From Ferrimonas kyonanensis DSM 18153 (GTDB lineage: Bacteria; Pseudomonadota; Gammaproteobacteria; Enterobacterales; Shewanellaceae): a stretch of 64,000 nucleotides of DNA. Position 1 is the first letter of the stretch; every line of letters starts with the position of its first letter. The DNA is taken from positions 111,437-175,436 of the forward strand of contig NZ_KE384366.1 in assembly GCF_000425405.1 (NCBI RefSeq), written 5' to 3'. Position numbers and translations under genes: made by a program. Below, one piece after another: positions 1 through 64,000 of the stretch. The notes beneath the pieces are model-generated. The model was not told the origin of the DNA, made no database searches, and was given only the letters and a program-made list of their open reading frames with translations.

Positions 1-77
<77 letters not shown>

Positions 78-117
78 ACAGTATTTTACTTGGGTCAGGC
101 TGTGTTCCAGAGGGGCT

Positions 118-173
118 CTCTGGTCCGCTGATTCCAAGACCGGGATGCGCCACCAAGGCTGCGCTAATCACCG
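118..173 (-). pseudogene. Truncated tRNA-Pro copy
   Basis: Bases 144-173 repeat the 5' half of the neighbouring tRNA-Pro (acceptor strand and D-arm) with one substitution and one inserted base. The identity continues about 9 bases upstream of the tRNA 5' end (ACAGTATTT on the plus strand). Past the D-arm the similarity breaks down: a CTCTGGTCC block at 118-126 resembles the anticodon-arm region, but the T-arm and 3' acceptor strand are missing. It cannot fold as a tRNA. It lies between the promoter and the intact tRNA, so it would be transcribed in the precursor. It looks like a tandem duplication that has partly decayed. Confidence 0.75.
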
Positions 174-230
174 ACAGTATTTCAATTCGTTGACCTTAAC
201 CAAATTGGCTACCGAACTCAACGGCGGCCT

Positions 231-258
231 ATGATAGCGATTTTCCCCGGCGGTGCAA
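231..258 (-). promoter_or_regulatory. Sigma-70 promoter for the tRNA-Pro unit
   Basis: On the minus strand TTGCAC (258-253) and TATCAT (236-231) are separated by 16 bases. The -10 is followed by a GC-rich discriminator (AGGCCGCCG), typical of stringently controlled stable-RNA promoters. Transcription would start near base 224 and run through the broken tRNA copy into tRNA-Pro. Confidence 0.6.
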
Positions 259-414
259 GTGATGTTTACTGAAATCGTGCTAAGTGGCGATTTTACAGAC
301 CGTTGTGTTGGCCTTTGTGTCCTGATATGCAATAAGGTTATTAAAAGTTCCAATTTGATTCTTGTTGGTTATTAGTGGCTCCCCTAAGCTGGTGCGAAAC
401 GGATCAGGGAGTCT

Positions 415-1221
415 ATGGTGAGCTTAGTAACTTTGCCCGGTGGCAGTGGCCCGGTTGCCATTGTCGGAGCCGGTCCCGGGGATCCCGGGTTATTGACGGT
501 TAAGGCGTTGCAGGCGCTGCAGCAGGCGGACGTGGTGCTGTTCGATGCTCTGGTGAGTCAACCGATTCTGGATCTGATCAATCCTCAGGCCGAGTGCATT
601 GCGGTGGGGAAGCGCTGTGGTCGACACAGCATGACCCAGGACGAGATCAACCGCTTGTTGGTGGCCAAGGCCCGTGGAGATCGGGCTGTGGTCAGGCTGA
701 AGGGAGGCGATCCGCTGATGTTTGGCCGTGGGGGTGAAGAGATGCAGGCGCTGAAACAGGCGGGCATCGATTACTACGTGGTGCCCGGAGTGACGGCGGC
801 GTCCGCCTGTTCGGCCTATGCGGCCATGCCACTGACCCATCGCACTCTGTCCCGAGGGGTGACCTTCGTTACCGGTCATGGAAAGGGCGGTGAAGAGATC
901 AATAACTGGCCCGAACTGGCCATGGAGAACCACACTCTGGTGGTGTACATGGGCATTAAGCGGGCCGAGGCCATTGCCGAAGGCCTGATGCGCGGAGGTC
1001 GCAGTCCGGCGACCCCGGTGGCCATTGTCAGCCGGGCCAGCCAGCCGCAACAACAGGTGCTTACCGGCACCCTGGCACAATTGGCGCAGATGGTAACGCA
1101 GCCAGAGGTGCAGACACCGGCGGCACTGGTGATTGGCGAGGTGGTGGCTCTGTCAGACGACTTGCATTGGTTTGTGCCGCCGTCAGGCAGTGACGAAGTC
1201 GTCGAGCAGCAGTTTGGTTAG
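415..1221 (+). CDS. cobA: Uroporphyrinogen-III C-methyltransferase
   Basis: This 268-residue cytosolic enzyme should transfer two methyl groups from S-adenosylmethionine to uroporphyrinogen III, giving precorrin-2 for siroheme and cobalamin. It shows the family signature near the N-terminus (VGAGPGDPGLLT), the VRLKGGDPLMFGRGGEE motif about residues 92-108, and the PGVTAASA segment. Length is normal for stand-alone SUMT, and it lacks the CysG dehydrogenase/chelatase module, so those steps must be encoded elsewhere. The ATG has a GGGAG 3-4 bases upstream. Its last 39 bases overlap the 3' end of the convergent TIGR03899 gene, which is unusual but both frames are intact. No partner gene for siroheme use is adjacent. 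Confidence 0.95.
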   Translation: MVSLVTLPGGSGPVAIVGAGPGDPGLLTVKALQALQQADVVLFDALVSQPILDLINPQAECIAVGKRCGRHSMTQDEINRLLVAKARGDRAVVRLKGGDPLMFGRGGEEMQALKQAGIDYYVVPGVTAASACSAYAAMPLTHRTLSRGVTFVTGHGKGGEEINNWPELAMENHTLVVYMGIKRAEAIAEGLMRGGRSPATPVAIVSRASQPQQQVLTGTLAQLAQMVTQPEVQTPAALVIGEVVALSDDLHWFVPPSGSDEVVEQQFG

Positions 1222-2004
1222 CGCCTGGCAATACTCTTCGTTGGCGGCATCGGTGATCAACTGGCCCAGTTCATCGCCCACCTGAGTGAAGCGGTAATAC
1301 CGCAGGCGCAGGCGCCCGCTTTTGGGGGTAAAGCGCATGTTGTGCCCCTGGCATCGCAGCAGCAGCGTTTGCTTGGCGGCCAGGGGGCCGGTTTCCAGTT
1401 CGGTGGCAAACAGCAGTCCCAAGTCCCTGAGGGTCAAAATGGCACTGTAAGGCAACCCCTGCCCGGACAGGTTCAGGCCTTCCTGCTTGGCGGAGCTGAA
1501 ACCACCAAACCCGGCCTCGCGGCGGTAGCCGGTGATCACCTTGCGGCTGGGATCCTGGCCGATCTGCGTCGACAGGCTGACGGTACGGGCAAACTGCATC
1601 GCTTCCCGCTGAGTCATGCTTTTGAGGGTATCCAGGGTTCGCAAGCTGAAACTGCCGGGCAGACTCAGTTCGGTGGCCAGGATCTGGGCCCACAACTTCT
1701 GCATCTTGTCGTTGTGAATCTGCTCCGCCATTTGGCAAAACTGGAACTGCCAGTCCGGATCCAACTCCTTGTTGCTGACGGTACTTCCCGCCAGCGGAAT
1801 CGCTTGCCGCAGCACATTTTCCAAGTTCGCCTGTCGTTGTTCGTGCCAATCTTGTAGCCGTTTCTCGGTTCGCAGGGCCAGGCTTTTGGCGGTGTCGCTG
1901 TCGCCATTGAGGCCGATGCGACGGGCCAGAGACACCACTTGCTGACGGGCCGTACGGCTGCTGTCGGTGCGCCCGGAGGGCATGCTCATAAGCTTGTCAG
2001 TCAT
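1183..2004 (-). CDS. TIGR03899 family protein, function unknown
   Basis: A 273-residue protein that I recognise as the TIGR03899/DUF2806-type family found in Vibrio and Shewanella relatives. No signal peptide or membrane segment is visible. The N-terminal third is helical and charged (LALRTEKRLQDWHEQRQ), and the C-terminal half is mixed, with a basic GRLRLRYYRF stretch. The ATG follows AAGGATT. The 3' end overlaps the convergent cobA gene by 39 bases. Neighbours give no functional link: the upstream gene on the same strand is an MFS carrier 30 bases away, so the two could be co-transcribed. No catalytic motif is recognised, and I assign no function. Confidence 0.8.
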   Translation of the reverse strand: MTDKLMSMPSGRTDSSRTARQQVVSLARRIGLNGDSDTAKSLALRTEKRLQDWHEQRQANLENVLRQAIPLAGSTVSNKELDPDWQFQFCQMAEQIHNDKMQKLWAQILATELSLPGSFSLRTLDTLKSMTQREAMQFARTVSLSTQIGQDPSRKVITGYRREAGFGGFSSAKQEGLNLSGQGLPYSAILTLRDLGLLFATELETGPLAAKQTLLLRCQGHNMRFTPKSGRLRLRYYRFTQVGDELGQLITDAANEEYCQALTKLLLDDFVTA

Positions 2005-2034
2005 AATCCTTCACACTGTTGATGGGGCATCCCG

Positions 2035-3207
2035 TTACCGCGATGGAAACAGGGCACCCCAGCGGGTTTCGTTGCCCGGTGCCGGGAGCGCCGGCAAACT
2101 CATCGCCGCCAGCAATGAGCACAGCGCGATGCCTGCCCCAATATAAAACACCAGAGCCGGGGAGTGTAGCCACACCAGTCCCAAAACTGCCGGAATGACC
2201 ACTGCGGCGATGTGATTGATGGTAAAGCTGATTCCTGCGGTGGCGGCGATTTCGTCCGGGTCGGCAATCTTTTGAAAATAGGTTTTTACGGCGATGGCCA
2301 GGGCGAAAAACAGGTGGTCGATGACGTACAGGCCGGCGGCCAACGTCGGATGCTCTACCGCCGCGTAGCTGACAAACACCGCAATCAACCCCAGGTACTC
2401 GATGATCAGGGTGCGCCGCTCGCCAATTTGGCCAATCCAGCCGCCGATTTTTTTGGCAAACATTAGATTGAACAAGTAGTTAATCAGAAATAGCGCGGTG
2501 ATTTCGCTGACGCTGTAGCCAAATTTCTCCACCATCATAAAGGCGGCAAACACCATGAAGATCTGCCGCCGGGCGCCGGAGAGGAACGTCAGCAGGTAAT
2601 AGAGACTGTAGCGGCGTCGCAGAATCAGTTTGCGCTGCTGCTGGTGGTGTTGTTGAAACTGGGGAAAGGCCCACCAAGCGCCGAGTACCATCACCGCACC
2701 AAGACCGCCGACGGCGCTGTAGACCCAGGCGTAGGGCCAGTTCAGGGCCGTCATCAGCAGCCAGATGCTGCCGTAACCCAGCAGGGCGCCGGCGGCTTTC
2801 ACCGACAGGGCTTGCCCCAGGAACTGGGCGGTCTGGTGCTTAGGCAGCCACTGCAGCGTCAGTGATTGATTGCAGGTCTCGTAGTAATGAAAGCCGATGG
2901 ACATCAACACCGTGGTGCAGTACAGCCCCAGCACCGATGGGAACCAGCCGGTGGCGGCGACGCCGACGCACATCAACAGCAGCGCCACCAGGGCAAAGCG
3001 TTGCTCTCTGATCACCAGCAGTACCAGGATGGAGGTAAAGGCCAGAAATCCGGGAACCTCCCGCAGGGATTGCAGCATACCAATCTCTTTGCCGGTGAAC
3101 GCGGCCGCTTCCACCACAAAATTATTCAGCAGTACCTGCCAGACGGCAAACACCAGCGACATGACAAAGGTCATTACCAGCAACAGCTGAGGGCGGGACA
3201 GATTCAA
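2035..3207 (-). CDS. MFS transporter
   Basis: A roughly 390-residue inner-membrane carrier with about 12 hydrophobic segments in two halves, separated by a basic loop (HHQQQRKLILRRR) near the middle, as in the major facilitator superfamily. The overall look is of the short HcaT/3-phenylpropionate-like MFS group, but the substrate cannot be read from the sequence. I place the start at a TTG (3207) that has AGGA six bases upstream and gives MNLSRPQLLL just before the first helix. The longer frame to 3264 would add a Pro/Cys-rich tail with no ribosome site. It is followed 30 bases downstream by the TIGR03899 gene. Confidence 0.8.
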   Translation of the reverse strand: MNLSRPQLLLVMTFVMSLVFAVWQVLLNNFVVEAAAFTGKEIGMLQSLREVPGFLAFTSILVLLVIREQRFALVALLLMCVGVAATGWFPSVLGLYCTTVLMSIGFHYYETCNQSLTLQWLPKHQTAQFLGQALSVKAAGALLGYGSIWLLMTALNWPYAWVYSAVGGLGAVMVLGAWWAFPQFQQHHQQQRKLILRRRYSLYYLLTFLSGARRQIFMVFAAFMMVEKFGYSVSEITALFLINYLFNLMFAKKIGGWIGQIGERRTLIIEYLGLIAVFVSYAAVEHPTLAAGLYVIDHLFFALAIAVKTYFQKIADPDEIAATAGISFTINHIAAVVIPAVLGLVWLHSPALVFYIGAGIALCSLLAAMSLPALPAPGNETRWGALFPSR

Positions 3208-3382
3208 GGGGGATCCTGATGGGGTTAGTGGGCAGAGGCACCATCCTAGGGGCTTGATGGCCATTGAACAAATAAAACCATCCTGTCGCGATCATTAAAG
3301 TGTCATCTTCGCGTCATTGATATGACACAAGCTGGCCGCAATCCGGGCTGGACACTTTTCGCTCAGCGGCTAGGCTTGGAGT

Positions 3383-4522
3383 ATGCGCTGTTTAAAACAC
3401 GTTGTTCCCACCCTGTTATTACTGTTGACGGCCTGTGCTCATTCACCGTCGCAGACCGTGCCTGTGCCAGCGTTTGCCAATGAGCATTTTGACCCGGTAG
3501 CCGAGGCGGTCAGGCCTGAACAGCTGTTTCAACTGGACTCGGAGATGAAGGCCTTCGTCAGCCGAGCCTCCCGCCATGGCAACAGTGCCTCGGTGCGAAT
3601 TCGAATGCTGGCGGATCTGGTAAGCCTGAAGCACGGCTTCGAGTACGACAACAGTGCCACCCTGGTGGCCAGAGAGACCTACGCCCGTCGGGCCGGCAAC
3701 TGCATGTCTCTGGTGGTGATGACCGCGGCCCTGGCCAGGGAGTTGGGGTTGGGGGTGGAATACCAGATGGTGAAATCGCCACCGGTGTGGGATCGACAGG
3801 GCGGAGTGGTGCTGCTCAATGACCATATCAACATTCGGCTGACCCCGAAGATTGGCACCAGCGCCTGGGACATCAGCGGCTCGATATCGACCACCATCGA
3901 TTTTCTGCCCACCTATCAGATTCGCGGCTATCACACCGAGCGCATCAGCGAATCGGAGATGATCGCTCGCTTTTACAATAATCTGGCTGCCGAGGCGATG
4001 ATCGACGGATCGCCGGATCTGGCCCACCATTATCTGAAGCGGGCGCTGCAGCAGGACCCGGATCTGAGTGCCGGCTGGAATGCCCTTGGAGTGCTCTATC
4101 GTCGTCAGGGATTGGAGTCCCAGGCCGAGCAGGTGTACCAGTACGCCGCCACCCTGGCCGGTGACGACAGCCATGCCCTGCACAATCTGGCGCTGTTGCT
4201 GGCCAGTCAGGGGCGGCTTACCGAATGGGCCCAGGTGCATAAAAAGATTGAGCTGGCACGACTGAATAACCCATTTTACTACTACGACATGGCCGAGCTG
4301 GCGTATCAGCGCGGCGACTTTTCCAAGGCCCTGAGCCAATACCGCAAAGCGGTGAAACTCGCGGATTATCATCACGAGTTCCATTTCGGGCTTTCCAGGG
4401 CCTATTTCCAACTGGGGCAGCTGAACCATAGTGAGGATGCACTGCAGGCGGCTGTCCGTCTTGCCCCTGTGGATGAAAGGCAGCGTTACCAATTGAAACT
4501 GCGGGCGCTGCGGCACTATTAG
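3383..4522 (+). CDS. Lipoprotein with transglutaminase-like and TPR domains
   Basis: A 379-residue predicted lipoprotein. The N-terminus is a short basic signal with lipobox LTAC (Cys18). Residues about 85-190 look like a transglutaminase-like/cysteine-protease fold: the ARRAGNCMSLVVM segment has the Cys at a helix start, and later LNDHINI supplies a His. From about residue 205 there are four or so TPR-type repeats (AHHYLKRALQQDPDLSAGWNALG and following units). Proteins of this build act as periplasmic scaffolds or peptide-binding factors; the exact role is unknown. The ATG has GGAG only one base away, a poor spacing, but no better in-frame start keeps the signal peptide. It is convergent with ppa. 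Confidence 0.75.
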   Translation: MRCLKHVVPTLLLLLTACAHSPSQTVPVPAFANEHFDPVAEAVRPEQLFQLDSEMKAFVSRASRHGNSASVRIRMLADLVSLKHGFEYDNSATLVARETYARRAGNCMSLVVMTAALARELGLGVEYQMVKSPPVWDRQGGVVLLNDHINIRLTPKIGTSAWDISGSISTTIDFLPTYQIRGYHTERISESEMIARFYNNLAAEAMIDGSPDLAHHYLKRALQQDPDLSAGWNALGVLYRRQGLESQAEQVYQYAATLAGDDSHALHNLALLLASQGRLTEWAQVHKKIELARLNNPFYYYDMAELAYQRGDFSKALSQYRKAVKLADYHHEFHFGLSRAYFQLGQLNHSEDALQAAVRLAPVDERQRYQLKLRALRHY

Positions 4523-4533
4523 GGCAAGCCGAT

Positions 4534-4560
4534 AAAAAAGGGGGCCGTTGGCCCCCCTTG
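4534..4560 (-). terminator. Rho-independent terminator after ppa
   Basis: GGGGGCC-GTT-GGCCCCC hairpin (4540-4556). On the minus strand it is followed by six T residues, a good terminator for fbp-ppa. In the plus direction the trailing CTTGTTGTT is weaker but may serve the TPR lipoprotein gene. Confidence 0.8.
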
Positions 4561-4576
4561 TTGTTGCTGCTGGGTA

Positions 4577-5107
4577 TTACTGGTCCTGATAGCGCTTGGC
4601 GGAGGAGAGAATCTCCTCACGGGCCGCAGCCGCATCGGCCCAGCCTTCTACCTTGACCCATTTGTTGGGTTCCAGCTCTTTGTAACGTTCAAAGAACTGG
4701 GTGATCTGGGCTTTCAGCAGGGCAGGCACATCGTCGATGTCCTGAATGTGGTCGTATTCCTGAGTCAGCTTGCTGTGGGGCACGGCGATGATCTTGGCAT
4801 CTTCGCCCGACTCATCGGTCATGTTCAGTACCCCGACCGGACGGCAGCGGATCACCGAGCCCGGTGCCAGCGGGTAAGGGGTCGGAACCAGCACGTCAAC
4901 CGGGTCACCGTCGAGGCTGAGGGTGTGATTAACGTAGCCGTAGTTGGCCGGGTAGAACATCGGTGATTTCATAAAACGGTCAACAAACAGTGCACCGCTG
5001 TCCTTGTCGACCTCGTACTTGATGGGGTCATGATTTGCCGGAATCTCGATGATTACGTAGATGTCATCCGGAAGAGAGTTACCCGCAGGTACGTTATTCA
5101 GGCTCAT
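4577..5107 (-). CDS. ppa: Inorganic pyrophosphatase
   Basis: A 176-residue soluble family I pyrophosphatase that hydrolyses PPi to two phosphates and so drives biosynthetic reactions. The metal-binding signature DGDPVDVLV is present about residues 65-75, with the downstream KVEGW segment of the E. coli enzyme; length matches the usual 175. The ATG has AAGGA about 6 bases upstream. It lies 32 bases behind fbp on the same strand with no terminator between, so the two are probably one transcript ending at the hairpin at 4540-4556. Confidence 0.97.
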
Positions 5108-5139
5108 AATTTTTCCTTAAACAGCCGTTTTACTAAAAA

Positions 5140-6108
5140 TCAGCCTTTGCTGTGGTAGCCAAGGCAGGTGTCCACTTCGTCGGCGGAGCCGAGAATCACC
5201 GCGACCCGCTGGTGAATCTGTTCTGGCTCGATGGCCATGATGCGCTCGTAACCGGTGGACGCTTTGCCGCCGGCCTGCTCCACCAGGAAGCTCATTGGGT
5301 TGGCTTCATACATCAGACGAAGTTTGAAAGGTTTCTCCGGGTTCTTGGTGTCCTGTGGGTAGGTAAACAGGCCGCCCCGGCTCAGCACTCGGTGCACGTC
5401 GCCCACCATGGCGGCGATCCAGCGCATGTTGAAGTTGCGACCCCGAGGGCCCTCTTTGCCGCTGATCAGGTCGGCGATGTAGTCCTGCATCGGTGCCTGC
5501 CAGAAACGTTGATTGGACATGTTGATGGCAAATTCGCCGGTCTGGGCCGGTACGGTGACCTGTTCGTCCACCAGGACGAATTCATTGCTGGCGGGATCCA
5601 GGCTGTACATCTGGGTGCCCTTGCCGGTGGTCAGTGCCATCACCGTGGCCGGGCCATAGAGGATGTAGCAGGCGCACGGCTGGTTGGTACCCGGCTGCAT
5701 GAAGGCCGCTTCATTGACTTCGCCCTGAGGGGCAGGCAGCACCGAAAAGATGGTGCCGACCAGGGAGTTGATGTCGATGTTGGAGGAGCCGTCCAGTGGG
5801 TCGAAGCACACCAGGTATTGACCATCGGCGTTGGCGGCAACCACGTCGGTTTCCTCTTCGGAGGCAATTCCCTTCACCAGCGGGTTGGCACCGAGTTTGT
5901 CCTTGATCAGATCGTTGGCAATGATGTCCAGTTTCTTCTGAGTCTCACCCTGAACGTTCTCGCTGTCGGCTACCCCCAGCACGCCCGCCAGGGCGCCGCC
6001 TCGAACCAGTTGGCTGATCTCCACGCCACAGTCGGCCAGGGTCAGGATCAATTGTTGTAACTCTGAGGGTAAGCCTTGTAGGCTAAGCGTTTCGCGAAGG
6101 CGCTGCAT
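5140..6108 (-). CDS. fbp: Fructose-1,6-bisphosphatase class I
   Basis: A 322-residue cytosolic gluconeogenic enzyme that converts fructose 1,6-bisphosphate to fructose 6-phosphate. The class I metal-site motif [10 protein letters not shown] is clear (about residues 102-111), preceded by the EEET segment and followed by conserved [13 protein letters not shown] and [18 protein letters not shown]. Length is normal. The ATG has AGGA eight bases upstream. It is probably the first gene of an fbp-ppa unit. A 279-base region upstream separates it from the divergent bactofilin. Confidence 0.97.
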
Positions 6109-6254
6109 GCAGGGGTCCTATCTGAATGATTGGCAGGGTAAATTATCCGCCAATGATAGCGAAAAATCCGCTCTTTTGCAGTGCTACGAAGGGATAATGG
6201 CAAAACCGGCCCCGGGGTGGCGTCGGGGGATACCACCGAGTGAATTTTATTCGC

Positions 6255-6283
6255 TTGTGATGGGCAACAGTTTTGATTATAAC
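6255..6283 (+). promoter_or_regulatory. Candidate promoter for the bactofilin gene
   Basis: TTGTGA (6255-6260) and TATAAC (6278-6283) with a 17-base spacer match sigma-70 at 4 and 5 of 6 positions. The start of transcription would be about 100 bases before the GTG start codon. Confidence 0.45.
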
Positions 6284-6387
6284 GAGTCGCCTATGGGAAG
6301 AGATCTCACTGGCTGAGGATCTCGTTTGTGAGTTAATGCTAGCGCCGCGAACGTTGGTATTCGCATAGATATTGAGGGTGATTAACC

Positions 6388-6783
6388 GTGTTTGGTAAAA
6401 CGAAAAAGAGTCGCGCAGGTTTAACCTATTTTGCGCAATCAACGCGTCTGGAAGGCAGTCTTCATGTTGAAGGCGATTGTGTGGTGGATGGCCATATTAT
6501 CGGCGAATTGACCGCCACCGGCCTGATCGTGGTCGAAAGTGCCGGCATCATCGAGGGCCAGGTTACCGCCGAACAGGTTCAAGTTGAAGGCAAGATTACC
6601 GGTAACCTGGAGTGTCAGCGCCTGACCATTGCCGCCAGCGGTACCGTCGAGGGTGAAATTGTCACCGATAAGATCGAGATCTTTAATGGCGGTCAGTTCA
6701 TCGGTTCCCGAGTGAAAGACAAGCCAAAGCTGCTGGAGAACAAGCAGCCAGAGCTGGAGATTGCCTGCTCCAAAGCCAGTTAA
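6388..6783 (+). CDS. Bactofilin family cytoskeletal protein
   Basis: A 131-residue bactofilin (DUF583/CcmA type). The central part is a run of short beta-helix turns, visible as a regular pattern of Gly/Val/Ile (VVDGHIIGELTATGLIVVES, then EGQVTAEQVQVEGKITGN). The short N-terminal tail is basic and the C-terminus is charged. Members polymerise without nucleotide and localise cell-wall enzymes or other complexes. The start is GTG at 6388, with AGGG about 10 bases upstream. No M23 peptidase, a frequent bactofilin partner, is adjacent. It stands alone between fbp and the peptidase gene. Confidence 0.88.
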   Translation: MFGKTKKSRAGLTYFAQSTRLEGSLHVEGDCVVDGHIIGELTATGLIVVESAGIIEGQVTAEQVQVEGKITGNLECQRLTIAASGTVEGEIVTDKIEIFNGGQFIGSRVKDKPKLLENKQPELEIACSKAS

Positions 6784-6878
6784 GGCTTGAGTCCCGGCCC
6801 GCTCCTCTGAGGGCGGGTTTGTGATTTTGTTCCGCTTTAGCGACAATCCCTCTCATTGTCATATCAGGAATAATAACA

Positions 6879-9068
6879 ATGAGACGGATTCTGTTCACCG
6901 GGCTACTGTGTTGCTCGGCGTGGCTCAGCGCCGAGCCGCTGACCCTGTCCCGTATCGTCAGTGAACCCTCACTGGCGGGCTCTCAACCTTCTAAACCCGC
7001 CCTGTCTCCGGATGGCCAGCGAGTCACCTGGCTGGCGCCTCGTGAAGACGACCTGGAGCGCTACGATCTTTGGCAGTACCAGTTGAGCAGTGGCCAACGC
7101 ACTCGGCTGGTGGATTCGACCCTGTTTGAAGAGGGCGAGCTGTCGGAAGAGGAAAAGGCCCGACGCGAGCGTCAGCGTATCTATGGCAAAGGATTATTGG
7201 AATATCAGTGGGATACCCAGGGCAAGGCGCTGCTGTTTCCCATTGGCGGCGACATCTGGTTGTATCGACTGGCGAGCGGTAAGCCACAACAACTGACTCG
7301 TACCGAGGCGTTTGAAACCGACGCCCGTTTTTCCCCCAAGGGCAACTACGTGTCGTTCATTCGCCAGCAGAACCTGGTGGTGATCGATCTGCGCACCGGC
7401 CAGGAGCAGTTGCTGACACTGGACGGCAAAGGGGCGCTGAAAAACGGCATGTCCGAGTTTGTGGCCCAGGAAGAGATGGACCGCATGAGCGGTTATTGGT
7501 GGTCGCCGGACGAAACCGCCATCGCCTTCCTGCAGGTGGATGAGTCTCCGGTGGAGCAGGTGATTCGCAATGAGATTTTTGCCGATGGCATCAAGCTGAC
7601 GGAGCAGCGATACCCCTATGCCGGTAAGGACAATGCCAGTGTTCGGATTGGGGTAGTCAGCCTGGATGGTGGCGCCATTCAGTGGTTGCCAGGGGCCAGA
7701 GACAACGGCGGCTACCTGCCGCGGGTGAATTGGAATGCCGACGGCAGTGCGGTCACCTGGCAATGGCAAAGCCGCGACCAGCAGACCCTGCAGCTGTGGC
7801 AGTGGCGTAAGGCCGACCAGCGCCGTTCGTTGTTGCTGACCGAGACCAGCCGCAGCTGGATTAACCTCAGTGATGATCTGCATTTCCTGCACTCCCAGCC
7901 CGGGTTTATCTGGAGTTCGGAGCGCAGCGGTTTCCGTCACCTGTACCTGATGGACGATCAGGGCAACCTGGTGCGGCAACTGACCGAGGGTGACTGGGCG
8001 GTGGATGCGGTGGAAGCCATCGACGAAGCCGGTGGCTGGGTCTATTTCAGTGGCCGTCGTGATACGCCGCTGCAGCGGCACCTGTATCGCGTCTCTCTGA
8101 AAGGTGGTGAGGTGCAGCGTCTAAGCCAGAGGGCTGGATTCCACCAGCCGGTATTCAGCGACGACGGCTCGGTGTACCTGGATCATTTCTCCTCCACCCG
8201 GCAACCGCCGCAGCTGAGCTTGCATCAGGCCGATGGCAAAACCATCAGTTGGATTGCCGAAAATGCCATTGAAGGCGATCACCCTCTGGTGCGCTACTGG
8301 AGCGATTGGACCCAACCCGAGTACGGCACCCTCAAGGCCGACAACGGCATGACGCTGTACTACCGGCTGTTCAAGCCGAAGACTCGCCCAGGTCAACGCT
8401 ATCCGGTGGTGGTGCGTGTCTATGGCGGCCCTCATGCCCAGACGGTTCGGGACAGCTGGAGTCGTCACGATTACTTTACTCAGTACCTGGTGCAGCAGGG
8501 ATTTGCCGTCTTTCAATTGGACAACCGGGGTTCGGCCGCTCGCGGATTGGCGTTTGAGAGCGAGATCTACCGGCGTCTGGGTCAGGTCGAGGTGGCCGAT
8601 CAGGTGGTGGGGGCACAGTACCTCAAGAGCCTGTCGTGGGTCGATCCCGACCGCATTGGCATCTATGGCCACAGTTACGGCGGCTACATGACCCTGATGA
8701 GCCTGTTTACCGCGCCGGACTCGTTTGCCGCCGGAGTCTCCGGCGCGCCGGTGACCGATTGGAGCCTGTATGACACCCACTACACCGAGCGTTACCTGGC
8801 CCATCCGGCCAGCAACGCCGAGGGCTATCGTCTGTCGTCGGTCTTTCCCTATGTGGACCAGTTGAAAGGGCAACTGTTTGTGTATCACGGCATGGCCGAT
8901 GACAACGTGTTGTACCAGAACAGCACCAAACTGTATAAGAGCTTGCAGGATGCGGGCAAACTGTATGAGTCCAAAGATTACCCCGGCTCCAAGCACTCCA
9001 TGCGCGGCAAGTCGGTGCAGCTGCACCTGATGGCCACCATCGAGGACTTCTTGAAACGGCGGCTGTAA
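6879..9068 (+). CDS. S9 family peptidase, DPP-IV-like
   Basis: A 729-residue exported serine exopeptidase. An N-terminal signal peptide ends near AEP (about residue 19). Residues about 35-470 form the beta-propeller, including the VAQEEMDRMSGYWWSP segment whose Glu pair binds the substrate N-terminus in dipeptidyl peptidase IV. The C-terminal alpha/beta-hydrolase domain has nucleophile GHSYGGY (Ser599), acid in HGMADDN (Asp674/675) and SKHSM (His706). It should release N-terminal dipeptides, probably Xaa-Pro, from peptides in the periplasm. The ATG follows AGGAATAATAACA. It is monocistronic, ending at a strong terminator. Confidence 0.93.
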   Translation: MRRILFTGLLCCSAWLSAEPLTLSRIVSEPSLAGSQPSKPALSPDGQRVTWLAPREDDLERYDLWQYQLSSGQRTRLVDSTLFEEGELSEEEKARRERQRIYGKGLLEYQWDTQGKALLFPIGGDIWLYRLASGKPQQLTRTEAFETDARFSPKGNYVSFIRQQNLVVIDLRTGQEQLLTLDGKGALKNGMSEFVAQEEMDRMSGYWWSPDETAIAFLQVDESPVEQVIRNEIFADGIKLTEQRYPYAGKDNASVRIGVVSLDGGAIQWLPGARDNGGYLPRVNWNADGSAVTWQWQSRDQQTLQLWQWRKADQRRSLLLTETSRSWINLSDDLHFLHSQPGFIWSSERSGFRHLYLMDDQGNLVRQLTEGDWAVDAVEAIDEAGGWVYFSGRRDTPLQRHLYRVSLKGGEVQRLSQRAGFHQPVFSDDGSVYLDHFSSTRQPPQLSLHQADGKTISWIAENAIEGDHPLVRYWSDWTQPEYGTLKADNGMTLYYRLFKPKTRPGQRYPVVVRVYGGPHAQTVRDSWSRHDYFTQYLVQQGFAVFQLDNRGSAARGLAFESEIYRRLGQVEVADQVVGAQYLKSLSWVDPDRIGIYGHSYGGYMTLMSLFTAPDSFAAGVSGAPVTDWSLYDTHYTERYLAHPASNAEGYRLSSVFPYVDQLKGQLFVYHGMADDNVLYQNSTKLYKSLQDAGKLYESKDYPGSKHSMRGKSVQLHLMATIEDFLKRRL

Positions 9069-9081
9069 TCCCAGGCGCAAT

Positions 9082-9112
9082 AAAAAACCCACCTGATTCG
9101 GTGGGTTTTTTT
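9082..9112. terminator. Bidirectional terminator
   Basis: AAAAAACCCACC-TGATTC-GGTGGGTTTTTTT hairpin between the convergent peptidase gene and the small membrane-protein gene; both strands have a T tract. Confidence 0.9.
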
Positions 9113-9118
9113 ATGCTG

Positions 9119-9379
9119 TTAACCTGGCGTCGGTCCCGTAGGCCGGTAGCGGCGCCACAGCTTGACTGCCAGGGTCAGCACCAGTCCGGCCACGGCCAGG
9201 TGGCAGGATACCAGTGCCACCGGCGGAGGCAGAAAGGTCAGAATGCTGACAAACAGGCCGATGCCGATAAAGGGGGTCCACCAATGGCCGGCGAACAGGA
9301 ACACCAGTAGCAGGTACGGCGCCAGCAGCGACATCATGCCGATGAAGCCGTACAGAAAGACCAGGGTGAAGGTGTCCAT
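9119..9379 (-). CDS. Small inner-membrane protein, unknown
   Basis: An 86-residue protein with three hydrophobic segments and a basic C-terminus (KLWRRYRPTG), implying a cytoplasmic tail. I do not recognise a family. I chose the ATG giving MDTFTLVFLYGF, with AAGG ten bases upstream; a TTG three codons earlier overlaps that site. The gene is flanked downstream by the bidirectional terminator. The upstream gene on the same strand is another small membrane protein. Confidence 0.55.
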   Translation of the reverse strand: MDTFTLVFLYGFIGMMSLLAPYLLLVFLFAGHWWTPFIGIGLFVSILTFLPPPVALVSCHLAVAGLVLTLAVKLWRRYRPTGPTPG

Positions 9380-9440
9380 GGGCGTCAAACCTTAAAGATG
9401 CATTATTAATGCAATTATAGGGTTAGTCGCTCAAGATCAG

Positions 9441-9457
9441 TGTGATCCCGATCAAAA
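9441..9457. promoter_or_regulatory. Possible FNR/CRP-like site
   Basis: TGTGATCCCGATCAAAA contains GTGAT-N4-ATCAA, one base from the FNR consensus, and a CRP-like TGTGA half. It overlaps the stop codon of the 9452-9781 gene and lies upstream of the 9119-9379 gene on the same strand. One site by itself is weak evidence. Confidence 0.25.
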
Positions 9458-9781
9458 CATCATGGCTCGGTAGCTGTACAACAGTGACAGGATCACCATC
9501 ACAGGCAACAGATTCAGCAGTAGACCAAAAGTGGCCTTGCTGCTGGGGCCCTGGCGCAGGGCCTTAAGGCTGGTCCAGACGCCCAGCAGGTTCATGACGA
9601 AGGCCACCATGGCAAACAGGGTGGCGGCGATCAGGGCCCAGCCTCCGGCTCCGCCCATCATCTTCGCCACCTGCTCGGGATCCTGAATAAAGGCGTAGGG
9701 GGCAAAGGCCACAAAAAAGCTGACCAGGTAGATGGCGGCGGCGATGGCAAAGTGCTTCAGGCCATGGTTTGAAGGGGTCAC
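9452..9781 (-). CDS. Small inner-membrane protein, unknown
   Basis: A 109-residue protein with three clear hydrophobic helices: residues about 12-33, 47-69 and 84-105. The loop between the second and third is basic. No family is recognised. I start it at a GTG (9781) that has GGAG six bases upstream and gives VTPSNHGLKHFAIA; a longer frame to 9838 runs through the terminator of the upstream carrier gene and is unlikely. The gene lies behind that terminator, so it needs its own promoter or read-through. Confidence 0.55.
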   Translation of the reverse strand: MTPSNHGLKHFAIAAAIYLVSFFVAFAPYAFIQDPEQVAKMMGGAGGWALIAATLFAMVAFVMNLLGVWTSLKALRQGPSSKATFGLLLNLLPVMVILSLLYSYRAMMF

Positions 9782-9805
9782 AGGACTCTCCACTAAGGTA
9801 ACGCA

Positions 9806-9832
9806 AAAACCAGAGCCCGGGGCTCTGGTTTT
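9806..9832 (-). terminator. Terminator of the NhaC-type carrier gene
   Basis: AAAACCAGAGCCC and GGGCTCTGGTTTT are nearly back to back, giving a stable stem with a T tract on the minus strand, 24 bases past the carrier stop codon. Confidence 0.8.
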
Positions 9833-9856
9833 CGTCAACGGGATTAATGGCTTTGA

Positions 9857-11188
9857 TTATGCCTTGCGAAGGCTCACCATGACAATGGCTACCGCCGCCA
9901 GCACCATGCAGTACCAGGCGTGGCTGACCACCACCAGGGGGGAGAGCTTAAAGGTGGCGCCGGCCAGCAGTGCCTGGGCACCCCAGGGGATCAGACCTTG
10001 GTTGATGCAGGAGAAGATGTCCAGCATCGAGGCGGCGCGGCGCTTTTTGACGCCGTGGCGCTGAGCCAGGTCCTTGGCTACCGAACCGGTGATGATGATG
10101 GAAACCGTGTTGTTGGCGGTGCACAGGTTGGTGGCAGAGACGATGCCGGCCATCCCCAACTCGGCGGCGCGCGGCGATTGGGCTTTTTTCGAAAAGCGGG
10201 CGATCAGCGCCGCAGCGTTGTCTGCCAGCCAGTTGAGGCCGCCCTGATGCTTCATCAGCGCCGCCAGGCCACCCACCAGCATCGACAGCAGGAAGATCTC
10301 TTGCATGCTGGTGAAACCGGCGTAGATGTCTTTACCCAACTGCATCGGTGCGTAGTCGCCGCCGGCGATGGCGCTGACACCGGCCAGCAGAATGCCTGCC
10401 GGCAGTACCAGGAACACGTTCACGCCGGCGACCGCCAGTACCAGAATGGTGAGGTAGGGCAGCACCTTAATCAGATCGAACGACTGAGCTTCCACCGCAC
10501 TCTGGCCCGAACCGACGACCACAAACAGGATAAAGGTCAGCACGGCGGCCGGGGCCGAGATGCGGATGTTTTCCCGGAACTTGTCTTTCATCTCGCAGCC
10601 CTGGGTGCGAGTGGCAGCGATGGTGGTGTCAGAGATGATCGACAGGTTATCGCCAAACATGGCACCGGAGATCACCGCGCCGGCCATCAGCGCCGGGTCG
10701 ATGCCCGTCTGCTGACAGATGCCATAGGCCACCGGGGCCAGGGCGCCGATGGTGCCCATGGAGGTGCCCATGGAGGTGGCAATGAAGCCGGCGATCAGGA
10801 AGAAGCCGGGCAGCAGCAGCGAGGCGGGGATCAGGGTCAGTCCCAGCGCCACGGTGGCATCCACACCGCCGGTGGCCTTAGCGACGGCGGCAAAGGCGCC
10901 TGCCAGTAAGTAGATCAGACACATGGCGATGATGTTGCTGTCACCAATACCGGCAATGAATTGATTGAGGCTCTTATCCAGGGCCTGGCGTGCCAGGGCA
11001 AGCGCCAACACGATCGCTGGCAGGATGGCGATCACCGGTGACAATTGATAGAAGGCAAACTCGGTGCCCTGGCTCTGGTGGTAGACACCGGCACCGACAA
11101 AGGTGGCCAGGAACAGCAGCAGTGGCAGCAGCGCCACGGCGGAGCGGGAGCGGATCTCAGGGTTGGTTAGGGTTTCGGTCTGACTCAT
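9857..11188 (-). CDS. metT: NhaC-superfamily carrier, probable methionine transporter MetT
   Basis: A 443-residue inner-membrane carrier with about 11-12 hydrophobic segments. It would be annotated by similarity as an NhaC-type Na+/H+ antiporter (motifs GFIATSMGTSMGTIGALAPV and FGDNLSIISDTTIAAT). The upstream region holds tandem MetJ boxes at 11303-11326. In comparative genomics of methionine regulons (Rodionov and colleagues) an NhaC-superfamily protein under MetJ control was proposed as the methionine carrier MetT; by that reasoning this gene imports methionine with sodium. The function is therefore inference from the operator. I chose ATG 11188 (MSQTETL), with AAGAG about 13 bases upstream; the ATG at 11221 has no usable ribosome site. 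It is single-gene, ending at a terminator. Confidence 0.75.
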   Translation of the reverse strand: MSQTETLTNPEIRSRSAVALLPLLLFLATFVGAGVYHQSQGTEFAFYQLSPVIAILPAIVLALALARQALDKSLNQFIAGIGDSNIIAMCLIYLLAGAFAAVAKATGGVDATVALGLTLIPASLLLPGFFLIAGFIATSMGTSMGTIGALAPVAYGICQQTGIDPALMAGAVISGAMFGDNLSIISDTTIAATRTQGCEMKDKFRENIRISAPAAVLTFILFVVVGSGQSAVEAQSFDLIKVLPYLTILVLAVAGVNVFLVLPAGILLAGVSAIAGGDYAPMQLGKDIYAGFTSMQEIFLLSMLVGGLAALMKHQGGLNWLADNAAALIARFSKKAQSPRAAELGMAGIVSATNLCTANNTVSIIITGSVAKDLAQRHGVKKRRAASMLDIFSCINQGLIPWGAQALLAGATFKLSPLVVVSHAWYCMVLAAVAIVMVSLRKA

Positions 11189-11302
11189 TGTTTTTTTACT
11201 ACTCTTGTTACCCACGGCCATCCTGGTGTGCGGTGCTGGCTCAACCTCATGTCGAGCGGTCTATGGCGGCATTGTGTCCCATCCGTTCGGTCATGTCAAT
11301 TT

Positions 11303-11326
11303 AGACGTCTAGACGTTTCGATGTTT
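11303..11326 (-). promoter_or_regulatory. Tandem MetJ operator (met boxes)
   Basis: Three adjacent 8-mers: AGACGTCT (11303-11310, perfect consensus), AGACGTTT (7 of 8) and CGATGTTT (weaker). MetJ binds cooperatively to two or more such boxes with S-adenosylmethionine as co-repressor. The operator lies 115 bases upstream of the NhaC-type carrier start on the minus strand and 30 bases before the candidate mpl promoter on the plus strand; the carrier is the likely target. Confidence 0.8.
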
Positions 11327-11355
11327 TTCCATCTTGGTTGCCATAACTGATTGTT

Positions 11356-11385
11356 TTGCGGCTTACGGTGACGGGTTGGTACACT
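11356..11385 (+). promoter_or_regulatory. Candidate mpl promoter
   Basis: TTGCGG (11356-11361) and TACACT (11380-11385) with an 18-base spacer, about 28 bases before the mpl ATG. Confidence 0.45.
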
Positions 11386-11413
11386 GGCGGCAGTTTTGAT
11401 TATGGAATCCGTG

Positions 11414-12769
11414 ATGCACGTTCATATTCTTGGTATCTGTGGCACCTTCATGGGCGGCATCGCCCTGCTGGCCCGCAGCCTGGGCCACACCGTCACCGGC
11501 AGCGACGCCAATGTTTTTCCTCCGATGAGCACCCAGCTGGAACAGCAGGGCATCGCCTTGATTGAGGGTTTTGACCCGGCGCAGCTCGAGCCGGCTCCGG
11601 ATTTGGTGGTGATCGGCAATGCCATGAGCCGGGGCAACCCCTGTGTCGAAGCGGTGCTGGACAAGGGGCTGAGTTACACCAGTGGTCCACAGTTTCTGGC
11701 CGAGCAGGTCTTGGATCAGCGCTGGGTACTGGCGGTAGCCGGAACCCATGGTAAGACCACCACCGCCTCTATGCTGGCCTGGCTGCTGCAGGACAACGGG
11801 TTGGCCCCCGGTTTTCTTATCGGTGGCGTACCCCGCGAGTTTGGGGTGTCGGCCCGCCTCGGCGAGACGCCGTTTTTTGTGGTGGAGGCGGATGAGTACG
11901 ACACCGCCTTCTTCGACAAGCGCTCCAAGTTTGTTCACTACCATCCCCGGACGCTGGTGATGAACAACCTGGAGTTCGATCACGCCGATATTTTCGATTC
12001 CATTGCCGACATTCAGAAGCAATTTCATCACCTGCTGCGCACGGTGCCGGGCAGCGGTCAGGTGATCTGGCCCGAGTCCGAACCGTACCTGGCTGAGGTG
12101 ATTGCCAAAGGCTGCTGGAGCGAACAGGTGTTGTTGGGTGAGGGGGGCTGGTCAGCCAGGAAACTCTGTGACGATGGCAGCGCCTTTGAGGTGTGTCTCG
12201 ACGGCGAGGTTCAAGGAACGGTGCGCTGGTCGTTGATTGGCGACCACAACATCAGCAATGCCCTGGCGGCCCTGGCGGCGGCCCGGCACGTGGGGGTGCG
12301 CCCGTTCGATGGCATTGACTCCCTCAGTCGTTTCGCCGGCCCTAAGCGGCGCATGGAGCTGAGAGGAGAGGCCGGGGGCATTCAGCTGTTCGATGATTTC
12401 GCTCACCACCCCACCGCCATCGCCACGTCGCTGAAGGCGCTGCAGGCCCGTAAGCAACAAGGACGGGTACTGGCGGTGCTGGAGCCGCGTTCCAACACCA
12501 TGAAAGCCGGGGTTCATCAGCATACGCTGGCGGCCTCTCTGGCGGATGCCGATGCCGCCTTTGTGTATCAACCCGCGACGCTGAGCTGGGATCTGGCGGC
12601 AGCGATGGCAACGGCTCCGGTGCCCGTCAGCGTGGCGGCGACTCTGGATGAACTGGTGACGTCGGTGGTTGCCCAAGCTCGGGCTGGCGACACCATCGTG
12701 GTGATGAGCAATGGCGGCTTCGGTGGGATACATGGCCGTTTGCTGGATGCACTGGAGGCTGCAAAATGA
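11414..12769 (+). CDS. mpl: UDP-N-acetylmuramate:L-Ala-gamma-D-Glu-meso-DAP ligase
   Basis: A 451-residue Mur ligase that re-uses the tripeptide from recycled murein, joining it to UDP-MurNAc with ATP in the cytosol. The N-terminal [15 protein letters not shown] is the Mpl form of the UDP-binding Rossmann loop. [12 protein letters not shown] is the ATP loop, [11 protein letters not shown] and [10 protein letters not shown] are conserved ligase motifs. I start at ATG 11414; a TTG six codons earlier is less likely. The stop overlaps the ubiX start (ATGA), so mpl and ubiX are translationally coupled. With anmK at the other end of the window, the strain has at least two murein recycling genes. 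Confidence 0.95.
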
Positions 12770-13392
12770 CAAACTGTGATCAAGCTATCACTTTGGCTTT
12801 TACCGGTGCCTCCGGGGCGCCCTATGGGCTGCGCTTGCTGGAGTGTCTGCTAAAATCCGGCCGAACCGTGTTTCTGATGGTGTCATCGGCGGCGCGGGTG
12901 GTGTTTGCCGAGGAGCAGGATTTCCTGTTGCCCGCCAATCCCAAGGCCTGTGCCGATAAACTGCGCCAGCATTTTGGTGTCGATGAGGCCCAGTTGCAGG
13001 TGTTTGGCAAGGAGGAGTGGTTTTCTCCGGTGGCTTCGGGCTCGGCAGCACCGAGGCAGATGATCATCTGTCCCTGTTCGACCGGCACTCTGGCCGCCGT
13101 GGCGACCGGAATGAGCAACAATCTGATCGAGCGGGCGGCGGACGTGGTACTCAAGGAGCGGGGACAGCTGTTGTTGGTGCCCAGAGAGACACCGTTTCAC
13201 GCCATTCACCTGGAGCATATGTTAAAGCTCAGTCAGGTGGGTGCCACCATCATGCCGGCGGCGCCGGGGTTCTATAATCAGCCCCGGTCCATCGACGATT
13301 TGGTGGATTTTATGGTGGCCAGAATACTGGACCACCTGAACATAGAACATCAACTGTTGCCCCGCTGGGGCTACGGTAACCCTACACATTAA
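12766..13392 (+). CDS. ubiX: Flavin prenyltransferase UbiX
   Basis: A 208-residue enzyme that joins dimethylallyl phosphate to FMN, making the prenylated cofactor used by the UbiD decarboxylase in ubiquinone synthesis. Family features are [20 protein letters not shown] at the FMN-binding N-terminus, the [14 protein letters not shown] loop, and [18 protein letters not shown]. Length is normal. The start overlaps the mpl stop by four bases. UbiD is not in the window. It sits 17 bases before hpt, so mpl-ubiX-hpt may be one transcript ending at 13989. Confidence 0.95.
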
Positions 13393-13409
13393 AATAATTG
13401 AGTATAACC

Positions 13410-13946
13410 ATGAAGCATACCCTTGAAGTGATGATCTCCGAACAGGAGATTAACCAGGCCCTGGATACCATGGCCGAGCAGATCAACCGTGATTACGCCG
13501 GCGTCGATTCGCTGCTGGTGGTGGGGTTGCTCAAAGGTTCTGTTATCGTGATGTCCGATCTGGTGCGCCGTCTCGATGGCAACGTGCAGATGGACTTCAT
13601 GACCGCTTCCTCCTACGGCAGCAGCACCGAGTCCAGCGGCGACGTGAAGATCGTCATGGATCTGGCTCAGTCCATCAAAGGCCGCCATGTGTTGCTGGTG
13701 GAAGACATCATTGATACCGGCCGTACCCTGTCCAAGGTGCTGGCGCTGCTGAATTCCCGTGAGCCGGCGTCACTGGCCATCGCCTCGTTCCTGGATAAGC
13801 CCACCCGCCGAGTGGTGGAGGTGGATGTTAAATACATCGGTGTGGCGATTCCCGATGAGTTCGTGGTGGGGTACGGCCTCGATTACGCCGAGTCCTACCG
13901 CCAATTGCCCTACATCGCCAAAGTGGTGCCCAGCGACGGCGAATAA
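13410..13946 (+). CDS. hpt: Hypoxanthine phosphoribosyltransferase
   Basis: A 178-residue purine salvage enzyme that makes IMP (and GMP) from hypoxanthine or guanine and PRPP. The PRPP-binding motif VEDIIDTGRTL is present about residue 98, and the C-terminal VVGYGLDYAE segment is typical. I chose ATG 13410 (MKHTLEVMISEQ), which matches E. coli Hpt length, over an upstream TTG. It follows ubiX closely and ends at a strong hairpin. In E. coli hpt borders yadG in the same chromosomal block, as here, though without the intervening carbonic anhydrase gene. Confidence 0.96.
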   Translation: MKHTLEVMISEQEINQALDTMAEQINRDYAGVDSLLVVGLLKGSVIVMSDLVRRLDGNVQMDFMTASSYGSSTESSGDVKIVMDLAQSIKGRHVLLVEDIIDTGRTLSKVLALLNSREPASLAIASFLDKPTRRVVEVDVKYIGVAIPDEFVVGYGLDYAESYRQLPYIAKVVPSDGE

Positions 13947-13963
13947 TTCGCACCCTGTTTCAG

Positions 13964-13989
13964 AAAAGCGCCCTCAGGGCGCTTTTTTT
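13964..13989. terminator. Terminator after hpt
   Basis: AAAAGCGCCC-TCA-GGGCGCTTTTTTT: a 10-base perfect stem with a T tract, 18 bases past the hpt stop. Confidence 0.92.
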
Positions 13990-14096
13990 GTGGCCGCCGG
14001 CCGGCCGGTATCCCCACGCTCCGGCGGGTCATTTTTCCATGTTTATCCAGACCTAAGGGGTTTATAATAGCGGGCTACGTTTTTTTGGAGACCAGC

Positions 14097-15035
14097 ATGA
14101 CCCAGCCACAGAGCGCGTTGCAGATCACCGAGCTGCGCAAAACCTACGCCGGCGGAGTGGAAGCCCTCAAGGGCATCAACCTGACCGTGGAAGCCGGGGA
14201 TTTCTTTGCCCTGCTCGGCCCCAATGGCGCCGGTAAGTCCACCACCATTGGCATCATCAGTTCGCTGGTGAACAAGAGTGCGGGTGAGGTCAGTGTGTTT
14301 GGTCATCCGCTGAGCCGGGAGCTGGAGGCTGCCAAGCGTCAGATCGGCCTGGTGCCCCAGGAGTTCAATTTCAATCAGTTTGAGACGGTGCACCAGATTG
14401 TGATGAATCAGGCCGGCTACTATGGCGTGCCGCGAGCGGTGGCGGCCGAGCGTGCCCAGGTGTACCTGTCGCAACTGGAGTTGTGGGATAAACGTGACGC
14501 TCCGGCCCGGACCCTGTCTGGTGGCATGAAACGACGGCTGATGATCGCCCGGGCGCTGATGCATGAACCGAAACTGCTGATCCTGGATGAGCCCACCGCC
14601 GGGGTCGACATCGAGATTCGCCGCTCCATGTGGGAATTTCTGCGCCGCATCAACCAGCAGGGGGTGACCATCATTCTCACCACCCATTATCTGGAAGAGG
14701 CAGAGATGCTGTGTCGCAACATCGGCATCATCGACAAGGGCGAACTGGTGGAGTGCACCTCCATGAAGCAGTTGTTGTCCAAGCTCAGCGTCGAGACGTT
14801 TATTCTGGATTTGAAGCCCGGTAGCCCGGAGTTGGCGTTATCCGGGTTTGTTCACCGTCGTCTGGATGACCACACCCTGGAGGTGGACGTCGAGAAGAAG
14901 GACAGCCTCAATGCGGTGTTTGCCCAGCTCAGTGAGCGCGGCGTGCAGGTGCTGTCCATGAGAAATAAGGCCAACCGGCTGGAGGAGTTGTTTGTCTCCC
15001 TGGTGGAAAATGGCCGTAAGGAGGAACAGGCGTGA
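14097..15035 (+). CDS. yadG: ABC transporter ATP-binding protein, YadG type
   Basis: A 312-residue ATPase of an ABC-2 type exporter. Walker A is GPNGAGKST, the signature LSGGMKRRL, and Walker B LLILDEPTAGVD, followed by the H-loop TTHYLEEAE. A C-terminal regulatory extension of about 80 residues follows the NBD, as in the DrrA/YadG group. GGAG lies six bases before ATG 14097. The stop overlaps the permease start (GTGA), so the pair is coupled. The substrate is unknown; it is inner-membrane associated through YadH. Confidence 0.9.
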   Translation: MTQPQSALQITELRKTYAGGVEALKGINLTVEAGDFFALLGPNGAGKSTTIGIISSLVNKSAGEVSVFGHPLSRELEAAKRQIGLVPQEFNFNQFETVHQIVMNQAGYYGVPRAVAAERAQVYLSQLELWDKRDAPARTLSGGMKRRLMIARALMHEPKLLILDEPTAGVDIEIRRSMWEFLRRINQQGVTIILTTHYLEEAEMLCRNIGIIDKGELVECTSMKQLLSKLSVETFILDLKPGSPELALSGFVHRRLDDHTLEVDVEKKDSLNAVFAQLSERGVQVLSMRNKANRLEELFVSLVENGRKEEQA

Positions 15036-15802
15036 GTCACCCCTATACCATTGCCTTCAGCAGTCTGCTGCGCAAAGAAGTGAACCGGTTTGCCCGAATC
15101 TGGATTCAGACTCTGGTGCCACCAGCCATCACCATGACCCTGTATTTTTTAATTTTCGGTAATCTGGTGGGATCGCGGATCGGCCAGATGGGTGGCTTCA
15201 GTTACATGGAGTTCATCATGCCCGGGCTGATCATGATGGCGGTGATCACCAACTCCTACTCCAATGTGGCCAGCTCCTTTTACAGCGCCAAGTTTCAGCG
15301 CAACATCGAGGAGTTGCTGGTGGCGCCGGTGCCTAATGTGTTGATCATTCTTGGCTATGTCGGCGGCGGCATGGCCAGAGGCCTGTGCGTCGGAGTGATC
15401 GTGACCGTGGTGGCGATGCTGTTTGTGGATCTGCAGATTCAACACCCGCTGGTGGTGATCTCGGTGGTGGTGCTGTCGTCGATGTTGTTCTCTCTGGCGG
15501 GACTGCTCAATGCCATCTTTGCCAACAGCTTCGATGACATCAGCATCATTCCGACCTTTGTGCTGACGCCGTTGACCTACCTGGGGGGGGTATTTTACTC
15601 CATGAGCCTGCTGCCGGAGTTCTGGCAGGGCGTGTCTAAACTGAACCCCATTGTTTATATGATCAACGCCTTCCGTTACGGGTTCCTGGGGGCCAGCGAC
15701 ATCGGTCTTGGTGCCGCCTTTGCGGTGATTCTGGTGTTCATCAGCGGATTTTTCTCCCTGGCCTACTATTTGATTCATAAAGGCACCGGCCTGCGCCACT
15801 AG
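15032..15802 (+). CDS. yadH: ABC-2 type permease, YadH type
   Basis: A 256-residue inner-membrane permease with six hydrophobic helices and the ABC-2 pattern, including the conserved PLTYLGGVFYSM loop before the last helices. It starts with GTG inside the end of yadG and should form the export channel with it. In E. coli yadGH occupies the same place between hpt and the pan genes. The exported compound is not known for the family. Confidence 0.9.
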   Translation: MSHPYTIAFSSLLRKEVNRFARIWIQTLVPPAITMTLYFLIFGNLVGSRIGQMGGFSYMEFIMPGLIMMAVITNSYSNVASSFYSAKFQRNIEELLVAPVPNVLIILGYVGGGMARGLCVGVIVTVVAMLFVDLQIQHPLVVISVVVLSSMLFSLAGLLNAIFANSFDDISIIPTFVLTPLTYLGGVFYSMSLLPEFWQGVSKLNPIVYMINAFRYGFLGASDIGLGAAFAVILVFISGFFSLAYYLIHKGTGLRH

Positions 15803-15857
15803 CCTTTCTTTTGTTGAACCGGGGGGCCTGGGGCTCCCCTTTCTGTCTGAGCCGACT

Positions 15858-16577
15858 ATGACCATTGCCAACTCCCGCGCCATTGAATCCAACCAACAGG
15901 GCCTGCATCAACGCCTGGATGATACGGTGCTCAAGCACCTGGCGACGCCGTTCAACAAGCCGTTTCACGATGCCACCCTGGAGACGTTTTACCGACTCAA
16001 GCAGTGGATCGAGGCAGATGGTCGGCCGCTGATCTTCGATTCTTGCTGCGGCGTCGGCGAGAGCAGTGCCAACCTGGCCCGGCGTCATCCGGAGGCGGTG
16101 CTCATTGGCATGGACAAGTCGGCGCACCGGCTGGACAAGCATGAAAACTATCGCCAGCAGGCGGACAACTATCTGCTGGCCCGGGTCGATCTCAACGATC
16201 TGTGGCGGTTGGCGGTGGCCGATGGTTGGCAGTTGAGTCATCATTACCTGTTGTACCCCAATCCCTGGCCGAAATCTTCGCACCTGAAGCGGCGTTGGCA
16301 CGGCGCGGCGGCGTTCCCCTATCTGCTGATGCTGGGAGGGCAACTGGAGATGCGATCCAACTGGCCGGTGTATCTGCAGGAGTTCGCCCGCGCCCTGACC
16401 TTGGCCGGTGTGCCCTCACAGTTGGCGCCGTTGTCGCCCAGCGGCGATGACCTGACGCCGTTTGAGCGCAAGTACCGCCTGAGCGGTCAGCCCCTGTATC
16501 AGTTGCAGGCCGACCTCAGCGGATTTACCCTGCCCTGGCAGGCGGGCCTGTCGCTGCCACCCTTAACCAACAGTTAG
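15858..16577 (+). CDS. TrmB-like SAM-dependent methyltransferase
   Basis: A 239-residue Rossmann methyltransferase related to tRNA (guanine-N7) methyltransferase. FDSCCGVGESSANLARRHPE is motif I with an unusual Cys pair in place of the usual GxGxG core, and LYPNPWPKSSHLKRRWHG corresponds to the TrmB PDPWPK-HxKRR active-site segment. Because Asp in that segment is replaced by Asn, it may be a paralogue with another substrate rather than TrmB itself. It is absent from this position in E. coli, so it is an insertion between yadH and the pan genes. Confidence 0.75.
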   Translation: MTIANSRAIESNQQGLHQRLDDTVLKHLATPFNKPFHDATLETFYRLKQWIEADGRPLIFDSCCGVGESSANLARRHPEAVLIGMDKSAHRLDKHENYRQQADNYLLARVDLNDLWRLAVADGWQLSHHYLLYPNPWPKSSHLKRRWHGAAAFPYLLMLGGQLEMRSNWPVYLQEFARALTLAGVPSQLAPLSPSGDDLTPFERKYRLSGQPLYQLQADLSGFTLPWQAGLSLPPLTNS

Positions 16578-16710
16578 TGAATTTGACCAACCTTGCGCAG
16601 GCTCATGGCAACTTCTATTTTTAAGTCTATGATTTTAATAGAGCAATGTGTTGGCACAAGTTTCGCAGTATGTAGCAGTGTATTCAGTTCGATCCGAAAC
16701 GGAGAGCGCA

Positions 16711-16806
16711 ATGAGCAGGTTACAGCAGAAATGGTTGGTCATTAGTGTGGGCATGGGAGTGGTGATTGCCAGTGAGGGCGCACTGCTGGTGATGGCAACG
16801 CTGTAG
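16711..16806 (+). CDS. Small membrane protein (31 aa), predicted
   Basis: A short frame beginning ATGAGC with GGAG exactly six bases upstream. The product is MSRLQQKWLVISVGMGVVIA followed by SEGALLVMATL: three positive charges at the N-terminus, then one hydrophobic helix of about 20 residues. Such single-pass mini-proteins are common regulators of membrane complexes, but this one matches nothing I know. The ribosome site and composition support it; its length alone does not. The shared hairpin at 16817-16847 follows the stop directly. Confidence 0.5.
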   Translation: MSRLQQKWLVISVGMGVVIASEGALLVMATL

Positions 16807-16816
16807 GCGTCAGGTA

Positions 16817-16847
16817 CAAAAAAGCGCCGCAAAAGCGACGCATTTTT
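16817..16847. terminator. Terminator of panD and of the 31-aa ORF
   Basis: GCGCCGC-AAAA-GCGACGC flanked by A and T runs. On the minus strand the one mismatch is a G-U pair, so it works best for panD; in the plus direction it has a C-A mismatch and a T5 tract. Confidence 0.7.
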
Positions 16848-16887
16848 AACATCTTAGCCCTGGTGCCGACGAGCGGCGAGACAGGGT

Positions 16888-17268
16888 TCAGGCTGCCTGG
16901 GTCGGAATGACGTTGGCGGTGCCTTTGATGTCGTTGTCCTGATTCAGGTACACCAGCTGAGGCTTGTGAGCCTTGGCTTCCTCATCGTCCATGACCACGT
17001 AAGCACAGATGATCACTCGATCCTGAGGTTTGGCCTTATGGGCGGCGGCGCCGTTAACGGAGATGATCTTGGAGCCGCGCTCGCCACTGATGGCGTAGGT
17101 GCTGAAGCGCTCACCGTTATCGATGTTGTAGATCTCAATCTTCTCGTATTCGAGAATGCCTGCGGCGTCCAACAGATCCTGATCAATGGCGCAGGAGCCT
17201 TCATACTCCAGTTCGGCGTGGGTCACGCGAGCCTGGTGCAGTTTCCCCTTCAACATGATTCGTTGCAT
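16888..17268 (-). CDS. panD: Aspartate 1-decarboxylase
   Basis: A 126-residue pyruvoyl enzyme that makes beta-alanine from aspartate for pantothenate. The self-cleavage site is the Gly-Ser bond in YEGSC (Ser25), which becomes the pyruvoyl group. Conserved RVIICAYV is present. The length is normal. AGGA lies about 8 bases before the ATG. It is transcribed in the same direction as panB-panC but a hairpin with T4 separates it from panC, so it may be expressed partly on its own. Confidence 0.97.
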
Positions 17269-17290
17269 CTAGATATTCCTATTACTTCTG

Positions 17291-17313
17291 GAAAAGACCG
17301 TGCTATCACGGTC
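17291..17313 (-). terminator. Intergenic hairpin between panC and panD
   Basis: GACCGTG-loop-CACGGTC (17296-17313), a perfect 7-base stem followed by TTTT on the minus strand. It could be a weak terminator for panBC or an mRNA-stability structure. Confidence 0.45.
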
Positions 17314-17448
17314 CGGCCTGTTTGGGCCGCATTTCATTTTGTCAGCGTTATGGTCGCCTTGAAGAAGAATCGGTAAAGATCTTATCCTTCAATGCAGTCT
17401 GTTGTGATGACAATGTCACAGCATTTTAACCAAAGCACTATAGCCAAA

Positions 17449-18300
17449 TCAGGCCGTCAGATCTACCCGCAGGTTATCGATCAGCCGAGTACTGCCGAGT
17501 TTGGCGGCGGCCAGCACCACCAGTTGGCGGTCATCGGCGGTGGCTTTATTGAGGGTGTCGGCGTGGCAGATATGAATATAATCTGTGCTGAAACCATGAT
17601 CGTTAAGGCGGTCACCGGCCTGCTGCTCCAGAGTCCGAGCGTCGCCTCCCTGTTGCAGTTGTTCGGCGACCCAGTCCAGAGTTTGCTTGAGCTCTGGCGC
17701 GAGTAAGCGCTCACTGTCGGTAAGGTAGCCGTTGCGAGAGCTCAGGGCCAGACCGTCCGGGTTGCGAACGGTATCGATGCCCATGACGTCTACGGGCATA
17801 TTGAGATCCCGCACCATGGCCCGAATGATCGCCAGTTGCTGGTAGTCCTTATTGCCGAAGATGGCCACATCCGGTTGCACCAGGTTAAACAGCTTGCACA
17901 CCACGGTGGCAACACCGCGGAAATGGCCGGGGCGACTCTCGCCGCAGTACAGCATGGAGATGCCGGGCACCTCGACGTAGGTCTGGTTGTCCAGTCCTTG
18001 GGGGTAGAGCAGTTGTGGCGTTGGCGTGAACAGCAGATCCGCCCCCAGCTCCACCAGCGATTGCTGATCCTGCTCCAGGGTGCGTGGGTAATTGTCCAGG
18101 TCCTCGCCGGCGCCGAACTGCATCGGGTTGACGAAGATGCTGACGACGACCCGGTCGGCTCGTTGCTTGGCTTCTTTAACCAGCAGCAGGTGGCCGTCAT
18201 GAAGGTTGCCCATGGTAGGCACAAAGGCAATGCTGTCGCCATTCTGACGCCACTGTTTCAGGCATTGATGCAGGCGATGGATGTCACTGATGGTTTGCAT
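17449..18300 (-). CDS. panC: Pantothenate synthetase
   Basis: A 283-residue enzyme that condenses pantoate and beta-alanine with ATP. The HIGH-type motif [12 protein letters not shown] and the later [10 protein letters not shown] (KMSKS-equivalent) are both intact, as is the [10 protein letters not shown] segment. Length fits the family. It starts 11 bases after panB on the same strand, so panB-panC is an operon; panD follows after a 180-base gap. Confidence 0.97.
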
Positions 18301-18311
18301 CTTAGGCTCTC

Positions 18312-19106
18312 TTATTCAAATCCGTGCTCAGGACCAGGGAAGCTGCCGTCGGCCACTTCCTGAACGAAGGCGGCGGCGGCGGCCTGGATGGTGCCGTGGT
18401 CATTGATGTAGTTTTTGGAGAACTTGGGAATGTAGCCACTGGTGATTCCCAGGACATCGTGCATCACCAGGATCTGGGCGTCGGTATCCGGGCCGGCTCC
18501 GATGCCGATCACCGGAATGCTCAGGTGTTCGGTAATGTGACGCGCCAGTTGGCTGGGGATGCACTCCAGAACCAGCAGACTGGCACCGGCTTGCTCCATT
18601 CTCTGGGCTTGTTCCAGCATCTGCTGCGCCGCCTTGTTGTCGCGGCCCTGAACCTTAAAGCCACCAAATTGGTGCACCGATTGTGGGGTGAGTCCCAGGT
18701 GGGCACACACCGGGATGCCGCGTTCGGTCAGGCCTTTTACCGTATCCAGCAGCCAGTCGCCGCCTTCCAGTTTCACCATCTGAGCACCGGCCTGCATCAG
18801 GGTGGCGGCACTGGCAAACGCCTGCTCTCGGGTGGCGTAACTCATGAACGGCATGTCGGCGATCACCAACGCCTTCTGGGCCCCGGCGCGAACGCAGCGG
18901 GTGTGGTAGGCGATCTGCTCGACGGTCACCGGCAGGGTGTCGCTGTTGCCCTGAAGTACCATGCCCAGGCTGTCACCGACCAGCATTACCGGTACGCCGG
19001 CGGCTTCGAAGGTGGACGCGAAACTGGCGTCGTAGGCGGTTAGGGAAGCGAATTTCTTACCCTCTTGCTTCCACTTTTTGAGGGTTGCGGTGGTGATTGC
19101 TTTCAT
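18312..19106 (-). CDS. panB: 3-methyl-2-oxobutanoate hydroxymethyltransferase
   Basis: A 264-residue enzyme that adds a hydroxymethyl group from methylenetetrahydrofolate to ketoisovalerate, the first committed step to pantoate. The family start ([17 protein letters not shown]), [10 protein letters not shown] metal site and the [19 protein letters not shown] block are intact. Length is standard. It heads the panBC unit; folK-pcnB lie upstream on the same strand after 78 bases. Confidence 0.97.
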
Positions 19107-19184
19107 GTGAACGGCTCAATTAAGACACGTAGTTGGATCGGAGTTTATATTCTAATGGCGGCCCAGTTGCAAATGGGTTGCACC

Positions 19185-19703
19185 TTAAGCCTGGCTTGTG
19201 CCACTGAAATCGGGTTTTGAGTCTGGCATCTGCGTCAGTGATTGCGGCGGGCAGGCGGCCAGCAGGCTGGTGAGCTGACGGCCGTCGGCAAACTGGTAGT
19301 GGGGGGCAATCTCAAACAGGGGCAGTAACACAAAGGCTCGTTCGGCCACGCCGTAATGGGGCACCGTCAGCCGGGGCAGATTCAGACAGTGGCGACCGTA
19401 GCTGATGATGTCGAGATCCAGGGTACGGGCGCCCCAGCGCAGGTGTCGCTCCCGGCCTTGAGCTCGCTCGATCTCCTGCAGGGCGTCCAGCAGCTCAAGG
19501 GCATCCAAGGCGGTGTCGATGGCGATCACCGCATTGGTGTAATCCGGCTGTTTCATGCCCGCCATCGGTGGGCTGGTGTACAGCGAGGAGCTGGCGATCA
19601 CCTGAGTGTGGTCCAGACCATCAATGGCACGGATGGCGGCGTGCAGGTGATCGACGCTTGGCCCCAGGTTGCTGCCCAGGGCGATGTGGCAACGGTTGGG
19701 CAT
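19185..19703 (-). CDS. folK: 2-amino-4-hydroxy-6-hydroxymethyldihydropteridine diphosphokinase
   Basis: A 172-residue folate enzyme that moves pyrophosphate from ATP to hydroxymethyldihydropterin. IALGSNLG at the N-terminus and RWGARTLDLDIISYG (substrate and Mg site) are the two signatures. It overlaps the pcnB stop by one base (TAATG), so it is translated in coupling with pcnB, the same arrangement as in E. coli. The C-terminal extension after about residue 155 is not conserved. Confidence 0.96.
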   Translation of the reverse strand: MPNRCHIALGSNLGPSVDHLHAAIRAIDGLDHTQVIASSSLYTSPPMAGMKQPDYTNAVIAIDTALDALELLDALQEIERAQGRERHLRWGARTLDLDIISYGRHCLNLPRLTVPHYGVAERAFVLLPLFEIAPHYQFADGRQLTSLLAACPPQSLTQMPDSKPDFSGTSQA

Positions 19704-21076
19704 TAGCTGTCGCTGGACTTGGCTGCTGCCGGTTTGCGTTTGCGGGGGCGACGGCGTCGACGTTGGCCTGAGCCTGAACCCAGGTTGCGCACCATCAGGC
19801 GGCGTCCCTGGTCATCGGCGTCGACAAACTGGGTCCACCAGCGTGCCAGTTCGGCCACTTCGCCCCCTTCCGCCTCGCCACGCAACACCAGGAAGTCGTA
19901 GGCAGCGCGGAAACGGGGGTGCTCGAAGATGCGGAACGCTCGAGCCCCGGCTCGCTTGTCCAGGCGAATCTGCAGTTGCCAGATCTCCTGAGCCGGAGTG
20001 GAGAAACGCCGAGGCATGGAGATGGTCTTGCTTTGCTGGCTAACCACCTCCGAGCAGGCGCCCATCATGGCGTCGTATTCGGAGACGCCACGGCTGGTGC
20101 GCTCCGCCATCAGTTTTTGCAGCGGGTACCACAGCATGGCGGCGTACAGGAACGCCGGGGTGACCGGTTTGTCGGCGTTCACCCGCTGGTCGGTGTTTTT
20201 GAGTACCGCTTCGATCAGGGTTTCAACCTGGTGGCCGCCTTCCTTGTTGAGCAGGCTGTCCTGCATGGGGAACATCGGCGCAAACAGGCCGTATTCCCGC
20301 ATCATGCGGAAGTTATCCAGCCCCTTGCCGGACATAAACAGCTTCAGAGTTTCTTCAAACAGTCGTGCCGCCGGAATGTCGCTCAGCAGTGGCGCCATCT
20401 TGTGGATTGGCTTGGCGACGCTGGGATCCAGATCGAAGTCGAGTTTGGTGGCAAATCGCACCGCCCGCAGCATTCGAACCGGGTCTTCGCTGTAGCGCTT
20501 GCTGGGATCGCCAATTAGGCGCAGACGCCGGGCTTCCAGGTCGTCCATGCCGCCGAAGTAGTCGCGGATGGAGAAGTCACTGATGTCGTAGTAGAGGCCG
20601 TTGACGGTGAAGTCGCGCCGTTCGGCGTCTTCATCGATGCTGCCGTAGACGTTGTCACGCAGCAGGCGGCCGCTGTCATCCTTCTTGGCGTGCTTGCTCT
20701 CTTCTTCGTGGTGGCCCCTCAGGGTGGCGACCTCGATGACGTCACGGCCAAACAGAATATGCGCCAGCCGGAAGCGGCGACCCACTAACCGACAGTTGCG
20801 GAACAGGCGACGAACCTGCTCCGGGGTGGCGTTGGTGGCCACGTCAAAGTCTTTGGGCTGATGGCGCAGCAGCAGATCCCGGACACCGCCGCCCACCAGG
20901 TAGGCCTCATAGCCGGCTTTATGCAGTCGGTATAACACTTTGAGCGCATTTTCACTGATGTCTGAGCGGGACACCCCGTGGGATTTGCGGGGGTAAACCT
21001 GGAGCTCGGGTTCTAACTGGACCGCTTGTTCCCGATTAACAAGTTTTTTCGCCAGTTTTGTCAGACGCTTAAGAAT
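19703..21076 (-). CDS. pcnB: Poly(A) polymerase I, AUU start
   Basis: A 457-residue nucleotidyltransferase that adds poly(A) tails to RNA and so promotes decay. LVGGGVRDLLL and KDFDVATNATPEQVRRLFRN form the catalytic site; a basic Arg/Lys-rich C-terminal tail (QRRRRRPRKRKP) should bind RNA. No ATG, GTG or TTG suits the N-terminus. The frame to 21163 adds residues unlike the family. An ATT at 21076 has GAGGTG four bases upstream and yields ILKRLTKLAKKLVNREQ, which lines up with E. coli PcnB, whose start is also AUU and is rate-limiting. I therefore chose ATT. Confidence 0.9.
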   Translation of the reverse strand: MLKRLTKLAKKLVNREQAVQLEPELQVYPRKSHGVSRSDISENALKVLYRLHKAGYEAYLVGGGVRDLLLRHQPKDFDVATNATPEQVRRLFRNCRLVGRRFRLAHILFGRDVIEVATLRGHHEEESKHAKKDDSGRLLRDNVYGSIDEDAERRDFTVNGLYYDISDFSIRDYFGGMDDLEARRLRLIGDPSKRYSEDPVRMLRAVRFATKLDFDLDPSVAKPIHKMAPLLSDIPAARLFEETLKLFMSGKGLDNFRMMREYGLFAPMFPMQDSLLNKEGGHQVETLIEAVLKNTDQRVNADKPVTPAFLYAAMLWYPLQKLMAERTSRGVSEYDAMMGACSEVVSQQSKTISMPRRFSTPAQEIWQLQIRLDKRAGARAFRIFEHPRFRAAYDFLVLRGEAEGGEVAELARWWTQFVDADDQGRRLMVRNLGSGSGQRRRRRPRKRKPAAAKSSDS

Positions 21077-21211
21077 GGTACACCTCGACTGGATTAAGGC
21101 TGTAAAAAAGAGAGTGTGTGCGGCGCGCAATAATACCGCATCACTGCTGAAATGATAAGCCATAAGGGGGCTTAGTCCAATTTAAGCCCGGTTGGTGAGC
21201 GTTAAGCCGGC

Positions 21212-22099
21212 CTATTTAGTGGTTTCGGGGCCAATTTCAATCTGACGTTGCCGCGGTAACGACGCCAGGGCGAAGGCATCGGTGGCCCATTGCAGTTGTT
21301 GGTCAACCGGGGCGCCGAACAGCATGGCGGGCACCGGCAGGCCCAAAAACGCCAGCGCCCGGCTCAGGGTGGTACCGGGTTGGCCGGGGTCTATGGCCGG
21401 GGCGTGGTTTTGCTTGGACAGCTTGTTGCCGTCGGACTGTACCGCCAGGGGCAGGTGCAGGTAGGCCGGGGCGCTCAGGCCCAAGGCCCGGAACAGACTA
21501 AGCTGGCGAACCGTGGTGTCGAGCAGATCGTTGCCGCGCACCACCTCGGTGATGCCTTGAAACGCGTCGTCCACCACCACCGCCAATTGATAGGCGTACA
21601 GACCGTCACGGCGGTGAATGATGAAGTCTTCAGCGGCGAAGGCCGGATCGGTGTCGATGCTGCCCAGCAGCCGATCGTCAAACTGATTGATTGGGTTCAG
21701 GTTTCTAAACCGGGTGGCGCAATCGAGGCCGTCGAGCTGGCGTTGCCGGCAGTGACCGTCGTAATGGCCGCCCAGGCTTCGTATCCGTTTGCGGGTGCAA
21801 TCACAGTAATACGCCAGCTGGTTGTGGCGAAGCCAGTCCAGGGTGTGGTCATAGGCATCGTGGCGGTGACTCTGGTACAGCACTGGGCCATCCCAGTGCA
21901 GGCCAAAGCCCTCGAGGGTGCGCAGGATGTCGTCGGCGGCGCCGGCCACTTCACGGGGGGGATCGATGTCTTCGACGCGCAGTAGCCATTGGCCCCGTTG
22001 ACTGCGGGCGCGCAGCCAACTGCCAAGGGCGGCCACCAGTGAGCCAAAATGCAATGGCCCGGAAGGGGAGGGGGCAAAACGCCCGATATAATCAGTCAT
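21212..22099 (-). CDS. gluQ: Glutamyl-Q tRNA(Asp) synthetase
   Basis: A 295-residue truncated glutamyl-tRNA synthetase paralogue that charges the queuosine base of tRNA-Asp with glutamate. It has the HIGH-like HFGSL, the zinc-binding [10 protein letters not shown] with a distal GHC, and the KMSKS-like NKLSKQN. The anticodon-binding domain of GltX is absent, as expected. It is located between pcnB and dksA, as in E. coli. Confidence 0.95.
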
Positions 22100-22121
22100 G
22101 GTGTCGAGTGCACAAACAAAA

Positions 22122-22178
22122 ATACCAATGGGATTAATGAAGACGGCCCAATGCCAGCCACACTAATCCCATTGGTAT
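22122..22178. repeat. 57-bp element with perfect 15-bp inverted termini
   Basis: ATACCAATGGGATTA (22122-22136) and its exact reverse complement (22164-22178) enclose 27 bases, just before the dksA terminator in the gluQ-dksA gap. It does not have a T tract on either side and is not part of the terminator stem. I saw no second copy in this window. It could be an interspersed palindromic repeat of the REP or MITE class. Confidence 0.6.
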
Positions 22179-22185
22179 GGAATTG

Positions 22186-22209
22186 AAAACGGGAGCCGCA
22201 GCTCCCGTT
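22186..22209 (-). terminator. dksA terminator
   Basis: AACGGGAGC-CGCA-GCTCCCGTT stem (22188-22209) with TTTTC following on the minus strand, directly after dksA. Confidence 0.85.
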
Positions 22210-22219
22210 ATGGTCGAGG

Positions 22220-22666
22220 CTAGCCAGCCATCTGTTTCTCTTTGATTTCGGCCAGTGTCTTGCAGTCGATGCACAGGTCAGCCGTTGGCCGGGCTTCCAG
22301 GCGTCGAATGCCGATTTCAATGCCACAGGAGTCGCAGAAACCGAAGTCATCCTCTTCGATCTTTACCAGCGTCTTCTCGATCTTCTTGATCAGCTTACGC
22401 TCACGGTCCCGGGTGCGAAGTTCAAGGCTGAATTCCTCTTCCTGGGCAGCGCGGTCTACCGGATCAGGGAAGTTGGCAGCTTCGTCTTGCATATGGTTTA
22501 ACGTGCGGTCTACCTCTTCTCGCAGCATGGTGCGCCAACCTTCAAGAATCTTCTTGAAGTGCTCCTGCTGCTTGTCATTCATATACTCCTCACCGGCTTC
22601 TTCACGGTAAGGTTCTACGTTGGCATAGGCTAGTACACCGATCTTTTTCGCTTTGCCCTCCGGCAT
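22220..22666 (-). CDS. dksA: RNA polymerase-binding transcription factor DksA
   Basis: A 148-residue secondary-channel factor that works with ppGpp to control rRNA and amino acid promoters. The coiled-coil domain (about residues 35-105) is followed by the four-Cys zinc finger CDSC...CIDC and the C-terminal helix. The acidic tip of the coiled coil lies around the [10 protein letters not shown] segment. I chose ATG 22666 ([13 protein letters not shown]), which matches E. coli DksA; GGAG is 8 bases upstream. sfsA lies further upstream on the same strand. Confidence 0.96.
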
Positions 22667-22826
22667 ACACGCGTCTCCTGTTATGTCCAAGCGCGAGGCG
22701 GTCCTCGAAAAGTGGCGGTATCTATAGCAGATAGCATTCGCTTACGCAATCGCCACCCGAAATTTCATTCTATAGCCGTTCCTCTCTACCCGTATATCAC
22801 CAATATGAGCTGCTGACAAGCAATAC

Positions 22827-23537
22827 TCAAACCGTGGCTTTCACGGGCACTGAGCCCATCACAGTTATTCCTTGTGGCGAGATCTCGGTCCCGACGGCGA
22901 GGATTTCCACGCCCTTATCCATGGCTTGCCGGCATAACGCCGCGTAGGCGGGATCGATGTGATCCGCCGGGGAGACTGAGTCAATACCGCTATGTTGCAC
23001 CATAAACAGCAGCACCGCTCTGTGACCTTGGTCTACCATCTGCATCAATTCCCGCAGGTGCTTTTGACCCCGAACGGTAACCGCGTCGGGAAAATACCCT
23101 TGCTGTTGCTGCAACAGGGTGCAGCTTTTTACTTCTACGTAGCACAGAGGCAGGTGGTTGCCACTGAGGAGCAAATCGATGCGACTGTTTTCTTCGCCAT
23201 AACGAACCTCCCGCTGAATGCGGTCGTAACCGCCAAGGGTTGCCAATAGCCCTTGTTCGATGGCCTCGGCGGCCAGGGTGTTGGCGGTGGCGGTATTGAT
23301 GCCGATAAAGTGGCCATCCTGGGTCTGGGTCAATTCCCAGCTGCAGGGGTATTTGCGTTTGGGGTTGTCAGAGGTGGAGTACCAGACGGTGTCGCCGGGT
23401 TCGGCGCAGCCGGTCATGGCGCCGGTGTTGGCGCAATGCAGGGTCATCACATCGCCGTTGTCGAGGCTGACGTCCGCCAGGAAGCGTTTGTAGCGCTTGA
23501 TCAGGGTGGCGGATTGCAGCGGCTGAGGGTATTTCAT
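22827..23537 (-). CDS. sfsA: SfsA family protein
   Basis: A 236-residue protein of the sugar fermentation stimulation family, conserved next to dksA in enterobacteria. It shows [14 protein letters not shown] near the start, ENSRIDLLL and [10 protein letters not shown] in the nuclease-like fold, where Asp, Glu and Lys match a PD-(D/E)XK arrangement. Its biochemical role is still poorly defined; E. coli work points to nucleic-acid binding. The ATG follows GGGACCCCAG. Confidence 0.92.
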
Positions 23538-23562
23538 CTGGGGTCCCTATGTGGATTCACAA

Positions 23563-24207
23563 TCAATCGAACAGTTGGTCGAGGCGGTAGGTTTGCAGTG
23601 GATGGCCGGGTTGCTGGCTCACGGCGACCATTTTGGCGGCCACCTGGCTACCGCGAATGGGCCGATATCGCCTCAGACCCGGCAGCAGGCACAGGATCGG
23701 CATCACGGCGGCGCCCAGTCGCTCGGCGAGGCGGAAGTCGCTTCGCTCGCCCAGCAGCAGGCTGGGTTGAAACACGCTGATGCGGTTAAAGGGCAATGCC
23801 TGAACTCGTTGCTCCAGTTGCCCCTTCATTTTTAGGTAGGCGTTACCTGAATTGGGGTTGGCACCGCTGGAGGACACCAGCAGGTAGTGGCTGACGCCGT
23901 TGGCGGCGGCCAGTTGTGCCGCCTGGTACTGGTAGTCCAGATCGACTCTGCGCTGGGCATCAAGGCTGCCAGCCTGCTTGAGCGTGGTGCCAAGGCAGGA
24001 AAACAGCCATTGCCCCTCAAACCATGCTTGGTAGCGGTCCAGTTGCTCAAAGTCCACCACCTGGTTGACCACCTTGTCGCTGTCATGGGGTACCGGCCGC
24101 CGGGTCAGGGTGACGATGCGGTCGACGGCCGGAGTGGCCGCCAGTTGATTCACCACGGCGCGACCCACTACTCCGGTGGCGCCAATGACGATGGCAGTCT
24201 GGGTCAT
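23563..24207 (-). CDS. NAD(P)-binding protein, HTATIP2-like
   Basis: A 214-residue atypical short-chain reductase. It has the Rossmann loop VIGATGVVGRAVV at the N-terminus and the YLLVSSSGANP segment, with a conserved YLKMKG (Y-x3-K) that resembles the HTATIP2/YbjT group. No transmembrane helix. The ATG at 24207 has AAGGAGA six bases upstream. Its substrate is unknown. It is not at this place in E. coli, so it belongs to the block inserted between sfsA and thpR. Confidence 0.8.
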   Translation of the reverse strand: MTQTAIVIGATGVVGRAVVNQLAATPAVDRIVTLTRRPVPHDSDKVVNQVVDFEQLDRYQAWFEGQWLFSCLGTTLKQAGSLDAQRRVDLDYQYQAAQLAAANGVSHYLLVSSSGANPNSGNAYLKMKGQLEQRVQALPFNRISVFQPSLLLGERSDFRLAERLGAAVMPILCLLPGLRRYRPIRGSQVAAKMVAVSQQPGHPLQTYRLDQLFD

Positions 24208-24302
24208 GACAATCTCCTTATGTGACCGAGGCGGGCGATGGTGACGCCCGAGAAGCTGCAATGATACACTGCGTTGAATAACAAAATGAAAGGGAATACA
24301 GC

Positions 24303-25574
24303 ATGAGCAAGGTTATGAAAGTGGTTCTGACTCACGACAGCGCCGCGGCTCACTGGGGAGACGCCAGCGTTTCCTTTGACGGTGACACCGCCTCCATCCA
24401 CCTGAGCGACGGCGATCATGGCCGCCAGGTGCAGGCCGCGGCCCGTAAGTTGAGCTCACAGGGAATTCGATCGGTTCGTCTCTGTGGCGACCTTTGGACC
24501 GCTGCACTGCAGTGGCAATTTGGCGGTGGCTTCCAGACCGCCAAGCTGGATGCGGAGATTCAGTGGCTCAATGAAGATGCCCAGCTGGCTCGTCAGTGGC
24601 AGTCCGCTACCTGGCTGCGGGAGCTGGTCAACATGACACCGGAAGATCTGAGCCCGGAAGTGCTGGCGGATCGGGTGGCGGAGAAATTGACCGAACTGGC
24701 CCCGGACAAAGTCAGTTCTAAGCAATGGGTTGGCGAAGCCTTGCTGGCGGCAGGGTGGGTCGGCATCCACGGCGTAGGCCGGGGTTCAGAGCGACCACCG
24801 GTGATGCTGGAGCTCGATTACAACCCCAGCGGCGAGGCCGATGCGCCGGTTGAGGTGGCGTTGGTCGGCAAAGGCATCACCTTCGATTCCGGCGGCTACA
24901 GCATTAAGCCCAGCGCCTCCATGGTGGCGATGAAGTGCGACATGGGTGGGGCCGCCACCGTTGCCTCGGCCCTGCACCTGGCGATTGCCAACGGCCTGGA
25001 TAAGCGAGTGAAGCTGTTCCTGTGCTGCGCCGAGAACCTGATCTCCGGCCATGCCTACAAGCTGGGTGACATCCTCACCTACAAGAACGGCACCAGTGTG
25101 GAGATCGTCAACACCGACGCCGAAGGTCGCCTGGTACTGGCCGACGGCCTGCTGGCCGCCAACGAGGCCGGGGCCAAGCGGATCATCAATGCGGCGACTC
25201 TCACCGGTGCGGTGATGGTGGCACTGGGGGATGACTACAACGGCCTGTTCGGTCTGCATGACGGTGCCTGCAATGACGCCCTGGCGGCGGCGGCGCAAGT
25301 GGATGAAGGGTTGTGGCGCCTGCCGCTGGCCAAATTCCATCAGTCGAAGTGCCCGTCGGCGTTTGCTGATACCGCCAACAGCCGGGCTCAGAAAGGTGGT
25401 GGTACCGGTGGTGCGTCCAACGCAGCGGGCTTCTTAAGCCGGTTTGCCGGAGAGCCGGAAAATGGCTGGCTGCACTTCGATCTGGCGGCGTGTTACGCCG
25501 ACAGCAGCAACGGCATGTGGTCTGAAGGGGCGACCGCCGTTGGCATGCTGACCCTGGCGCAGTTGTTGAAATAA
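24303..25574 (+). CDS. pepB: Aminopeptidase B, M17 family
   Basis: A 423-residue cytosolic metallo-aminopeptidase that removes N-terminal residues from peptides and takes part in Cys-Gly and peptide turnover. The M17 active site is complete: KGITFDSGGYSIKPS (Lys and Asp metal ligands), KCDMGGAATV, and the signature NTDAEGRLVLADGL. Length and N-terminus fit PepB rather than PepA. GGGA lies about 7 bases before the ATG. The gene is divergent from the reductase and ends at a hairpin. Confidence 0.93.
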   Translation: MSKVMKVVLTHDSAAAHWGDASVSFDGDTASIHLSDGDHGRQVQAAARKLSSQGIRSVRLCGDLWTAALQWQFGGGFQTAKLDAEIQWLNEDAQLARQWQSATWLRELVNMTPEDLSPEVLADRVAEKLTELAPDKVSSKQWVGEALLAAGWVGIHGVGRGSERPPVMLELDYNPSGEADAPVEVALVGKGITFDSGGYSIKPSASMVAMKCDMGGAATVASALHLAIANGLDKRVKLFLCCAENLISGHAYKLGDILTYKNGTSVEIVNTDAEGRLVLADGLLAANEAGAKRIINAATLTGAVMVALGDDYNGLFGLHDGACNDALAAAAQVDEGLWRLPLAKFHQSKCPSAFADTANSRAQKGGGTGGASNAAGFLSRFAGEPENGWLHFDLAACYADSSNGMWSEGATAVGMLTLAQLLK

Positions 25575-25594
25575 GCCGCAGTGACAACAGCAAC

Positions 25595-25625
25595 AACGCC
25601 TCGCCCAGTGCGGGGCGTTTTTTTG
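25595..25625. terminator. Terminator after pepB
   Basis: AACGCC...GGCGTT with inner CGC/GCG pairs and a T7 run, between the convergent pepB and diguanylate cyclase genes. Confidence 0.8.
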
Positions 25626-25630
25626 CTAGC

Positions 25631-26506
25631 CTAACCGGTATGGGTGGCGTTGGCGGCCAGGCGCAGATCCGGACAGCACTCGACCCGGTTGCGGCCATTT
25701 TGCTTGGCCTGGTACAGGGCCATGTCGGCGGCGGCCAGCAGTTGACTGGCATCGGCATTACTGGCGTTGCAGCCGGCCACACCGATGCAGACCGAGAAGG
25801 TCAGTGGTGGTCGGGGCTGTTGATTGAGTTCCGGTAACGCGATGGACAGCTGTGCCACCTCTTTGTGCAGTCGCCGTGCAAGGGCATGGGCTTCGTTGCC
25901 GCAGGTGTTGGGTAACAGCACCACCACCTCTTCGCCGCCATAACGGGCCACCACGTCGGCATGACGGGTGTGGCGCATCAGTAACTGCCCCAACGCTTTG
26001 AGTACTTCGTCTCCCACCGGGTGGCCGTAGCGATCGTTGACCAGTTTGAAGTGATCGATGTCCAGCATCATCAGGGTCAGGGGGCGATTGCCGGTCCGGC
26101 AGATCAGCACCTCTTCTTGCAAGCGCCGGTCCAGATAACGGCGGTTGAAGATCTTCATCAAGGGATCGGTGATCGCCTCTTTCTGCAGATGGTAAACGGT
26201 TTGCACCACTTTGGTGGTGCGCAGAGACAGGGTGCACACCCACAGGACAAACAGGGCGCCGCCAAGAAAGATCGTCGGCACGATCATGCTGGAGCCGTCC
26301 ACATAGGTGTCCCAGTGCAGCAGGCTGTAGCCGGCGTATCCGCAGATAAACAGCAGGATCAGTACTCGCAACCCTTGCCAGTGGTACTGCAGAGCTCGGT
26401 TCGGCAAGCGCCTGAGCAGTGCGGTGACCTTAACTGTGGCCGCGGCAAGCAGGGCAATGCCTGCCACCACCATCAGGTTTCCGATCCAGAAAAAAAGTGC
26501 GTCCAT
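25631..26506 (-). CDS. Membrane diguanylate cyclase
   Basis: A 291-residue protein with three hydrophobic segments in the first 100 residues and a C-terminal GGDEF domain that should make cyclic di-GMP. The catalytic motif is YGGEEVV, where Val replaces the usual Phe; Glu-Glu retain activity in known enzymes. The inhibitory I-site RHAD sits five residues before it, so product inhibition is expected. LMMLDIDHFKLVNDRYGH, the substrate-binding stretch, is intact. No sensory domain other than the membrane part is visible. Confidence 0.9.
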   Translation of the reverse strand: MDALFFWIGNLMVVAGIALLAAATVKVTALLRRLPNRALQYHWQGLRVLILLFICGYAGYSLLHWDTYVDGSSMIVPTIFLGGALFVLWVCTLSLRTTKVVQTVYHLQKEAITDPLMKIFNRRYLDRRLQEEVLICRTGNRPLTLMMLDIDHFKLVNDRYGHPVGDEVLKALGQLLMRHTRHADVVARYGGEEVVVLLPNTCGNEAHALARRLHKEVAQLSIALPELNQQPRPPLTFSVCIGVAGCNASNADASQLLAAADMALYQAKQNGRNRVECCPDLRLAANATHTG

Positions 26507-26642
26507 CCCTTGGCCCCTTTATCAGCATTACTGCCGGTGATGGAACCATGATCTGGAATTTAACTCTCTGATTCTGTTAGGTGCTTCACAGGAGTTGCGA
26601 AAGGAGTTTTCTCGATGGCTAGAGTGTGACCCGGCGGAGTCC

Positions 26643-27155
26643 TCAGGCATTGCGCCAGCGCATCAGCGGGCTGTACACCAGTTTGCCCATGTCGCGGTAG
26701 GAGCGAACCAGTTGCACCTCATTCAACGGCAGGGACAGCGGCTCCGGTTGGGGCAGTTCAATGGCACCGTGCACATTGCGATACAGGGTCACGTGGGGGC
26801 GAAACGGTGCCCGGTGGGCGTGCAGCCCGTGCTGGGCGGCGTCCCGTCGTAGCCGTTGGGCCAGCCTGCTGAGGGCTATGGGGGTATCGCCGCAGCCCAG
26901 ACACACCACGCCGGCCCGCTCGAAATGCAGGTAGCGATCCAGGCTCAGGTGCAGTTCGGGCACCGGCAGATCCTGCCAGCGTTGCAGCAACTCCTGTTTC
27001 TGGGTCTGGGTCACCGGCCCCAGAAACGCCAGCGTCAGGTGAAACTGGGTCGAGGGCACCACTCGGCCGATGTTGCCGAGATGGGTTTGATGTTTGATCA
27101 GTGCCATCTGGTGACTGATGCCAACCGGAATGGCAAAAAACAGCCGTTCAGCCAT
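26643..27155 (-). CDS. thpR: RNA 2',3'-cyclic phosphodiesterase
   Basis: A 170-residue 2H phosphoesterase (LigT family) that opens 2',3'-cyclic phosphates of RNA ends and can ligate 2',5' bonds. The two HxTx motifs are HLTLAFLG and HVTLYRN. It is divergent from hrpB with about 135 bases between the starts, matching E. coli order (thpR next to hrpB). Confidence 0.93.
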   Translation of the reverse strand: MAERLFFAIPVGISHQMALIKHQTHLGNIGRVVPSTQFHLTLAFLGPVTQTQKQELLQRWQDLPVPELHLSLDRYLHFERAGVVCLGCGDTPIALSRLAQRLRRDAAQHGLHAHRAPFRPHVTLYRNVHGAIELPQPEPLSLPLNEVQLVRSYRDMGKLVYSPLMRWRNA

Positions 27156-27290
27156 GTCGCACTCGTAGAAAAGAATACCATTTTCAGTATATTCCCCTGC
27201 GAAGCCGATTGCGACCCGGTCGGACTATTGGCCTGCTGGCGGCACGGCGGTACACTGATCCCTTTGTCACCGTCAGGATGCCGTTGCCCC

Positions 27291-29753
27291 TTGTCCACAC
27301 TGCCCATTGAACAGGTCTATGTTCCCCTTCGCCAGGCGCTAGCCGGCGGCAATCAGATTATCCTCCAGGCCCCGACCGGGGCGGGTAAATCCACCGCGTT
27401 GCCCCTGGCGATGCTGAACTGGCCGGAGATTGACGGCCGGATTATTCTGCTGGAGCCGCGGCGTATCGCCGCCCGGGCCATTGCCCGCTACCTCGCCGCC
27501 CAGTTGGGGGAGTCCGTGGGGCAGACGGTCGGCCTACGGGTTCGGGGCGAGACTCGGGTCAGTGCCGCCACTCGACTGGAGATCGTCACCGAAGGGGTGC
27601 TGACCCGGCAGATTCAGAGCGATCCTGAACTGGATGGGGTGGCGTTGGTGCTGTTCGATGAGGTTCATGAGCGCCACCTGGCAACGGATCTGGCGCTGGC
27701 CCTGGCGCTGGAGGTGCAGGGGGGGCTGCGTGAGGACCTAACGCTGATGCTGATGTCGGCGACCCTGGAGGGGCAACCCTTCCAACGCTGTTTGCCGGAC
27801 GCCCGCCTGGTGGCCAGTGAAGGGCGCAGCTTTCCGGTGACCCTGGAGTACCAGCCAGTGCCTCAGGGACACCAGTGGTTAACGGACACCGTCAATCAGG
27901 TGCAGCGCCAGCTCAGCCAGCGAGCCGGTAACCTGCTGGTGTTTCTACCCGGACAAGGCGAGATCCGCCGGGCCCACACCCTGCTGCAGGAGCGGGTGGG
28001 TGAGGAGGTAGACCTGTGTCCCTTGTACGGCCAGCTGTCACCGCAGCAACAGGATCGGGCGATTCAGCCACCGGCTAATGGGCGCCGAAAGGTGGTGCTG
28101 GCCACCAACATCGCCGAATCCAGCCTGACCATCGAGGGGATCTCGGTGGTGGTGGATGCCGGTTGGCAGCGTGTGGCCCGTTACAACCTCAAATCGGGTA
28201 TCAGCCGGCTGGAGACCGCCCGCATCAGCCAGTCTTCGGCAGCGCAGCGCAGTGGCCGTGCCGGCCGACTGATGGCAGGCCATGGCGTGCGAATGTGGAG
28301 TGAGTCGATGCAGCATGGGCTGGCGGACGCCGACGCGCCGGAGATCAGCCAGGCGGATCTGACCACTTTGGCGCTGGAATTGGCCGCCTGGGGCTGCCGG
28401 CAGGCCGAGGAGTTGCTGTGGCTGACTCCCCCTCCGGCGGCGGCCATGACCCGGGCCTGGACTCTGTTGCAGCAGCTGGAGTTGGTGGACGAGCAGCATC
28501 GTCTCACCGCCATGGGCCGGCGGGTGCACGGCCTGGGCAGCGATCCTCGTTTGGGCCATATGCTGATCAAATCCGGTGATCTGGGCATTGACGGTCTACA
28601 GGCGCTGGCCTGTGAACTGGCGGCACTGCTGGAGGAGGGGGATCCCCTTCGCGGCCGTCAACCCGGAGTCGACATCGAGCTGCGCATCGGCAAGCTGTCC
28701 GCCGCGGCCAAGTCTCAGCGAGACAAATGGCGACGCCAACTTGGTTGTGGCAGTCGAGTGGCCAGCAGTGGCTATTGCGGCCTGCTGTTGGCACTGGCCT
28801 ACCCGGATCGTATTGGTCAGCCTCGGGGCAACGGCGGTCGTTATCAGCTCAGCGGCGGCAGCGGTGCGGCGCTGCCTCAGGACGACCCCTGGCAGGGGCG
28901 GCGGCAATTGCTGGTGGCGGCGCAGTTGTCCGAGCGTCAGGGCCAGGGGGATGCCCTGGTGCACCTGGCGGCCGAGGTGGAGCTGACCGAGTTGGAGCAG
29001 CAGCTACCGCACCTGCTGAGCTGGCAGCGTCGTCAGCATCTGGACGCCAAAAGCGGCGAACTGGTGGCGGAGAAGCAGCTGTGCCTGGGCGCGCTGGTGA
29101 TCAAGACGCAGCCACTGACCGACATCAGTGAGCAGGATTACGTTCAGGCGCTGATTGAGGTGGTTCGACAACAGGGGTTGGCCTGCTTGCCATGGACCGA
29201 GTCGCTGCAACAATGGCGCCTGCGCCTTCGCCTGGCTCGGCAGACATTGCCGGAGATGGCCTGGCCGAACCTGGACGATGAGACGCTGCTGGCTTCCCTG
29301 GAACAGTGGCTGGCGCCCTATCTGAGCGGATTGAAAAAGCGCTCGCAACTCAAGACGCTGGATCTGGGCAGCATTGTCCGCAATCAACTGGACTGGAGCC
29401 AGCAGCAGCAGTTGGATGCCCTGTTGCCGACCCATTGGCAGGTGCCAACCGGCAGCAAGATCAAGCTGGAGTACCACGATGACGGTGTGAAACTGTCGGT
29501 TCGAGTACAGGAGATGTACGGTGAGGCCAGCACACCGATGCTGGCCAATGGCCGCTTGGCGGTCACCCTGGAGTTGCTGTCGCCGGCTCGGCGGCCGTTA
29601 CAGGTCACCGAAGATTTGGCCGCTTTCTGGAAGGGATCCTGGAATGAGGTCAAGAAGGAGATGAAGGGCCGATACCCCCGCCATCTGTGGCCAGACGATC
29701 CGGCCCAGACTCAGGCCACCCGATTAACCAAGAAAAGGATGCAGCAGCAGTAG
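27291..29753 (+). CDS. hrpB: ATP-dependent helicase HrpB
   Basis: An 820-residue DEAH-box helicase. APTGAGKST is motif I, LFDEVHERHL motif II (DEVH), MSATLEG motif III, and QRSGRAGR motif VI; the C-terminal domain typical of HrpB follows. The start is TTG 27291 (LSTLPIEQVYVPLRQ), which lines up with the E. coli N-terminus; the frame remains open a further 145 codons upstream through the thpR region, but that stretch is antisense to thpR. E. coli HrpB has no firmly established role. It abuts mrcB. Confidence 0.93.
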   Translation: MSTLPIEQVYVPLRQALAGGNQIILQAPTGAGKSTALPLAMLNWPEIDGRIILLEPRRIAARAIARYLAAQLGESVGQTVGLRVRGETRVSAATRLEIVTEGVLTRQIQSDPELDGVALVLFDEVHERHLATDLALALALEVQGGLREDLTLMLMSATLEGQPFQRCLPDARLVASEGRSFPVTLEYQPVPQGHQWLTDTVNQVQRQLSQRAGNLLVFLPGQGEIRRAHTLLQERVGEEVDLCPLYGQLSPQQQDRAIQPPANGRRKVVLATNIAESSLTIEGISVVVDAGWQRVARYNLKSGISRLETARISQSSAAQRSGRAGRLMAGHGVRMWSESMQHGLADADAPEISQADLTTLALELAAWGCRQAEELLWLTPPPAAAMTRAWTLLQQLELVDEQHRLTAMGRRVHGLGSDPRLGHMLIKSGDLGIDGLQALACELAALLEEGDPLRGRQPGVDIELRIGKLSAAAKSQRDKWRRQLGCGSRVASSGYCGLLLALAYPDRIGQPRGNGGRYQLSGGSGAALPQDDPWQGRRQLLVAAQLSERQGQGDALVHLAAEVELTELEQQLPHLLSWQRRQHLDAKSGELVAEKQLCLGALVIKTQPLTDISEQDYVQALIEVVRQQGLACLPWTESLQQWRLRLRLARQTLPEMAWPNLDDETLLASLEQWLAPYLSGLKKRSQLKTLDLGSIVRNQLDWSQQQQLDALLPTHWQVPTGSKIKLEYHDDGVKLSVRVQEMYGEASTPMLANGRLAVTLELLSPARRPLQVTEDLAAFWKGSWNEVKKEMKGRYPRHLWPDDPAQTQATRLTKKRMQQQ

Positions 29754-32153
29754 ATGGCCAAGCAATCCAGCAACGGCGGCAAGCGTCCCGCCCGTACCCC
29801 GGCCCGAAAGCGGCCGGCGAAATCGACCTCAAAACCCAAAGCGACGTCGGCTAAGCGCCGGCGTACGCCAGGGCGCCGTGCTCAGGGGCGCAGTTGGGGC
29901 AAGCGACTGGGGCTGCTGGCCTTGTTGTCACTGGTGCTGCTTGGGGGCATCACCGCCGCCTACTGCGTCTACCTGGATCAGATCATTGCCGAAAAGTTTG
30001 AAGGTCAGCGCTGGCACCTGCCGGCGCAGATCTTTGCCCGGCCCATGGCCATCTACCCCGGTGCCCCCATCACCCATGCTCAGTTGAAGCAGGAGTTGGC
30101 GCTGCTGGGGTACCGCAATACCGGCACCCCCCGTCGCGAAGGCGAGTTTGCCGTTGCCAGTCATAAGGTGGAGCTGTACAAGCGGGCTTACGACGGCCCC
30201 AGTGGCTATGAGCCGGCGCAGCGGGTGTTCATCACCTTTTCCGATAACCGGGTGACTCGACTGCAGCGATCCAGCGACGGTCGGGATCTGGGCTTTGTGC
30301 ACCTGGAAGCTTTGCTGATGGATCGCATCGTTGCCGGGGATCGGGAAGACCGGCTGTTTGTGCCCCGGGAGCGGATACCCGAAAGCCTGGTGGATGCGTT
30401 GCTGCGCACCGAAGATCAGGATTTCTATCACCATCATGGGGTGGCGCCGCTGGCCATCGCTCGCGCGCTGCTGGTGAACATCAAGGCCGGGCGCACGGTT
30501 CAGGGCGGCAGCACCTTGACTCAGCAGTTGGCGAAAAATTTCTTCCTGACCCGGGACCGCACCCTGTGGCGTAAAGTCCGCGAGGCGTTGATGGCGCTGA
30601 TCATCGATTACCGCTACGACAAAGACACCATTCTCGAGGCCTACCTCAATGAGGTGTACATGGGCCAGGATGGCAGCATCGGCGTGCACGGCGTCGGCCT
30701 GGCCGCCCGTTTCTATTTTCATCGGCCCATCGAAGAGCTGACCATCGCCCAGCAGGCCACCCTGGTGGCGATCATCAAGGGGCCTTCCTACTACAATCCC
30801 TGGCGTTATCCACAGCGGACCCTGAAACGACGGGATCTGGTGCTGAGGTTGATGCTGGAACAGGGAATGATCGGCAAAGATCAGTACCAGCTGGCGGCGT
30901 CTCAGGACGTCGGAGTCCGGGATCCTAAATCCAGGCAGCGGCATCGGTTGCCGGCGTTTATGCAGCAGGTGCGTCAGGAGCTGGCCACCCGCTATGGACC
31001 ACAGACCCTGAAGCGTTCGGGCCTCAAGGTATACACTACCTTGGATCCGCTGGCGCAGCGCTCCGCCGAACAGGCGGTGGAGAAGGGGATGGCTCGCCTG
31101 AGCCAGGATCGTAACGATCCCAAGCTGCAGGCCGCCATGGTGGTGGTGGATCGCTACCAGGCTGGGATTTTGGCGATGGTGGGGGACAAGGATCCCGACT
31201 TCAAAGGCTTTAACCGAGCCTCCGATGCCATTCGCCCCATCGGCTCCTTGGTCAAACCCTTTGTGTATCTGACCGCGTTGGCGGATCCCCAGCACTACCA
31301 TCTCGCCAGCCGTATCAAGGATCAGCCCATCAAGCTCAAGAGCAGCGGCGGCAGCGTCTGGGCGCCAAAGAATGACGACAAGCAATACCGGGGTGAGGTG
31401 TCGCTGGCGGACGGCCTGGTGCGCTCCTATAACGTGCCGACGGTGAACCTGGGGATGGCAGTGGGCCTGGATGCGGTCAACGACACCCTGCAGCAGGCCG
31501 GTTGGCCATTGCCGTTGCAGCCCCGACCGTCGATGTTGCTGGGGTCGATGGAGGCCAGCCCGCTGCAATTAGCCCAGTTGTACCAGACCCTGGCCGATGG
31601 CGGTCGTTATCGGCAGTTGTACAGCGTCAAAGCGGTATTGGATGAGGACAATCAGCCTCTGGCGGAGCACAAGGAGAAGGTGACTCATGCGCTGTCGCCT
31701 CAGGCCAGTTACCTGACCAACTACCTGCTGACTCAAGTGGTGGAGCGGGGCACCGGTCGGCGCCTGAAGCAGACCTATCCGGACGTGACCCTGGCCGGAA
31801 AGACCGGCACCACCTCCAACGGTCGCGACGCCTGGTTTGCCGGCTTCGATGATCGTGACGTGGTGATCACCTGGGTCGGGCGGGACGACAACAGTGCCGC
31901 CAACCTGTACGGTTCCAGTGCGGCGCTGCCCCTGTACCGGCGCTACCTGCAACAGCGCGATCCCTTGTCTCTGGTGCTGACGCCCCCCGATGGCACCGTC
32001 CAGGGTTATTTCAATGGCCAGGGATTGGCGGTGGCCTCGGATTGCACGGGTGCGGTTCGCCTGCCTGCCGATGTCAAAAGCTGGCCGAGCCCCTCGGGCT
32101 GTGCCGGTGGCAGCCGGGAGAAAAACTGGCTGGAGCGGGTGTTCGGCTTCTAG
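29754..32153 (+). CDS. mrcB: Penicillin-binding protein 1B
   Basis: A 799-residue bifunctional murein synthase. A very basic cytoplasmic tail (residues 1-45) and one membrane helix (about 50-70) precede a UB2H-like region, then the GT51 transglycosylase ([15 protein letters not shown] and [16 protein letters not shown]) and the transpeptidase with SLVK, SYN and KTGT motifs. It polymerises and cross-links peptidoglycan in the periplasm. The ATG follows the hrpB stop directly, so it is translated in coupling or from AAGGA 14 bases upstream. The final 4 bases overlap the convergent ybaM-like gene. Confidence 0.96.
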
Positions 32154-32299
32154 TCGTCGCTGGCCAGTTTGGCTTGCAGATCTTTCTGGACGATGGCCAG
32201 GGCTTTTAGCGCCGTGGCCGGGTCCACTTCGTTGGATTCCAGCAGGTAGATCAGATCCACCGCCAGTTTGACTTCGTCGGGGGCGTGTTCCAATGACAT
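32150..32299 (-). CDS. YbaM-like DUF2496 protein
   Basis: A 49-residue frame whose product begins [20 protein letters not shown] and ends [15 protein letters not shown]. It closely matches E. coli YbaM (DUF2496), a small helical protein next to priC in enterobacteria and of unknown function. AGGAGGCCAC is found 6-15 bases from the ATG on the other strand sense only, so no strong ribosome site is claimed. Its stop shares CTAG with the mrcB stop, the two genes overlapping by four bases tail to tail. It is missing from a length-filtered gene search. Confidence 0.8.
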
Positions 32300-32516
32300 G
32301 GTGGCCTCACAGTGGTAACAGGAGGCCACAGTGTACGACGTTGGCGGCAGCGGGTGTAGCCCGCCGCCGGCGATTCGACGCCAGGATCAGCGAATGGGCA
32401 CCAGATACTGCTGATCCAGTTGCAGGTAAAACGGAATCTGCAGGGTCAACGACCATTCTGTTTTGGCGGTGTCGTGTTTTGTTGGTGCGCGGCAACTGTG
32501 GCTGTCGCCGCCGCGG
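32300..32516. other. Intergenic stretch with coding-like remnants
   Basis: No intact gene. On the minus strand one frame reads LTAAATATVAAHQQNTTPPK and then stops, while the neighbouring frame gives LTLQIPFYLQLDQQYLVPIR before a stop at about 32388. Together they look like a secreted or membrane protein split by a frameshift, but the composition could be chance. Confidence 0.25.
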
Positions 32517-32903
32517 TCAGTCCCGCCACAATTGCGGTGAGCGAAAGGCGTAGCGATACAGGCCCCAGTAATAGGGCAGCATGACGGCCGACATGACTCC
32601 ATAGGCCACCAGCATCTGCAGCGAACCGGCCTCGGCCATGATTTGCTGTAGCTCCGGTTGCACAAACGGCAGGATCACGATGCTCAGCAGGATGGCAAAA
32701 AAGTAGCCTTTCCAGAAGCTGGCGGTCAGGTAACGGCCTTGCCTGGCACGGCCCCAGAGGGCAATGAGGCCGAAGTAGGTAAACACAATCAGTGGCAGAT
32801 CGGTGACAAAATCCATCAGGCCATAGTGGCCGGACAGCGACTGCAGCGCCTTGTTGCCTAGGCCGAGGCCAACCAGGAGAACCACATAGATAAAGAGGTA
32901 CAT
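32517..32903 (-). CDS. Small inner-membrane protein, unknown
   Basis: A 128-residue protein with four hydrophobic segments, at about residues 1-15, 29-48, 66-84 and 98-116. Topology ends with a short charged tail (YRYAFRSPQLWRD). I do not know the family. The start at ATG 32903 (MYLFIYVV) is followed at once by a helix; a longer frame to 33014 covers the inverted repeat at 33002-33027 and is unlikely. Its neighbours give no clue. Confidence 0.65.
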   Translation of the reverse strand: MYLFIYVVLLVGLGLGNKALQSLSGHYGLMDFVTDLPLIVFTYFGLIALWGRARQGRYLTASFWKGYFFAILLSIVILPFVQPELQQIMAEAGSLQMLVAYGVMSAVMLPYYWGLYRYAFRSPQLWRD

Positions 32904-33001
32904 AGGTCTGATTCCATTCAGATTCTTAACAGTGGTTGGCCAGAATAACCCTCCTGAGTTGCGCCGCGCAAATTTTGTTCGAATTTCGTATTTGGTTTTT
33001 G

Positions 33002-33027
33002 CCGATGGCGGCAATCACCGCCATCGG
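33002..33027. repeat. Perfect 10-bp inverted repeat
   Basis: CCGATGGCGG-6 bases-CCGCCATCGG between the Omp85-like gene and the small membrane protein gene. No T tract follows on the minus strand, so it is a poor intrinsic terminator; it may stabilise the 3' end of the omp transcript. Confidence 0.6.
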
Positions 33028-33066
33028 TGCTGTTGCCATCGAGAGTGATGGCCGGCTTCTTTGATT

Positions 33067-34365
33067 TTAGAAGGGCTGATTGACCACCACTCGTACCTGA
33101 TTGCCCTCTTCGCCATAGGCGATGTCCAGCCTTGCCAGCACGTTTTCGACCCAGAAGCGGATGCCGAAGCCGGCGCTCCAGTTCATGTCCTGATGCAGGG
33201 TCGACAGGTCGAATTGATCGTGCACCCGGCCGACACCGACGTAGGCGGCGAACTGCCACCAGGGAAAATAGTAGCGGTCAATAAAAGGGATGCTGCCTTG
33301 CGGCTGCCAGGTGGGAACGCTGCGGTATTCCGCTCCGTAGTAGATGGCGCTGCGGTCGTGGAAGCGATCCGACTGGTAGCCGCGCAGCCGGTCCCAGCCT
33401 CCCAGCTTGGATTGGGCAAACCAGGGCGGGCGGTGCTCATTGCCTTCGCTGCCACTGTCCCAGGTGGGGACGTCGGCCAGATACGCTGTCAGCGACAGGG
33501 TCTGCTGTTGACTCCAGTTGTTGCTGCCCAGGTTGAGGTAGTGGGCGTATTGGGCCTGCCAACTGGTGTAGCTGCTGCGGTCGTCATCGCCCCAATCCCG
33601 CTGCAGATCAAGCTCGAACCGATAGCCGCGGCTGGGGGAGGGCACGTAGTTGCGGGCGTCCATGTCGAGCCTGAGGGCGATGCCGCCGGTTTGTTCCTCA
33701 TCGCCATCGGCGATCTGCCGCGATTCATAGAATGGCTTGATGGTGATGCTGGACAGGGGCTGGGGCGACTCGCCATCCAGCTGTTGATCGACGGGCAGCA
33801 TCGGCTCCGGGCCAAAGGCCTGACGCAGCCGAAACGGGCGGCTTTCCCCGGCGCCGAAGGGCAGCACGTAGCGAAAGCTGGCGGCGTAGCGCTGCTGATC
33901 TTCCTGGCCGAGGACAAAATTGTTCTTATCGGATCCATGGCCACCGGCGCCGCCGTTGAACCCGGGGGCGCCGTCGACGTAGACCTGGGACTCCTTAAAA
34001 GTGGCGTTGATGGTTTCCAGATCCACAAACCAGCGGCTGCTGTCGCTGAAGGTCAGGTTATAGATGCCGAGAAAGGCCACGTAGCTGTCGTTGTCGGAGT
34101 AGGCGCCGACCCCGACGATCTGTGACTGAGGCTGCAACAGCCCCTGAAAACTGCCGGCGGCGGCACCGGTAAAGCCCATGCTGGAGGAGGAGAATACGAA
34201 GGGCACCACCGCGTTGCGACTTTGGCCTTCGGGGCGGGCGCCGCTGCCGGAGGTATCATGGACGGCACCGCCTCCGTCCGGGCTGTCGGAGGGCGACTGG
34301 GCACGGTCGCTGGCCCAGCCAGCGCTGGTGACAAGAGTCAGGGCAAAGAGTGTGGTGCGGTACAT
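33067..34365 (-). CDS. Omp85-type outer-membrane protein without POTRA domains
   Basis: A 432-residue exported protein. The signal peptide ends near GWAS; about 30 low-complexity residues follow (DGGGAVHDTSGSGARPEG), then alternating beta-strands to a C-terminal Phe, the barrel signature. The YHDR-SAIYYGAEYR and RLRGYQSDRF segments resemble the D15/BamA surface-antigen domain, in which the RGY motif sits in loop 6. No POTRA repeats fit in the short N-terminus, so it belongs to the 'no N-terminal domain' Omp85 group, for which the role is unknown. The ATG at 34365 has GAGG 8 bases upstream. Downstream of the glucosylglycerate genes but after 168 bases. Confidence 0.75.
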   Translation of the reverse strand: MYRTTLFALTLVTSAGWASDRAQSPSDSPDGGGAVHDTSGSGARPEGQSRNAVVPFVFSSSSMGFTGAAAGSFQGLLQPQSQIVGVGAYSDNDSYVAFLGIYNLTFSDSSRWFVDLETINATFKESQVYVDGAPGFNGGAGGHGSDKNNFVLGQEDQQRYAASFRYVLPFGAGESRPFRLRQAFGPEPMLPVDQQLDGESPQPLSSITIKPFYESRQIADGDEEQTGGIALRLDMDARNYVPSPSRGYRFELDLQRDWGDDDRSSYTSWQAQYAHYLNLGSNNWSQQQTLSLTAYLADVPTWDSGSEGNEHRPPWFAQSKLGGWDRLRGYQSDRFHDRSAIYYGAEYRSVPTWQPQGSIPFIDRYYFPWWQFAAYVGVGRVHDQFDLSTLHQDMNWSAGFGIRFWVENVLARLDIAYGEEGNQVRVVVNQPF

Positions 34366-34532
34366 GGAGCGTCCTCTGGCAATGTTGGCGCCGAGGGTAC
34401 CGTTTTTGGCGTCGAAAAACCGTAATGCTGTTGTGAGCGAGTGTAACGGTTGATGAGCGGCGACGCGGTGATTCCTGGCTGCAGCCTCGTTGTACCAGCA
34501 TTTTAAGCAATAGTAAAAAGTGAAAGAGCGTT

Positions 34533-36248
34533 TTATTGATTTGTCAGCCACAGGCACTGATAGGGGGCCAGGGTCAGGCGCGCATCGGTGCGCTCAAGGG
34601 TTTGATTGCCGATCAGGTCGCGCCAGCAATCGGGTTCGATGAGGTTCAGATCCGCCAGGCACAGGGACTGAGGTTGATGGCTGAGGTTGTGAACGGCAAA
34701 AATGCTCTGCCGGCGATCCCGACTCTGGCGCCACAAGCCAAACAGCGACTCGCCCAGATGCAGGGTGAACTGAGTGGCATTGGGGTGGAAGGCGGGCTGT
34801 TGTTGCCGCAGTTTCAGTCGCTGCGACAACTGCTCCAGGGCCTGATGTCGCGGACTGGAAGGGTCGATGAGGGCGGCTTCTAACTCGACTGCCGACCAGT
34901 TGTGACGGTTGATGGCGCGGTTATTGCTGGTATTGGCCAGTTTCTGCTGGTCATTTTCGGTGGCCAGCAACGAGTGCAGGTACAGGGCCGGAATCCCCTC
35001 CAGCCCCAGCATCAGGGTGTGGGCGCACAGGAACCGTGCCATCTGCCACTGGTCTTGCTGCAGTAGGGTGCCCCGGCAGGCGTCAAACAGGCTGATGTTG
35101 ATCTCATAGGGACGTGGGTGCTGGCCCGACAGGCTACGCCAGGAGATTTTGCCGCCAAAGGCCTGCATGCGGTTGGCCATGGCATCGATATCGTGGTCAC
35201 TGAGCAGACCCTCGACCGGACGCAGGCCGATGCCATCGTGGGAAGCCAGGAAGTTGAGGTAGGCGGTGCCTTCCCGGGTGGGCGGCATGCTCATCTGCCA
35301 GCGACGCAGCGCGGTACTGCTGCCGCTGAGCAGGGCATGCAACACCAGGGGCGGCAGGGTAAAGTTGTAGATCAGGTGGGCTTCGTTGCCGTTGCCAAAA
35401 TAGCTCAGGTTGTCGCGGTTGGGAATGTTGGTTTCGGTGATCAGCACGGTGTCGGGGGCCAGGGCCTCCACCAAGGTGCGCAGCAGCCGAATGATCTCAT
35501 GGGTCTGAGGCAGGTTGAGACAGTCGCTGCCGGGTTGTTTCCACAAAAAGGCCACCGCATCCAGTCGAATCCAGCGGCTGCCCTGGTCCAGGTAGTACCT
35601 GAGTATTTTCACCATCTCAATCAACAGCGCCGGATTGGCGAAATTGAGATCAACCTGATCCGGGCTGAAGGTGCACCAGACATGGCGCTGCCCTTGCGGC
35701 GTCTGTACCGCTCGCAGCAGCGGCGAGGTGCGCGGTCGCACCACCTGGCTGAGATCCTCGCCGGGATCGGCGGTGACAAAGTAGTCTCTGCCCGGCGCTT
35801 GGCCAGCCTTGAACTGCTCGAACCAGCGGCTGCGACTGGAGCAGTGGTTGAGCACCAGATCCGTCATCAGGGTCATCTGCCGGGCCAGGGTGGCTACGTC
35901 ACTCCAGTCGCCGAGGCTGGGGTTAACCTGACGGTAGTCCATCACCGCAAAGCCGTCGTCGGAGCTGTAAGGAAAATAGGGCAGCAGGTGCAGGGTGGTA
36001 AATCGGTGTTGCAGGTGACGGCGGATAAAGCGACTGAGGCTGGCCAGGGGCGTTTGCCCCGGCGTCAGTATGCTGTCGCCGTAGCTGATCAGCACCGCGT
36101 CCCGTTGGTCCCACAGCGGCGCAGTGATGTTACTGAGGGGCTGTGGTCCGCCCATGGCCTGGATCAACTCGCTGGCCAGCGCCGAATGGTCGCCCTCGGG
36201 GTAGAGGCGGCGCAGGTGGTCGCACAGCCGGGCGTTAAGCGCGGTCAT
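34533..36248 (-). CDS. GH13 phosphorylase, probable glucosylglycerate phosphorylase
   Basis: A 571-residue alpha-amylase family enzyme of the sucrose phosphorylase subfamily (GH13_18). The nucleophile is in WIRLDAVAFLWK, acid/base in ITETNIPNRDN, and the third Asp in LASHDGIG. It is strikingly like E. coli YcjM, a glucosylglycerate phosphorylase (for example LPYFPYSSDDGFAVMDY). It should convert glucosylglycerate and phosphate to glucose 1-phosphate and glycerate. I start at ATG 36248, overlapping the GpgS stop by 14 bases; a longer start at 36287 is inside GpgS. With the two genes upstream it makes a synthesis-degradation set. Confidence 0.85.
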   Translation of the reverse strand: MTALNARLCDHLRRLYPEGDHSALASELIQAMGGPQPLSNITAPLWDQRDAVLISYGDSILTPGQTPLASLSRFIRRHLQHRFTTLHLLPYFPYSSDDGFAVMDYRQVNPSLGDWSDVATLARQMTLMTDLVLNHCSSRSRWFEQFKAGQAPGRDYFVTADPGEDLSQVVRPRTSPLLRAVQTPQGQRHVWCTFSPDQVDLNFANPALLIEMVKILRYYLDQGSRWIRLDAVAFLWKQPGSDCLNLPQTHEIIRLLRTLVEALAPDTVLITETNIPNRDNLSYFGNGNEAHLIYNFTLPPLVLHALLSGSSTALRRWQMSMPPTREGTAYLNFLASHDGIGLRPVEGLLSDHDIDAMANRMQAFGGKISWRSLSGQHPRPYEINISLFDACRGTLLQQDQWQMARFLCAHTLMLGLEGIPALYLHSLLATENDQQKLANTSNNRAINRHNWSAVELEAALIDPSSPRHQALEQLSQRLKLRQQQPAFHPNATQFTLHLGESLFGLWRQSRDRRQSIFAVHNLSHQPQSLCLADLNLIEPDCWRDLIGNQTLERTDARLTLAPYQCLWLTNQ

Positions 36249-37473
36249 ACTGGCGAACCATCTCACGGTGATCCGCTTCCACGGCATCGATCAGCTGTTC
36301 AAAGATGTCCGGCACCGCACTGCGAACCCGGCTCCAACTGGGAATGAACGGTGTCTCCATGGGGTTGTCGAGGAAGTGCAGGCCCGCTTTGAGTACGTTC
36401 TCGGCAAACAACTCCACCGATTCCTCTTCGCTGTGAACGTCAAACGCCAAGCCATTGATGGCGGCGTCGTTGCGATAGGTTTCGATGAAATCCAGGGCGA
36501 TGCGGTAGTAGGTGGCCTTAATGGAGCGGAAGGTCTCCGACGAGAACACCACCCCATTGGTGGCCAGCTTGCGGAAAATGGCCTTGGCGATGTCGATGGA
36601 CATCTTCGACAGACCGCCGTCGTCGTTGTCCTTGGACAACTGCTGATGTTTGTGGTCGTAGCAATCGGCGATGTCGACCTGGCACAGGCGGTTGCTAGCG
36701 TAGTTGCGTTTGACCTCGGACAGCACGCCGATCTCCAGTCCCCAGTCGCTGGGAATGCGCAGGTCGTTGATGACATCGATGCGGAATGAAAACTCACCGG
36801 CCAGGGAGTAGCGGAAGCTGTCCAGGTACTCGAGGTATTCCAGGTTGCCGTAGATCTTTTTCAGGGATCTCAACAGTGGCGTGACCAGCAATCGAGTAAC
36901 TCGACCGTTGAGTTTGGCTGCGGCCACTCGGGCGTAGTAGCCCTTGCAGAACTCGTAGTTGAAGGTGGGGTTGGCCACCGGGTAGATCAACCGGGCCAGC
37001 AGGCTGCGATCGTAGGTGAGGATGTCGCAGTCGTGCATCGCCACCGCCTCGCTGTTGCCACGGGCCAGCACATAGCCCAGGCAGTACCAGACGTTGCGAC
37101 CTTTGCCGAGTTCCGTCGGCGCCAATCCCTGCTCTCGAAGCATGGCGTCGATGGCGCTCAGGCGTGGACCGTCGTTCCACAGCACTCGGTGTTGTTGAGG
37201 CAGGCGGCCAAAGAACTCCAGGGCGTGGCGGTATTGGTCCCGATCGGCGCGATCCAGGCCGATGACGATCTCCTGCAGATAGGGCACCTGGCACAACTCG
37301 GCCACGATGTTGTCCAGGGCTGGTCCCTGCAGCTCGCTGTACAGCGACGGCAATACCAGGCTCATGGGGCGGGAGCGGGCAAAGCTGCTCAACTCCCGTT
37401 CCAATTCGTCGATGGGCCGGCGGGTCAGGTTGTGCAGGGTGGTGATCACCCCGTTTTGGTGAAAGTCGCCCAT
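36235..37473 (-). CDS. gpgS: Glucosyl-3-phosphoglycerate synthase, GT81
   Basis: A 412-residue cytosolic glycosyltransferase of the GpgS type. It should join glucose from an NDP-glucose to 3-phosphoglycerate, giving glucosyl-3-phosphoglycerate. The metal-binding DxD is in MHDCDILTYD, preceded by GKGRNVWYCLGYVLARG; the FNYEFCKGYYAR segment is also typical. GGGAGA lies 5-9 bases before ATG 37473. It overlaps the HAD phosphatase gene by 28 bases and the phosphorylase gene by 14, so all three are coupled. The product is a compatible solute precursor. Confidence 0.88.
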   Translation of the reverse strand: MGDFHQNGVITTLHNLTRRPIDELERELSSFARSRPMSLVLPSLYSELQGPALDNIVAELCQVPYLQEIVIGLDRADRDQYRHALEFFGRLPQQHRVLWNDGPRLSAIDAMLREQGLAPTELGKGRNVWYCLGYVLARGNSEAVAMHDCDILTYDRSLLARLIYPVANPTFNYEFCKGYYARVAAAKLNGRVTRLLVTPLLRSLKKIYGNLEYLEYLDSFRYSLAGEFSFRIDVINDLRIPSDWGLEIGVLSEVKRNYASNRLCQVDIADCYDHKHQQLSKDNDDGGLSKMSIDIAKAIFRKLATNGVVFSSETFRSIKATYYRIALDFIETYRNDAAINGLAFDVHSEEESVELFAENVLKAGLHFLDNPMETPFIPSWSRVRSAVPDIFEQLIDAVEADHREMVRQYDRA

Positions 37474-38324
37474 GTGCTTCTCCCTAAGTCTGAGGAACGG
37501 TAGTGATTGAGAATACGCTGTATGGCCTGGTTCCAACCCTCGGGGCCGATTCCGGTGGGCAGCAGGGTGGTGCGGCCTCGGCGCGGTGACAGATGCAGTG
37601 GGGCTCGGTCAGGGGTTCGAATCACCACCGCCCAGTCTGCCAGCTCCAGCATGCGCCGGTCGTTGCCGCCGTCGCCAAGGGCGACGATCACCGGCGGGCA
37701 GCCCCACAGCCGCTGATAGTGTTGCCGTAGCGGCGCCAGGGCATCGCTCTTATCGTGGTGGCCTTGAATGTGCAGGAAACGCCCGCCCTTCAATGCCTGC
37801 AGCTGGTGGGGGGCCAACAGTTGGCGCAGCCGAGCCAGGGTGGCGTCGTCGTGTGGCCACAGCAGGGGTTCGGAGTAGTGACGATCCAGCGCCTGGGCTG
37901 CGGCCTGGGGCGTCAGACCGGTGTGCTGACACAACTGGTCGACGTCCCAGTTGGCAAAGCCTTGCAGCGACAGCCCGAGAGGGCTGTGCAGGCGCTGCAA
38001 TATCTCCAGGATCGCCTGTCGCGGGCGGCCCAGTCGTTGTATTCGCACATCGTTGCCCTCGGGCCAGAGCAGGGCGCCACCGTTCTCGACCACGTAGGGG
38101 CAGTGGTTATCCAATTGGCGGCGCAACTGGGCCACTTCCGCCTGCGTCTTGCTGGTATTGAGAATCACCGGAATCGCCAGTGCTGCCAGGCGGGACAGGG
38201 CCGGCAAGGCGGCCCGAAAGTGGTAGTGATGATGATCCAGCAGGGTGCCGTCGAGATCGGTGACCACCACCAACGGCGGTGCGACACGGTGCGTAATTGC
38301 GGATGTCGGTGGCATTCCCTGCAT
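37446..38324 (-). CDS. HAD phosphatase, mannosyl/glucosyl-3-phosphoglycerate type
   Basis: A 292-residue HAD-IIB hydrolase of the mannosyl-3-phosphoglycerate phosphatase family. TDLDGTLLDHHHY gives the nucleophile Asp, ILNTSKT motif II, and VALGDGGNDRRML the metal-binding motif IV. Beside gpgS it should remove the phosphate from glucosyl-3-phosphoglycerate to give glucosylglycerate. AGGAG is five bases before the ATG. It is first in the cluster, overlapping gpgS by 28 bases. Confidence 0.87.
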   Translation of the reverse strand: MQGMPPTSAITHRVAPPLVVVTDLDGTLLDHHHYHFRAALPALSRLAALAIPVILNTSKTQAEVAQLRRQLDNHCPYVVENGGALLWPEGNDVRIQRLGRPRQAILEILQRLHSPLGLSLQGFANWDVDQLCQHTGLTPQAAAQALDRHYSEPLLWPHDDATLARLRQLLAPHQLQALKGGRFLHIQGHHDKSDALAPLRQHYQRLWGCPPVIVALGDGGNDRRMLELADWAVVIRTPDRAPLHLSPRRGRTTLLPTGIGPEGWNQAIQRILNHYRSSDLGRSTWATFTKTG

Positions 38325-38457
38325 GCGGACTCCTGACTAAAAACTACCCATTTATGAGTAAGCATTCATGTCGAGACGGCACCTGGTCAAATAAGCATCA
38401 GTTTTGAAATGGTAATCAGAACCGGGGTTGCCGTTGCCGAAGCGGCGCGCTAAGGGA

Positions 38458-39183
38458 TTACCAGGGAATGGCTTCTCCGCGCCAGTCCAGGTAGCTGAGC
38501 TGGCCGTCGGCCTCAAGCGTCTCGGTGACCCGAAAAAGCTGGTGCGCTGCCTGCTGTGGACTGAGCAGTTGACCCGGTGGTAACCGCGATTGAAATGGTC
38601 GCGACAGTGCCGTGTCGACGGTACCGGGGTGATAGGCCACCAGCTTGACCCCTTTGGCGCGGCGGCTGGCTTCCACCGCCGCGGTTTGCAGCAGTTGATT
38701 CAGGGCCGCTTTGCTGGCTCGGTAGCCGTACCAGCCCCCGAGGCGATTATCGCCGATGCTGCCGACCCGGGCGCTAAGTACGGTAATGACGCAGTGGCGG
38801 CTGCGCTGCAGCAGCGGCAGTAACTGGGACAGCCACAGTGCCGGCACCACGGCATTGCTGAGGTACAGCTTGGTCAGGGCGGTGTCATTCAACTGCTCTA
38901 TGCGTTTTTCCGGGGATAAGTCGCGGTGGTGCAAGCGGCCATTGCACAGGGTGACCCTGGTGAGTTGATGCCGTTGTGGCATCAATGTTTCCATAACCCC
39001 GGCAATGGCAGCGGCGCTGTTGTCGCACTGCAGCCGGGTTAATCTGGGGTGGGACACCGGCTTTAACCCGGAGTCGGCCTGACGACTGACGGCCACCACT
39101 CGTTGCGACGACTGCGACAGGCTGTGGTTGGTCAACGCCTGGCCGATGCCGCCGCCAGCGCCAATGATCAGATGCAGGGTCAT
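38458..39183 (-). CDS. Short-chain dehydrogenase/reductase
   Basis: A 241-residue SDR. LIIGAGGGIGQAL is the NAD(P) loop, the Tyr-x3-Lys pair is in YGYRASKAALN, and a PGTVDT segment follows. Substrate unknown. The ATG at 39183 overlaps the stop of the DUF393 gene by four bases (ATGA); a longer frame to 39468 reads antisense-like residues. SDRs of this build act on small carbonyl compounds. Confidence 0.85.
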   Translation of the reverse strand: MTLHLIIGAGGGIGQALTNHSLSQSSQRVVAVSRQADSGLKPVSHPRLTRLQCDNSAAAIAGVMETLMPQRHQLTRVTLCNGRLHHRDLSPEKRIEQLNDTALTKLYLSNAVVPALWLSQLLPLLQRSRHCVITVLSARVGSIGDNRLGGWYGYRASKAALNQLLQTAAVEASRRAKGVKLVAYHPGTVDTALSRPFQSRLPPGQLLSPQQAAHQLFRVTETLEADGQLSYLDWRGEAIPW

Positions 39184-39584
39184 GGGCGCGACTTCGGTGG
39201 CAGCGAACATTGATCGCCGTCGCAACGGGGCGCTCCCATCAGCCAGGCAGAGACCCGGTGTCGATGTCGGGCAAAGCGCAGGTAACCCCAGTCGGCCAGC
39301 GGCCGTATCAGTGGCCAGCGCAGCCAGCCGACCAGATGGCCGCGCCCCACTCGCTGCCAGGCGCCGACGGTGACATCCAGACCGGTGACCACCTGACCAC
39401 GTTCGTTGACCGCATGCAGCACCTGCAGGCAGCGCGCCGGGTCGACCTGGGGAAATTCCGAGTGCCACTGGTCGTCGTAGATGGACACAAACCGCAGCCG
39501 TCCGAGGGGATCGCGCTGGCGCAGCAGGCTGACTTCATGGCTGCACAGGGGACAGCGATCGTCGATAAACAGAGTAAAGGTCAT
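39180..39584 (-). CDS. DUF393 thiol-disulfide oxidoreductase-like protein
   Basis: A 134-residue DCC-type protein. FIDDRCPLCSHEV contains the CxxC motif next to the first strand, as in DUF393 proteins of thioredoxin-like fold. The C-terminal helix region (LVGWLRWPLIRPLADWGY) and a basic end are typical. Function is not known. The ATG is 39584; an alternative upstream start adds Pro/His residues with no homology. It is translationally coupled to the SDR. Confidence 0.8.
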   Translation of the reverse strand: MTFTLFIDDRCPLCSHEVSLLRQRDPLGRLRFVSIYDDQWHSEFPQVDPARCLQVLHAVNERGQVVTGLDVTVGAWQRVGRGHLVGWLRWPLIRPLADWGYLRFARHRHRVSAWLMGAPRCDGDQCSLPPKSRP

Positions 39585-39704
39585 GCTGGCTTCCACATCA
39601 GGGGGATGCAACCAGTACGTACAGGTGGCGGATTGGGATCGCACTGAGACCAATGGCACCACCTCGGCCTGAGGGCCTAGGTGGTGCCAGGTGGTTCGGC
39701 AGCG

Positions 39705-40544
39705 TCAGTCTTGCAGGTGGCTGGCGTGAAACTTCAGGTGCTGATCGATGAAGCTGGCGATGAAGTAATAGCTGTGGTCGTAGCCTTCGCGCAGATTCAG
39801 TTGCAGCGGGTAGCCGCTGGCCTTGGCGGCGGCTTGCAGCGCCTGCGGTTGCAGCTGCTCGGTCAGGTAAGGATCGCTGCTGCCCTGATCCACCAGTGCC
39901 GGCGGGCCATTGACGGCGTCGCGCATCAGCAGGCTGGCGTCGTACTGGTGCCAGGCGGCGCTGTCACTGCCCAGGTAGGCGCCAAAGGCTTTCTGTCCCC
40001 AGGGGCAGAGGCTGGGGTTACTGATGGGACTGAACGCCGACATGGAGCGGTAGCGGTCGGGATTACGTAAGCCAATCATCAGTGCGCCATGGCCGCCCAT
40101 GGAGTGGCCGGCGATGGCACGGCGATCGTTGACCGGAAAGGTGGCTTCAATCAGAGCCGGCAACTCCTCGACCAGGTAGTCGTACATGCGGTAGTGGCGG
40201 TGCCAAGGGGCTTGGGTGGCGTTGACATAGAACCCGGCGCCCTGGCCGAGATCATAGCCTTCATCGTCGGGCACCTTGTCGCCGCGAGGGCTGGTATCCG
40301 GGGCGACAATGGCGACTCCCAGTTCGGCGGCCAGACGCTGCGCTCCGGCTTTGTGCATGAAATTCTCGTCGCTGCAGGTCAGGCCGGACAGCCAATACAG
40401 CACTGGAACTCGCTGATCGTTGCTGGCGCCCGGTGGGAGAAAGATGGCGAATCGCATCGAACAGTTGAGGCTGTCGGCGTGGTGGCTGTATTGCTTGTGC
40501 CAACCGCCAAAGCTCTTGTTGATGCTGACGTTTTCTAAAGTCAT
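39705..40544 (-). CDS. fghA: S-formylglutathione hydrolase
   Basis: A 279-residue esterase-D family serine hydrolase that splits S-formylglutathione to formate and glutathione. The nucleophile is in GHSMGGHGAL (about Ser 148), with DQGSSDPYL and GYDHSYYF supplying Asp and His. It lies 48 bases after the alcohol dehydrogenase gene on the same strand; together they clear formaldehyde. Confidence 0.95.
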   Translation of the reverse strand: MTLENVSINKSFGGWHKQYSHHADSLNCSMRFAIFLPPGASNDQRVPVLYWLSGLTCSDENFMHKAGAQRLAAELGVAIVAPDTSPRGDKVPDDEGYDLGQGAGFYVNATQAPWHRHYRMYDYLVEELPALIEATFPVNDRRAIAGHSMGGHGALMIGLRNPDRYRSMSAFSPISNPSLCPWGQKAFGAYLGSDSAAWHQYDASLLMRDAVNGPPALVDQGSSDPYLTEQLQPQALQAAAKASGYPLQLNLREGYDHSYYFIASFIDQHLKFHASHLQD

Positions 40545-40592
40545 CTGGGGATCCTGTGGCAGAATCCCGGCCAGGGGCCGGGATGCGGTGGA

Positions 40593-41738
<1,146 letters not shown>

Positions 41739-41823
41739 TCATCATTGTATTGGGGACGCCGGTTGGCGCCGTTTCGATGCTGAGTAGTATATTTGCTTCT
41801 GAATTGTTGATAATCGGCCACTA

Positions 41824-41842
41824 AGGTAAATTACTTTTACCT
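41824..41842. promoter_or_regulatory. LysR-type operator between frmA and the regulator
   Basis: AGGTAAA-TTACT-TTTACCT is a perfect 7-base palindrome with the T-N11-A core (T41827 to A41839) of LysR-family sites. It is centred about 110 bases upstream of frmA and 135 bases before the LysR gene, a common place for an activator site. Confidence 0.6.
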
Positions 41843-41967
41843 GGTGGTAATAATTGAGCGTCAGGCTGACCTGATTTGTCAGGTAAGATTAGCCTCCTGC
41901 ACGAGGGTGAGGCAGAGAAGTTGTGTGTAGGGCACTGATGAGCCGTTAATGAAGCAAAGGGGGGGCG

Positions 41968-42837
41968 ATGTCTGATTGGAATGGGGTCAGTGAATTTGTG
42001 GCGGTATCAGAGACCGAGAGTTTTACCGCCGCCGGCAAACGTCTGGGGATCTCTACCGCTCAGGTCAGCCGGCAGATCACCGCGCTGGAGGCCAGGCTGG
42101 CGGCCAAGCTGTTCTACCGTACCACTCGCAAGGTGTCTCTGACCGACGTCGGGCGGGTGTATTACCGTCACTGTCGTCAGGTAATGGACGGCCTCGAAGA
42201 GGCGGAGCGGGCCATCAGCAACCTGCAAAGCTCGCCCCGGGGGCGGTTGCGAATTACGGCGCCGGTGACCTATGGCGAGCGCACCATTGCACCGCTGGTG
42301 AACGATTTTGCCCTAAAGTATCCGGAGCTGGAAGTACAACTGCATCTTACCAATCAGAAAATCGATTTGGTGGAGGAGGGCTTCGATCTGGCAGTACGCC
42401 TGGGACGTCTGGAAGACTCCAGCATGATGGCCAAACGCCTGAGCAGTCGTACCCAGTATGTGTGCGCCGCCCCCGAGTATCTGCAGGCCCATGGGGTGCC
42501 TCATTCGCTGTCGGAACTGGAGCGCCACAACTGCCTGGTGGGCACGCTGGAATTCTGGCGCTTTCAGGAGTCGGGTAAGCCCAGAAGCATTCGGGTCAGG
42601 GGCAGCCTGAGGTGCAACAGTGGCCGGGCGTTGACCGACGCCGCCTGCAAAGGACTGGGGCTGGTGCAACTGCCGGGTTACTACGTTCAGCGCTACCTGG
42701 ATCGCGGTGAGTTGGTGTCGGTGCTGGATCATTTTAATGAGCAGGATGACGGTATCTGGGCGTTGTACCCCCATAACCGTCACCTGTCGCCTAAAGTGCG
42801 GTTGCTGGTGGATCACCTGGCCGAGCACCTGAGTTGA
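41968..42837 (+). CDS. LysR family transcriptional regulator
   Basis: A 289-residue regulator with an N-terminal winged helix-turn-helix (SETESFTAAGKRLGISTAQVSRQITALE region) and a C-terminal effector domain. It is divergent from the frmA-fghA operon and is likely to control it, perhaps responding to formaldehyde or its thiol adduct; that is inference from position. A Cys pair (CAAPEYLQ and HNCLVG) lies in the effector domain. The start at 41968 is preceded by GGGGGGCG. Confidence 0.88.
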   Translation: MSDWNGVSEFVAVSETESFTAAGKRLGISTAQVSRQITALEARLAAKLFYRTTRKVSLTDVGRVYYRHCRQVMDGLEEAERAISNLQSSPRGRLRITAPVTYGERTIAPLVNDFALKYPELEVQLHLTNQKIDLVEEGFDLAVRLGRLEDSSMMAKRLSSRTQYVCAAPEYLQAHGVPHSLSELERHNCLVGTLEFWRFQESGKPRSIRVRGSLRCNSGRALTDAACKGLGLVQLPGYYVQRYLDRGELVSVLDHFNEQDDGIWALYPHNRHLSPKVRLLVDHLAEHLS

Positions 42838-42968
42838 GGTCTCAAACAGGGCGGTTCGGCTGCCATGGTCAGGATTCAGGCTCGGATGAATTTTGTCAGT
42901 GCAAAAAGCGCTTGAGATCACAGTTTGGCAGGATATGATGCCTGAAAACGGGAACGGAGGGAGACCCC

Positions 42969-43244
42969 ATGGCGTGCCATCGAATTGAAGAACTGCTGGA
43001 ATTGCTGGAGCCGGTGTGGCAGAAAGATCAGGAACTGAATCTGGTGCAGATGCTGCAAAAAGTGGCCGATCAAGCCGGTTTTGACGGCCCCCTGTCGGAG
43101 TTGACCGACGACATGCTGATCTATCAGCTGAAGATGGGCGAAACCAGCAAGGACACCATGATCCCCGGCATCAAGAAAGATTACGTCGAGGATTTTGACT
43201 GGAAAGGGGCGATCCTAAAGGCTCGCGGCATCGACGACGAATAA
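42969..43244 (+). CDS. yihD: YihD family protein (DUF1040)
   Basis: A 91-residue acidic cytosolic protein that matches E. coli YihD from end to end (MACHRIEELLELLEPVWQ... KKDYVEDFDWKGAILKARG). Its role is unknown; in E. coli it lies by mobA. GGAGGGAGA lies 5-13 bases before the ATG, a strong ribosome site. The gene ends at a small hairpin. Confidence 0.9.
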   Translation: MACHRIEELLELLEPVWQKDQELNLVQMLQKVADQAGFDGPLSELTDDMLIYQLKMGETSKDTMIPGIKKDYVEDFDWKGAILKARGIDDE

Positions 43245-43265
43245 GCTTAACCCGCTATCAATGAA

Positions 43266-43292
43266 GACGGCTGCTTTCGAGCGGCCGTTTTT
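43266..43292 (+). terminator. Terminator after yihD
   Basis: ACGGCTGCT-TTCG-AGCGGCCGTTTTTG: 9-base stem with one mismatch, stable UUCG loop and T tract, 22 bases past the stop. Confidence 0.75.
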
Positions 43293-43354
43293 GTTTGGGC
43301 TGACCGTGGGAGTTGTTACACTGGCCCCATCGACCGTGACAGAAGAAACCAAGC

Positions 43355-44167
43355 ATGCAAGGAACCCTGAAAAAGATGCGCAGCCAGTTGGCGGGCGACG
43401 TCGACTACACCCTGTTGGTGGGCGAGGAAGCCCTGCCGTTAAATGACGTTATTGGCCAGTCGCTGACCCTGGAGCACACCGGCAACATCTTCTGCGATGC
43501 CTGTGGCCGCAAGACCAACAAGAGTTATTCTCAAGGGCATTGTTTTCCCTGTATGAAAAAGCTGGCCCGGTGTGACATGTGCATCATGAAGCCAGAGACC
43601 TGTCATTTTGCCGCTGGCACCTGCCGGGAGCCGGAGTGGGGCGAAGCCCAGTGCATGGTGCCTCACTACGTCTACCTGTCTAACACCTCGGGCCTGAAGG
43701 TGGGCATCACTCGACACACGCAATTGCCGACACGCTGGATCGATCAGGGTGCCACTCAGGGGCTGCCGATCATTCGAGTGCGCAGCCGATACATCTCCGG
43801 GTTGGTGGAGGTGGCGTTGGGGGCGTTCATCAACGACAAGACCAACTGGCGGGCGATGCTCAAAGGCAATAACGACGATCTGGACCTCAAGGCCCAGGCG
43901 CACTGTTTGTTGCCGAAGATTGAGGAGAAACTGGCGGCCATTCGCGCTGAGTTCGGTGACGATGCCTATGAGATTCTGGACGAATCCATCGTCGCCATCG
44001 ATTACCCGGTGAAGCAGTTTCCGGTAAAGGTGGCATCCCACAACTTCGACAAGACCCCGTTGGTGTCCGGCATTCTGTTGGGCATAAAGGGCCAGTATCT
44101 GATCTTCGATACCGGTGTGATCAACATTCGTAAGTTCACCGGTTACGAGGTCCGCGTCAGTCGCTGA
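43355..44167 (+). CDS. DUF2797 protein with zinc-type Cys motifs
   Basis: A 270-residue protein of the DUF2797 family. Residues about 48-95 contain seven Cys in four pairs (CDAC, CFPC, CDMC, then C...C), suggesting zinc binding. HYVYLSNTSGLKVGITR about residue 107 resembles the first motif of GIY-YIG nucleases (Y-V-Y and K-V-G-I-T-R), but the catalytic Glu is not obvious. No function is known. No signal peptide. It ends at a hairpin and stands alone. Confidence 0.78.
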   Translation: MQGTLKKMRSQLAGDVDYTLLVGEEALPLNDVIGQSLTLEHTGNIFCDACGRKTNKSYSQGHCFPCMKKLARCDMCIMKPETCHFAAGTCREPEWGEAQCMVPHYVYLSNTSGLKVGITRHTQLPTRWIDQGATQGLPIIRVRSRYISGLVEVALGAFINDKTNWRAMLKGNNDDLDLKAQAHCLLPKIEEKLAAIRAEFGDDAYEILDESIVAIDYPVKQFPVKVASHNFDKTPLVSGILLGIKGQYLIFDTGVINIRKFTGYEVRVSR

Positions 44168-44190
44168 TCTCGGGACTCGAAACCCACAAC

Positions 44191-44218
44191 ACGCCGGCCC
44201 ATGAGGGCCGGCGTTTTT
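44191..44218 (+). terminator. Terminator after the DUF2797 gene
   Basis: ACGCCGGCCC-ATGA-GGGCCGGCGTTTTT: a perfect 10-base stem and T tract. Confidence 0.92.
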
Positions 44219-44345
44219 CATTCTGCCTGTCATTTTGCAACGAGGCCGCCACCGCGCAAAACCCAGATAACTATTTCAATGACTTACTAGTTGGCACGGG
44301 GTTTGAATAGTCTGAGCATGGTTTTCTGAATGTGCCGAGGTGGTG

Positions 44346-45953
44346 ATGGACAAACTGGTGGTGTTTACCTCCGAGCTGGATTTTTGTCTGTGCAAGACAC
44401 TGGTGCAGTTGTTGGAGCAGTACCCCAAGCTGCAGCTGCTGGTGTTGAGACAGCCAGCCACCGCCGTTTGGGCCTCACAGTGGCGTCGGCCGACACCGCA
44501 TTGGTCGCAGTGTCGCTGGCCTTTGAACTCGCCCTCACCGTTGGCGGATACCCTCAACCGGTACGATCCGGGCCGACTTCGTCATCATCCGCGGGTTCAG
44601 TTCAAGGTGGTGGACGACATTAACTCACTGAGGATCAGAGTGTTGGTGGAGCAGTATCAGGCGGATCTCGGGCTGTCTTACGGCGATCTGTCGTTACGGC
44701 CGGCTCTGCACCAGTTACCGCATTGGGGCACGCTGGCCATTCAGTTGGGTGCAGCCTTTGATGAGGGTCGGGATGCGCTGTTCTGGGCCCTGTGGGAGCA
44801 AAAGCCGAGCGTGACCATCCGCGTGCAGCGACTGGAACCTGACCACCGACCGGCGTCGATTCTGCTGCAGACGGAGCTGGCGCTGTCCGCCTACAGCAGT
44901 GAGCGCGGGCTTCAGATTCAGCTGGAGGAGTGCCTGATTCAGATGCTGTGTGGTGCCGTGGGGATGATCAGTTGCGAAGAGATGGTGCGTCATTCCCAGG
45001 AACCTCTGCCCCGGCGTAAGAAGGTGCCCAGTTTGCAGCAGCGTCGGCAACTGCAGCAACAGCGGCGCTGGGTCTCTCTTCAGAGTGGGTTGCGTACTCG
45101 AATGAAGTCGCTGTTTTTTCAAGGGTACAGCCATGTCTGGCGACCGTTATGGCGTGGCCTTGCCGGTTTTCGAGGCTGCCAACGGGTGGTGGTGCTGGCG
45201 TATCACCGGGTCAACGACGACCTTAGGGACAGCTTGACTGTGGGTATCGAGCAGTTTGAGCATCAAATGGCCATGGTGGCCCGTCACTGTACCCCGGTGT
45301 CTCTGCCCAGCCTGATGGCCGGCAACATTCCCAAGGATGCGGCCAAACCCCTGGTGGCGATCAGCTTCGATGATGGATATCTGGATAATCACGACAATGC
45401 GGTGCCGGTGCTGGAGCGACACGGCATTCCGGCGACCTTTTTCGTCAGTACTGCCATGATCGGCAGCAACCAACCGTTTCAACATGATCTGGATGCTCTG
45501 GGGCGCGGCTTGCCGACCATGACCTGGGCTCAACTGACTAGCATGCAGCAGCGAGGATTTACCATCGGTGCTCACACCCAGACTCATCTCAATTGTGCCA
45601 AGGCATCGTTCTCAAAGGTGGTGGCCGAACTGCAGGCCAGCAAACGGCAGCTGGAGCATCACCTGGGGGCATCAGACGTGCTGTTTGCCTATCCGTTTGG
45701 CAAAGCGTCTGACATTAACGATGCGGTGATGGCACAGGTAAAGGCGTTGGGATTCCGGGGGTGTGTCTCCTGTCATGGAGGCACCAACGAGGGCCGCATC
45801 GACCCCTTTGATGTCAAACGCATGGGGGTGGACGCCAACTGCAGTGACGTGGCGTTCAGGGCGATGATCGAGGGATTTTGTCCGCCGAGGCTGAAAGCCA
45901 GGCCCGAGAAACGGATGTCGCGGCTGCCCAACGCCGCCACTCCACCGATTTAG
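44346..45953 (+). CDS. NodB deacetylase with degenerate formyltransferase-like N-terminus
   Basis: A 535-residue protein. Residues about 281-500 are a polysaccharide-deacetylase (NodB) domain with intact motifs AISFDDGY (Asp342, Asp343) and HTQTH (His410, His414) plus YPFGK. Residues 85-180 resemble a formyltransferase fold: LGLSYGDLSLRP, then GTLAIQLGAAFDEGRDALFW, SVTIRV, but the usual HPSLLP catalytic His segment is lost. The two halves are joined by a basic Gln/Arg-rich linker (residues 220-260). ArnA-formyltransferase and ArnD-deformylase activities on lipid A sugars are the nearest known logic. The function is unproven. It has no signal peptide. GAGG lies 5 bases before the ATG. Confidence 0.7.
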   Translation: MDKLVVFTSELDFCLCKTLVQLLEQYPKLQLLVLRQPATAVWASQWRRPTPHWSQCRWPLNSPSPLADTLNRYDPGRLRHHPRVQFKVVDDINSLRIRVLVEQYQADLGLSYGDLSLRPALHQLPHWGTLAIQLGAAFDEGRDALFWALWEQKPSVTIRVQRLEPDHRPASILLQTELALSAYSSERGLQIQLEECLIQMLCGAVGMISCEEMVRHSQEPLPRRKKVPSLQQRRQLQQQRRWVSLQSGLRTRMKSLFFQGYSHVWRPLWRGLAGFRGCQRVVVLAYHRVNDDLRDSLTVGIEQFEHQMAMVARHCTPVSLPSLMAGNIPKDAAKPLVAISFDDGYLDNHDNAVPVLERHGIPATFFVSTAMIGSNQPFQHDLDALGRGLPTMTWAQLTSMQQRGFTIGAHTQTHLNCAKASFSKVVAELQASKRQLEHHLGASDVLFAYPFGKASDINDAVMAQVKALGFRGCVSCHGGTNEGRIDPFDVKRMGVDANCSDVAFRAMIEGFCPPRLKARPEKRMSRLPNAATPPI

Positions 45954-46162
45954 GGAAGGCCCGCGCAGAGGGTTCGATAAGCATGCAGTAGCCGGAGCCG
46001 ACGGTGTCGGCTGAGTTGAGAACTCAATCTTAAGGAGGAGGGAATTTGTCCGTTTATCCAGTCTCAGAACTGCAGGGGGCGCGGCAATGCTGAATGCCGT
46101 GATGCCCTGAACCGTCAAGAGGAGGCCAATGAATCGTTAGCGTCAATACCATCCTGCTTTAT
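45954..46162. other. Long untranslated 3' region with three mini-frames
   Basis: No recognisable gene in the stretch before the hairpin at 46163. AAGGAGGAGGG (46033-46043) precedes a TTG frame of 15 codons (SVYPVSELQG...), GGGGGCG precedes ATG CTG AAT (7 codons), and AGAGGAGG precedes ATG AAT CGT stop. I see no structured RNA that I can name. Confidence 0.35.
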
Positions 46163-46187
46163 AGCCGCCGCCTGGCGGCTTCTTTTT
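46163..46187 (+). terminator. Terminator of the deacetylase transcript
   Basis: AGCCGCC-GCCT-GGCGGCT followed by TCTTTTTG. Confidence 0.75.
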
Positions 46188-46235
46188 GAGTGCGGCTGCC
46201 AGGTTGCCGCCATCAATGGCCATCATTTCCAGCCA

Positions 46236-46266
46236 CAAAAAAAGCCGCCATCGGGCGGCTTTTTTC
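46236..46266. terminator. Second, bidirectional terminator
   Basis: AAAAAAAGCCGCC-ATCG-GGCGGCTTTTTT; serves the leftward DUF469 gene whose stop is 14 bases away and backs up the first hairpin. Confidence 0.88.
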
Positions 46267-46279
46267 AAGACCGAAGGCC

Positions 46280-46657
46280 TTAGTTCTGGAAGGTGGCATC
46301 CCAGTCGCCGTAGTTCTCGTCACCGGCAAAGATGGTCAGCTCAGGCTGGCTGCCCAGGGTGGCTTCGATCAGCGCGGCGATGCGAGCGGCCTGCTCTTCG
46401 ATGTTGGCTTCGGCAGTAAAGAAGTGGATGGCCACATGATACTGGTTATTGAAGTAGGCCAGGAAGGTGCCCACGGTGTCATTGGCGGCGTTAAATACGG
46501 CTTCGTCCAGCTTTTCGAACAGTGCAATGTCGCCGTCGAAACGGATGTGAACGCAGGTGGAAGCGAACTCACCGATGGCCAGCTTTTTCAGGTGGCGAGG
46601 TTTGTGGTGACGCTTGACTTCCGGTTTCGGGAATTCGGCAACGGCGGTAATGTTCAT
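46280..46657 (-). CDS. DUF469 (YggL-like) protein
   Basis: A 125-residue small protein. KRHHKPRHLKKLAIGEFA followed by a hydrophobic strand and a helical DIALFEKLDEAV is similar to YggL of the DUF469 family, a ribosome-associated protein in E. coli. The similarity is partial, with a longer N-terminus here, so the family call is moderate. The start at 46657 follows GAGACAGAG. It lies alone between two terminators. Confidence 0.55.
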   Translation of the reverse strand: MNITAVAEFPKPEVKRHHKPRHLKKLAIGEFASTCVHIRFDGDIALFEKLDEAVFNAANDTVGTFLAYFNNQYHVAIHFFTAEANIEEQAARIAALIEATLGSQPELTIFAGDENYGDWDATFQN

Positions 46658-46902
46658 CTCTGTCTCTCTTGTCTACAGCAGAAGGGGCGCTGCCGGATGT
46701 GGACAGCAATGGGCGGCGCAGGCCGCGGTTTCAGCGGCGCTACTCTAGCCCAGATTGGGGCAAAATTCCAATGACGACATGCAATTGATCGGCCCCGATC
46801 GCTGCCGGGATCCCGGCGGCGGGGTTTTCGCTGCCCGGTCAGGGAAAATTACACAATGAGCGGATCGGGTATGCGGGGTAAACAGGCTGGCGATTAACTG
46901 GC

Positions 46903-46943
46903 ATAAAAGCGGTTACATCACCATCGCCGGTGACGTAACCGCT
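46903..46943 (-). terminator. pyrBI terminator
   Basis: AGCGGTTAC...GTAACCGCT (46908-46916 with 46935-46943) with inner pairs, followed by TTTT on the minus strand, directly after pyrI. Confidence 0.8.
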
Positions 46944-46948
46944 GGGCA

Positions 46949-47410
46949 TCAGTTCAGTTCACTGAACAGCGAGGTATGGAAGCTCTTTTCACAGAAGTGA
47001 CACTTGAGATCCGTCTGTCGGGGCTTCTGCCGCACGTAGAACCGGGTGGTGGCAGGCTCATGATGGGTGATGCAGTTGCTGTTGGGGCAGCGCAAGACGC
47101 CATCGATGGACTCGGGCAGTTGCACCAGGTACTTGTTGACCACCTCAAAGTTGCGAATCTCATTGATGGTGGCCTCGCTGGCAAACAGCGCCAACTGGTT
47201 GGCCTGTTCGACGGTGAACACGGTGTTCTCCACCTTGATCAGGTCCTTCTTGGCCTCATCGCCACTGCGCAGGTTCAGGCCGACTGTGATGCGTTCGTTC
47301 TTGTCGGTCAGTTGAAAGAACTTGAGAATGCGCACGCCCATGCCGGCGGGGATGTGGTCGATGACGGTGCCGCGCTCAATGGCTTCCACTTTCAATTTGT
47401 TTTTCGCCAT
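46949..47410 (-). CDS. pyrI: Aspartate carbamoyltransferase regulatory chain
   Basis: A 153-residue allosteric subunit that binds ATP or CTP and passes the signal to PyrB. The zinc site is CPNSNC...CHFC, the form that contacts the catalytic chain. The N-terminal VEAIERGTVIDHIPAGMG is typical. It follows pyrB by two bases in the same operon, with GAGGAG ahead of its ATG. Confidence 0.97.
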   Translation of the reverse strand: MAKNKLKVEAIERGTVIDHIPAGMGVRILKFFQLTDKNERITVGLNLRSGDEAKKDLIKVENTVFTVEQANQLALFASEATINEIRNFEVVNKYLVQLPESIDGVLRCPNSNCITHHEPATTRFYVRQKPRQTDLKCHFCEKSFHTSLFSELN

Positions 47411-47412
47411 GA

Positions 47413-48336
47413 TTACAGCTCCTCAGACAAAACTAGGGCTAGCAGCGCCTGGCGGGCATAGACACCGTTTTCAGCCTGCTGGAAATAGTAGGCGTAGGGG
47501 GTGGCGTCGACGTCGGTGGTGATCTCATCGATCCGCGGCAGCGGGTGCAGAATTTTCAGGTTGTCTTTGACACCACCCAGCATACCCGCCGACAGCACGT
47601 ACTTGGATTTCATGTGCTGGTATTCGGTGGGATCGAAGCGCTCTTTCTGCACTCGGGTCATGTACAGCACGTCCAATTGCGGCAGCACCTGCTCCAGATC
47701 GTCCACATGGGTGAAACGTATGCAGGCATCACTGAGCTCTTCGCACAGGTAATCCGGCATGCGCAACGGCTCCGGGGCGACAAAGAAGAACTCGCAGTCA
47801 AACAGCGACAGCGCCTGGGCCAGGGAGTGAACGGTGCGGCCGTACTTCAGATCACCGACGAAGGCGACCTTCAGCCCCTGCAGCGACCCTTGAGTTTCGT
47901 AGATGCTAAACAGATCCAACAGGGTCTGGGTCGGGTGCTGATTGGCGCCGTCGCCGCCATTGATCACTGGCACACTGGAGTACTCGCTGGCCAGTCGCGC
48001 CGCGCCCTCCTGCGGGTGGCGCATGAAGAAGGCATCACTGTAGGAGGAGATGACTTTCACCGAGTCGGCCAGGGTTTCGCCTTTTTGCGCCAGCGAGGTA
48101 TTGCCGCCGGAGTCAAAGCCGATGACCGAGCCGCCAAGGCGCTGCACCGCGGTTTCAAACGACAGCCGGGTGCGAGTGGAGGCTTCGAAGAAACAACTGG
48201 CGATCACTTTGCCGGCCAGTAGTTGCGGTCTGGGGGTGGTTTTAATGGATTGAGCAGTGGAAACGATCAGTTCCAGCTCACTGCGGGACAGATCCGCAAT
48301 TGAGACGATGTTCTTATTATACAGAGGGTTTGTCAT
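47413..48336 (-). CDS. pyrB: Aspartate carbamoyltransferase catalytic chain
   Basis: A 307-residue enzyme that makes carbamoyl aspartate, the first committed step of pyrimidine synthesis. The carbamoyl-phosphate motif [15 protein letters not shown] and HPTQTLLD are intact. It forms the dodecamer with PyrI, the class B arrangement of enterics. The leader (48337-48393) has two adjoining hairpins but no T tract, unlike the E. coli attenuator. Confidence 0.97.
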
Positions 48337-48351
48337 GCTGAATCCCTAGGT

Positions 48352-48388
48352 TTCGGCATTCACCGAATGTGTCTGCGGGCCAGACACA
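48352..48388 (-). promoter_or_regulatory. pyrBI leader: two abutting hairpins
   Basis: Minus strand: TGTGTCTG-5-CAGACACA (48368-48388, perfect 8-base stem) is followed without gap by TTCGG-6-CCGAA (48352-48367), then CCTAGGG and the pyrB ATG. Neither has a U tract, so classic attenuation is not supported. The second stem ends about 5 bases before the ribosome site and could affect initiation. Confidence 0.5.
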
Positions 48389-48399
48389 GCCGGAACGAA

Positions 48400-48408
48400 A
48401 TTGTAGCA
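48400..48408 (-). promoter_or_regulatory. Candidate pyrBI extended -10
   Basis: TGCTACAAT (minus strand) is an extended -10 element about 57-65 bases upstream of pyrB; the -35 17 bases away (TAGGCG) is poor. Confidence 0.4.
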
Positions 48409-48605
48409 TTATGGCGCCGGTTCGCCTACAGGCGGTGGGTAAAAAACGCCGGTTTAATGGACGGTAATGGGGTTCAGTCTGCTGGCGTCAGCCACCTTGC
48501 GCTTGCGGCCCTGAGCCGGGTTGTTCGATCCGAGTCGCGCCGAGCCGAGCCATCGAATCGACACCACCGCGGGTGCTGGCAAGGGCGAGGTGGCGATGCT
48601 GGCAG
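48409..48605. other. pyrB-dbpA spacer, no gene seen
   Basis: Part of a 374-base gap. Between the candidate pyrBI -10 and the candidate dbpA -35 I find no ribosome-site-led frame, no terminator and no repeat. Confidence 0.4.
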
Positions 48606-48634
48606 TACACTCTGTGGCCAAAGGGTGCTATAGT
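48606..48634 (+). promoter_or_regulatory. Candidate dbpA promoter
   Basis: TACACT (48606-48611), 17-base spacer, TATAGT (48629-48634) with a TG extension; about 77 bases before the dbpA ATG. Confidence 0.35.
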
Positions 48635-48710
48635 CGCCGCCCTTTTGCCATCGGTTCACCCCATGGCAGCGTTCGTGGCCGTTTGCCACTGAAGACCATG
48701 GAGTACCGAT

Positions 48711-50090
48711 ATGTCCACCGCTTTCTCTTCTCTGCCTCTGTCCGGCGCCTGTCTGGATAACTTGTCGCAACTGGGCTTTAGCGAAATGACGCCGATCCAG
48801 TCGCAGTCCCTACCGGCCATTCTGGCGGGCCAGGATGTGGTGGCCAAGGCCAAAACCGGCAGTGGCAAGACCGTGGCCTTTGGCCTGGGGCTGCTGAATA
48901 AACTGGATCTGTCGGTTCAGGGCACCCAGGCGATGGTGCTGTGCCCCACCCGCGAACTGGCGGATCAGGTCACCAAAGAGATTCGTCGCCTGGCGCGGGC
49001 CATTCCTAATGTGAAGGTACTGACCCTCAGCGGCGGTGTGCCCATGGGGCCGCAGATGGGCTCGCTGGATCACGGAGCCCACGTCATCGTTGGTACTCCG
49101 GGTCGAATTCTTAAGCACATGAAAAGTGGGCGCATTCGGCTTAAGCCGCTGAACACTTTGGTGTTTGATGAGGCCGATCGGATGCTGGACATGGGATTCG
49201 AAGCCGACATCGACGCCATCCTGGAGTTGTTGCCGCAGCGACGCCAGACCCTGCTGTTCTCCGCCACCTACCCGGAGCAGATCGACGCCATGACTCACCG
49301 GGTTCAGCGCGATCCACTGATGGTGACCGTCGAAGGCAGCGAAGCCCAGGAGAAGATTGAGCAGAAGCTGGTGGAGGTGAGCCCGGCCCAGAAAGACGAC
49401 GCGCTGCTGGCGGTGCTGGCTCAGTACCAACCGGAGTCAACTGTGGTGTTCTGTAACACCCGCCGCGCCTGTCAGCAGGTGGCCGAGGTGCTGGAAGACG
49501 CCGGCGTGTACGTGGTGGCGCTGCACGGCGATCGGGATCAGCGTGAGCGGGATCAGACTCTGGTGCGCTTTGCCAGTAAGAGCGTATCGGTGCTGGTGGC
49601 GACCGACGTGGCGGCCCGCGGCTTGGACATCAAGGATCTGTCTCTGGTGGTCAACTACGACATCGCCTTCGAGAGCGAGGTGCACGTGCATCGCATCGGC
49701 CGTACCGGCCGCGCGGGCACCAAGGGCCGCGCCATCAGCCTGGCCGCCGGCGGTGAACTGCACCGGGTGGAGGAGATCGAAGCGTTGCAGGGCCAGCCTA
49801 TCCCGCGCTTGCCGTTCTCTAAGCTCAGCGTACCGGCCCGCATCGATCTGGTGCCGCCAATGGTGACCCTGTCCATCGGTGCCGGTCGCAAGAGTAAGCT
49901 GCGTGCCGGTGACATTCTTGGGGCCTTGACCGCCAAAAAGCGGATCCCGGGCAAGGCGGTGGGCAAGATTGAGATTGCCGATCGGCTCTCCTACGTGGCC
50001 ATCGAGCGCCAGTGGGCCAAAGAAGCGCTGCAGGTGCTGCAGGGTGATAAGATTAAGGGCCGCAACCTGATTGTGCGCATGCACCGCTGA
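48711..50090 (+). CDS. dbpA: ATP-dependent RNA helicase DbpA
   Basis: A 459-residue DEAD-box helicase. GFSEMTPIQ is the Q motif, AKTGSGKT motif I, VFDEADRM motif II, SAT motif III, and HRIGRTGR motif VI. The C-terminal 75 residues fit the RNA-binding domain that anchors DbpA to hairpin 92 of 23S rRNA, so it should help 50S assembly. GGAG lies 7 bases before the ATG. It is divergent from pyrB and ends at a two-way terminator. Confidence 0.93.
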   Translation: MSTAFSSLPLSGACLDNLSQLGFSEMTPIQSQSLPAILAGQDVVAKAKTGSGKTVAFGLGLLNKLDLSVQGTQAMVLCPTRELADQVTKEIRRLARAIPNVKVLTLSGGVPMGPQMGSLDHGAHVIVGTPGRILKHMKSGRIRLKPLNTLVFDEADRMLDMGFEADIDAILELLPQRRQTLLFSATYPEQIDAMTHRVQRDPLMVTVEGSEAQEKIEQKLVEVSPAQKDDALLAVLAQYQPESTVVFCNTRRACQQVAEVLEDAGVYVVALHGDRDQRERDQTLVRFASKSVSVLVATDVAARGLDIKDLSLVVNYDIAFESEVHVHRIGRTGRAGTKGRAISLAAGGELHRVEEIEALQGQPIPRLPFSKLSVPARIDLVPPMVTLSIGAGRKSKLRAGDILGALTAKKRIPGKAVGKIEIADRLSYVAIERQWAKEALQVLQGDKIKGRNLIVRMHR

Positions 50091-50117
50091 GTCATCATCG
50101 CGCCGAGTAACGGCAAC

Positions 50118-50146
50118 AAAAAAGGGCAGCCTCGGCTGCCCTTTTT
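50118..50146. terminator. Bidirectional terminator dbpA/hemL
   Basis: AAAAAAGGGCAGC-CTCG-GCTGCCCTTTTT between the convergent dbpA and hemL genes. Confidence 0.9.
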
Positions 50147-50163
50147 GTTTCTGTGGTCGCGGC

Positions 50164-51450
50164 TTAGGCGGCGATCTTAGCCAGTACCCGCTCGGCGGCG
50201 GCGATGGTGGCATCGATGTCGGCATCGCTGTGAGCCAAGGACAGGAAACCGGCTTCATAGGCGGACGGGGCCAGGTTCACCCCCTCTTCCAACATGCCGT
50301 GGAAGAAGGCGTTGAACTGCTCCATGTTGCACTGGGTCACCTGCTGGTAGCGGGTCACTTTCTCTTCGGTAGTGAAGAAGACACCGAACATGGCGCCAAC
50401 GTAGTTGACGCTCATCGGCACACCGGCTTTGTCGGCGGCGGCTTTCAGGCCCAGCGCCAGTTTTTCGGTCTTGGCGGCCAGGGCGTCGTAGATGCCAGGC
50501 TCGCGCAGCAAGTTCAGTTGCGCCATACCGGCTGCCATGGCGATGGGGTTACCGGACAGGGTGCCGGCCTGGTACACCGGACCCGCCGGGGCCAGGTACT
50601 GCATTACGTCGGCGCGGCCGCCGAAGGCACCGACAGGCATGCCACCACCGATCACCTTACCCAGGCACAGCAGATCAGGTTTGACGCCGTAATGGCCGTG
50701 AGCACCGGTCAGGGAGACGCGGAAACCGGTCATGACTTCATCGATGATCAGCAGGGCACCGTGCTCGTCACACAGGGCGCGCAGACCTTCCAGGAAGCCT
50801 TCCACCGGTGGGATGCAGTTCATGTTACCGGCAACCGGCTCCAGAATGATGGAGGAGATCTGGCCCGGGTTGGACTCAAACAGCGCCTTCACCGACTCCA
50901 GGTCGTTGTAGGTGGCGGTCAGGGTGTGCTTGGCGAAATCCGCCGGAACGCCCGGGCTGGTCGGCTCACCAAAGGTCAGCATGCCGGAACCGGCTTTCAC
51001 CAGCAGGCAGTCGGCGTGGCCATGGTAGCAGCCTTCGAACTTGATGAACTTGTCACGGCCGGTGAAGCCGCGGGCCAGGCGCAGGGCGCTCATGGTGGCT
51101 TCGGTACCGGAGTTAACCATGCGCACCTGCTCAACGTGAGGCAGGATGTCACACACCAGTTCGGCCATCTCCACTTCGGAGGCGGTCGGAGCACCGAAAG
51201 ACAGGCCGTTGTCGGCCGCTTTGACCACCGCTTCGCGGATGGCGCTGTGGTTGTGGCCCAGAATCATGGGGCCCCAGGAGCCGACGTAATCGACGTACTG
51301 CTTGCCGTCGACGTCGTACAGGTAGGCGCCGTCGGCGCGCTCGATAAATACCGGAGTACCGCCCACGCCTTTAAAGGCGCGTACGGGAGAGTTCACACCA
51401 CCTGGGATGGTTTTTTGAGCCTGTTCGAACAGGGATTCGGAGCGATTCAT
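50164..51450 (-). CDS. hemL: Glutamate-1-semialdehyde 2,1-aminomutase
   Basis: A 428-residue PLP enzyme that makes 5-aminolevulinate for tetrapyrroles. [29 protein letters not shown] and the PLP-lysine region [13 protein letters not shown] are intact. I chose ATG 51450 ([12 protein letters not shown]), with AAGGA about 6 bases upstream. Order hemL, ClC, erpA is as in E. coli. Confidence 0.97.
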
Positions 51451-51681
51451 CGTTATCCTTCCTGGGTTGGGTGGCCGAGGCACACCCGGTCATGAGTAAT
51501 TAAGTGTACGGTCGGAGTCCGTGCGGGCATTGGCCGGACGAACCCCTGAATGCGTCTGGAAACTGTGTGCATGGTATCGACAAATGCCACCTGAATACAG
51601 TTCCCCGGTAGATCGAAGCAGGGTGGCATTTTGTGACCTGTGTTGGCAAGGACGGCCATCACAGTTGCGTCATTAGTCATT

Positions 51682-53346
51682 CTAAAATCGCCGTGCCCGT
51701 ATCTCCTGCCTGAGCATGGACCAGGTGATGATGCCCACCGGGTGCTCCGGGTGCTCATCATAGATGTACACCGCCTTCTGACGGTTGCGGTTGAGCAACT
51801 TGTGTACCTCCGCCAGGGTGGCGGTCATCGGCAGGCCAAAGGCCTCGGTGCGGGTCAGGGGGGTATCGTCGTCGTAGTTGGCGTGCAGGGCCACCAGCTC
51901 ACAGCCTTGAGGCAGTCGCAGCAGCAGCCGCTGTTGGTGGGCGTCGTTCATCAGTTGCAGCAGCTGTTCATCGGTCTGTTTGGGGGTGCCGATGACAAAT
52001 TGGCGGTCGGCAATGGCCATGACGCCGGTTTTTTGCAGCCCCAGCTCCGTCGGCGACACCCGGTAGTCCAGCCCCATGGCGTCCAGTTGCCGCAGGAAGA
52101 TGGATCGGGAACCAAACACGCTGTAGGCCAGCAGATAGGCGGGCAGGGTCACCAGCAGTGAGGGCAGGATGATGCTGGCATCCTGAGTCAGCTCCAGCAG
52201 CGCCAGCAAGGCCGCCATGGGGGCGTGCAAGCAGACGCCCATCATGGCGGTCATGCCCAGTACCGCGTACAGCGGAATGTAGGCCTGCATCTGCGGAAAC
52301 AGCGGTGTCATGCCCCAGGCGATCAGGCTGCCCAGTACTGCTCCGATGCCGTACAGCGGGCCGATGATGCCGCCGGGAATGCCCAGCCCCAGGGCCACCC
52401 AGGTGGCGAGGATCTTGGCCCCAAGCAGCGCCAGTAACAGCCACAGCCCGGGGTTGTCACTGAGGGCGATGGAGACGGCGGCATGCTCGGTGCCCAATGC
52501 CTGCGGCAGCTGCAGGCCGATGGCGGCGGTGCAGGCTCCGGCCAACAACAGCTTCAGGGTCAGTGGCCAGCGACTGGTGGTTTCGGTGATGGTCAGCAGG
52601 CCATGGCTGAACCCGGCGGCGACGCAGCCGATGATCAACCCGGTGCCCAGCAGCAGCGGGTATTGGGCCAGGGGGATCACGTCCATGCTGAAGTGGCCGT
52701 AGAGGTGGGTGTTACCAAACACGCTCTGAGTGACCACGCTGCCGGTGACCGAAGCGATCAGTATCGGTAGGAAGCTGTGAATGCGGTATTCCCGCAACAC
52801 CACCTCCAGCACAAACAGCACCGCCGCCAGCGGCGAGTTAAAGGTGGCGCTGATGCCAGCCGCTATGCCACAAGAGGCGAGGATCGACAAGGCGTTGTCC
52901 GGCAGTTTCCAGCGACGGGCAAAGCCGGTGGCCACCGTGGCACCCAGGTGCACCGCCGGGCCTTCACGGCCAACGGAGAAGCCGCTGGCCAGGGCGATGA
53001 CGGCGCTGAAGAACTGGTTCATGGCGCTGCCTAACGGCAGGCGGCCGTAGTGAAGTTTAATGCGGTGGATGACGTAGGCGATCCCCAGACGGCGGTATTT
53101 GCTGGCGGTAACCGCGGCGATAATTGCGATCCCTGCCGCACCGGCGATGGGCAGAAGCGCTCGCCATTGTGGCGGCAGGCCGCTAAAATCGTCCGGGCTG
53201 TCGAGGATGAAGCCCTGGCCTAAATCGATGACGACCCGAAACAGCAGCAGCAGCACACCCGCTGCCAGGCCCACAAGCAGGCCAAGCAGGCACAGGTGGA
53301 TGCTGAGCTTTGCCTGAGAGAGCGTTAGGTTGCTGTTCCGGAACAT
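51682..53346 (-). CDS. ClC family chloride channel/transporter with CBS domains
   Basis: A 554-residue ClC protein. The gating-glutamate motif GREGP and PGGIIGP are present, and the C-terminal 120 residues form a CBS pair region. The canonical GSGIP selectivity loop reads RLGIA here, and the proton-glutamate pair of E. coli ClcA (IIEEM) is LEVV, so the second Glu is Val. ClcB-type proteins share the latter change. It may therefore conduct anions without tight proton exchange. It lies between hemL and erpA, as clcA in E. coli, though the residues suggest another subfamily. Confidence 0.85.
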   Translation of the reverse strand: MFRNSNLTLSQAKLSIHLCLLGLLVGLAAGVLLLLFRVVIDLGQGFILDSPDDFSGLPPQWRALLPIAGAAGIAIIAAVTASKYRRLGIAYVIHRIKLHYGRLPLGSAMNQFFSAVIALASGFSVGREGPAVHLGATVATGFARRWKLPDNALSILASCGIAAGISATFNSPLAAVLFVLEVVLREYRIHSFLPILIASVTGSVVTQSVFGNTHLYGHFSMDVIPLAQYPLLLGTGLIIGCVAAGFSHGLLTITETTSRWPLTLKLLLAGACTAAIGLQLPQALGTEHAAVSIALSDNPGLWLLLALLGAKILATWVALGLGIPGGIIGPLYGIGAVLGSLIAWGMTPLFPQMQAYIPLYAVLGMTAMMGVCLHAPMAALLALLELTQDASIILPSLLVTLPAYLLAYSVFGSRSIFLRQLDAMGLDYRVSPTELGLQKTGVMAIADRQFVIGTPKQTDEQLLQLMNDAHQQRLLLRLPQGCELVALHANYDDDTPLTRTEAFGLPMTATLAEVHKLLNRNRQKAVYIYDEHPEHPVGIITWSMLRQEIRARRF

Positions 53347-53402
53347 AATATTGAAAGCGATTTCAAGTGACTAAAGTCTAACAACAAAAAGTTTGTTTCA
53401 CT

Positions 53403-54167
53403 ATGCAGAATTGGAAACATCGTTGGCACGGTCTCAAACAGTTTGAGCGCCAATTTAATCCCAGAGGCTTGGTTTTGGTGGCGATCCTGCTGGTGGCGGT
53501 GGCCGCTGGCTACCTGCTGTCCTGGCCGCAGCGGTTGACCTTGCAACAGCAGCAGGAAAACGCCGAGGTGGCGGAGCGACTGCAAAAGGAGCGGATTCGG
53601 GTGTTGACCGAGTCTCACGCGGCATTGGAGATCGAGCTGGAAACCGAACGTCGCTCCCAGGCTGATACCGTCGCCATGATGGCGCAGTTGCGTCAGCAAC
53701 TGGCCCAGGCGGAAACCGAACTGACCTTTTATCGCAACATCATGGCGCCGGAGCAAAATGCCGACGGGGTGGTGATTCATGAAGTGGCGGTGGAGAACAG
53801 TCACAGTCCCGGTCACTTCCGCTACAAGTTGGTGCTGACCCAGCAGAAGAAGCGTAAGCGGTTTGCCAAAGGTCAGGCCTCGATGTTGCTGACCGGCAGC
53901 CAGGATGGCAGTCCGACCACGCTCAACCTGGAGCGTCTTGGGGTGGAACGGTCACAGCTGAAATTCTCGTTCCGTTACTTTCAAGAACTGGAAGGCAGCT
54001 TTGATCTGCCTGAGCACTTCGTTCCTGAACGGCTGACGGTGAAGGTAAAAACCGCCGCCGGCGGGGGCCAGAAGGCGGCCTCCACCGAGCAGGTGTACGA
54101 GTTTGCGGTGCTGACCCAGCCGGCCAGCGATGAGGGATCGCCGACATCGGTAACGGACAAAACTTGA
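53403..54167 (+). CDS. DUF6776 membrane-anchored coiled-coil protein
   Basis: A 254-residue protein with one N-terminal membrane helix (about residues 24-42), a coiled coil of about 75 residues (QQQQENAEVAERLQKERI and on), and a mixed C-terminal domain. It matches the DUF6776 family that often neighbours erpA in Alteromonadales. The bulk should be periplasmic. Function unknown. It is divergent from the ClC gene by 56 bases and 54 bases ahead of erpA, so it may share its transcript. Confidence 0.75.
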   Translation: MQNWKHRWHGLKQFERQFNPRGLVLVAILLVAVAAGYLLSWPQRLTLQQQQENAEVAERLQKERIRVLTESHAALEIELETERRSQADTVAMMAQLRQQLAQAETELTFYRNIMAPEQNADGVVIHEVAVENSHSPGHFRYKLVLTQQKKRKRFAKGQASMLLTGSQDGSPTTLNLERLGVERSQLKFSFRYFQELEGSFDLPEHFVPERLTVKVKTAAGGGQKAASTEQVYEFAVLTQPASDEGSPTSVTDKT

Positions 54168-54221
54168 ACCTAACAGTCGGGTATTAGATAATCCGCGCAG
54201 ACAGACGTTTTAGAGGTACGC

Positions 54222-54572
54222 ATGACAGCTGCAGCAGAACAAGCAATGCCGATCCAATTCTCCGATGCCGCCGCCATTAAGGTGAAAGGGCTGTTGGAGG
54301 AGGAAGAGAATCCTAATCTGAAATTGCGGGTCTATGTTACCGGCGGTGGATGCAGCGGTTTTCAGTACGGTTTTACCTTCGATGAGAAGGTGAATGACGG
54401 AGATACCACCATCGACAAAGAGGGCGTGACCCTGATCGTCGACGCCATGAGCCTGCAGTATCTGGTTGGCGGTATGGTGGATTACACCGAAGGGCTGGAA
54501 GGCAGTCGTTTCTTCGTCAACAACCCTAATGCCACCACCACCTGTGGCTGCGGCGCGTCGTTCTCCATCTGA
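54222..54572 (+). CDS. erpA: Iron-sulfur cluster insertion protein ErpA
   Basis: A 116-residue A-type carrier that hands [Fe-S] clusters to isoprenoid and respiratory enzymes. Three Cys are placed as in the family: GGGCSGF and TTCGCGASF at the C-terminus. AGAGG lies about 6 bases before the ATG. Ends at a hairpin. Confidence 0.97.
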
Positions 54573-54591
54573 ATTACGATCGCCACAATGC

Positions 54592-54619
54592 AAAAAGGCA
54601 CCTTTGAGGTGCCTTTTTT
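54592..54619 (+). terminator. erpA terminator
   Basis: AAAAAGGCACC-TTTGA-GGTGCCTTTTTT, 20 bases after the stop. Confidence 0.9.
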
Positions 54620-54702
54620 GTTTCAGAGGATGTGAGCTCCCTTTTTCCGACCGCGGCTTTCACGTAACCTTGTAACGTCGACGTAAAAGGAGTTACTCAC
54701 TC

Positions 54703-55809
54703 GTGAACAAGATTACCCCGCCAGCCCGTCGCTGGTACCGTCACCCCTATGTTATCGCCAGCACCATCAGCGTGTTATTGGTTCTGTGGGTGGCCTCCGG
54801 CCAATTCGGCAATGCTGCCGAAGAAGCGCCGCTCACCGAGGATACCGCCACCAGCGAGGTACCAGTGACCCGAGTGACGGTGAAACGCATCACCTCGTCC
54901 GAAGTCACTCGCGAGGTGCAGCTGTACGGCCGTACCGAGCCGGATCGCATGACCCGGATTGCGGCGGAGATCGGCGGCCGGGTGTTGAAAGTGCACGCCA
55001 AGCGCGGTGCCAAGGTGAGCCAGGGCCAGCTGTTGATCGAACTGGATGCTCGGGATCTGCCGGAGCAACTGCAGAGTGCCGAGGCGGTATTGGCGCAGCG
55101 GGAGCTCGATTACCAGGCGGCCAGCAAGTTGGCTAACCAGGGCCTGCAAGGCAAGTCTCAACTGGCGCAGAATCTCAGTGCGCTGGAGCTGGCCCGGGCA
55201 GAGCTGAAGCGGCTGCAGCTGGCGTTGGATCATACCCAGATTCGGGCGCCGTTTAGTGGCGTGTTCCACCAGCGCATGGTGGAACAGGGGGATTACGTCG
55301 GCGTCGGCGACCCTGTGGGTGAGCTGGCGGACCTCGACCCCCTGGTGGTCAAAGCCAATGTCACCGAAAGTGACATCGCCCAGTTGAGCCTGGGTCAGGC
55401 GGCCCGCGCCCGTTTTGTCGATGGCAGAACCGCCCAGGGCACGGTGCGCTACATCGCCACCGTGTCCCATGGCGGCACCAACACCTTCGACATCGAGGTG
55501 GCATTCGACAACGCCGATGGCAGCCTGTGGGCCGGTAAGAGTGCCGAGCTGTCGTTGCCGCTGGACAGCCATTACGCCATCAAGGTGAGTCCGGCGCTGC
55601 TGGCGCTGGACGAGGCCGGCAACCTGGGGGTCAAGTCGGTCGAAGACGGTCTGGTCAAGTTCATCCCCATTGAGGTGGTGATGGCCGATGCCGAAGGGGT
55701 GTGGACCGGTGGCGTTGGCAAGCAGGTGGAGATCATCACTCAGGGCCAGGGCTTCGTTCGCGATGGCGACCCGGTCGAGGTGGAGTACGACCAGGGAGAC
55801 GGCGCATGA
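54703..55809 (+). CDS. RND efflux periplasmic adaptor
   Basis: A 368-residue membrane-fusion protein. A basic start and one hydrophobic helix anchor it; then a biotinyl-lipoyl-like domain (RVLKVHAKRGAKVSQGQLLI), an alpha-hairpin (LPEQLQSAEAVLAQRELD), and beta-barrel parts (IRAPFSGVFHQRMVEQGDYV). The start is GTG with AAGGAG ten bases upstream. It should join the permease to an outer-membrane TolC-type channel, which is not here. It overlaps the permease gene by four bases. Confidence 0.93.
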   Translation: MNKITPPARRWYRHPYVIASTISVLLVLWVASGQFGNAAEEAPLTEDTATSEVPVTRVTVKRITSSEVTREVQLYGRTEPDRMTRIAAEIGGRVLKVHAKRGAKVSQGQLLIELDARDLPEQLQSAEAVLAQRELDYQAASKLANQGLQGKSQLAQNLSALELARAELKRLQLALDHTQIRAPFSGVFHQRMVEQGDYVGVGDPVGELADLDPLVVKANVTESDIAQLSLGQAARARFVDGRTAQGTVRYIATVSHGGTNTFDIEVAFDNADGSLWAGKSAELSLPLDSHYAIKVSPALLALDEAGNLGVKSVEDGLVKFIPIEVVMADAEGVWTGGVGKQVEIITQGQGFVRDGDPVEVEYDQGDGA

Positions 55810-58800
55810 GTACCCTGCTGGCCGGACTGCTGAGCCGGGTACGACCGGTGCTGATGGTGTTTGTGATGCTGCTGCTGGCCGGGGCGGTCACCTATGTGCA
55901 GATCCCCAAGGAGTCGGAGCCGGACATCACCATCCCCATTATCTACATCTCCATTGTGCACGACGGCATCTCGCCGGAAGACGCCGAGCGAATGCTGGTG
56001 CGGCCGATGGAGACCGAACTGCGCTCCATCGAGGGCGTGGACGAGATGCGCTCCACCGCCTCCGAGGGCCATGCCTCCATTGTGCTGGAGTTCGAGGCCG
56101 GGCTGAATCCGAAACAGGCGTTGGCGGACGTGCGCGACCGAGTGACCCTGGCCAAGGCCAAGTTGCCGTCCGATACCGAAGAGCCCGAAGTGCACGAAGT
56201 GACCATGGCCGAGGAAAACCCGGTGCTGACGGTAACCCTGTCCGGACCGATTCCGGAGCGAACCCTGGTGCAGATCGCCAAGGCGCTGCGGGACAAGCTG
56301 GAGTCGTTTCCCGAGGTGCTGGAGGTGGAGATCGGTGGCGATCGCGATGACATCGTCGAGATTCTGGTGGATCCGCTGTTGATGGAGAGTTATCAGCTCG
56401 ACCAGAACGACATCTTCAACCTGCTGTCGCGCAACAACCGCCTGGTGCCCGCCGGCACCATGGACACCGGCCGCGGCCGCTTTGCGGTTAAGGTGCCGTC
56501 GGTGTTTGAAACCATCAAGGATGTGATGGAGATGCCCATCAAGGTGCAGGGAGAGCAGGTGATCACCTTTGGCGACGTGGCCACGGTGCGCCGCGCCTTC
56601 AAAGATCCCAACTCCTACGCTCGCCTGGATGGCAACAAGGCGATCTCGCTGGAGGTCAAAAAGCGCCCCGGGGAAAACATCATCGCCACCGTGGCCAAGG
56701 TCAAGGCGGTGATGGCCAAGGCCAGTGAGCAGTGGCCGGACTCGTTGCAGGTGACCTTTACCGGCGATCGCTCCGAAGAGGTGGAGCAGATGCTGTCGGA
56801 TCTGCAAAACAACGTCGCCTCGGCCATTCTACTGGTGGTGATTGTGATCATTGCCGCCCTGGGAATGCGCAGCGCCGGCCTGGTGGGGCTGGCGATTCCA
56901 GGTTCCTTCCTGACCGGTCTATTGGTGCTGGCGGTGTTTGGGCTGACAGTCAACATGGTGGTGCTGTTCGCGCTGATCATGGCGGTGGGGATGCTGGTGG
57001 ACGGCGCCATCGTGGTGACCGAGTACGCCGACCGGCGCATGACCGACGGCGCCGACCGGCGCGCCGCCTATCTGGAGGCGGCCCAGCGCATGGCCTGGCC
57101 GATCATCGCTTCCACGGCCACCACCCTGGCGGCGTTTGCGCCGCTGCTGTTCTGGCCGGGCATCATGGGTGAGTTCATGAAGTACCTGCCGATGACCCTG
57201 ATCGCTACCCTGACCGCCTCGCTGGTGATGGCGCTGGTGTTTGTGCCGGCCATGGGCAGCCTGTTTGGCAAGCCGCTGCCGATGACGCCGACCCAGAGGG
57301 AGAATCAGCGTCTGGCCGAAGAGGGGGAACTGACCTCGCTGTCCGGCTTTACCGGTACCTACATTCGTACCTTGGCGTTGGCCATCAGCCATCCGTGGAA
57401 GGTGTTGTTGGCGGTGCTGCTGGTGCTGGCCACCATTGTTGGCAGTTACGTGAAATTTGGCGCCGGGGTGGAGTTTTTCCCCGATGTGGAGCCGCCGGGA
57501 CTGAATCTGTATGTGCGCGCCTATGGCGATCTGTCTATCGACGAGAAGGACGAGATCATGCGCGACGTGGAGCAGCGGCTGCTGGGAATGGACAGCCTGG
57601 AGACTCTCTACAGCCGCACCGGTGGCGAAGACCGGGCCGGCTACATTCGCCTGAATCTGCTGGATTGGGATCAGCGGGTTCCGGCGGATGAGGTGATCGA
57701 AGAGGTTCACCAGCGGCTCGCACCGCTGGCGGGCATCGAGTATGAGCTGCGCAAAGACGAGAATGGCCCGCCCACCGGCAAGGCGCTGCAACTGGAGCTG
57801 TCTTCCAAGATTCCTTCGGCCCTCAATGAGGCGGTACGGACCGTGCGCCGGACCCTGGAGCAGGATGGCCGCTTCATCAACATCGAAGACACCGGCTCCA
57901 AGCCGGGGATCGAGTGGCAGCTGAAGGTGGATCGCGACGATGCCGCCCGCTTCGGTGCCGATGCCACCCTGCTGGGCAACACGGTGCAGTTTGTGACCTC
58001 CGGCCTGAAGATTGGCGAGTACCGCCCCGACGATGCCGATGACGAACTGGACATTCGCGTGCGCTTCCCCGAGGACAAGCGTCACATCCTCAGGCTCGAC
58101 AGTTTGCGGGTAAAGACCCAGTACGGCCAGGTGCCGGTGAGCAATTTCGTCGAGCGGGTGGCGGCGCCGAAGGTGGACTCCATTCGCCGCATTGACGGCC
58201 ATCGGGTGATGACCATCAAGGCGGACATGGCCCCCGGGGTGCTGCTGACCGAGGCCCTGCCAGAGCTGCAGCAAACCCTGGCGCCGCTGCTGACCGACAA
58301 CCGGGTCAGCTACCGCTTTACCGGCGAAAACGAAGAGCAACAGGAGTCCCAGGGCTTTTTGGTCAACGCCTTCATCATCGCCCTGTTCGTGATGGCCATC
58401 ATCCTGGTGACCCAGTTCAACAGCTTCTATCAGGCGTTTTTGATCCTGACGGCGGTGCTGCTGTCCACCATGGGGGTGTTGCTGGGCCTGTTGGTTACCG
58501 GTAAGCCCTTTGGCATAGTCATGTCCGGCATCGGTGTGATCTCGTTGGCGGGGATTGTGGTCAACAACAACATCGTGCTCATCGACACCTTTAATGTGCT
58601 TCGGGCCCAGGGGCTGAGGTACCGGGATGCGATTCTGCGTACCGGCGCCCAGCGACTGCGACCGGTGATGCTGACCACCATCACCACCATCTTAGGCTTG
58701 ATGCCGATGGTGCTGGAGACCAACATCGATCTGATCAATCGTTACATCGAGGTGGGAGGGCCGTCCACCCAGTGGTGGTCGCAGTTGGCGACGGCGGTGG

Positions 58801-58934
58801 CCGGCGGGCTGGCGTTTGCCACCGTGCTGACTCTGGTACTGACTCCGTCGCTGCTGGCGATCCGTGCTCGGCGTCAGGAGCGGCGCCTGATGGCTCAGGA
58901 GCAGCGTTTGATGGCGCAGGCCGCATCGACCTGA
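55806..58934 (+). CDS. RND efflux permease
   Basis: A 1042-residue proton-driven inner-membrane pump of the HAE1 group. One N-terminal helix, a large periplasmic loop, and two sets of about five or six helices show. PKESEPDITIP at the first loop, and the TM4 segment with VGMLVDGAIVVTEYADRRM, are conserved. I start at ATG 55806, overlapping the adaptor stop (ATGA). Substrates could be drugs or bile-type compounds, not deduced from sequence. Ends at a strong terminator. Confidence 0.93.
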   Translation: MSTLLAGLLSRVRPVLMVFVMLLLAGAVTYVQIPKESEPDITIPIIYISIVHDGISPEDAERMLVRPMETELRSIEGVDEMRSTASEGHASIVLEFEAGLNPKQALADVRDRVTLAKAKLPSDTEEPEVHEVTMAEENPVLTVTLSGPIPERTLVQIAKALRDKLESFPEVLEVEIGGDRDDIVEILVDPLLMESYQLDQNDIFNLLSRNNRLVPAGTMDTGRGRFAVKVPSVFETIKDVMEMPIKVQGEQVITFGDVATVRRAFKDPNSYARLDGNKAISLEVKKRPGENIIATVAKVKAVMAKASEQWPDSLQVTFTGDRSEEVEQMLSDLQNNVASAILLVVIVIIAALGMRSAGLVGLAIPGSFLTGLLVLAVFGLTVNMVVLFALIMAVGMLVDGAIVVTEYADRRMTDGADRRAAYLEAAQRMAWPIIASTATTLAAFAPLLFWPGIMGEFMKYLPMTLIATLTASLVMALVFVPAMGSLFGKPLPMTPTQRENQRLAEEGELTSLSGFTGTYIRTLALAISHPWKVLLAVLLVLATIVGSYVKFGAGVEFFPDVEPPGLNLYVRAYGDLSIDEKDEIMRDVEQRLLGMDSLETLYSRTGGEDRAGYIRLNLLDWDQRVPADEVIEEVHQRLAPLAGIEYELRKDENGPPTGKALQLELSSKIPSALNEAVRTVRRTLEQDGRFINIEDTGSKPGIEWQLKVDRDDAARFGADATLLGNTVQFVTSGLKIGEYRPDDADDELDIRVRFPEDKRHILRLDSLRVKTQYGQVPVSNFVERVAAPKVDSIRRIDGHRVMTIKADMAPGVLLTEALPELQQTLAPLLTDNRVSYRFTGENEEQQESQGFLVNAFIIALFVMAIILVTQFNSFYQAFLILTAVLLSTMGVLLGLLVTGKPFGIVMSGIGVISLAGIVVNNNIVLIDTFNVLRAQGLRYRDAILRTGAQRLRPVMLTTITTILGLMPMVLETNIDLINRYIEVGGPSTQWWSQLATAVAGGLAFATVLTLVLTPSLLAIRARRQERRLMAQEQRLMAQAAST

Positions 58935-58953
58935 GGCTAGGATTGTGATCCTT

Positions 58954-58982
58954 AAAAAAGGCAGCCTTGGCTGCCTTTTTTT
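58954..58982 (+). terminator. Terminator of the RND operon
   Basis: AAAAAAGGCAGCC-TT-GGCTGCCTTTTTTT hairpin, about 20 bases past the permease stop. Confidence 0.9.
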
Positions 58983-58994
58983 ATGCCTCACCCC

Positions 58995-59010
58995 GGGGGG
59001 GGGGGGGGGG
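58995..59010. repeat. Homopolymer of 16 G
   Basis: CCCC followed by sixteen G and CC, in the 167-base gap between the RND terminator and the M6 protease terminator. It is not in a gene. Confidence 0.85.
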
Positions 59011-59058
59011 CCGTGAACGGCGGCGTGCCGGCGTTGCCGCAGTTTTGGTTATAGGCAC

Positions 59059-59086
59059 AAAAAAGCCTCCGCAACGGAGGCTTTTT
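59059..59086 (-). terminator. Terminator of the M6 protease gene
   Basis: AAAAAAGCCTCCG-CAA-CGGAGGCTTTTT, 16 bases from the protease stop codon. Confidence 0.9.
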
Positions 59087-59101
59087 GAACACGGCGGGCG
59101 A

Positions 59102-62100
59102 TTAGCGACGCAGGCGTCGGCCCATCAATGGCAGCAGCAGCAGGGTGAACCACCCCAGGCTACCGCCCCCACCCCCGCCGCTGGAAACCGGCGGCTCCGG
59201 ATCCGGTGTACTGCCGCCGCCACTGCCGCCACTGCTCGGGGCAGTGACCGTGACCGAGGTGGACTGAGTGGCCACCTGTCCCAGGGCGTCGGTGACCGTC
59301 AGGGTGACGGTGTAGGTGCCGGCCTCGGCGTAGCTGTGAGTGACGTTGCTCTGGGTATACCCGGTGTCGTCACCCATGCTCCAGGCCAGGGTGTGCTCGG
59401 TGGCACCGCCGCGAATGTCGGCACTGAGGCTGACCTGCAAATCGTCACTGCTGGCCTGCAGGGCGATCGCCAGTGGTACCACCACGGTGATCTGTTGTTG
59501 CTGCTGGAACACCGTGCCCAGGGCGTCGGTGGCGGTCAGCACCACGGTGTAATCGCCGCTGTTGGCGTAGGTGATCTGAGGCGAGGCCTCGGTGCTGCTG
59601 CTGCCGTTACCCAGATCCCAGCGGTAGCTGAACGGGGCAACGCCGCCACTGAGATCGGCACTGAGGCTGACGCTGGCACCATTAACGTTGCTGTCGACCT
59701 CACCGCTGATAGGCGTGGTTACGGTCACCGACAAGGTATCGGAAACCGAGGCACCGCTGTCGTCGGTGGCGGTGAGGGTGACGGTGTAGCTGCCGTCTTC
59801 GGCATAGGTATGGCTGATGGATTGACCGGTCTTGATGGCTGAGCCATCTCCCAGATCCCAGCGATAGCTGACGTTGCCGCTGGCGTTGCCGGTGTCGGCA
59901 TTGAGGGTCACGGTTAACTGATCACTGCTCTGGGTCACCGGCTTCAGGTACAGGCCATCGTCGATGCGCTGCAGGGTCACGGTGGCGGTTGAGGCATCCG
60001 CTGCCTGCTCGGTGACCGTCATCACCAGGCCCAGTTTCGGCAGCACCAGACCGGATTGCGGCTGTTCGGGCGCGCTGTAGTCGAGGCTGTCATCGAAGCG
60101 GGAAATGGCATCCAGGTGACTGTCATTGCTGTTGTTTTTCTGGGTGTAGATGCTGAAGGTGGCGTCCTGGATCTGGGTGGCGCTGCCGGCATTGGGGATC
60201 AGCACCTGATCGGCATCGACCACACCGGCAAAGCCGTAACCCGGGTGGGTGCCGACGTTGTTGTCGCTGTATCCGGCATTGTAGTGCCACATCAGCACGC
60301 CAGGGTTGTAGCGGGTCCGGGCCAGGCCGCGATCGTTGCCGCTGAATTGGCGCAACTGCACGAAATAGCCGCGATCGGCGCCGGGTTTGGTGTCGTCGGT
60401 ACGGATAAAGCCGTTGAGGGTCAGCTCATTGGCCTGCTCGGCTCCGGCACTGAACAACGGCGTGCCATTGGCACTGACCTCGATGTCGTCGGCGACAAAA
60501 CCGTATTCGGTCACGGCGGCGTCGGTGATGTAGTGCAGGCTCAGGGTGACAGTCTGGCCAGCGTAATCACCGAGATCCGCTTCCAGGGTCACCCAGCCCA
60601 GATCGCCCTCGGCGCCAGCGATGGCGGTGGAGTTGCCGGTATAGAAGGGACCGAGGTTGGCGTAATAGGGGTTGCCGGTTTTACTGTGGCTGGCGCTGAT
60701 CGGCGTGCCGTTGACCCGTAACTGCAGGTAATCGTAGTCGGTTTCGATGGCCCAGTGCGCCTTCATTGACCAGCGAATGTCGTTGCCAGCGGGCAACGTC
60801 AGTTGCCATTGAGCGCTGTTGGCCAGCTGGTTGCCGCTGCCGGAGTAGTACTGATAGCTGCCGCTGTAGGGAGGGTAAAACGCTTCCGGCGTCGGCGGCA
60901 GGGTGATCTTCAGCTGGTTGACGGCATCGTGGTTAATGGCGCTGACCAGCTCGTGGCTCTGCGCCGTGTTGTTTAGATCGGCCAGGTCTATCTCGGTGGC
61001 GTCGATCCAGCGGCCACCATAGGTGGTCTGCAGGTAATCCCGGGCATAGGCGCTCATGGAGGAAGGCTCGCTGCCTGCCGGCGAACCGGTCCAACTGCCA
61101 CCGGACATCAGCGACCAGCTGCCTACCGGTGAACCGTGGCTGGAGTAGCCGGTATCGTATTCGTCCGGCAGCCCCAGATCGTGGCCAAATTCATGGGTAC
61201 AGACGCCGGCGGCGGCGTCGATGGGCTGAACCGTGTAGCCATAGACCTTGTAGTCGCTGTTGGGAATGGCCACCGGTTGGGAGTTGCTGTCGAACACAAA
61301 GAACCGGTGCGACCAGATGGCGTCGGCGCCGAGGACACCGCCACCGGCCTCTTCGCCGATGCTGGAATGGAACAGCATGATGTGGTCGATGATGCCATCC
61401 GGCTCGTTGAGGTTGCCGTCGTTATCGAGGTCGTATTGATCCTCTTGGTCGAAATCGGCCAGGTTGACCTGACCGGAGGCCACCAGCTTGGTGACCGCTT
61501 CCAGCACCAGATCCGGTGCGGCCTGATCGTTGTCCTGAGCGCCGGCGTTGCCGCCGTAGTGGGCGGCGTTGTGGTCGGCGGTCAGCCAGCCGAATACCTG
61601 GCCATCGAAGGTGAAGCTGTTGCCGGACTCTTCGCTGTAGAACTGGCGTCCGGATTGCAGAGTCTGGCCATCGGGGCCACTGAAACCGTTGGCTGAGAAC
61701 AGCAGGTTCTGGTAATGGCTGACCGGGTAGCTGGGGTAGTACATGCCGCTGTCGCCGGGCTGAAGGCGGTTGTTGTCGTGCTTGAGGTCGGGAAAATCGA
61801 TCAGGATCCCCAGTACCTTGACGGTTTTGGTCTGGGCGTCGGCGTAGTCCGGCAGGGCCATCGCCCGTACCTGCAGCCCTTGGCGATCGGTGCTGTGGGC
61901 GCGGGAGCGCAGTTGCAGGCCATCGAACCGTTGCGGTGAGGTAAAGGCCTTTTGGGTAAAGCGTTGCAGCCGTTGCTCGATGGTGGCTCGGTCCGCATCG
62001 ACCTGCAGTTCGCCCCGCTTCTTCAGCCAATACTCGATGCGCTCGTGGTTGATGACCCCGGGATCCGAGAGGTGAGGCTGAACCGGCGCGGCGATGGCGG

Positions 62101-62155
62101 CCGGCAGCATGCCGGACGTCAGCAAGGCGGCGCCGATGAAGGTGATGTTTTTCAT
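59102..62155 (-). CDS. M6 metalloprotease with three PKD domains and GlyGly-CTERM
   Basis: A 1017-residue exported protease of the immune inhibitor A family. A signal peptide ends about residue 22. The zinc site is THEFGHDLGLPDEY (His321, Glu322, His325), with a Met-turn-like SGGSWTG downstream. About residues 735-985 hold three PKD repeats (each with YRWDLGDG or WSMGDD and SHTY-type strands). The C-terminus is a Gly-rich GGGGGGS, a helix (LGWFTLLLLPLMG) and RRLRR: the GlyGly-CTERM sorting signal of type II secretion and rhombosortase. It should end up on the cell surface. It is 15 bases behind a lipoprotein gene. Confidence 0.92.
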   Translation of the reverse strand: MKNITFIGAALLTSGMLPAAIAAPVQPHLSDPGVINHERIEYWLKKRGELQVDADRATIEQRLQRFTQKAFTSPQRFDGLQLRSRAHSTDRQGLQVRAMALPDYADAQTKTVKVLGILIDFPDLKHDNNRLQPGDSGMYYPSYPVSHYQNLLFSANGFSGPDGQTLQSGRQFYSEESGNSFTFDGQVFGWLTADHNAAHYGGNAGAQDNDQAAPDLVLEAVTKLVASGQVNLADFDQEDQYDLDNDGNLNEPDGIIDHIMLFHSSIGEEAGGGVLGADAIWSHRFFVFDSNSQPVAIPNSDYKVYGYTVQPIDAAAGVCTHEFGHDLGLPDEYDTGYSSHGSPVGSWSLMSGGSWTGSPAGSEPSSMSAYARDYLQTTYGGRWIDATEIDLADLNNTAQSHELVSAINHDAVNQLKITLPPTPEAFYPPYSGSYQYYSGSGNQLANSAQWQLTLPAGNDIRWSMKAHWAIETDYDYLQLRVNGTPISASHSKTGNPYYANLGPFYTGNSTAIAGAEGDLGWVTLEADLGDYAGQTVTLSLHYITDAAVTEYGFVADDIEVSANGTPLFSAGAEQANELTLNGFIRTDDTKPGADRGYFVQLRQFSGNDRGLARTRYNPGVLMWHYNAGYSDNNVGTHPGYGFAGVVDADQVLIPNAGSATQIQDATFSIYTQKNNSNDSHLDAISRFDDSLDYSAPEQPQSGLVLPKLGLVMTVTEQAADASTATVTLQRIDDGLYLKPVTQSSDQLTVTLNADTGNASGNVSYRWDLGDGSAIKTGQSISHTYAEDGSYTVTLTATDDSGASVSDTLSVTVTTPISGEVDSNVNGASVSLSADLSGGVAPFSYRWDLGNGSSSTEASPQITYANSGDYTVVLTATDALGTVFQQQQQITVVVPLAIALQASSDDLQVSLSADIRGGATEHTLAWSMGDDTGYTQSNVTHSYAEAGTYTVTLTVTDALGQVATQSTSVTVTAPSSGGSGGGSTPDPEPPVSSGGGGGGSLGWFTLLLLPLMGRRLRR

Positions 62156-62170
62156 TAACTGTCCCTGTAA

Positions 62171-62434
62171 TTACGTCTTAGGTTGAACGGGCTGTCCACA
62201 GCGATTGTTTTTATCTCTTATGTAGCTGGCCACGGCGGCGTCGATCTGTTCCGGCGTCATCTGCTCGGTGATCTTGCCGGTCTCGGTCAGCAGGGCGATC
62301 AGCTTCTGCTTGTCGATAATCGGGGCGCTCCCCTGTCGACACTCAGGCGGTGGCTTTAACGGCCTGGTCGTTGGCTGGGGGTCGGCGGCGCAGCCGGCGA
62401 GCACGACCGCCAGGGCAATCCAGTGCAATTTCAT
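62171..62434 (-). CDS. Small lipoprotein upstream of the M6 protease
   Basis: An 87-residue predicted lipoprotein with lipobox LAGC (Cys15) followed by a Pro/Thr-rich linker (ADPQPTTRPLKPPPE) and a short helical domain with a Cys at each end (Cys32, Cys79). It precedes the protease with 15 bases between, so the two are probably one transcript. Its job is unknown; a chaperone or surface tether for the protease is a guess from position only. Confidence 0.7.
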   Translation of the reverse strand: MKLHWIALAVVLAGCAADPQPTTRPLKPPPECRQGSAPIIDKQKLIALLTETGKITEQMTPEQIDAAVASYIRDKNNRCGQPVQPKT

Positions 62435-62556
62435 AAAATGAGCCCATACATTAGTTGGTTATGATCCAAAAGGCGGGCCGGGAATGATGATCCTGCGGTG
62501 GCCGGCCGATCAGGCCTTGCCCGATTCTTATGATTATTTGCCAGAATTAACAATTA

Positions 62557-62574
62557 TTTCACAGTTTAGTGAAA
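62557..62574. promoter_or_regulatory. Palindrome upstream of the lipoprotein-protease unit
   Basis: TTTCAC-AGTTTA-GTGAAA, a 6-6-6 palindrome in an AT-rich patch (62520-62640) about 120 bases before the lipoprotein start. It looks like an operator, but I cannot name the regulator. Confidence 0.4.
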
Positions 62575-62709
62575 CTTAAAATGTTGTATTTCAATTGGTT
62601 GAGTGAATGATTGCTGATGAAGTTTATAACAACCTCAATAAATTCAATGACAAAAGAGAGGTTGCAAGCACAGGTGGGAGTATCGACGTGCCGGTGCCGA
62701 CATCCAGTG

Positions 62710-63108
62710 CTATCTGGGGTAGCGTTGCACTTGTTGCCGAAGCTGCTGCAGGTTGGTCTGAGGCAAGCGCACCAGCGCCGGATCGTGCAGCGATATTGGC
62801 TGCCCCAGTTGGTCGCTGAGCAGGGCATCCAATTGGGCCTCAGAGAGGGCATCCGGCTGGAAATGACGCACGTTGTCTGAGCCTGCGGGAAGGTAGATGG
62901 TGCCGTTGTGGAAATCGATACCGAAGGCGACAATGCCCGGAATGACGAACAGCACCAGCCCCAGTGCATCCAACAGCACGATGGCCGGATCCAGCTGGCC
63001 ATTGCTCTGGCCTTGGCGCTCCGGGTGCAGCAGGGTACCACAGCCACCGAGTGACAGCGATACGCCGGCGCACAGGCACAGGTTCAGCAGAGGGGGACAG
63101 CGCAGCAT
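62710..63108 (-). CDS. YceK/YidQ-like lipoprotein, unknown
   Basis: A 132-residue lipoprotein. Start ATG 63108 (MLRCPPLLNLC), five bases after GGAG, then lipobox LGGC. The segment CGTLLHPERQGQ followed by DPAIVLLDALGLVLFVIPGIVAFGIDFHNGTIYLP, split in two here for length, is a hydrophobic helix pair, reminiscent of the YceK/YidQ lipoproteins. Function unknown. It is near anmK on the same strand. Confidence 0.65.
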   Translation of the reverse strand: MLRCPPLLNLCLCAGVSLSLGGCGTLLHPERQGQSNGQLDPAIVLLDALGLVLFVIPGIVAFGIDFHNGTIYLPAGSDNVRHFQPDALSEAQLDALLSDQLGQPISLHDPALVRLPQTNLQQLRQQVQRYPR

Positions 63109-63151
63109 GGGCACTCCGGACCGTGTCAGACAGGATGATGCTGAGTGTAGC

Positions 63152-64000
63152 CTATTTGGCTGGCGTCAGGGTGCCGAGCACAGTGGTGCGGCTGGCGCCG
63201 GTGACGGCGGGCAGGTTGCCGGGGATCCCCTCCAGGTGACAATGCGCCAACCAGGCAAAGGCCATCCCTTCTACCCACTGTGGTGGCACCCCCAGGGCGT
63301 CGGTGGTGTCGATGCGGTGCTGAGGCAGGGCCCGGGACAATTGCTTTACCAGGTGACGGTTAAAGGCGCCGCCACCACACAGATACACGTCGGCGTCCTG
63401 GCTCAGTTGGGCAATCTCCGCCGCCAGCGTTTCAACGGTGAAGGCCAGCAAGGTTGCCTGCACGTCTGCGGCGTGGGCGTTCATAAAGGGTTCCAGCTGA
63501 TAGTTGAGCCAGGCCTGGTTAAACAGCTCGCGGCCGGTGCTCTTGGGGGCCGGTTGGCTGAAATAGGGGTGGCTCAGCAGTCGTTTCAACAGCTCGGTGC
63601 TGATGGTGCCGGCGGCGGCCAGTTGACCGTCCTGGTCAAAGGGTTGCTGATTGTGCTGTCGCACCCAGGCGTCCATCAGGGTATTGCCCGGGCCGGTGTC
63701 ATAGCCCAGCACCTGATCGGCATTGCCCGGCAACCAGGTGATGTTGGCGATGCCGCCGATGTTGGCGATGATGCGGGGGTGAGCGCCACCGAACATCGCC
63801 TGGTGGAAGGCGGGGACCAGCGGCGCGCCCTGGCCACCCAGGGCCACGTCTTTGCGGCGGAAATCCGCAATCACGTCGATGCCGGTGTCGACGGCCAGGG
63901 TGTTGGGGTCACCGATCTGCAGGCTGAAGCCATGGGGGCCGTCCGGCATGTGGCGAATGGTCTGGCCGTGGCTGCCGATGGCGCGAACGCTGTCGGCGTC
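63152..64000 (-). CDS. anmK: Anhydro-N-acetylmuramic acid kinase (partial)
   Basis: The 3' part of anmK; the frame stays open to the window end, 282 residues visible, with the 5' end missing. It cleaves the anhydro ring of anhMurNAc and phosphorylates it, a murein recycling step. GSHGQTIRH, then [26 protein letters not shown] and [10 protein letters not shown] are the sugar-kinase signatures. It ends 44 bases before the lipoprotein gene on the same strand. Confidence 0.94.

Follow-up and report, generated by a model that had tools for sequence, protein, structure and literature searches.

Two groups of proteins, the NodB-type deacetylases and the formyltransferases of the PF00551 family, provide the closest described systems for the gene product considered here. 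Among the former, the NodB2 type, represented by PgaB and IcaB, is circularly permuted, i.e. the MT5 motif (VLMYH) comes before MT1, MT3 reads AYPYG and an arginine is supplied from elsewhere (PMC10967932). The same source describes ArnD as NodB1-like and places it in a new family. The Arn pathway employs both a formyltransferase and a NodB-like deformylase, according to two sources (PMC12650200, PMC10967932).

Here we analyze a gene within a 64,000-nucleotide stretch of DNA from Ferrimonas kyonanensis DSM 18153 (contig NZ_KE384366.1, positions 111,437 to 175,436; hereafter the window), the product of which combines both kinds of domain in a single chain. The original prediction was of a NodB deacetylase fused to a catalytically dead formyltransferase-like domain. 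Our results confirm that observation, by a PF01522 match, by PF00551 matches of relatives and by the presence of Ala131, Gln133 and Arg168 at three catalytic positions, and lend partial support to the interpretation that was attached to it.

Results

Gene and domain organization

The gene lies on the forward strand, with its ATG at 44346 and a stop codon ending at 45953, and encodes 535 residues. Its coding sequence (44346..45950, +) comprises a formyltransferase-like half, a linker and a NodB2 deacetylase, and has homologues over nearly its entire length. The ATG is preceded by a Shine-Dalgarno-like GAGGTGG (44337..44343, +), the GAGG of which ends 5 nt 5′ of it; an in-frame GTG at 44340 is a possible alternative start. 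Intrinsic-terminator-like hairpins are present on both sides, one 3′ of the DUF2797 gene and 5′ of the gene under study (44191..44214, +), the other 3′ of the latter (46163..46180, +); both are weak, because three such sites were found against 2.4 expected from shuffles. No sigma-70-like promoter was found. PgaB is a periplasmic lipoprotein; by contrast, inspection by eye showed no signal peptide in the window protein.

The formyltransferase-like, Rossmann-type half covers residues 1-230 (44346..45035, +), as delimited by the PF00551 matches of relatives, a structural model and Foldseek, with its best-aligned core at residues 85-205. The linker (residues 231-278; 45036..45179, +) is poorly conserved in the alignment, and its residues 242-277 are mostly of low confidence in the model. 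The NodB2-type deacetylase domain follows at residues 279-505 (45180..45860, +), its motifs kept, on the evidence of PF01522, the alignment and Foldseek.

PF01522 matches residues 332-471 (E 6.2e-26, 91.2 bits against a cut-off of 23.1), and the DD, HxxxH and YPxG motifs expected of a NodB/CE4-type deacetylase are present. In the alignment, MT5, with His287 (VLAYH; 45204..45206, +), is the first motif, as in NodB2 (motif order from PMC10967932); it is followed by MT1 with Asp342-Asp343 (FDDG; 45369..45374, +), MT2 with the metal ligands His410-x3-His414 (HTQTH; 45573..45587, +) and MT3 with Pro450 (AYPFG; 45693..45695, +). Arg492 (45819..45821, +) is invariant in alignment A2, and we take it to be the NodB2 arginine supplied from elsewhere. 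The resulting series, VVLAYH287, FDD343, HTQTH414, AYPFG452 and R492, assigns the domain to the NodB2 subtype and agrees with the original prediction that the metal-binding and catalytic residues of the NodB half are all kept. Foldseek places PplD, PgaB and IcaB among the top PDB matches to this half of the model. The protein is not an equivalog of the poly-N-acetylglucosamine (PNAG) de-N-acetylases, scoring 51.3 against 321.9 bits for TIGR03938 and 44.3 against 248.35 bits for TIGR03933. The top NCBIfam match of the whole protein, HfsH (NF050820), lies in the NodB part (E 2.8e-14) and at 53.4 bits is far under its 400-bit cut-off.

Relatives of the N-terminal half

The first 265 residues gave no Pfam or NCBIfam match at E values up to 10; the dead half is invisible to both, and family scans report only 'polysaccharide deacetylase' at this locus. 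The PDB gave a sub-significant match only, between residues 138-181 and the LgrA (linear gramicidin synthetase) formylation domain, at E values from 0.38 to 1.1; all 10 of the 10 chains listed are one protein. A contig search with the window protein alone as query found no relative. A query built from aligned NodB relatives (A1) found at least 566 relatives, and in six of the best 80 that were kept (L084-L087, L095 and L097) the N-terminal half was also matched. L084 (from BroJett031) aligns over residues 1-512 (3e-107), and L085 (Massilia norwichensis, 1e-95), L086 (Pelomonas sp. KK5, 5e-83) and L087 (Rubrivivax sp., 1e-73) align over nearly the whole length; L095 aligns over 57-452 (6e-31) and L097 over 3-481 (4e-29). 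A profile of these six relatives and the window protein (A2) added a seventh, G1147, such that the fusion is present in 2 of 369 genomes of the class, the window's own included, a count that is possibly a lower bound as mostly three candidates were scored per genome.

Both PF00551 and PF01522 match all seven relatives, the PF00551 matches of L084-L087 having E values of 8.5e-10 to 2.7e-18. Since the relatives match PF00551 and align with the window protein, its N-terminal half is homologous to formyltransferases by transitivity. Its place in the PF00551 family is thus established via homologues (39-67 bits, the cut-off being 26.1) and via the fold, not by direct scan; the similarity to formyltransferases that had been predicted stands in this indirect form, although the profile itself does not detect it. 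A further profile of six relatives and the window protein (A3) retrieved Fmt (E 8e-18), ArnA and WbkC from the PDB. The window protein, like its relatives, carries both domains colinearly in one chain, and so belongs to a formyltransferase-NodB fusion family. We found no description of such a fusion in the open literature, a coverage that leaves subscription papers mostly outside; to that extent the pairing is undescribed, as had been supposed, but with seven intact fusions it is not unique.

An AlphaFold model of the window protein (mean pLDDT 72.7, pTM 0.65) has a Rossmann-type N-terminal domain, as the original prediction required, and a NodB domain. In Foldseek the formyltransferase half matches ArnA, Fmt and WbkC at E values of 1e-8 to about 1e-6, with ArnA (5j63, E 1e-8) best, and with modest TM-scores (about 0.5-0.6, normalized to target length). 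Confidence is low at residues 137-141, which form the lip of the former active site. The model was built from a 7-row alignment that includes intact relatives and is therefore not independent evidence; a model of the intact L084 yields the same two kinds of Foldseek match.

The fusion is rare. Among 148 genomes of the family it occurs in the window's own only; 134 of them have a match, nearly all over NodB only, and a match in G014 over positions 94-241, in a 668-aa frame, is taken to be ArnA. Searches of the order (394 genomes), the phylum (398) and the class (229) listed no match to the N-terminal half outside the window's own genome. No split arrangement, with a formyltransferase gene beside a NodB gene, was seen: a home-made profile matched 7 of 82 loci, all seven being the fusions. 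A viral-contig search gave one locus, matched over the NodB part only; 116 plasmid records match the whole protein, none over 80% of its length, and tblastn with the N-terminal half returned chance-level matches only in plasmids and phages (3 and 1 records, E 1 to 10).

Several candidates were set aside. Matches to the N-terminal half in the window's own genome (L003) and in the congener G009 (L005), the sole other match among 152 family genomes, run antisense to what by eye are cobalamin-synthesis-like ORFs, and were dropped. Long PF00551 ORFs (575-625 aa) in the window's own genome and in four congeners were considered as possible fusions: the one in the own genome (L040) proved to be of HypX type, combining Formyl_trans_C with an enoyl-CoA-hydratase domain, and the four congener ORFs are similar by eye. 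Class NodB matches with long ORFs, viewed in part and by eye (11 loci and 5 stretches, 2 of which showed no ORF), included none with a formyltransferase; the ORFs viewed are glycosyltransferase- or repeat-type fusions, or GC-rich open frames.

Loss of catalytic residues

The Asn, His and Asp of the N-x-H and D-x-G motifs, which from work on Fmt and ArnA we take to be the catalytic residues, are present in 7/7 intact relatives and absent from the window protein, as a survey of homologues at the site suspected in the original prediction makes clear. The Asn and His (N-L-H or N-I-H in the relatives) are replaced by Ala131 and Gln133 (44736..44744, +), and the Asp, a third loss that had not been noticed before, by Arg168 (44847..44849, +). 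The window protein reads GTLAIQLGAAFDEG and HRPA in these segments. The first of these had been recognized as standing in place of an HPSLLP-type segment; at that place L084 and L087 indeed read GTLNLHKGKVPEYRG, with LDTG as their second segment. Slightly different segments occur in L085, L086 and G1147 (LDQG in L086), and L095 and L097 have GSINIHKRKVPDYRG and VDVG. Lacking both Asn-x-His and Asp-x-Gly, the window protein is predicted to be inactive as an N10-formyl-tetrahydrofolate-dependent formyltransferase.

Genomic context

In all four betaproteobacterial loci (L084-L087) the fusion gene lies 3′ of exosortase A, adjacent to it in L084 and L085, and separated from it by about 1.3-1.4 kb in L086 and L087; exosortase A was identified by NCBIfam in the three loci scanned (L085-L087), and by tblastn only in L084. 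A TIGR03088-like glycosyltransferase gene is directly 3′ of the fusion in each (assigned by NCBIfam in L085, the other three being 39-44% identical to the L085 protein), and the same stretch contains an asparagine-synthase-like gene. For L085 NCBIfam also assigns an XrtA ATPase and, as for L087, an XrtA deacetylase; the L086 amidotransferase scores under the TIGR03108 cut-off (542.7 against 816.9 bits). In G1147 the fusion gene is followed by a family-4 glycosyltransferase (30% identical to that of L085) and an asparagine-synthase-type gene, with exosortase A located on a different contig. None of the exosortase-locus genes was present within the 13 and 9 kb examined around L095 and L097, respectively. 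Four of the seven intact fusions thus lie in exosortase A exopolysaccharide loci, and one more is in a genome with exosortase A.

No exosortase was found in the window's genome with PF09721 or TIGR03109, and the window gene does not lie in an exosortase A exopolysaccharide locus. The ten neighbors scanned encode an esterase, a zinc-type alcohol dehydrogenase, a LysR regulator, DUF1040 and DUF2797 proteins, a 125-aa protein without family assignment, PyrI, PyrB, DbpA and a class-III aminotransferase. None is a polysaccharide or lipid A gene, and the earlier statement that lipid A genes are missing nearby holds for these ten. The genome encodes three PF00551 proteins, of 217, 317 and 579 aa, none of ArnA size; the 579-aa one was scanned and is of HypX type, and we take the three to be PurN, Fmt and HypX. 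On that assignment no maker of a formylated sugar is seen, although a degenerate one would escape such a search.

The gene sits between the DUF2797 gene and that for the 125-aa protein, at a site that varies among congeners (7 of 13 compared, with ORF identities assigned by eye). Both neighbors are kept in five of the seven, and only DUF2797 was found in L210 and L211. Between the two, L207 has almost nothing, L208 and L209 each carry a small ORF of outer-membrane type, and L205 and L206 have large ORFs that resemble cytochromes. The absence from the rest of the family together with the variable site implies that the gene is specific to its species among those searched; the simplest account would be horizontal acquisition from an organism with an intact fusion. 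A 14-nt exact repeat that flanks the gene is probably due to chance, its right copy being present with 0-2 mismatches in 5/5 congeners checked, including the near-empty L207.

Uneven evolution of the two halves

In the formyltransferase core the window protein is 26-31% identical to L084-L087 and G1147, which are 46-59% identical to one another, whereas for the NodB domain the corresponding values are 41-52% and 37-66%. Of the residues invariant in these five relatives, the window protein keeps 15/39 in the core and 51/58 in NodB; leave-one-out controls with the five beta/gammaproteobacterial relatives gave 39/39 to 39/46 and 58/59 to 58/77, respectively. Invariants of all seven relatives are kept at 8/22 (core) and 30/36 (NodB) positions. 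On a fixed tree, with internal-branch support of 42-49 for three branches and 100 for two, the tip branch of the window protein is 1.99 substitutions per site in the core, compared with 0.29-0.48 in the five beta/gamma relatives, and 0.58 in NodB, compared with 0.22-0.53, the sisters L095 and L097, which share a long stem, being excluded from these ranges. The contrasts in identity, invariants and branch length imply that constraint has dropped mainly in the formyltransferase half.

Neutral decay, in which that half would be rotting without a role and held open by translation of the downstream NodB part, accords with the long core branch and the few invariants kept, as well as with the occurrence of the gene in one species of the family at a site that is variable in congeners. 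It fits poorly, however, with the hydrophobic core: 31 of the 34 columns with a hydrophobic residue in every relative are still hydrophobic in the window protein, against a background of 0.48 (controls, 35/35 to 35/38). Moreover, the core has suffered one single-residue deletion and no insertion, GC3 is alike in the two parts (0.73 in the formyltransferase half, 0.70 in NodB) and the Rossmann-type order is kept in the model. We consider decay of this kind to be somewhat unlikely.

None of the eight invariant polar residues of the core (Gly and Pro left out) is kept, whereas the NodB domain retains 53/56 hydrophobic columns and 14/15 invariant polar residues. The combination of hydrophobic residues kept and polar residues lost is perhaps the pattern that a fold kept without catalysis would give. 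Judged by these comparisons, the formyltransferase half is probably a pseudoenzyme that has kept its fold, its dead version being known from one genome.

Discussion

With the catalytic Asn, His and Asp gone, the fold seemingly kept and the NodB half intact, the window protein is most likely a plain cytoplasmic amino-sugar N-deacetylase. We therefore favor, at a probability of roughly 0.6, a reading in which it descends, as a lineage-specific orphan, from a bifunctional formyltransferase-NodB2 enzyme, with the dead half now acting as a structural or docking module. In the intact relatives, the NodB half would deacetylate an N-acetyl-hexosamine carried by a cytoplasmic precursor, which may be nucleotide- or lipid-linked, after which the formyltransferase half would formylate the freed amine from N10-formyl-tetrahydrofolate. 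Such an exchange of acetyl for formyl is proposed solely from the pairing of the domains. An Arn-type order is less likely in these relatives, since a formyltransferase and a deformylase working on one substrate within one chain would be futile. In the window protein, deacetylation would proceed alone and the dead half would provide a scaffold or docking surface.

A more far-reaching version of this proposal, which we put forward tentatively and at less than even odds, is that the intact relatives are undescribed bifunctional N-deacetylase/N-formyltransferases, i.e. a formyl counterpart of NDST, which replace N-acetyl with N-formyl groups in XrtA/PEP-CTERM exopolysaccharide pathways; the window protein would then have one active site switched off, its fold maintained by selection for a docking or allosteric role, and would give a product with a free amine. 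If this is correct, a single two-headed enzyme should supply N-formyl hexosamines to the exopolysaccharides of some bacteria with an exosortase (Massilia, Rubrivivax and others), and chemists could search for these sugars directly. The window protein would then be an example of a head that has been lost as an enzyme yet has kept its fold, and comparing the dead with the intact form would distinguish what the formyltransferase half contributes to catalysis from what it contributes to structure.

It is also conceivable, though unlikely, that the dead half has taken on a new binding task, e.g. recruitment to a membrane complex or sensing of a nucleotide sugar, and that the NodB substrate lies outside exopolysaccharide pathways. 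A fold that is seemingly kept while its invariant polar residues have been replaced is consistent with such a task, as is the position of the gene, which stands by itself at a variable site and is flanked by terminator-like hairpins; the ten neighbors scanned, however, indicate no partner. Least probable, at long odds, is the function originally predicted, an ArnA/ArnD-like pair in one chain, with the NodB half removing the formyl group of an amino sugar that the dead half binds: although ArnA tops the formyltransferase matches in Foldseek and the Arn pathway pairs a formyltransferase with a NodB-like deformylase (PMC12650200 and PMC10967932), the catalytic residues and all eight invariant polar residues of the half are lost, the NodB half is of the NodB2 type and not NodB1-like as ArnD is, the three PF00551 proteins of the genome leave no evident source of a formylated sugar, the ten neighbors include no arn or other lipid A genes, and four of the seven intact relatives are in exopolysaccharide and not lipid A loci.

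The plain deacetylase reading can be set against the known systems as follows. PgaB, IcaB and PplD, which give the best PDB matches of the C-terminal half, share with the window protein the MT5-MT1-MT2-MT3 order and differ from it in having no formyltransferase domain. HfsH is likewise similar in its NodB part and without a formyltransferase half. The formyltransferase domain of ArnA, Fmt and WbkC share the fold of the N-terminal half, but the window protein has lost the Asn, His and Asp of these PF00551 enzymes and is given no direct match by the family profile. ArnD resembles the window protein in being a NodB-type hydrolase, from a pathway that includes a formyltransferase, and differs in being NodB1-like (PMC10967932), where the window protein is NodB2.

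Eukaryotic NDST (N-deacetylase/N-sulfotransferase) deacetylates a hexosamine and recaps the amine in one chain, a logic that resembles what we propose for the intact relatives, although it has a sulfotransferase in place of a formyltransferase and we claim no homology over the whole protein. Closest of all are the intact fusions themselves (L084-L087, G1147, L095 and L097), which have the same two domains in the same order and are colinear with the window protein; they keep N-x-H and D-x-G, whereas the window protein has lost both and stands as an orphan in an exosortase-free genome.

Results

The spot between the DUF2797 gene and the 125-aa gene (window 44165-46282), both of which are kept in five congeners, varies within the genus; its contents are cytochrome-like ORFs, a small outer-membrane-type ORF, the fusion gene of the window, or almost nothing. 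An exact 14-nt direct repeat, with one copy on each side of the window fusion gene (44027-44040 and 46290-46303), probably reflects chance, because its right copy is found, with 0-2 mismatches, in all five congeners checked. At the edge of the window lies a tRNA-Pro (TGG) gene (1-77, minus strand).

The genome encodes a second NodB protein (C10:155956-156528, minus strand; 364-aa frame), which is 35% identical to the window protein over 281-477 and, as judged by eye, seemingly has a signal peptide. The fusion profile search gave a match in 134 of 148 family genomes, mostly to NodB-only frames of similar length to this second protein. A stand-alone NodB protein in genome G608 (stretch L190, 8641-9468), without a formyltransferase domain, is unusually similar to the NodB half of the fusion family (E 4e-65), and an apparent NodU-like carbamoyltransferase-type ORF (by eye) lies some 6 kb from its gene.

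PF00551 searches also return, as a weak long-ORF match, a HypX-type protein (L040, from the same genome, 5921-7657) and its counterparts in four congener stretches (L041-L044); the domain scan, run on L040 among these five, revealed PF02911 plus enoyl-CoA hydratase. Such proteins are easily confused with a new formyltransferase fusion in these searches.

Discussion

In G1147, the intact fusion, a glycosyltransferase and an asparagine-synthase-like gene lie between two transposase genes (stretch L189, 1981-3324, by Pfam, and 10173-11183, by eye), an arrangement that fits horizontal spread. In each of four betaproteobacterial stretches (L084-L087), the intact fusion gene (about 6001-7605) follows exosortase A and directly precedes a TIGR03088-like glycosyltransferase. 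In these four stretches the intact formyltransferase-NodB fusion is a conserved gene of XrtA/PEP-CTERM exopolysaccharide loci that has apparently not been described before.
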